From a virus: a stretch of DNA of 20,264 nucleotides. The stretch's first letter is position 1. Each line of letters opens with the position of its first letter. The stretch lies in the IMG/VR virus record IMGVR_UViG_3300032287_001934, positions 1-20,264 of that record; one strand, 5' to 3'. This document shows, one piece after another, positions 1 to 20,264 of the stretch. Made by a program: the position numbers and the translations under genes. A model generated the notes under the pieces. It searched no databases. It saw nothing but the letters and a program-made list of their open reading frames with translations, and had not been told where the DNA came from.

Positions 1-78
1 AGCTACGAACTTGTCTTTGAATTTAGACAGCTCATATTTCACATGGAGAATCTGACTCAAGTCTTTCTTTTCCAACAT
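1..78 (-). CDS. Small leftward protein, 3' end beyond window (partial)
   Basis: Leftward reading frame opening with ATG at 78-76 and running off the window edge with 26 codons visible. The visible start reads MLEKKDLSQILHV, then a Lys-rich stretch, probably helical. The start is chosen because AGGAG (complement of 86-90) sits seven bases upstream inside the same start-associated sequence that precedes the four other leftward genes. A hairpin with a U-tract (93-123) lies directly upstream of this ribosome binding site. No family is recognised and no function can be offered from 26 residues. Being a real gene is supported mainly by the shared leader. Confidence 0.7.
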   Translation of the reverse strand, partial: MLEKKDLSQILHVKYELSKFKDKFVA

Positions 79-90
79 AACTAAACTCCT
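76..90 (-). promoter_or_regulatory. Start-associated sequence, copy 1 (RBS + start codon)
   Basis: Read on the minus strand, AGGAGTTTAGTTATG: a strong Shine-Dalgarno, a fixed AT-rich spacer and the start codon. The identical 15-mer recurs at 316-330 and 657-671, with variants at 912-928 and 1369-1385. Conservation of the spacer, not only of AGGAG, shows it is a repeated element. Confidence 0.85.
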
Positions 91-92
91 TT

Positions 93-123
93 AAAAAAAA
101 GAAAAGGGAGGCTTGCGCCTCCC
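93..123 (-). terminator. Intrinsic terminator-like hairpin between leftward genes
   Basis: On the minus strand, GGGAGGC - GCAA - GCCTCCC forms a perfect 7-bp stem closed by a GNRA-type tetraloop, followed by TTTTCTTTTTTTT. This is a textbook intrinsic terminator for the gene at 133-318. Only two bases separate the U-tract from the AGGAG of the next gene, so no separate promoter fits between them. Confidence 0.85.
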
Positions 124-132
124 AACCAAACA

Positions 133-318
133 TTACATCCAAGTGAGAGTAGCATCGACGAACTCGTCGAATGTACACGATTCTGGATTGAACTGTGCTG
201 TCTGCCGATGTGGCAAGAACCAGCCGATGGTGAACTGGAACTCATAACCACCGATGAATCCAATTTCCACCCAACGACGACGACCGTTGACTACACGCCA
301 ACCCTTGATAACTGTCAT
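133..318 (-). CDS. Hypothetical 61-aa leftward protein
   Basis: Small gene starting at ATG 318-316 behind the exact AGGAGTTTAGTT leader. Its ribosome binding site overlaps the last codons and stop of the preceding gene (321-659): TAG, two bases, then ATG, so translation is probably coupled. The product is rich in aromatic residues and arginine, beginning MTVIKGWRVVNGRRRW, with no membrane segment or signal peptide. No domain is recognised. Compact soluble proteins of this kind in leftward phage clusters are often early host-interaction proteins, but nothing in the sequence shows this. The overlapping frame at 81-263 lacks the conserved leader and is not preferred. Confidence 0.75.
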   Translation of the reverse strand: MTVIKGWRVVNGRRRWVEIGFIGGYEFQFTIGWFLPHRQTAQFNPESCTFDEFVDATLTWM

Positions 319-330
319 AACTAAACTCCT
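316..330 (-). promoter_or_regulatory. Start-associated sequence, copy 2
   Basis: Exact minus-strand copy of AGGAGTTTAGTTATG. Here it is embedded in the 3' end of the upstream gene: the TTTAG portion supplies that gene's TAG stop. This is the only junction in the cluster with no hairpin. Confidence 0.85.
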
Positions 331-659
331 TCTGCCTTGTTGCTATCAATCGTCCACCCAAGGTGGATCGCCAACTTACGAGTCACAAACATTCTTACTC
401 CGCGTCCCTTGCGGTCTTCACCGTATGCCATTGCGGTCCAATCTGTATCCTCGTCGTATGCGAGGTCGATTGGGAGGAGGACAACCATAAGCGTAGGGAT
501 ATTACGCCAAGTCAAGGGAACACCACGCTTCTGGTCAACGTGAAGGCAACATCTATGGTGCTTCACAATCCATTTCTTGTCATCAAGTTTGACATACTGC
601 GGGTCAATCCCGTAATGTTTACGGGCATACAACATCTCGACTGGCGTAACTTTCTGCAT
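321..659 (-). CDS. Hypothetical 112-aa leftward protein
   Basis: Starts at ATG 659-657 behind an exact AGGAGTTTAGTT leader and stops at TAG 323-321, two bases before the next start codon. The protein is soluble-looking, with a positively charged N-terminal half (YVKLDDKKWIVKHH, two adjacent cysteines at 37-38) and an acidic DLAYDEDTDW segment around residue 65. The arrangement of short strands suggests a small alpha/beta or all-beta fold, but I recognise no family. It lies between a hairpin/U-tract (674-700) upstream and a coupled gene downstream, so it and the 61-aa gene form one two-gene unit. A competing plus-strand frame (363-665) has no ribosome binding site and is rejected. Confidence 0.75.
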   Translation of the reverse strand: MQKVTPVEMLYARKHYGIDPQYVKLDDKKWIVKHHRCCLHVDQKRGVPLTWRNIPTLMVVLLPIDLAYDEDTDWTAMAYGEDRKGRGVRMFVTRKLAIHLGWTIDSNKAEGV

Positions 660-671
660 AACTAAACTCCT
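657..671 (-). promoter_or_regulatory. Start-associated sequence, copy 3
   Basis: Exact minus-strand AGGAGTTTAGTTATG. Identity with copy 1 continues upstream through the AA and U-tract, 25 bp in all (657-681 versus 76-100), so the whole junction is duplicated. Confidence 0.85.
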
Positions 672-673
672 TT

Positions 674-700
674 AAAAAAAAGAAGAGGGCTTGCGCCCTC
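674..700 (-). terminator. Intrinsic terminator-like hairpin between leftward genes
   Basis: On the minus strand, GAGGGC - GCAA - GCCCTC gives a perfect 6-bp stem with the same GCAA tetraloop as the hairpin at 93-123, followed by TTCTTTTTTTT. The U-tract ends three bases before the AGGAG of the gene at 321-659. It lies just after the stop of the gene at 705-914. Confidence 0.82.
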
Positions 701-704
701 CGTA

Positions 705-914
705 CTAGTGGCGAGTGACCTCGTTGTTCACGTAGATGTCGTTGCGCATCTGTTCAAGTTCCGCTTGATGCTGTCGCTCAACTTCACGGTCCATATCTTT
801 ACCAACCTCAACCATGATGAACCCAAGGATAAAGATAACAATACACGCAATGATTGCACGTACATCGTCTTTGTAGATGTATGTTGTTCCGAGCTTGATG
901 ATAGGTGACTTCAT
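705..914 (-). CDS. Small single-span membrane protein (69 aa)
   Basis: Starts at ATG 914-912 with AGGAG at 928-924 and a slightly longer spacer variant (TTAGTTATT) of the shared leader. Residues ~18-37 (RAIIACIVIFILGFIMVEV) form one clear transmembrane helix after a short N-terminus. A strongly charged, probably coiled-coil tail follows (residues ~38-62, rich in Glu, Arg and Gln). No known family is recognised. A one-span protein with a charged helical tail could act at the host membrane (superinfection exclusion, membrane anchoring, lysis control), but the sequence does not discriminate. Hairpin/U-tract elements flank it on both sides. The plus-strand frame over the same bases is a shadow. 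Confidence 0.8.
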   Translation of the reverse strand: MKSPIIKLGTTYIYKDDVRAIIACIVIFILGFIMVEVGKDMDREVERQHQAELEQMRNDIYVNNEVTRH

Positions 915-928
915 AATAACTAACTCCT
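912..928 (-). promoter_or_regulatory. Start-associated sequence variant, copy 4
   Basis: Minus-strand AGGAGTTAGTTATTATG. It keeps AGGAGTT and TAGTTAT but differs by small indels from the 15-mer of copies 1-3. The U-tract of the hairpin at 929-960 abuts AGGAG directly. Confidence 0.7.
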
Positions 929-960
929 AAAAAAAATAACCACGAATGCATTCCGTGGTT
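929..960 (-). terminator. Second of two tandem terminator-like hairpins
   Basis: On the minus strand, AACCACG pairs with CGTGGTT (7 bp) around a loop that contains the palindrome AATGCATT. An A and then eight Ts follow. It is downstream of the hairpin at 969-1003, giving two tandem signals between the 119-aa gene and the membrane-protein gene. Confidence 0.7.
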
Positions 961-968
961 TGTAGATT

Positions 969-1003
969 AAAAAATCCTACCCGGCATTGTGTACCGGGTA
1001 GGA
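969..1003 (-). terminator. Intrinsic terminator after the 119-aa gene
   Basis: Perfect 10-bp stem on the minus strand, TCCTACCCGG / CCGGGTAGGA, with a 9-base loop, followed by six Ts. It begins eight bases after the stop of the gene at 1012-1371, as expected for its transcription terminator. Confidence 0.85.
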
Positions 1004-1011
1004 GTGGGGCT

Positions 1012-1371
1012 TTACAGCCCCTTGCGAACCGAGCGGTAGCCAGACCGCATCGCCGACAGTTGCTTGTCGGACTCCCTTACAACGGTGTCGATACGAGAAC
1101 CATTGTGCTGTGCAATGAACACCGACCAGTCCATCAAGTCCTCTTCAGGGGCAATGTGGCGCAAAACGTCGATGAAAAACTTGTCAATAGCCTCTTTAGC
1201 CGCTTCGGTTGAAGTATGACCCATGCGAATCATTGCATCGTTTTTGTTAGCGAACGCCTTGACAGACTCAAGGTGGTGATTCGTCAACATCAAGCCTTCA
1301 TTCTCAATCTCATTGACAATCGCGAGTGTATACGCGGTGATAACCTTTTCGGAACGTGTAAAAACTGCCAT
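1012..1371 (-). CDS. Hypothetical 119-aa protein, first gene of leftward cluster
   Basis: Starts at ATG 1371-1369 behind AGGAGAGTTTAGTT, a variant of the shared leader with two extra bases. It ends eight bases before a strong terminator. The product appears fully alpha-helical and soluble (for example STEAAKEAIDKFFIDVLRHI around residues 53-72), with mixed charge and a basic C-terminus. No family is recognised. Its codons favour C- and G-ending forms more than most rightward genes do, as do its leftward neighbours, which may mean high expression. As promoter-proximal gene of the cluster it is presumably the most strongly transcribed. Its leader contains the large hairpin at 1417-1457. Confidence 0.78.
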   Translation of the reverse strand: MAVFTRSEKVITAYTLAIVNEIENEGLMLTNHHLESVKAFANKNDAMIRMGHTSTEAAKEAIDKFFIDVLRHIAPEEDLMDWSVFIAQHNGSRIDTVVRESDKQLSAMRSGYRSVRKGL

Positions 1372-1385
1372 AACTAAACTCTCCT
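1369..1385 (-). promoter_or_regulatory. Start-associated sequence variant, copy 5
   Basis: Minus-strand AGGAGAGTTTAGTTATG, with a 2-base insertion relative to copies 1-3. Immediately upstream on the same strand the half-motif GTTTAGTTTAGGAG continues the theme. Confidence 0.75.
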
Positions 1386-1416
1386 AAACTAAACAATAAT
1401 GTGCAACAAACGAAAA

Positions 1417-1457
1417 CGGCAGGTAGCGGAATGTTGCACGTTTTCCGCTACCTGCCG
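1417..1457 (-). promoter_or_regulatory. Long-stem hairpin in leader of leftward cluster (attenuator-like)
   Basis: CGGCAGGTAGCGGAA (1417-1431) pairs perfectly with TTCCGCTACCTGCCG (1443-1457), an 11-base loop between. On the minus strand the stem is followed by TTTTCGTTTGTTG, a weak U-rich tail, 32 bases before the ribosome binding site at 1385. GTGCAAC at 1401-1407 is complementary to GTTGCAC in the loop (1433-1439), and GAAAAC (1412-1417) to GTTTTC (1440-1445), so a competing fold exists. An extra CGCTACCT copy lies at 1479-1486. Confidence 0.6.
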
Positions 1458-1611
1458 ACTTGCAGGGAGCGAACTGTACGCTACCTACACACATGGAGTC
1501 TGGCTGGAAACACTTTGCTTAGATAGCCCATGGCCAGACTGGGGGATAGCCACCCACCCAGCAACCCCCTACCCTCGTCCGCTCGCTTAGTATGTGACTC
1601 CGACAGATATA

Positions 1612-1661
1612 TTCTCCTAGCTATTCTATATATTTCTCCCATCGGAGAAACTGCTTTCTCC
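1612..1661. repeat. Three TTCTCC motifs at 22-bp spacing
   Basis: TTCTCC starts at 1612, 1634 and 1656, an exact 22-bp period (about two helical turns). The second copy can pair with GGAGAAA at 1644-1650, which can instead pair with the third, giving two alternative 7-bp hairpins. The spacing suits repeated protein binding on one DNA face, as in operators or iterons. Confidence 0.45.
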
Positions 1662-1689
1662 CCGTAGAAAAATGGGTCCCATACAATTG

Positions 1690-1698
1690 TGATACTAT
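1690..1698 (+). promoter_or_regulatory. Extended -10 promoter candidate for rightward unit
   Basis: TGATACTAT matches the extended -10 form TGnTAnnnT, and a similar TGATACAAT precedes tRNA-Leu (4554-4562). No -35 match is visible. A start near 1705 would give a ~20-base leader containing GAGG at 1715-1718. The palindrome ATATGT-TAT-ACATAT (1697-1711) overlaps it and could be an operator. Confidence 0.4.
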
Positions 1699-1724
1699 AT
1701 GTTATACATATATTGAGGTGTGCC

Positions 1725-1979
1725 ATGTTTTTGTTGACCCAAGGTAATGACAGTGAAGTAACAGTGCAGCAGAGTGCAAAGCACGGATACTCCGTTACAG
1801 TTAAGCGCAAGGATGATGGAAATGTTCCTGAGTACCAGACTGGGTTATCGCTTGTAGAAGCTGCGCAGCACTGTGCTAATCTGCGTAACGATGGTGTAAA
1901 GGTTCCAGCTAGATTCGTAATTGACTTTCTTATGATGGCATTGGACAGCATTGTTACGACACTTGAGGTTTCGGAGTAG
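1725..1979 (+). CDS. Hypothetical 84-aa protein, first rightward gene
   Basis: Start ATG 1725 is chosen over an upstream GTG at 1689 because GAGG (1715-1718) lies six bases before it and the longer reading would start inside the promoter region. The product, MFLLTQGNDSEVTVQQ..., looks like a small alpha/beta protein: strands in residues ~1-45, then two helices (SLVEAAQHCANLR and RFVIDFLMMALDSIV). No family is recognised. Its TAG stop shares a base with the GTG start of the dUTPase gene (TAGTG), so the two are translationally coupled and may act in the same early nucleotide-metabolism programme, though this is only positional. Confidence 0.75.
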   Translation: MFLLTQGNDSEVTVQQSAKHGYSVTVKRKDDGNVPEYQTGLSLVEAAQHCANLRNDGVKVPARFVIDFLMMALDSIVTTLEVSE

Positions 1980-2437
1980 TGGATCGTCTTGAGATTATTT
2001 ATTGCGGTAGTAGCTCTAGTGAGTATCTATTCGATCCACATCGCGCTACAGAAAAGTCGTCAGGCATAGATCTACAGTACATCGCTGATAGGACTATGCC
2101 TGTTAGGCCGGGGCAAACAGTGCTAGTGCCTACGGGCATGATAATTAAGCTAGACGAGGGTTTTGAGGCTCAGGTGCGTACTCGTAGCGGAATGGCATAT
2201 AAACACGGCATAGTGGTCTTAAATAGCCCCGGTACGATTGATGCAGATTACACTGGTGAGATCAAAGTCATCATTAGGAATATGAGCCTCGACACGTTTG
2301 TGATTGTGCCCGGTACACGTATAGCGCAGCTTGTGATTGCTCCTGTATCACTTTGTACTCCAGTAGTTTTACGTGATGGATCCTTGTTTGAGGAAACAGA
2401 ACGTGGTGCTGGTGGATTTGGGTCAACAGGAGAATAA
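1979..2437 (+). CDS. dut: dUTP diphosphatase (dUTPase)
   Basis: Hydrolyses dUTP to dUMP and pyrophosphate, keeping uracil out of phage DNA and feeding dUMP to thymidylate synthase. All five conserved motifs of the homotrimeric dUTPase family are present: SGIDL (28-32), RTRSGMA (67-73), the GTIDADYTGEI block with catalytic-site Asp (85-95), RIAQLVI, and the C-terminal Gly-rich arm RGAGGFGSTG (142-151) that closes over the nucleotide. The length of 152 aa is normal for the family. The start is GTG at 1979, overlapping the previous stop by one base. The C-terminal stop abuts the next ATG. The partner enzyme ThyX lies 2.2 kb downstream on the same strand. Identification is secure. Confidence 0.97.
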   Translation: MDRLEIIYCGSSSSEYLFDPHRATEKSSGIDLQYIADRTMPVRPGQTVLVPTGMIIKLDEGFEAQVRTRSGMAYKHGIVVLNSPGTIDADYTGEIKVIIRNMSLDTFVIVPGTRIAQLVIAPVSLCTPVVLRDGSLFEETERGAGGFGSTGE

Positions 2438-2878
2438 ATGGCTTACTACAACGAGAACGAGTTACAGCCTGTGCATGCTGCTGACGCATGGGATTTAGAT
2501 AGGTATTTATTTACCGCTGTAGCTTATCTTGCACGAGCTGGCAAGAAAGATGGGTCATCTTACGACGATGACGTATTAAAGGCGCTTTGGTTTTTGGCAT
2601 ACGCAGTTACAAGAAATTCCAACTACGCAGACACTGTCAAGACTGTGTGTTATAACTTAACACCGGGAGCAAATAATGAAGAGCGAGAAGCGACGGGTAC
2701 GTCCAATAAACTATCCGAGTATGTTGGTTCTGAGGCTGGAACCAGAGACCCTTGCGGAAATCGACAAGTACGCAGGGTCAAGGAACCGGAGTTGGTTAGT
2801 GAGGCAAGCGATACAGGAGTACCTAACGAATCCTATCCGGACAGGGTTAGGAGCTGGCTTAAAGGAGCCATAGAATAG
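2438..2878 (+). CDS. DUF3310-like phage protein with overprinted C-terminal tail
   Basis: The N-terminal ~70 residues match the DUF3310 type (often labelled 'nucleotide kinase-like' in phages): ELQPVHAADAW, then LDRYLFTAVAYLARAGKKDG and a DDDVLKALWFLAYA helix. The actual reaction is not established. ATG 2438 directly follows the dUTPase stop, with AGGAG at 2428-2432. The family core ends near residue 75. The remaining ~67 residues (80-146) are polar, low in hydrophobic order and coincide with a complete ribbon-helix-helix gene in another frame, so this tail looks like read-through of overprinted sequence. Alternatively a small indel has removed the natural stop. Confidence 0.82.
   Translation: MAYYNENELQPVHAADAWDLDRYLFTAVAYLARAGKKDGSSYDDDVLKALWFLAYAVTRNSNYADTVKTVCYNLTPGANNEEREATGTSNKLSEYVGSEAGTRDPCGNRQVRRVKEPELVSEASDTGVPNESYPDRVRSWLKGAIE
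2676..2873 (+). CDS. Ribbon-helix-helix (CopG/Arc-type) DNA-binding protein, nested
   Basis: A 65-aa protein encoded entirely inside the 3' end of the DUF3310-like gene, in the +1 frame relative to it. ATG 2676 has its own GGGAG (2665-2669) six bases upstream. The fold pattern is clear: a beta strand SMLVLRL (15-21), helix A PETLAEIDKYA (23-33), a turn with GSRNRS, and helix B RSWLVRQAIQEYL (38-50), preceded by a basic arm KSEKRRVR. Such proteins dimerise and insert the strand pair into the major groove, usually repressing their own or neighbouring genes. Operator-like palindromes in 1612-1712 are candidate targets, which is inference. It ends five bases before the host frame's stop and eight before tRNA-Asn's leader. 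Confidence 0.85.
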   Translation: MKSEKRRVRPINYPSMLVLRLEPETLAEIDKYAGSRNRSWLVRQAIQEYLTNPIRTGLGAGLKEP

Positions 2879-2885
2879 TTTGTTT

Positions 2886-2957
2886 TCCTACTTAGCTCAG
2901 CGGTAGAGCGTTCGGCTGTTAACCGAATGGTCGCTGGTTCGATTCCAGCAGTAGGAG
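2886..2957 (+). tRNA. tRNA-Asn(GUU)
   Basis: A full 72-base cloverleaf. Acceptor TCCTACT/AGTAGGA is fully paired. The D arm is GCTC-AGCGGTA-GAGC, the anticodon arm TTCGG-CTGTTAA-CCGAA has anticodon GTT at 2918-2920, and the T arm is GCTGG-TTCGATT-CCAGC. The discriminator is G2957 and the 3' CCA is not encoded. It lies between the nested repressor-like gene and a basic protein gene. TAGAAT at 2871-2876 is a weak -10 candidate; otherwise it is co-transcribed with the upstream operon. Confidence 0.96.
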
Positions 2958-2994
2958 TATAATTCCTTAACCATGGTTTAGGAGGGCATTGATC

Positions 2995-3471
2995 ATGCCA
3001 CAAGACAAAAAGTTATCGTATAAAGATTACGTTTCCGGTAAAGGTAGTTATGACGACAAGTTTGCTGGAACAATTGGTCAGTATGATCCAGAAGGTTTCT
3101 ATGAGGGGAAGCGTGCTTCTCGCGTAGAAGCTGGCGGACGACATGCTGAACGGAAAACAAATGAAGACTATGCGATGAATAAACGTGGCGCGTTAGGCAT
3201 GATGAAGCAATTAAGCTCAAGTCTTTCAGCGGCAAGAAACAATGAAAAAGCTGGTCGAGCAAAAGGCATGTCTGAAATAGATGCTATGAGGTATGGTACT
3301 CAAGCTGCAGAAAATAGTCGTCCAAGTTTTGACCGTAAAAGCAGAGTAGCTAAGCCATTATCTGCAAAAGCTGGAGCTAAAATGGTAAGCGCTATGTCTG
3401 GTAAATCTAATGGCACATTTACTGGTGGATCACCACGTTCATCTATGAGTAAGAATCTTAAAATCAAATAA
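2995..3471 (+). CDS. Hypothetical basic, disorder-prone 158-aa protein
   Basis: ATG 2995 is preferred over TTG 2989 because GGAGGG (2981-2986) then sits eight bases upstream, not two. The protein is lysine-, serine- and glycine-rich, beginning MPQDKKLSYKDYVSGKG, with no hydrophobic core or membrane segment. A helical middle (GALGMMKQLSSSLSAARNNEKA) and a basic C-terminus (SMSKNLKIK) are visible. No family is recognised. It resembles in composition the other small basic proteins of this genome (5748-6873), which lie just before structural genes, so a virion or DNA-associated role is possible but unproven. A strong terminator follows 33 bases after the stop. Confidence 0.78.
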   Translation: MPQDKKLSYKDYVSGKGSYDDKFAGTIGQYDPEGFYEGKRASRVEAGGRHAERKTNEDYAMNKRGALGMMKQLSSSLSAARNNEKAGRAKGMSEIDAMRYGTQAAENSRPSFDRKSRVAKPLSAKAGAKMVSAMSGKSNGTFTGGSPRSSMSKNLKIK

Positions 3472-3504
3472 TCGATTCCCCATGCATGAAAACGCACTGG
3501 GAAA

Positions 3505-3556
3505 AATACCACCCTCCGGTCCTTACTCTTTCTACCGGAGGGTGGTATTATATTTT
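3505..3556 (+). terminator. Strong intrinsic terminator closing the dut unit
   Basis: AATACCACCCTCCGGT (3505-3520) pairs perfectly with ACCGGAGGGTGGTATT (3534-3549): a 16-bp stem with a 13-base loop, followed by ATATTTTT. It is the longest stem in the window after the 15-bp hairpin at 1417-1457. Confidence 0.9.
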
Positions 3557-3630
3557 TGCCACCGAGGGGTGAGCTTTGAAAGGCCAGAAACCTCCCTTCT
3601 TGCCCGACAAATTCAAACTCTGCAAACAAG

Positions 3631-3660
3631 AAAGACCAGTCAGCCACGCTGGTCTTTTTT
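3631..3660 (+). terminator. Second intrinsic terminator, fused to a downstream -10
   Basis: AAAGACCAG (3631-3639) pairs with CTGGTCTTT (3649-3657) around a 9-base loop, and the pairing Ts continue as a six-base T run (3655-3660). It lies 75 bases beyond the first terminator, so the segment between could be an independent short transcript. TATAAT follows three bases after the T run. Confidence 0.85.
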
Positions 3661-3663
3661 GGC

Positions 3664-3669
3664 TATAAT
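3664..3669 (+). promoter_or_regulatory. -10 element (TATAAT) directly after terminator
   Basis: Perfect consensus TATAAT three bases after the terminator's T run. The start codon at 3675 begins five bases later, so initiation would fall on or next to the A of ATG. No -35 match is visible because the terminator stem occupies that region. The same T6-N3-TATAATGC layout recurs at 5717-5733. Confidence 0.55.
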
Positions 3670-3674
3670 GCCAT

Positions 3675-4061
3675 ATGGCTACAGCAACTAAACGAGATCC
3701 AGCTAAATGGAAACGCATCGTCGCTAGTGTAAAAGCAGGGACTAAAGGTGGTGATCCCGGTGAATGGTCAGCACGTAAAGCTCAACTTGCTACACAACAA
3801 TACAAGTCATCTGGTGGGTCATACGTAGGCCCAAAAACTAGTGACAACAGTCTATCTAAATGGACTGACCAGAAGTGGCGCACTAGTGATGGGACTCCTT
3901 CTAATGGAACCAAAAGATACTTGCCAGATAAAGCATGGGGTTCATTGTCTAAAAGCGAAATAGCGTCTACTAACAGAGCTAAAGCAGCTGGCAATAAAGC
4001 AGGTAAGCAGTTCGTAGCGCAACCACGTACAGTTGCACAGAAGGCAGCGAGACATCGTTAA
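3675..4061 (+). CDS. DUF5872-like small basic protein (probably leaderless mRNA)
   Basis: 128 aa. The order RDPAKWKRIVASVKAG, GGDPGEWSARKAQLATQQYK, then SLSKWTDQKWRTSDG, RYLPDKAWGSLS and TNRAKAAGNKAGKQFV matches, from memory, the short family labelled DUF5872 found in phages and giant viruses; its biochemical role is unknown to me. The protein is strongly basic without membrane segments. ATG 3675 has no Shine-Dalgarno; instead TATAAT lies five bases upstream, so the mRNA is probably leaderless. An out-of-frame ATG at 3668 overlaps the -10 and opens only a seven-codon frame. The stop TAA shares its last A with the ATG of the nuclease gene, indicating coupling. Confidence 0.85.
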   Translation: MATATKRDPAKWKRIVASVKAGTKGGDPGEWSARKAQLATQQYKSSGGSYVGPKTSDNSLSKWTDQKWRTSDGTPSNGTKRYLPDKAWGSLSKSEIASTNRAKAAGNKAGKQFVAQPRTVAQKAARHR

Positions 4062-4453
4062 TGTATGAATATAGCATTCGCTTTAAGCGCATCATCGACG
4101 GAGATACTTTTGTTTGCGACATTGACCTTGGTTTTGGTATTTGGCTTATGGATCAGCACTGTCGTCTCTTTGGTGTGGATACACCAGAAAAGAACACTCC
4201 CGAAGGTAAAGCAGCTACGGAAACAGCAAAAGAATGGTTTACCTCAAGACAAAATACAGCCGAACGATTCAGCATTGAGGTACTTCAAAAGACAGATAAG
4301 TACGGACGACGATTAGTAAATGTCAAGACGGATAAGTCACCAACCACACTCAACATTGAGGTAATGAAGTTACTTGGTACGCATCAGTACTTTGGTGGGA
4401 CTAAACGAAAGACAGTTACAGCAACAGCAATAATAACAGAAGCCCCTCTGTAA
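4061..4453 (+). CDS. Staphylococcal-nuclease-fold (thermonuclease-like) endonuclease
   Basis: A 130-aa OB-fold nuclease expected to cleave DNA or RNA with Ca2+. Signature segments are in order: RIIDGDTFVCDIDLGF (10-25), CRLFGVDTPE (34-43), EGKAATETAKEWF (48-60) and DKYGRRLVNV (79-88). The three catalytic positions of staphylococcal nuclease (Arg35, Glu43, Arg87) are all matched, here as Arg35, Glu43 and Arg83, and metal-site Asp residues Asp22 and Asp40 are also present, so activity is likely. There is no signal peptide, so it acts in the cytoplasm or within the virion, not as a secreted enzyme. The start overlaps the DUF5872-like stop by one base. A possible role is breakdown of host DNA for nucleotide recycling, which is inference. 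Confidence 0.93.
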   Translation: MYEYSIRFKRIIDGDTFVCDIDLGFGIWLMDQHCRLFGVDTPEKNTPEGKAATETAKEWFTSRQNTAERFSIEVLQKTDKYGRRLVNVKTDKSPTTLNIEVMKLLGTHQYFGGTKRKTVTATAIITEAPL

Positions 4454-4463
4454 AGGGGCTTCT
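4438..4463. other. Perfect 10-bp hairpin enclosing the nuclease stop codon
   Basis: AGAAGCCCCT (4438-4447) pairs with AGGGGCTTCT (4454-4463), and the six-base loop holds the TAA stop. There is no T-tract on the plus strand (AATTCGC follows), so it is not a canonical terminator. It may stabilise the mRNA 3' end or act as a weak or factor-dependent stop before the tRNA-Leu promoter. Confidence 0.55.
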
Positions 4464-4553
4464 AATTCGCTCGGTTTAAATGTCTAAGGCATGATGGGCG
4501 GACTTTTTAAACTATCATCGCGTCTTGTGTATATACTATCATGTAATACTTGG

Positions 4554-4562
4554 TGATACAAT
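4554..4562 (+). promoter_or_regulatory. Extended -10 promoter candidate for tRNA-Leu/thyX/ssb
   Basis: TGATACAAT fits TGnTAnnnT, with five of six matches to TATAAT in its hexamer. A start near 4569 falls just before the mature tRNA 5' end at 4572. A TACTATCATGTAATAC block (4534-4549) immediately upstream closely resembles TACTATATGTTATAC at 1693-1707. No -35 consensus is visible. Confidence 0.45.
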
Positions 4563-4571
4563 AGACCGTTA

Positions 4572-4652
4572 GCCCCGGTGGTGGAACGGTAGACACGACA
4601 GACTTAAAATCTGTTACCGCAAGGTGTACGGGTTCGAGTCCCGTCTGGGGCA
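4572..4652 (+). tRNA. tRNA-Leu(UAA)
   Basis: An 81-base class II tRNA. Acceptor GCCCCGG/CTGGGGC has one G-U pair. The D-arm region is GTGG-AACGGTAGA-CACG. The anticodon stem ACAGA/TCTGT encloses CTTAAAA, giving anticodon TAA. The variable arm TACCGCAAGGTG is long, as expected for leucine, and the T arm is ACGGG-TTCGAGT-CCCGT. The discriminator is A4652 and the CCA is not encoded. The thyX ribosome binding site begins two bases later. Confidence 0.96.
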
Positions 4653-4662
4653 TGGAGGAACG

Positions 4663-5310
4663 ATGGCAGCAACACTCAAGTACATTCAGCCAGACGCAGA
4701 AGAATTTATGATTCACCTTGCACGTGTTTCATCAGAAAATCAAGACAATCCTGATTACGTGAAATTACTTAACTACTGTATGCGTAAAGAGCATTGGTCT
4801 GTGTTTCAAATGGCTGATGTGGTTATGGAAATCTACACATCTAGGGCTATTGCAGCACAAATACTGCGTCACAGAAGCTTTCACTTCCAAGAATTTAGTC
4901 AACGTTATGCCAACCCAAGCAAGATTGAGCTAGATCTTCCTTCAATGCGACGTAAAGGTAGCACCAATCGTCAAAGTAGCTTACTTTTTGAGGATCAAGA
5001 GACGCAATTCCAGATGGACAACAAAGCTCTTGCGCCAATCTTAGTGGCAATTAGGGCATATGACGATTTAGTTAAGTCTGGCGTTGCTTTAGAATCAGCA
5101 AGAATGGTACTGCCGATGTGTGTTGGCACAAGGATGTACATGAAAGGCACTGTTCGAGATTGGCTTCATTATTGTAGGGTCAGAATGGACAGTCATACTC
5201 AACAGGAACACCGTGAAATTGCTACAGATTGTTGGAATGTTCTATGTGAAGTACTTCCAAATACTACTCAAGCGTTTGAAAAATACCATTTAGGGGAAAA
5301 GAATGATTAA
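4663..5310 (+). CDS. thyX: FAD-dependent thymidylate synthase ThyX
   Basis: Makes dTMP from dUMP using methylene-tetrahydrofolate and reduced flavin. The diagnostic ThyX motif RHRX7S is present as RHRSFHFQEFS (69-79). ARMVLP (146-151), VRDWLHYCRVR (164-174) and a terminal QQEHREIA segment (180-187) are also typical. The length of 215 aa fits the family. ATG 4663 is chosen because GGAGG (4654-4658) precedes it by four bases; an earlier in-frame GTG at 4624 lies inside tRNA-Leu and is rejected. The gene overlaps ssb by eight bases. Together with the dUTPase it completes a phage route from dUTP to dTMP. Confidence 0.97.
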   Translation: MAATLKYIQPDAEEFMIHLARVSSENQDNPDYVKLLNYCMRKEHWSVFQMADVVMEIYTSRAIAAQILRHRSFHFQEFSQRYANPSKIELDLPSMRRKGSTNRQSSLLFEDQETQFQMDNKALAPILVAIRAYDDLVKSGVALESARMVLPMCVGTRMYMKGTVRDWLHYCRVRMDSHTQQEHREIATDCWNVLCEVLPNTTQAFEKYHLGEKND

Positions 5311-5692
5311 TCAGTGCACAATTGTTGGCCGTTTAGTAGCCGACCCAGAGTCTAGGCAGACACCTAACGGTAAGTCTGTTACAAATGTACGCGTTGCAGT
5401 TGATCGCAAGGGCAGGGAAAAGGAAACAGACTTCTTTAGTTGCACTGCGTTTGGGCAACAGGGTGAAGCTCTTGCAGAATACGCACAAAAAGGACGACTA
5501 ATCGGTATAGTTGGAAAAATTCAACTTGAACAATTCGTAAACAAAGAAGGTGCAAAGCAACAGACAGTTAAAATTATTGTAGACAACTGGCAATTGCTAG
5601 ATTCAAGGAAAGAAACTGAGAGTCAACCACCAAATCCAAAACCAGCTGGAAGTTTAAAGATTGATGACATTGATGATCCATTTGCAGACTAG
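5303..5692 (+). CDS. ssb: Single-stranded DNA-binding protein
   Basis: A 129-aa OB-fold SSB covering residues ~1-98: INQCTIVGRLVADPESR at the start, then TNVRVAVDRK, TDFFSCTAFGQQGEALAEY and KGRLIGIVGKIQ, all characteristic of the bacterial/phage SSB family. A short Pro-rich linker leads to the acidic C-terminal tip IDDPFAD, which in cellular SSB recruits replication and repair enzymes. Its presence suggests interaction with host or phage replication proteins. ATG 5303 overlaps the end of thyX by eight bases, with AGGGGAAAAG upstream, so expression is coupled. A canonical terminator follows six bases after the stop, making this the last gene of its unit. Confidence 0.96.
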   Translation: MINQCTIVGRLVADPESRQTPNGKSVTNVRVAVDRKGREKETDFFSCTAFGQQGEALAEYAQKGRLIGIVGKIQLEQFVNKEGAKQQTVKIIVDNWQLLDSRKETESQPPNPKPAGSLKIDDIDDPFAD

Positions 5693-5698
5693 TGCAAT

Positions 5699-5722
5699 GA
5701 CCCGCTTATGCGGGTCTTTTTT
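5699..5722 (+). terminator. Intrinsic terminator after ssb, fused to a -10
   Basis: GACCCGC (5699-5705) - TTAT - GCGGGTC (5710-5716), a perfect 7-bp stem followed by six Ts. TATAAT begins three bases after the T run, repeating the layout seen at 3651-3669. Confidence 0.9.
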
Positions 5723-5725
5723 ATG

Positions 5726-5731
5726 TATAAT
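5726..5731 (+). promoter_or_regulatory. -10 element (TATAAT) for the late/structural unit
   Basis: Perfect TATAAT, three bases after a terminator T run. Predicted initiation near 5738 would leave a leader of only about ten bases, starting inside the GAGGTG ribosome binding site (5737-5742). There is no visible -35 box. No other promoter or terminator is evident from here to the end of the window, so this could head the whole structural unit. Confidence 0.5.
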
Positions 5732-5747
5732 GCAATGAGGTGAACTA

Positions 5748-5999
5748 ATGGGAGTCGTAAAGAAGTATCAAAACCCTTCCGGTGGATTAAATGCTGCTGG
5801 TCGTGCACATTATAAACGCACAACTGGAGCAAATTTAAAGCCACCAGCACCTCAGCCTAAAACAAAGGCAGACGCAGGTCGTCGTGCCTCTTTTTGTGCC
5901 AGAATGTCTGGGATGAAATCAAAACTAACATCATCTAAGACTGCTAATGATCCTAACAGCAGGATTAATAAATCATTGAGAGCGTGGAACTGTAAATGA
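5748..5999 (+). CDS. DUF6321-like small basic protein
   Basis: 83 aa. The pattern PSGGLNAAGRAHYKRTTGAN, then LKPPAPQPKTK, RRASFCARMSGMKSK and a C-terminal LRAWNC matches, from memory, a short family common in T7-like and other phages and labelled DUF6321; its function is unknown to me. The two conserved cysteines (Cys50 in SFCARM, Cys82 at the end) could bind metal or form a disulphide, but that is a guess. GAGGTG lies five bases upstream of ATG 5748. The stop overlaps the next start as ATGA. It is strongly basic, like its downstream neighbours, suggesting nucleic-acid association or a virion role. Confidence 0.85.
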   Translation: MGVVKKYQNPSGGLNAAGRAHYKRTTGANLKPPAPQPKTKADAGRRASFCARMSGMKSKLTSSKTANDPNSRINKSLRAWNCK

Positions 6000-6202
6000 G
6001 AAAAACAATGTCTCAGATGATGGGTATGAAAACTGGTCCTCATAAAGGCATGAGTAAATCAATGGCTTCAACGGAGAAGCGTGAATACGGGAAAAAAGGT
6101 TTGTCACCTAAGATGATGGCAAAACATGAAAAATCCGAATATGGTGGCGGAAAGAAATGCGCAAAATGCGGCAAATCAAACTGTGGATGTAAAGGATACT
6201 AA
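5996..6202 (+). CDS. Hypothetical Met/Lys-rich protein with C-terminal Cys cluster (68 aa)
   Basis: Starts at ATG 5996 in a four-base ATGA overlap with the preceding gene, so it is translated by coupling. The N-terminal half is methionine- and lysine-rich (MSQMMGMK, then GLSPKMMAKHEKSEYGGG), without a hydrophobic core. The C-terminus carries CAKCGKSNCGC (Cys55, 58, 63, 65), spaced like a minimal zinc knuckle or half ribbon. No family is recognised. The next ATG is two bases after its stop. The compact basic design and the position just before structural genes suggest a nucleic-acid-associated protein, but no function is assigned. Confidence 0.78.
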   Translation: MRKTMSQMMGMKTGPHKGMSKSMASTEKREYGKKGLSPKMMAKHEKSEYGGGKKCAKCGKSNCGCKGY

Positions 6203-6204
6203 TC

Positions 6205-6873
6205 ATGGCACGTAAAACTCCTGAAGTGAGGAAAGTATTAGCAGCAGGTCGAAAATCTGGTGCTCGTCTGGAAAAGCCAGTCCGTAAAAACAAAAGTTTT
6301 TCACGTGGGCGATTCGGTATGGATCCTACAGTAAGTACTAGTATAAATAGTCGCAATGCACAAACTTTAGGTGCAAATGATGGCGTGGTTAAGCAAGCAT
6401 TAGCTGGTGATGAAACACAGCGGCTTGCTAATCAAGTTAGCAAAATGCGTCAGCAACTTACTAATAGGCGAGCATCCCCACCACCCGGAAGTTTTGATAA
6501 AAATCCAGTTGCCGTGCGACGTGCAGGTTTAATGAACGCAGGAAAAACTGGTGGCTTATTAGCTGGTGCTGCAGCCGTTGGCACAATGATGAACGATAGC
6601 ATGCAACGCAATGAAGCTGCCGTTAATCAAGCAAAGTCTTTGGAGCGTCAGGGTAAACCAAATGACCTTGCTGACGCTGGAATGATGGATGCTAGAGTAG
6701 GTCAACGACAGGGTCGTCAATTTAACGAACGTGGTCAAGCAACAGCAGCAAAATCAAAAGCACCAGCAGCCAAGTCTGCTCCAGCTAAATCTGCTCCAGC
6801 TAAGTCTGCTCCATCAAAATCTGCTGCACCAGCCAACGCAGCAAAAATAACAAAATTATTAATGAAGAAGTAG
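6205..6873 (+). CDS. Hypothetical basic Ala/Lys-rich protein, likely virion-associated (222 aa)
   Basis: ATG 6205 follows AAAGGA (6191-6196) by eight bases. The N-terminal 40 residues are very basic (KTPEVRKVLAAGRKSGAR). Residues 116-130 form a short hydrophobic, Gly/Ala-rich helix (GLLAGAAAVGTMM) followed by NDSMQRNE, a design that recurs at the C-terminus of the giant protein downstream. Residues ~181-212 are Ala/Lys/Pro repeats of SAPAK type, recalling histone H1-like tails. No family is recognised. Its location directly before the giant protein and in the head operon suggests an internal virion or DNA-condensing role, which is inference. Repeat copy number could vary among relatives by slippage. 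Confidence 0.78.
   Translation: MARKTPEVRKVLAAGRKSGARLEKPVRKNKSFSRGRFGMDPTVSTSINSRNAQTLGANDGVVKQALAGDETQRLANQVSKMRQQLTNRRASPPPGSFDKNPVAVRRAGLMNAGKTGGLLAGAAAVGTMMNDSMQRNEAAVNQAKSLERQGKPNDLADAGMMDARVGQRQGRQFNERGQATAAKSKAPAAKSAPAKSAPAKSAPSKSAAPANAAKITKLLMKK
6772..6831 (+). repeat. Four 15-bp in-frame repeats encoding (A/S)KSA(P/A) units
   Basis: Units begin at 6772, 6787, 6802 and 6817 with consensus AARTCTGCTCCAGCT (R = A or G; the last two units diverge at their ends). They encode KSAPA, KSAPA, KSAPS and KSAAP. Near-identity at DNA level points to recent tandem duplication. Confidence 0.8.
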
Positions 6874-6880
6874 GTAAAAA

Positions 6881-9800
6881 ATGGCCTCAGCACTATACAA
6901 CGCAATGATTGCAGCCGAAGAAGAAGATAAGAAAAAAGCTGCTCCAAAATCTGGACGTGCAAAAGCAGCAGCTGCAGCTGAGGCCAAAGATCCCGGCAAT
7001 ACAAATGCCAAGTTTTCTAAAACACCTGACAAGAAGCCATTAACTGGTGAAGCATCAAAGTTATTGGGTGGAGAAAAATCCACCCTGATGCGTGGTGAAT
7101 CAACACCATTTATGTCAGATAGTTTACGTGGACAAGGTAGTTCTTTGTTAAGTGGACAGCAATCTCCATTACTTGGAGGAGAGTCCACGCAATTATCTAC
7201 GCCATTATTAGGTGGTCAGTCATCCCCTTTGGCAAACGTGTATGGTCCACGTTCAGCTCAACCTAGAATGCAGGGTCAATCGTCAAACTACCCTTTGACG
7301 TATGACATGGTTGAATCAATTGTTGGCCCATTATCTCCGGGTATGCGCACTAGACTTGGTGAACCCGGTATGGTGCGAGGGCAAGCTGGGACACGAGGTG
7401 AAGGAGTTGAGTTCCGTAAGCCAGCAACATTGACACCAGAAGAAGAAGCCGAGGCACAACGAACTCAAAGTCAAGCAGATCTATATACTAAAGACTTTAC
7501 GCAATGGGAAAAGGAACGATTACGTCGCGAATCGCAACCTAGTGTTCAACTTACGGGCAATATGCAACGGCCAATACCGCTTGGCCCACGACCTAATGCA
7601 GCAGACTATGTTGGTCAAGGCAAAACCGGAACGCCATCAGACCCGGCAGCAGTTGCACCTGCACCAGTAAAAGCATCTGGTATGTTTGGGAAATTCCTGA
7701 CAAAACCTGATAGTGCGACAGATCCAAATGCACGTACTCAGAATATTGAGACACGTACAGCTGACGCATTACCGCGAGCTGATGTACAAGCCCCAACTGA
7801 TGTAATTGGGCAAAAAACAAATATAAATGCAGATGATTTTATCGGCGGTATAGCTGGTAAAGAAGTGTCAATAATTAATTCGGCAAAAAAGTTTGAAAAC
7901 AATATTGTTGCAGGAATATCTCCAGCACGTGCTGCTAAATTAATTTTACAGTCAACAGACTATGACGAGTCGAACCCATTCCACGCAGCATTGCGTGTGT
8001 TTGATCAAGTTGCATCTGGTCCAGATAAAAAACGTGCAGAAGTTGCTAAGCAAGGCATGGTTGCACTTACGGATTACTTTACTCGTGGTGCATCTGGTAA
8101 GTCTGGTCACAATGAAACAACATTACGGTCTGCGGTGGAATATTTAAATCTTTCTACTATGCCGGGTATGACCGAGTCTAATGCACGTAATTCTTTCGAT
8201 GAATTACTTCCTGTTATGACGGAAGAGGGAAGTCGCTTACGTCAATTCTTTGGATCATCAACGCAACAGCAAGCAACGCGTACTGCCATAAAAACAGCAT
8301 CAATGGCTGGAATTGTGACTACTGCATTAAACAATGTTGCGCAAAATGTAATTAATCGCATGCCAAGTGGTGAGGCTCCAGCAATGAAGTCTGCTAGAGA
8401 CAGAGCATTGCGAGTATTAGCGCCGCTAACTACAGCTAATCCCGGTGAACCTGCAATTAGATGGATGGATTCTGATCCACTTAGAAGTAACTTAGCAAAC
8501 GACTTGTTGTTTGAAACACAACGTTTAATGGGTGGAGATTCTATTGCATCTATAAAAAACCTACAGGATCAAATTGAAAACGGACGTATTGCAAGAACGT
8601 TCGGTGGGCAGTTTGATGTTAGATCTACGCTAACCCAGATTACACAACCTAATTATGCAGGACGTGAGGCTGAGTATTTGCGAGATATGGATCTTGCTGA
8701 TCAAGCAGAGGCTTCAGGAGATAAGGTTAAAGCTGCAAAATTAGCTGCTCCATATCACACAACTGCAGCACTTCAGATGATGTATGGAACAGATGAAGTT
8801 GAAGGATACGAATCTGGAAGAGCTATTGGTGTAAGTAGTGGCCTCGGTGGAAACCTTAAATTACGTGATGCAAAATTACGGCGACAAGAAGTAATTGGAG
8901 AAATTACACGTAATCAAGAACCACTTAAAACTAATTTAACTCCAGTGCAAATGCTTGGCACTGTATTTGCACAAAACGGAGCAGATAAAACATTACTCAA
9001 ATTTGGATTACCTTTTTTTGGCGGGACCGTTCAATTTGGCGGAATGAATGAAAACGCTGGATATATTCGTAGTTATGACATTCCAAATCATCCGGGAATG
9101 AAACTTACTTTGAATGTTGCTGAAGGAAAGCGAGCCATCAATCCTATTACAGGAGCTGTAATGGGAGCTGAATCTCTTGATGCGTCAAACAACAAAGATA
9201 TTCAAAAGATTTTAAATCAACTAGCAGAGTCGCGTGATCCAGCAGCAATGCTTGAGAGATCTGTAATCAAAAGCACATTAGGTCCCACTGCTGAAAAATA
9301 CGAGTTTGGAATTATTGAAGCATCAAAAGATAAAGTTGGTGCGTCAGATGATTTTGCTAAATTAATGGGTGGATACCGAAGTTACAGTACTGCTGGAGAT
9401 CAAGGTAAATTTTCAGCTGATGTAACCGCAGACATGCAATCGATGTTTAAGCTGCCAATTGGTTCTGACGGCATGCCATACATTGATGATAATAGCCAAC
9501 AGTTATACGACATGGCTGTGCGTGTAAAAACATCACTTGATGAAAGTTTGCGTAACTACGAAGAAAAAGACGGTAAGTATGTTTTCTCCGGTAAGGAGAA
9601 TAAGCGTGAATTACCATTAGTATTATCGCAAGAACAATACGATTCGTTACGTGCAACACAACAACAATTTACATCTATGGTGCGTGGTGCTGACGCAATT
9701 CGTGAGTCACTTGGTGTAACTGGTGGAGCTGTTGGATTTCGTGTGCAAAACGGAGTCCCGATATATTCGCAACCACTAGCAGTAACTGGCGACAATAGGT

Positions 9801-12262
9801 TTAAACAGGTATCTACATTTCTTGATGCGTGGGTAAATAAAAAGTCCGGCGCACCAGATTTCACTAAGCTATTTGAAGGCATTGATATCCAGCAAGGAGC
9901 TAAGTTTTCAAAGACTGTGATGATGTATGACGTTGATCAGGATGGGCAGCCAATTATCGACAAACGTCATTTGCGATCATATGAAGTAAATGCAGATGGA
10001 ACTGTTAATGTACGGCAGTTTAGGTTAACTGACGCAAAAGCAGCAGGTGGTGTAGAGTCGGGCGACAAGAAAGTAACAGGCGGATTTAAGGAGTTTGCTG
10101 CAGATGAAGTAGCAAAACGTTTACGTGGAAGCAACTTTAAAGAAGGTTATACAGAAGTAACTGCAGAAGGCGGAACGCCTCGTACTGTATCAGTACCAGC
10201 TAACGATGTCGCAGTCACAACAGGTGTGTCAACCGAAAAGTCAAAAGCAGCATCGTCTGGACGATATGGATTGTCTGGTACATATTTATACCAGACGTTT
10301 ATGGCAACACATCGCCAAATAAATTCTGGTCTTAAATTAGATGGAGCTGCCGAATCTTTTGCTAGAAGCATTTTAGGTACTAATGACAAAGATGTTATTG
10401 ATAACTTAAAAGAACAAGGTATAACTCCAGACCAATTAAAAACTATTACTACAAATTTGAATCGCACACAGGGTGCGCAATTACAGATGTGGCTACAGGT
10501 TTCTGATCCTGCTAAATTTACCCCAGTTGGACGTGCAGCTGGAACAATGAATGCTACATCAGACCCACGACGCACAAGTGACTCTGTGTCTGATAGTGCA
10601 ATTAGGTCGGATGAGCGTACTGCAAGGCGTAGTATTTCGGACATTGTTGTAACTCGTAATGCTAATGTGTGGGATTCGGTGACTGGCTCTGCATTAAAAA
10701 TGTATGAGGATGAAGGACAATCCAAAAATTCTCAAGCAGAACAAGTTGATCGTATTACTAAAAAGGTTTTAGAAAATGCGGTTGTCGATCCAGAGTTAGA
10801 TGCAGTATTTAGGAAGAATGTAAAAGCATACGTAACATCACTTGTTTATAACGATGAAGTGTCACGCGCACCGGGTTTTGAATTTATAGGTGATTTACAA
10901 GATTTTGCTGATGAAACAGCTAAAACTAATGTAGAAGAGGGTAATTACAGCACAACAAAACGAACTGGTGCTGGAGTAACAATTGCTGATGGTCGTGGAA
11001 CAGCGGCTGACAGACGACAACGTGTTGTCCGTGGTTTCTTGCCAGCAGTGCAGACGTCGTTAGATCTTATTAATTTTAATGAGAATAGCCAAGCCATTAA
11101 GTCTATTAAACTTGGTGGTAAACAGTCTGGAGAACTTGCATTAGTAGATACATTGCGAACTAAGTATCTAAATGAAACAGATGGTGCAGCAAAACGTACT
11201 CTATTTACTCAATTATACAAAGCAGTACAAAAACTAGAAGCTGCTGGTTATGCAATGCCAGATAACGAAACAGCTGAATTTAGAGCACCAATTGGACAAC
11301 AAGGTGCATCTGTTGCAGCTGCACGAAGTAATAGAACTCCAGCGCAGTTAGCTGCAGATGAGCGCAAGCGCAAGGTAATTAATGCTGCATTAGCAAAACG
11401 TGCTGGCACAACACCTCCACCTGATGATGCTCCAGTTAAACGTACAGTTAAATTATCTGCTGTAGACACTAAAGGTAAGCCAATTGATGTCTTACTTGAT
11501 GTTGACCCAGAGGAAGTAAAGTCTGGCCTCCGTCGCGTTTATCGAAAAGTAAATGGTGAATGGGTTCCTGTAATGTCAGGCGGAAAACCAAAAATGATTC
11601 CGGCTGTAGTTCAGCCAGAAGAAGTTGTAGATCCAACTGTACCAAAGGATTTAACTGTAGACACAAAAGTACGAACAGGTGCGAACATAAGACGTACTGC
11701 ATTACCTGCAGGATTAACACTGATAGTTAGAACAAGTAAAAGTGGAAAGGCAAATGGGCCTGTATTCAATCAAGCTTTTATTGGTCAAGTGGTTCAAGAT
11801 GTAATGGGACAAGTACCTGAAGGTACTGATCCAAAGCTTGCAATGGAAAACATATTTAGAACTATTGCAAGAAAAAATGGACGTAAACCAGAAGATTGGA
11901 AATCATTTTTTAAAGAGTCAGGATTATCAATTGTAGTGCCAGCCAATGCATCCGAGTTCAAGGCAAAGGCTGGAGATGCACACAATCTTGATGCTTTGAA
12001 AAAAGAGTACATCAAACAAGGTGGAACAGAGGAAAAGTGGAATAGCCTAAAACCGGGTGCAGATAGTGTTACACGGGAAGTTGTACGTATGTTCAAACAA
12101 CAAAGCACTCCAACTAAACCTGCAAGTCTACCAGCACCTAAAAGTGGGACTAAAGGTAAATCAGGTAAAGGTCCAATAGTTGGCGCTACAGCATTCACAC
12201 TATTGAATCTACTAGGCGATCAGATAAAGAGGAATGAGCAAAATGCCACAGGGAAAAAATAA
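6881..12262 (+). CDS. Giant 1793-aa protein, probable internal virion/ejection protein
   Basis: By far the largest gene of the window. The visible architecture starts with an Ala/Lys/Glu-rich N-terminus (1-40) and seven octapeptide-like repeats of form G-E/Q-x-S-x-L-L-x (55-119). A charged Pro-rich segment reaches ~300. A long, mostly helical soluble body with many Gln and Asp residues spans ~310-1430. A Pro/Lys-rich region (~1490-1600) and a basic Pro/Ser/Gly linker (~1742-1763) follow. The protein ends in a hydrophobic helix (VGATAFTLLNLL, 1767-1778) followed by GDQIKRNE. I recognise no catalytic motif: no clear transglycosylase, peptidase or phage RNA-polymerase signature. Size, repeats and position before terS suggest an ejected internal protein. 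The ribosome binding site is weak (AGTAGGT). Confidence 0.85.
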   Translation: MASALYNAMIAAEEEDKKKAAPKSGRAKAAAAAEAKDPGNTNAKFSKTPDKKPLTGEASKLLGGEKSTLMRGESTPFMSDSLRGQGSSLLSGQQSPLLGGESTQLSTPLLGGQSSPLANVYGPRSAQPRMQGQSSNYPLTYDMVESIVGPLSPGMRTRLGEPGMVRGQAGTRGEGVEFRKPATLTPEEEAEAQRTQSQADLYTKDFTQWEKERLRRESQPSVQLTGNMQRPIPLGPRPNAADYVGQGKTGTPSDPAAVAPAPVKASGMFGKFLTKPDSATDPNARTQNIETRTADALPRADVQAPTDVIGQKTNINADDFIGGIAGKEVSIINSAKKFENNIVAGISPARAAKLILQSTDYDESNPFHAALRVFDQVASGPDKKRAEVAKQGMVALTDYFTRGASGKSGHNETTLRSAVEYLNLSTMPGMTESNARNSFDELLPVMTEEGSRLRQFFGSSTQQQATRTAIKTASMAGIVTTALNNVAQNVINRMPSGEAPAMKSARDRALRVLAPLTTANPGEPAIRWMDSDPLRSNLANDLLFETQRLMGGDSIASIKNLQDQIENGRIARTFGGQFDVRSTLTQITQPNYAGREAEYLRDMDLADQAEASGDKVKAAKLAAPYHTTAALQMMYGTDEVEGYESGRAIGVSSGLGGNLKLRDAKLRRQEVIGEITRNQEPLKTNLTPVQMLGTVFAQNGADKTLLKFGLPFFGGTVQFGGMNENAGYIRSYDIPNHPGMKLTLNVAEGKRAINPITGAVMGAESLDASNNKDIQKILNQLAESRDPAAMLERSVIKSTLGPTAEKYEFGIIEASKDKVGASDDFAKLMGGYRSYSTAGDQGKFSADVTADMQSMFKLPIGSDGMPYIDDNSQQLYDMAVRVKTSLDESLRNYEEKDGKYVFSGKENKRELPLVLSQEQYDSLRATQQQFTSMVRGADAIRESLGVTGGAVGFRVQNGVPIYSQPLAVTGDNRFKQVSTFLDAWVNKKSGAPDFTKLFEGIDIQQGAKFSKTVMMYDVDQDGQPIIDKRHLRSYEVNADGTVNVRQFRLTDAKAAGGVESGDKKVTGGFKEFAADEVAKRLRGSNFKEGYTEVTAEGGTPRTVSVPANDVAVTTGVSTEKSKAASSGRYGLSGTYLYQTFMATHRQINSGLKLDGAAESFARSILGTNDKDVIDNLKEQGITPDQLKTITTNLNRTQGAQLQMWLQVSDPAKFTPVGRAAGTMNATSDPRRTSDSVSDSAIRSDERTARRSISDIVVTRNANVWDSVTGSALKMYEDEGQSKNSQAEQVDRITKKVLENAVVDPELDAVFRKNVKAYVTSLVYNDEVSRAPGFEFIGDLQDFADETAKTNVEEGNYSTTKRTGAGVTIADGRGTAADRRQRVVRGFLPAVQTSLDLINFNENSQAIKSIKLGGKQSGELALVDTLRTKYLNETDGAAKRTLFTQLYKAVQKLEAAGYAMPDNETAEFRAPIGQQGASVAAARSNRTPAQLAADERKRKVINAALAKRAGTTPPPDDAPVKRTVKLSAVDTKGKPIDVLLDVDPEEVKSGLRRVYRKVNGEWVPVMSGGKPKMIPAVVQPEEVVDPTVPKDLTVDTKVRTGANIRRTALPAGLTLIVRTSKSGKANGPVFNQAFIGQVVQDVMGQVPEGTDPKLAMENIFRTIARKNGRKPEDWKSFFKESGLSIVVPANASEFKAKAGDAHNLDALKKEYIKQGGTEEKWNSLKPGADSVTREVVRMFKQQSTPTKPASLPAPKSGTKGKSGKGPIVGATAFTLLNLLGDQIKRNEQNATGKK
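7040..7240 (+). repeat. Octapeptide repeat region in the giant protein
   Basis: Encodes residues 54-120. Aligned units are GEASKLLG, GEKSTLMR, GESTPFMSDSLR, GQGSSLLS, GQQSPLLG, GESTQLSTPLLG and GQSSPLAN. Two units carry the same kind of 4-residue insertion (total 12), consistent with a repeated structural module. The DNA copies have diverged, so selection is probably at protein level. Confidence 0.75.
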
Positions 12263-13439
12263 AACGCGAGAGCAACAGTTCACACCCGCTCAACGCGAAC
12301 GGATGATGGCTGAATTATTCCCATTGATGGTTGGTAGTAAACACGCAAGTGTAATTAATAAAACACCATATGACCCTACGGCTACGTATGATCAATATTT
12401 TAGAGGTGGTAAATCAACATCTCCAAAAAAAACAGAGACTTTTAACAATAAGGAGCTGGCTAAAGAAAAGTTAACTGGAGAGGCATTACATTCAAGTTCA
12501 AGTATTGCATCGACAATTCTTCCATTTCTTACATCAGCAATTGACTCGCCTATTACCAATGCTATTCCGGGTCCTCCACTTAAAGGAATGAAGGCTGTAA
12601 AAGCTACAGTTGATGCAGCAAGAGGACCAGCTGCTCGTGTTGCAGGTGACGTTCCATTTTACGGAGGCATGAGACCACAGGTAGCATCGGCGTTTCAATC
12701 TGAAAATCCAGATGATAGGTTAAACGCATTACTCAGTTTAGCTGCAATTACAGGATTAGATTTAGCTACTGACGCTGGCGTTAGGGGTCTTGGATTTTTA
12801 TACAACAAGGTGACTAAGTCGAATATAAGCCCATACGTAATGAATGCTATGTTGGTAGCGAAAAATAACGCAATGACCCCAGCATACAATGCTGTAAGTG
12901 AATCTATAAATAATAATAACACTGGACGCAAAACTGCAGAAGCACTTAAATTAGTAGATAATTTTATCAATGATGATAATCTACAAATTGCTTATCGTAA
13001 TACATTGCCAGTATTACAGGATATGGCCTATGGCTATGGTAATCAGCGACCTCCAACAAACCTAAATGCTTTAGCCACAAATCGTGATCCTATGCAACGT
13101 GTACCTAATCAAGCTAACGCTCCAATGACGGAGATACTACGACCATTAACAATGACTATTCCTAAAAACGTGCCTGTTGCTAGACAGGCTGTTGATGAAA
13201 AACTATCTGACTTAGGACAAGGGGAACGCGGATTAATGAGAGATGTAAGTACGGTACAAAAAGGCGTTACTAGTATTGCATCTAAATTTGGTAGTGATAT
13301 GCGTAAAAATCTTGGAATGGCTGCAATAAGTGCAGCTCCAGTTGTTGGTCAGGTTGCAAAGGAAGTAAATAATATTGGTGACAAATTTGGAAGTGCAATG
13401 AGATCATTGATTGGTAAATTACCATTGGCAAGGAAATAA
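12243..13439 (+). CDS. Hypothetical 398-aa protein, likely virion companion of the giant protein
   Basis: ATG 12243 is chosen because AGAGGA (12228-12233) lies nine bases before it; an in-frame ATG at 12234 would touch the ribosome binding site. It overlaps the giant gene by 20 bases. The product begins MPQGKNKTREQQFTPAQRER, similar in flavour to the basic protein at 2995. Hydrophobic or amphipathic stretches lie at ~88-110 (SIASTILPFLTSAIDSPI), ~170-185 and 358-373 (GMAAISAAPVVGQVA). The last is flanked by two copies of KFGSxMR (348-354 and 381-387). No family is recognised. Amphipathic helices and position suggest a membrane-interacting virion or ejection protein, not shown directly. Confidence 0.8.
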   Translation: MPQGKNKTREQQFTPAQRERMMAELFPLMVGSKHASVINKTPYDPTATYDQYFRGGKSTSPKKTETFNNKELAKEKLTGEALHSSSSIASTILPFLTSAIDSPITNAIPGPPLKGMKAVKATVDAARGPAARVAGDVPFYGGMRPQVASAFQSENPDDRLNALLSLAAITGLDLATDAGVRGLGFLYNKVTKSNISPYVMNAMLVAKNNAMTPAYNAVSESINNNNTGRKTAEALKLVDNFINDDNLQIAYRNTLPVLQDMAYGYGNQRPPTNLNALATNRDPMQRVPNQANAPMTEILRPLTMTIPKNVPVARQAVDEKLSDLGQGERGLMRDVSTVQKGVTSIASKFGSDMRKNLGMAAISAAPVVGQVAKEVNNIGDKFGSAMRSLIGKLPLARK

Positions 13440-14173
13440 TGACATCCGAAATTAGAGTTCGCACATTACCAAATGGCGCACAAATGAAATTATGTGTTGC
13501 GCAAAAACGTGATGGATCGGCTTGTTCAAATATTGCTGTAAGTGGCCGTGACTATTGTAGTCATCACGGTGGAAAAGCGTTAGTTGGTCCAGATAGTCCG
13601 CAATTTAGAACTGGACTATGGACTAAACAGCGACGTAGATTTAGTCAAGTTGCACCAACGCTTTTAAAAAGAATTGACGAATTACGAGAAGACCCAGAAC
13701 TGTTTTCTTTGCGTGATGATGCTGCGTACTTGACAGCACTTATGGATGTACGTGCAGAGGCTGCAAGCAACGGAATATCGGTAGAGCATTACGAAACAAT
13801 TAGAGATCAGATCAAAATTTGCAAGGCTGCACCAGACGAAGAATCATATAGCAAGGCATTTAAACAACTTGAGAAAATGATTAATGAAGGCATCGATGTT
13901 TATCGAGCAAGTCAGGATGTTGTACAGCTTATTGATAAGCGTACAGAAATCGTCGAAGCCGAAGCTAGAATGATGCACACGAAAGCCTACACATTAGAGG
14001 TTGATCAAGCATATAGCCTCGCGATGCAGATATTAAAAGTAGTAAAAGATTGTGTCAGAAATGCAGATGAACTGTCTGCTATTAAAGCTGGATTTTCAAA
14101 ATTGCTAAAACAATATCAACAGGATGATGTGATTGACGCAGAGGTAATTGATGAGCAAGACGACTCTGAGTAA
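13439..14173 (+). CDS. terS: Putative small terminase subunit with N-terminal zinc-finger-like motif
   Basis: 244 aa. Starts at ATG 13439, sharing the A of the previous TAA. Residues 19-45 carry C-x9-C-x10-C-x2-H (Cys19, Cys29, Cys40, His43) ending in HHGGK, the 'HGG' zinc-finger-like block frequent in phage packaging proteins. A Gly-rich GPDSPQFRTGLWT follows. The remainder is alpha-helical with coiled-coil character (~75-220) and an acidic C-terminus (DVIDAEVIDEQDDSE), as usual for small terminases that form a ring and recognise packaging DNA. The main argument is position: its end overlaps terL by 23 bases. Without an alignment the subunit assignment is probable, not certain. Confidence 0.75.
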   Translation: MTSEIRVRTLPNGAQMKLCVAQKRDGSACSNIAVSGRDYCSHHGGKALVGPDSPQFRTGLWTKQRRRFSQVAPTLLKRIDELREDPELFSLRDDAAYLTALMDVRAEAASNGISVEHYETIRDQIKICKAAPDEESYSKAFKQLEKMINEGIDVYRASQDVVQLIDKRTEIVEAEARMMHTKAYTLEVDQAYSLAMQILKVVKDCVRNADELSAIKAGFSKLLKQYQQDDVIDAEVIDEQDDSE

Positions 14174-15896
14174 AGCTGCTCCAAGAGCATTTAGAAAATA
14201 CGTTAAGCCAACTAAGCCACTTACTGTTGCGTTATTAGAAGCGCTTGAAGATGAATTACAACAAGCAATTGAAGTTGGTGATTACGATAGTGGTACTGCA
14301 AGTAAACTTCCGGGACATGAAATAGAGTATGAGCCTTGGTTGTCAGCGTATGCCCCACACGCAGCAAGTAGTAGGTTAGCAGAGCATCATCACCGTGCAT
14401 GGCAATGGGCTGAGTCATTAGAGCCATCCAAGTCTCCACCTGCATTAATCGAATGTTGGTTTCGTGGTGGTGGTAAATCAACTACAATGGAATTAATTGT
14501 GAGTAGACTCGCGGTTAAAGCTACTCGACGTTTTGTTGTATATGTTTGCGCAACGCAAGACATGGCAGATAGGCACGTTCAGGATATTGCAACCGCAATG
14601 GAACGCTGTGGTATTGAACGAGCAATTAATAAATATGGTTTTAGTAGAGGTTGGAATGCATCTAAGTTACGTACTGCTAACGGATTCAACGTTTTAGCTT
14701 TTGGGTTAGATACAGGCGCACGTGGTGTAAAGTTAGATCACTTGCGGCCAGACATGATTATCTTAGACGACATTGACGAATTAGATGACTCAGTAAATGC
14801 AGTAGATAAAAAAATTAGAACTATTACACAAACAATTCTTCCCGCACGAAGTACTGATTGTGCTGTTGTTTTTGTCCAGAATAGAATTCACGCTAACAGT
14901 GTTATGTCTCACGTTTTGAGTGGTGAGCTGGACATGTTGCAAAATAGAATTCAATCACCAATAGTTCCAGCAATAAAAGATTTGCAGTACGACACATTTG
15001 AACGTGAAGATGGACGTGTTGGATACAAGATAACATCGGGCACTCCTATGTGGGAACATAAAACCATAGAGGTTTGCCAGCAAGAAATTGACACCTATGG
15101 ATTAATGTCGTTCTTACGTGAGTGTCAACATGAGGTTGGAGTAGGAGGTTTATTCTTTAACACGTTTAGAGAGTACTCATCTGATGGTCAACCATGGCAT
15201 GTCGTTGAGTCTGTAGATATTCAGCCATGGTGGCGCGTATGGGGCAGCCACGACTTTGGTACAGGCGCACCTGCATGTTTCTTACTGTATGCCAGTGACG
15301 ATAGCGAGAATGTATACGTTATAGGTGAAATGTACGAACAAGGTTTAGTTAGTTCAGCTCAAGCACAACGTGTACTTGACCTATTAGAAAAGTACAAAAT
15401 GGGTGAGCCTAGCAACACAAAATTACGTGATGGTAAATGGAATACAAAATTAGAAGCCATCGCTTTCGACTGGGCAAATACATTTCCACCTAAAAATCCA
15501 GACGAACGAATTGGTGAGTATCCAGTAGAGGTTTGGTGGGAGCGAAGTTTGCCAGCTGTTAGAGCGGTTAAAGATAGAAAAGCTGGTTGGCGACGTGTAA
15601 AGGAATGGCTTGAAGCTACATCAGTAGTGGGTGGAGCGCCTAAACCTAAACTGCAAATAGTACGTGGCGCATGTCCAAACTTAATTAAACAACTTTCAAA
15701 TACTATGGCACACCCAAGAGATCCTGAAGATATTGATAGCGGTACTAAAAACGATCACGCAATTGATAGTTTTAGGTATGGAGTTATGTGGCGAGAGTTT
15801 CCTGTCACATGTCCAGAGACAGGATTAGATGGAACACGCAATACGAAACATGTACCTAAATGGTTAGACAAAGGTAATAATAAAGAATGGCTTTAA
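14151..15896 (+). CDS. terL: Large terminase subunit (ATPase-nuclease packaging motor)
   Basis: 581 aa. Pumps DNA into the procapsid and cuts concatemers. The ATPase half shows Walker A RGGGKST (105-111), Walker B MIILDD (202-207, catalytic acidic residue following) and coupling motif VVFVQNR (239-245). The RNase-H-like nuclease half has the three expected acidic positions: Asp368 in GSHDFG, Asp440 in AFDWAN and Asp539 in HAIDSFRYG. ATG 14151 follows GAGG by six bases; a TTG codon just before is in frame but poorer. It overlaps terS by 23 bases and a 52-aa membrane protein gene by 10. The assignment is secure; packaging mode (cos or headful) is not visible. Confidence 0.95.
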   Translation: MSKTTLSKAAPRAFRKYVKPTKPLTVALLEALEDELQQAIEVGDYDSGTASKLPGHEIEYEPWLSAYAPHAASSRLAEHHHRAWQWAESLEPSKSPPALIECWFRGGGKSTTMELIVSRLAVKATRRFVVYVCATQDMADRHVQDIATAMERCGIERAINKYGFSRGWNASKLRTANGFNVLAFGLDTGARGVKLDHLRPDMIILDDIDELDDSVNAVDKKIRTITQTILPARSTDCAVVFVQNRIHANSVMSHVLSGELDMLQNRIQSPIVPAIKDLQYDTFEREDGRVGYKITSGTPMWEHKTIEVCQQEIDTYGLMSFLRECQHEVGVGGLFFNTFREYSSDGQPWHVVESVDIQPWWRVWGSHDFGTGAPACFLLYASDDSENVYVIGEMYEQGLVSSAQAQRVLDLLEKYKMGEPSNTKLRDGKWNTKLEAIAFDWANTFPPKNPDERIGEYPVEVWWERSLPAVRAVKDRKAGWRRVKEWLEATSVVGGAPKPKLQIVRGACPNLIKQLSNTMAHPRDPEDIDSGTKNDHAIDSFRYGVMWREFPVTCPETGLDGTRNTKHVPKWLDKGNNKEWL

Positions 15897-16045
15897 CAAC
15901 TGTATTACTTTTTATGATTATTGGATGTTTAATGGTAGGAGTGTGCCACGTAATTTTGTTGTATAGGATTCAGGTCTGCTTACAGCAAATTAAAGACGAG
16001 CGTGTATTAATTGCGCAAATTAATAGCGCAGAGAAGTGGGTGTAA
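15887..16045 (+). CDS. 52-aa single-span membrane protein between terL and portal
   Basis: A short open frame that fills the 152-bp gap between terL and portal. ATG 15887 overlaps the terL end by 10 bases, and its TAA ends three bases before the portal ATG. The product reads MALTTVLLFMIIGCLMVG and onward: one strong N-terminal transmembrane helix (~4-26), then an amphipathic charged helix (QQIKDERVLIAQINSAEKW, 33-51). AAAGG at 15870-15874 is rather distant, so coupling to terL is likely. No family is recognised. A one-span protein with a short charged tail could be a small holin, a spanin-like component or a membrane adaptor for assembly. The tight fit and composition make it a real gene in my view. 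Confidence 0.7.
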   Translation: MALTTVLLFMIIGCLMVGVCHVILLYRIQVCLQQIKDERVLIAQINSAEKWV

Positions 16046-16048
16046 CAA

Positions 16049-18244
16049 ATGGATTTACGCAGCATGGTTATGCAGAGTATGCAGGAAAATCAACCTAAAG
16101 TAAGCGCATTTCAACGTAAAGACGCTACCGGCACAGTCGGTTCTTTTCCAATTAAAAGCATTGACAGAGATGACAAAAACAACTTAAAGCTTGACCTTGA
16201 TAATAAGGATTGGAAAGTCAGTCCTAAAGATGATCCAGATGAAGCTAAAAAAATAACAACATTTGTTAAAGAGCAATTTGATATTGCGTATAGGTCTAGG
16301 CAGGAAATGGAATTAGAGTGGGTTATGGCAACCGCTTTTTTTGAAGGGCGTCAGTGGTTGCGTATTAATAACCAGACTCGAAATCTAATTCAATTACAGA
16401 ATCCAAATGAGCCAAATAGGTATATGACTGTCAATAAGATTAGACCTCTTATTGATGGTGTAGTCGGCAAGTTGACGCAGTGTGCGCCCGATGTTACTGC
16501 TGTACCTATTAGTCACAATCCTGTTGACCTAGCTGCATCTGATGAAGCCAACTATTTACTGAGTCATTACAATCGTAAGTACGACCGTGAAACACAAACA
16601 AAAGAACGTGTGCGCTGGGCTTGCGTTTGTGGAACTTCATACGTCAAAGTTTTTTGGGATAACAACCGAGAACAAGTTGTCCCACAGATGGATGCTACTG
16701 CTCAAGAAGTCGTTGGTCACACAACTATGCGCGTTGGTGATGTAGTAGAGCAAATACTTCCAGCATTTGACGTGTATCTTGACCCAACAGCCAAACGAGA
16801 TGATGATGTTCGCTGGATGATGCATGCTATGGTTAAACCACTTTCGTGGTTTGTTGACTCTTATGGAGAGGCTGGTAAAGCGGTTAAACCTGATGCGATG
16901 TCTGGTGTTAACAGTGGTTATATTGATAGTTATCTTCATGGCACTAACGGTTCTGGTCGAGGATGGGTCCCACCATCTACTGCAAATTTAACTAATCAAG
17001 ACACAAAAAAGATGGCTGCAGTTGTATATGAATACTGGGAAAAACCATCTGCTTTGTATCCTGATGGTAGATACATTGTTTCAACTAATAGTTGTTTACT
17101 TTATGCTGGCATCTGGCCTTATAAGAAGAAAGACTCTTTTCCTTTTATACCCTTACGATGGCAACCAAGGGCAGGAACTCCTTACGGATACTCGCTTGGT
17201 TTTGACTTAACTGCACTTCAGTCTACTTATAATCGTGTGTATTCACGACTACTAGAACAATTTGAGGGGCAAAAGGATTACGTTCTTGTTGAGAATTTAA
17301 GTGGTGTTGGCGCAGATGCCTACGATAACAGTGGTGATGATATTGATGACAAGAATCGAATCTACCGCCGTATTAACTATATGCGTGGAAGCCATCCTCC
17401 AACTATTCAAAGAGCACCGGGTATTGGGTCAGATCTTTTTCCATTACTTCAATTTATTGAGCGAGACATGATGGACATTGCAGGATTGCATGACGTGTCT
17501 CAAGGTCAGGCAGCAGCTGGTACGCCAGCTGAAGCAGTGCGTTTACTGCAACGTAGCGATAATACTCAGCACTCATTTATCCGAGCCGATATTGAAATCA
17601 GTGCAGCTAAAATTAAAGAATGGGAAGTATCGTTAGTTGCACAGTTTGGCATTGTCCCATTTGTCGGAAACATACAAGGCAAAATGCTACCGCAAGACCA
17701 GATTCGACAAGGTGTAATGCGATTTGATGCATTGAAGTCTGGTGGTCAATTTAGGATTGTGTACATCCCCGGCTCATCAATGGAAGATAGTCCTGATCAA
17801 CGCTTACAAAAGATGGCTGCATTGAGACAGATGGGTGTATTCGGAGATCCGACAGATCCTGAGACAAACCGTTTGTTCGTTGAATTAACTAACATGCCAA
17901 ATGCATCTAGGATATATCAGCACCTTGAAGGGCAAGCTCAGAAACAACAAGAGATGCAACAGCAGCAAATGATGATGATGCAACAACAACAAGCTGCTCA
18001 ATCTAGTGCAAAACAATTTGACCCAGAAGCAGAACAAATGAAAACTCAGCTTGAAATTCAGAAGCGTACAACTGAAATTCAAGCGCAACTTGAAGCAGAT
18101 ATTGCACTTGAATCAGCCAAGGCCGGACTACAGGCTGCAGCTAATGAGGATAATGCAATTACAGATCTTGGTAAGCAACGATTGATGCAAGCCATGCCGC
18201 CAGAACAGACTGGCAATTTTTCAGAACAAGAAGGTATGATGTAA
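16049..18244 (+). CDS. Portal protein (P22-like)
   Basis: 731 aa, close to the ~725 of P22 portal. Forms the twelve-subunit channel at one head vertex through which DNA is packaged and ejected, and is the docking site for TerL. Family-typical features are an N-terminal helix IAYRSRQEMELEWVMATAF (79-97) followed by FEGRQWL, the RYMTVNKIRPLIDGVVGKL segment (124-142), and RVRWACVCGTSYVKVFWD. Further on come PAFDVYLDPTAKRDDDVRW, PFIPLRWQPRAGTPYG and QGQAAAGTPAEAVRLL. The C-terminal ~100 residues are Gln/Met-rich and coiled-coil (QKQQEMQQQQMMMMQQQQ near 634-651), matching the helical barrel region of long podovirus portals. ATG 16049 has only a weak ribosome binding site. The gene abuts the scaffold gene exactly. 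Confidence 0.93.
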   Translation: MDLRSMVMQSMQENQPKVSAFQRKDATGTVGSFPIKSIDRDDKNNLKLDLDNKDWKVSPKDDPDEAKKITTFVKEQFDIAYRSRQEMELEWVMATAFFEGRQWLRINNQTRNLIQLQNPNEPNRYMTVNKIRPLIDGVVGKLTQCAPDVTAVPISHNPVDLAASDEANYLLSHYNRKYDRETQTKERVRWACVCGTSYVKVFWDNNREQVVPQMDATAQEVVGHTTMRVGDVVEQILPAFDVYLDPTAKRDDDVRWMMHAMVKPLSWFVDSYGEAGKAVKPDAMSGVNSGYIDSYLHGTNGSGRGWVPPSTANLTNQDTKKMAAVVYEYWEKPSALYPDGRYIVSTNSCLLYAGIWPYKKKDSFPFIPLRWQPRAGTPYGYSLGFDLTALQSTYNRVYSRLLEQFEGQKDYVLVENLSGVGADAYDNSGDDIDDKNRIYRRINYMRGSHPPTIQRAPGIGSDLFPLLQFIERDMMDIAGLHDVSQGQAAAGTPAEAVRLLQRSDNTQHSFIRADIEISAAKIKEWEVSLVAQFGIVPFVGNIQGKMLPQDQIRQGVMRFDALKSGGQFRIVYIPGSSMEDSPDQRLQKMAALRQMGVFGDPTDPETNRLFVELTNMPNASRIYQHLEGQAQKQQEMQQQQMMMMQQQQAAQSSAKQFDPEAEQMKTQLEIQKRTTEIQAQLEADIALESAKAGLQAAANEDNAITDLGKQRLMQAMPPEQTGNFSEQEGMM

Positions 18245-19105
18245 ATGTCCGAAGAGATGGTGACACGAACCGCTGACTCGCCAGCAGCGGCAACGGGCAA
18301 TGTTGGTGGAGCGTTGATGGATTTTGTACGGGATGCCGCCGATTCCGATAGCTTTGATAACCGGGCGTTAAACACACAGAGCGAACCAGCAGACGCAATT
18401 GACAATAACGAATATATTGATGCTTTTCAAGATAAAGATATTCAGAGTGTTGTTAAGCAAAAACTATTAGATTCAGTTGCTCCAGAGCAACCATCTAATG
18501 TTCCGTATGAACGATTTCGTGAAGTTAATGAGGAAGCGAAAGCTTTAAAGCAACAACAAGAAGCGTTTGGACGGTGGGCTGATGTAATAAATCAGTTTGA
18601 AAATAGCGGTTTCAAATCTGCAGCTGATGTTCAAAAGGCATTACAGCAACAGGAGATTGCTAAACAAGAACAGGCCATTCGTAATAGGTGGAGTGACAAA
18701 ATCTCTACTGAATACATGGATCCTGATGCTGCAAATGCATATGCCGAAGCTGAAGTAAATAAGTTCCGGTACGACCAAGTTGTATCTCAAATGAACAACT
18801 ATATGGTCACTCAACAAAGAGTTGAGGCATTTGAGCAATTCCCATATGCACGTCGAGCAGAAGATGTAGTCGATCAGTTAATCCAATCTGGCATTGCTCC
18901 AACTGAAGCAGCTAGAGCAGTACACAATCAAGTACAGGGATTAGTTGAATCACTCGTCCCAGAATTGCTCGATCTTGTAAATGAACGACGAACAGTACCA
19001 ACACCAATTGATACAAGTTCTTCAGCACAACCAGTAGTACAGCCCCAGCAACCACAGCGAAGTGCGTTATCAGGAATAACGCGTTTGCTAGGTATTGGGC
19101 GTTAG
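18245..19105 (+). CDS. Capsid scaffolding protein
   Basis: 286 aa, between portal and major capsid, the standard place for a scaffold. Composition is acidic, Gln/Ala-rich and helical. The segment VPYERFREVNEEAKALK (86-102) is a recurrent signature of phage scaffolds, followed by a Gln-rich coiled coil (~103-160) and a disordered Pro/Ser/Gln linker (~250-272). It ends in a short basic amphipathic helix SGITRLLGIGR (276-286), typical of scaffold C-termini that bind the capsid protein. It should assemble inside the procapsid and leave before or during packaging. ATG 18245 follows the portal stop with no gap, so translation is coupled. Confidence 0.9.
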   Translation: MSEEMVTRTADSPAAATGNVGGALMDFVRDAADSDSFDNRALNTQSEPADAIDNNEYIDAFQDKDIQSVVKQKLLDSVAPEQPSNVPYERFREVNEEAKALKQQQEAFGRWADVINQFENSGFKSAADVQKALQQQEIAKQEQAIRNRWSDKISTEYMDPDAANAYAEAEVNKFRYDQVVSQMNNYMVTQQRVEAFEQFPYARRAEDVVDQLIQSGIAPTEAARAVHNQVQGLVESLVPELLDLVNERRTVPTPIDTSSSAQPVVQPQQPQRSALSGITRLLGIGR

Positions 19106-19114
19106 GAGTAACCA

Positions 19115-20128
19115 ATGGCTATCGATTTTAACGGTGCACTTACACTCGCAGATCAAGCTGTCCTTTCAAACGATCCTCTTGTAAAAGAAATCACCATGTC
19201 TCTGCACCAGACATGGAACGCAATCAAGGACATCCCTTTCTACACATCGCCTTCCTTACGACAGGTTGGTGTTCGCTATACGAACGAAGCTGGCACAATC
19301 CCAATGCCGACGTGGTCTACCATTAACGGTGAACCAAACGCAGTCAAGGGTAAGCCAAAGTCGTACGAAGAGCAGATGTACCTCATCCGTAATAAGATTA
19401 CGGTTGACTCTCGTTTGCTTGACCAGCCAAACAACATCATTGATCCTGTAGAAGCACAGATCAAGATCTTCTTAGAAGGCTTTGCATACGATTTTAATGA
19501 CAAGTTCATTAATAACGATCCAACGTCTCTTGCTGCTGGTAATAGCCCAGATTGTTTTCCCGGATTGCGTTACCGTTTAGAGAACCGTGCAATGTTTGAC
19601 ATTCCACAAGACTGTCTTATTGCACCAGCATCTACGGCTGCATCTCTTGACACAACCTCTACATACAATGCTCTCGAAGCTAACGGAACGATGTCTGCAC
19701 TTCAGGAAATGTTTGATAACTTGAACGCACCTGATGGAACTGGCATCGTTTTATATATGAACGAAGAAACCAAGCGTCGATTTGAATTTGTCATTCGAGC
19801 ACTTGGATCTGGTACTGGTTTTGATGCTAACAAGGATGCATTCGACCGCAATGTTGAATCGTTTAAGGGAGCTAAGATTCGTACCGTTGGACGTAAGGTT
19901 GATGGTTCTACACCAGTTATTAGTGCTCCTACTAACTTTGCCGATATCTATGCAGTTCGTTATGGAACTGGATATGTACAAGGTTGGCAATCTGGACCAT
20001 TTAAGCCTGAGTATTTGGGTAAGTCGAAGGAAAACGGCATCATGCATAATGTTTTATTCGACTGGGGCATGGGTCTCTGGATGCCTAATACGCGTTCTCT
20101 GGCACGTTTACGTTTGGCTACAAACTAA
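19115..20128 (+). CDS. Major capsid protein (HK97-fold type)
   Basis: 337 aa, the shell subunit. Position after the scaffold and the sequence pattern support this: an N-terminal arm with ADQAVLSNDPLVKEITMSL, then RQVGVRYTNEAGTIPMPTW, SYEEQMYLIRNKITVDSRLL and an FLEGFAYDFNDKFIN spine-helix region. The C-terminal part has an A-domain-like block and IYAVRYGTGYVQGWQ. No N-terminal delta domain is visible, consistent with a separate scaffold. AGGAG lies 6 bases before ATG 19115, the best ribosome binding site of the structural genes. By eye 15 of 16 lysine codons are AAG and Asn is mostly AAC, unlike upstream genes, as expected for a very highly expressed protein. Confidence 0.92.
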   Translation: MAIDFNGALTLADQAVLSNDPLVKEITMSLHQTWNAIKDIPFYTSPSLRQVGVRYTNEAGTIPMPTWSTINGEPNAVKGKPKSYEEQMYLIRNKITVDSRLLDQPNNIIDPVEAQIKIFLEGFAYDFNDKFINNDPTSLAAGNSPDCFPGLRYRLENRAMFDIPQDCLIAPASTAASLDTTSTYNALEANGTMSALQEMFDNLNAPDGTGIVLYMNEETKRRFEFVIRALGSGTGFDANKDAFDRNVESFKGAKIRTVGRKVDGSTPVISAPTNFADIYAVRYGTGYVQGWQSGPFKPEYLGKSKENGIMHNVLFDWGMGLWMPNTRSLARLRLATN

Positions 20129-20140
20129 GGAGATAATGAT

Positions 20141-20264
20141 ATGCGCGACGCTAAACTTACATTTGTATACCCAACTGCTGCAGTAACTGCTACTGCATCA
20201 GTCATGGGTTCGACAGGCGCTGGCCCAGCAATTGTCATTGGTGGTACTTCCTATAGTCTAGGTA
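20141..20264 (+). CDS. Virion protein following the capsid gene (5' part only)
   Basis: Begins at ATG 20141 with GGAG (20129-20132) eight bases upstream, 12 bases after the capsid stop, and runs out of the window after 41 codons. The visible start MRDAKLTFVYPTAAVTATAS is followed by a Gly/Ser/Thr-rich stretch of small residues with beta character. A gene in this place is usually a head decoration, stabilising or connector protein. The fragment is too short to choose. An ATG at 20136 in another frame soon stops and is rejected. Confidence 0.75.
   Translation, partial: MRDAKLTFVYPTAAVTATASVMGSTGAGPAIVIGGTSYSLG

Follow-up and report, generated by a model that had tools for sequence, protein, structure and literature searches.

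The DNA analysed here, hereafter the window, is a stretch of 20,264 nucleotides from a tailed phage (IMG/VR record IMGVR_UViG_3300032287_001934, positions 1-20,264). Its rightward arm begins at position 1725 and encodes dUTPase, nuclease, ThyX, SSB, terminase, portal and capsid proteins, and the SSB gene (5303-5692) of this structural arm has a start that overlaps thyX; tRNA-Asn and tRNA-Leu are also present in the window. Five small genes without annotated function run leftward from position 1371. The first leftward early gene is F06 (1012..1371, minus strand, 119 aa), followed on the same strand by F01 (705..914, 69 aa), F12 (321..659, 112 aa), F03 (133..318, 61 aa) and the partial gene F07 (1-78), which is truncated by the window end. 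Scans of the small early proteins against Pfam and PHROG assigned no family, F12 and F03 included, and F06, F12 and F03 are carried as function unassigned. F01 contains a hydrophobic stretch, as read from its residues, and is a probable membrane protein. The predicted structure of F03 is confident (pLDDT 90), a compact beta-sheet with a helix, and comparison of the model with the PDB gave no fold match at E<0.001.

The portal protein has only distant similarity (~23% identity) to those of Arthrobacter, Microbacterium and Cellulosimicrobium phages, and an actinobacterial host for this phage is a guess based on that weak similarity. A near-identity search of phage records returned nothing except a tRNA, and a search for ThyX in bacterial genomes gave two matches, both distant. 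Close relatives were collected through capsid and small-gene searches and their records were read fully or nearly so, the gene starts being called with a home-made script and not with a standard caller.

All five leftward genes begin behind a near-identical leader on the minus strand, as the original prediction had claimed. The sequence AGGAGTTTAGTTATG is exact at the starts of F07 (76..90, as AGGAGTTTAGTT-ATG), F03 (316..330) and F12 (657..671). Variants are found at F01 (912..928), with AGGAGTTAGTTATTATG in the leader AGGAGTTAGTTATT-ATG, and at F06 (1369..1385), with AGGAGAGTTTAGTTATG in the leader AGGAGAGTTTAGTT-ATG. One detail had to be corrected, in that the motif copy at 316-330 (GGAGTTTAG) includes the TAG with which the upstream gene ends. 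Allowing up to three mismatches, the window has five matches where dinucleotide shuffles give 0.63; none of 100 shuffles reached five, and the copies are not a product of chance. The sole match on the plus strand has three mismatches and is not at a start codon.

Four of the five genes do have an inverted repeat upstream, with stems at 106-123, 684-701, 938-960 (plus 975-1003) and 1417-1457, and the gene starting at 318, that is, at the F03 copy of the motif, has none. The earlier reading of the repeats as terminators stands for three of the four, which look like intrinsic terminators and carry T-tracts on the leftward strand, and falls for 1417-1457, where the stem is part of a predicted pseudoknot. 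Moreover, there are two terminators, not one, between the genes starting at 1371 and 914. Four sites in the window thus have the form of an intrinsic terminator, a G+C-rich stem with a T-tract immediately behind it in the transcribed strand, all leftward: between F03 and F07 (98..123; GGGAGGC GCAA GCCTCCC and TTTTCTTTTTTTT), between F01 and F12 (676..701; GGAGGGC GCAA GCCCTCT and TCTTTTTTTT), and as a tandem pair, each with its own T-tract, between F06 and F01 (930..1003).

The association with gene starts extends to the relatives. In 11 records, 27 of the 28 occurrences of the 9-mer AGGAGTTTA on the early strand stand directly before a start codon, and the single occurrence on the structural strand of the same records is away from any start. 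Copies beyond position 1 of the window had been predicted, and the relatives do repeat the motif past the point that corresponds to the window's end. Of the starts that have GGAG, 36 of 73 in the promoter-proximal early block, 1 of 32 in the distal early arm and 0 of 51 in the structural arm carry TTTA right after it (Fisher 7.5e-14), and overlapping starts lack the motif (0/19) while non-overlapping starts often have it (30/48; p 9e-7); the relatives are few and mutually related and the counts pool non-independent genomes, so that both p-values are indicative only. The motif is absent before rightward starts, in line with the expectation that it would be confined to leftward genes. It is found at least once in 16 of 29 gene families, and these 16 are unrelated; identical leaders within families had been removed for this count and for that of overlapping and non-overlapping starts.

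The consensus across relatives is AAGGAG-T-T/C-T/C-A-G/A-T, and it is TTTA, not AGGAG alone, that the relatives retain, in keeping with the claim that conservation reaches into the spacer beyond the Shine-Dalgarno core. TTTA keeps a constant position with respect to GGAG but not to the start codon, since GGAG lies at variable distances before the start, mostly 5 to 10 nt. The F07 leader keeps the variants TTTAATT and TTCGATT in relatives, and distal early genes have A-rich spacers in place of TTTA. Start-linked copies are also absent, with few exceptions, from G009 and from the distant relatives G015-G023 (63-67% capsid identity), where the spacers are again A-rich, and the motif is therefore regarded as a trait of a single clade of uncultured phages. 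A scan of all viral contigs for the exact 15-mer gave single-copy background matches; only 1 of the 80 contigs among the matches listed was a relative, so that beyond the clade the 15-mer by itself carries no information.

The leader of F06 has a different upstream structure. On the minus strand an H-type pseudoknot is predicted at 1401..1457, in which 1417-1431 pair with 1443-1457 to form a stem 1 of 15 bp, the loop GTGCAACA pairs with TGTTGCAC (1401-1408) to form stem 2, and the linker is 8 nt. All 13 leaders tabulated retain the fold, with a stem 1 of 12-18 bp whose inner 11 bp are fully paired and whose arms are on average only 41% identical across these leaders. In stem 2, the loop pairs over 6-10 nt with a segment 7-12 nt downstream of stem 1, and the 13 leaders contain 10 different pairs. 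The summed length of cognate stem-2 pairing is 98, and permuting the downstream segments among leaders gave 57 on average and 80 at most. When G-U and A-C wobbles were allowed equally in the stems, 17 G-U and 0 A-C pairs were found, an asymmetry that suggests selection on the leftward RNA. Against this geometry, a linker of 8-9 nt is short for crossing a stem 1 of 12-18 bp and the fit would be tight. A search of the control region against Rfam gave no match. An attenuator, in which the 3' arm of stem 1 would pair with the upstream GTAGGTAGCG, was considered and discarded, as this pairing, seen in the window, is by inspection missing from L025 and G013.

Two copies of GTTTA on the minus strand (1390-1394 and 1385-1389) lie in the interval from the pseudoknot to the Shine-Dalgarno sequence of F06. 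With the motif itself excluded, 25 GTTTA were counted in this interval across 14 leaders, where dinucleotide shuffles give 4.6. The density of GTTTA is 37/kb in the 60 nt after stem 1 and 26/kb in the last 20 nt before starts, and about 0.7/kb each in coding sequence, in the remaining intergenic sequence and in the part of the leader that precedes stem 1. The spacer element therefore exists also without a Shine-Dalgarno sequence, and a plain ribosome-binding site does not explain it. The original prediction had picked up neither the pseudoknot nor the GUUUA repeats ahead of the first gene.

Based on these results, we give slightly better than an even chance to the motif being a clade-specific translation-initiation element of the leftward early mRNAs, through whose GUUUA an RNA-binding factor exerts control. 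A strong Shine-Dalgarno core, AAGGAG, would be joined to a second RNA element, GUUUA(G/A)U, selected for itself, and the combination would serve starts beyond the reach of translational coupling, mostly right after a terminator or, in F00 of the relatives, after a promoter. GUUUA is most likely an RNA recognition element at translation initiation of the earliest genes, and, arranged with the pseudoknot as it is, has the look of an inbuilt means of controlling their translation. We infer that a factor binds there; it may be phage-encoded or ribosomal protein S1, would occupy single-stranded GUUUA overlapping the ribosome-binding sites, and could act by repression or by enhancement, S1 as an enhancer being an equally simple reading. 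The pseudoknot could then be the nucleation or entry point for the factor at the head of the early mRNA, and the output of the small early genes would be set as a group, compare gp32 and RegA in phage T4. A regulator common to the motif-bearing genes is plausible from the shared element. We are more tentative about, and rather inclined to doubt, the wider proposal that the whole early arm is a translational regulon, with the pseudoknot and GUUUA as operator and GUUUA in the leaders of many unrelated small genes under the same control. The variable spacing between GGAG and the start tells against control at translation, and so does the gain or loss of the motif gene by gene, F03 carrying it in the window and not in L282 or L290.

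The arrangement could possibly be caused by control of transcription termination instead, with the leader RNA as a cis-acting antiterminator similar to put of HK022, or with the terminators grading expression along the operon, and with the motif only restarting translation behind each terminator. In five relatives the promoter-proximal block contains 4-6 terminators per 2.5-3.7 kb and the density elsewhere is far lower. Gaps such as that between F01 and F12 (45 nt) hold a terminator and the motif only, leaving no room for a promoter, and downstream genes therefore need read-through, antitermination or promoters inside upstream genes. The structured, covarying leader RNA would suit this reading, and there is a precedent in HK022, where nascent leader RNA alone suppresses early-gene termination (PMC9378689). 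However, Rfam contains no matching family, promoters may lie inside upstream genes, and the conserved GTTTA spacer and repeats are left unaccounted for. Termination control of this kind is possible, although we would not expect it to be the explanation of the motif; it is compatible with translational control and may act beside it.

It is less likely still that the motif is simply a strong ribosome-binding site on cassette boundaries, spread to unrelated small genes as part of the leader by homologous recombination between repeated modules of terminator and ribosome-binding site, so that the identity of the spacer would reflect descent and not selection. Several features suit recombination at these boundaries. 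The 33-nt repeats at 76-108 and 657-689 are 97% identical, and the gene content between boundaries varies among close relatives. G012 has neither F12 nor F03, its F01-F07 gap matches the F01-F12 gap of the window through the terminator up to the motif, and the joint between that terminator sequence and F07 falls inside the repeat. The simplest reading of G012 is a deletion or insertion through recombination between repeated terminator/motif modules; such boundaries likely double as recombination joints, and recombination probably accounts for part of the likeness of the leaders. Against descent as the whole explanation, the core GGAGTTTA is common to leaders that follow a terminator, a promoter or an upstream stop codon, it stays constant while the spacing varies, and the first leader repeats GTTTA without a Shine-Dalgarno sequence. 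The boundaries are also still more conserved than the genes on either side. The 97-nt gap between F06 and F01 is 100% identical in the window and L282, whereas F06 and F01 themselves are only 84% and 83% identical, and in 41 of 42 comparisons, many of which share the same gap, a gap with terminator and motif is more similar than its flanking genes, the mean difference being 12.8 points.

The T-rich spacer could also merely favour initiation by remaining unstructured. A role as a DNA site for a phage transcription factor, or as part of a promoter, is very improbable: the motif is repeated and oriented, in F00 of the relatives it follows a conserved TTGAAT-18-TATAAT promoter, and the extended start-associated sequences (ESAS) of cluster K hold promoters (PMC11373665), but it is asymmetric, is in register with the Shine-Dalgarno sequence and the start codon, occurs on the mRNA-sense strand only, and in most copies lies just 3' of a terminator without a -10/-35 sequence.

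The likeness to the start-associated sequences (SAS) and ESAS of cluster K that the original prediction had drawn is sound as an analogy. The SAS is likewise a short asymmetric repeat with AGGAG, placed a few bases from starts, in one orientation and in several families, confined to the non-structural arm and mostly to genes without overlap with the upstream neighbour, conserved beyond 16S pairing and with inverted repeats upstream of a subset (PMC3203893); the corresponding figures here are 27/28 copies at starts, 16 families and 0/51 structural starts. The sequences differ, since the 13-bp consensus GGGATAGGAGCCC, with up to two mismatches, is not matched by AGGAGTTTAGTT of the window and only AGGAG is common to both; moreover the phages are unrelated and GUUUA occurs here also apart from the Shine-Dalgarno sequence. 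The ESAS repeats are regarded as DNA sites or promoters (PMC3203893; PMC11373665); they show variation but no RNA pairing and contain SigA-like promoters (PMC11373665). In place of such 17-bp imperfect, non-RNA-pairing inverted repeats that share a consensus and hold -35/-10 hexamers, the hairpins here are RNA structures, namely terminators and the covarying pseudoknot stem, and no -10/-35 was found between the repeats. Judged by its sequence, the start motif is an analogue of the cluster K SAS and not a member.

The known architecture nearest to that of the leader is the translational operator of T4 gene 32: binding of gp32 starts at a pseudoknot and extends across unstructured, A+U-rich UUAA(A) repeats, which overlap the ribosome-binding site (PMC3014915). 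An H-type pseudoknot upstream of the ribosome-binding site and a repeated short motif between it and the start are common to both, and the window encodes an SSB, which would suit a T4-like reading. Unlike gene 32, which controls its own SSB, F06 is not an SSB, and the SSB here is on the other strand; the repeats are GUUUA and not UUAA(A), they reach the leaders of further genes, and there is no homology. Many early genes of T4 are targets of RegA and RegB, at GGAG or just before AUG, and the sequence 3' of GGAG matters, RegB sites favouring an A-rich 3' flank and RegA sites being AAUU-rich (PMC3014915), whereas the flank here is UUUAGUU. No relative of RegA or RegB was identified among the proteins scanned by Pfam or PHROGs, a scan that covered a minority of the distal early-arm proteins. 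Similarly to put of HK022 (PMC9378689), a structured RNA would head an early transcript that crosses several terminators; the structure and the phage group differ.

The present motif is an independent case, in another sequence and another phage group, and indicates that start-linked repeated signals beyond the Shine-Dalgarno sequence arose more than once. Its RNA context of terminators, pseudoknot and GUUUA repeats is clear, and simple reporter assays could address the question. One RNA signal could switch many small early genes of unassigned function together, should a phage or ribosomal protein bind GUUUA. A regulon of the wider kind, if true, would mean that phages distantly related to actinobacteriophages have come to a gp32/RegA-like strategy on their own, and would hint at the role of the cluster K SAS, which is still unexplained. 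The terminator/motif boundaries, for their part, show a likely route for the swapping of small early genes. Among the products of these genes, the F00 protein of the relatives has helix-turn-helix resemblances, weak ones only.

On the minus strand, an H-type pseudoknot (positions 1417-1457 together with 1401-1408) lies in the leader that precedes the first leftward gene; it is covarying and has no entry in Rfam. The covarying pseudoknot was also found in the sequence records of the relatives L285, L295, L297, L299-L301, L304, L306, L309 and L311. The GUUUA repeats come after the pseudoknot, and in the leader of L297 they consist of three GTTTAGTTGG units in near-tandem arrangement.

A palindrome, TTTCTCC-CATC-GGAGAAA, is located between the divergent arms at 1633-1650 and is mostly preserved among the aligned relatives; it could possibly be the operator of a divergent promoter. 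In the relative L279, a gap of about 130 bases separates the genes F02 and F00 ahead of position 6001, and across relatives this gap is 85-99% conserved. Within it lie a TTGAAT-18-TATAAT promoter and a pair of G-rich hairpins, and the helix-turn-helix-like gene 3' of it, F00, has the start-associated motif too.

Most relatives also have the 61-residue protein F03 (133-318), for which a high-confidence model (pLDDT 90) predicts a four-strand sheet plus a helix; comparison of this model with the PDB gave no convincing match. A 1793-residue open frame (6881-12262), flanked by early-type genes and the terminase, had no Pfam matches, and its product may be a virion or ejected protein. Genes for tRNA-Asn(GTT) and tRNA-Leu(TAA) are located amid the rightward genes at 2885-2958 and 4572-4652, respectively.
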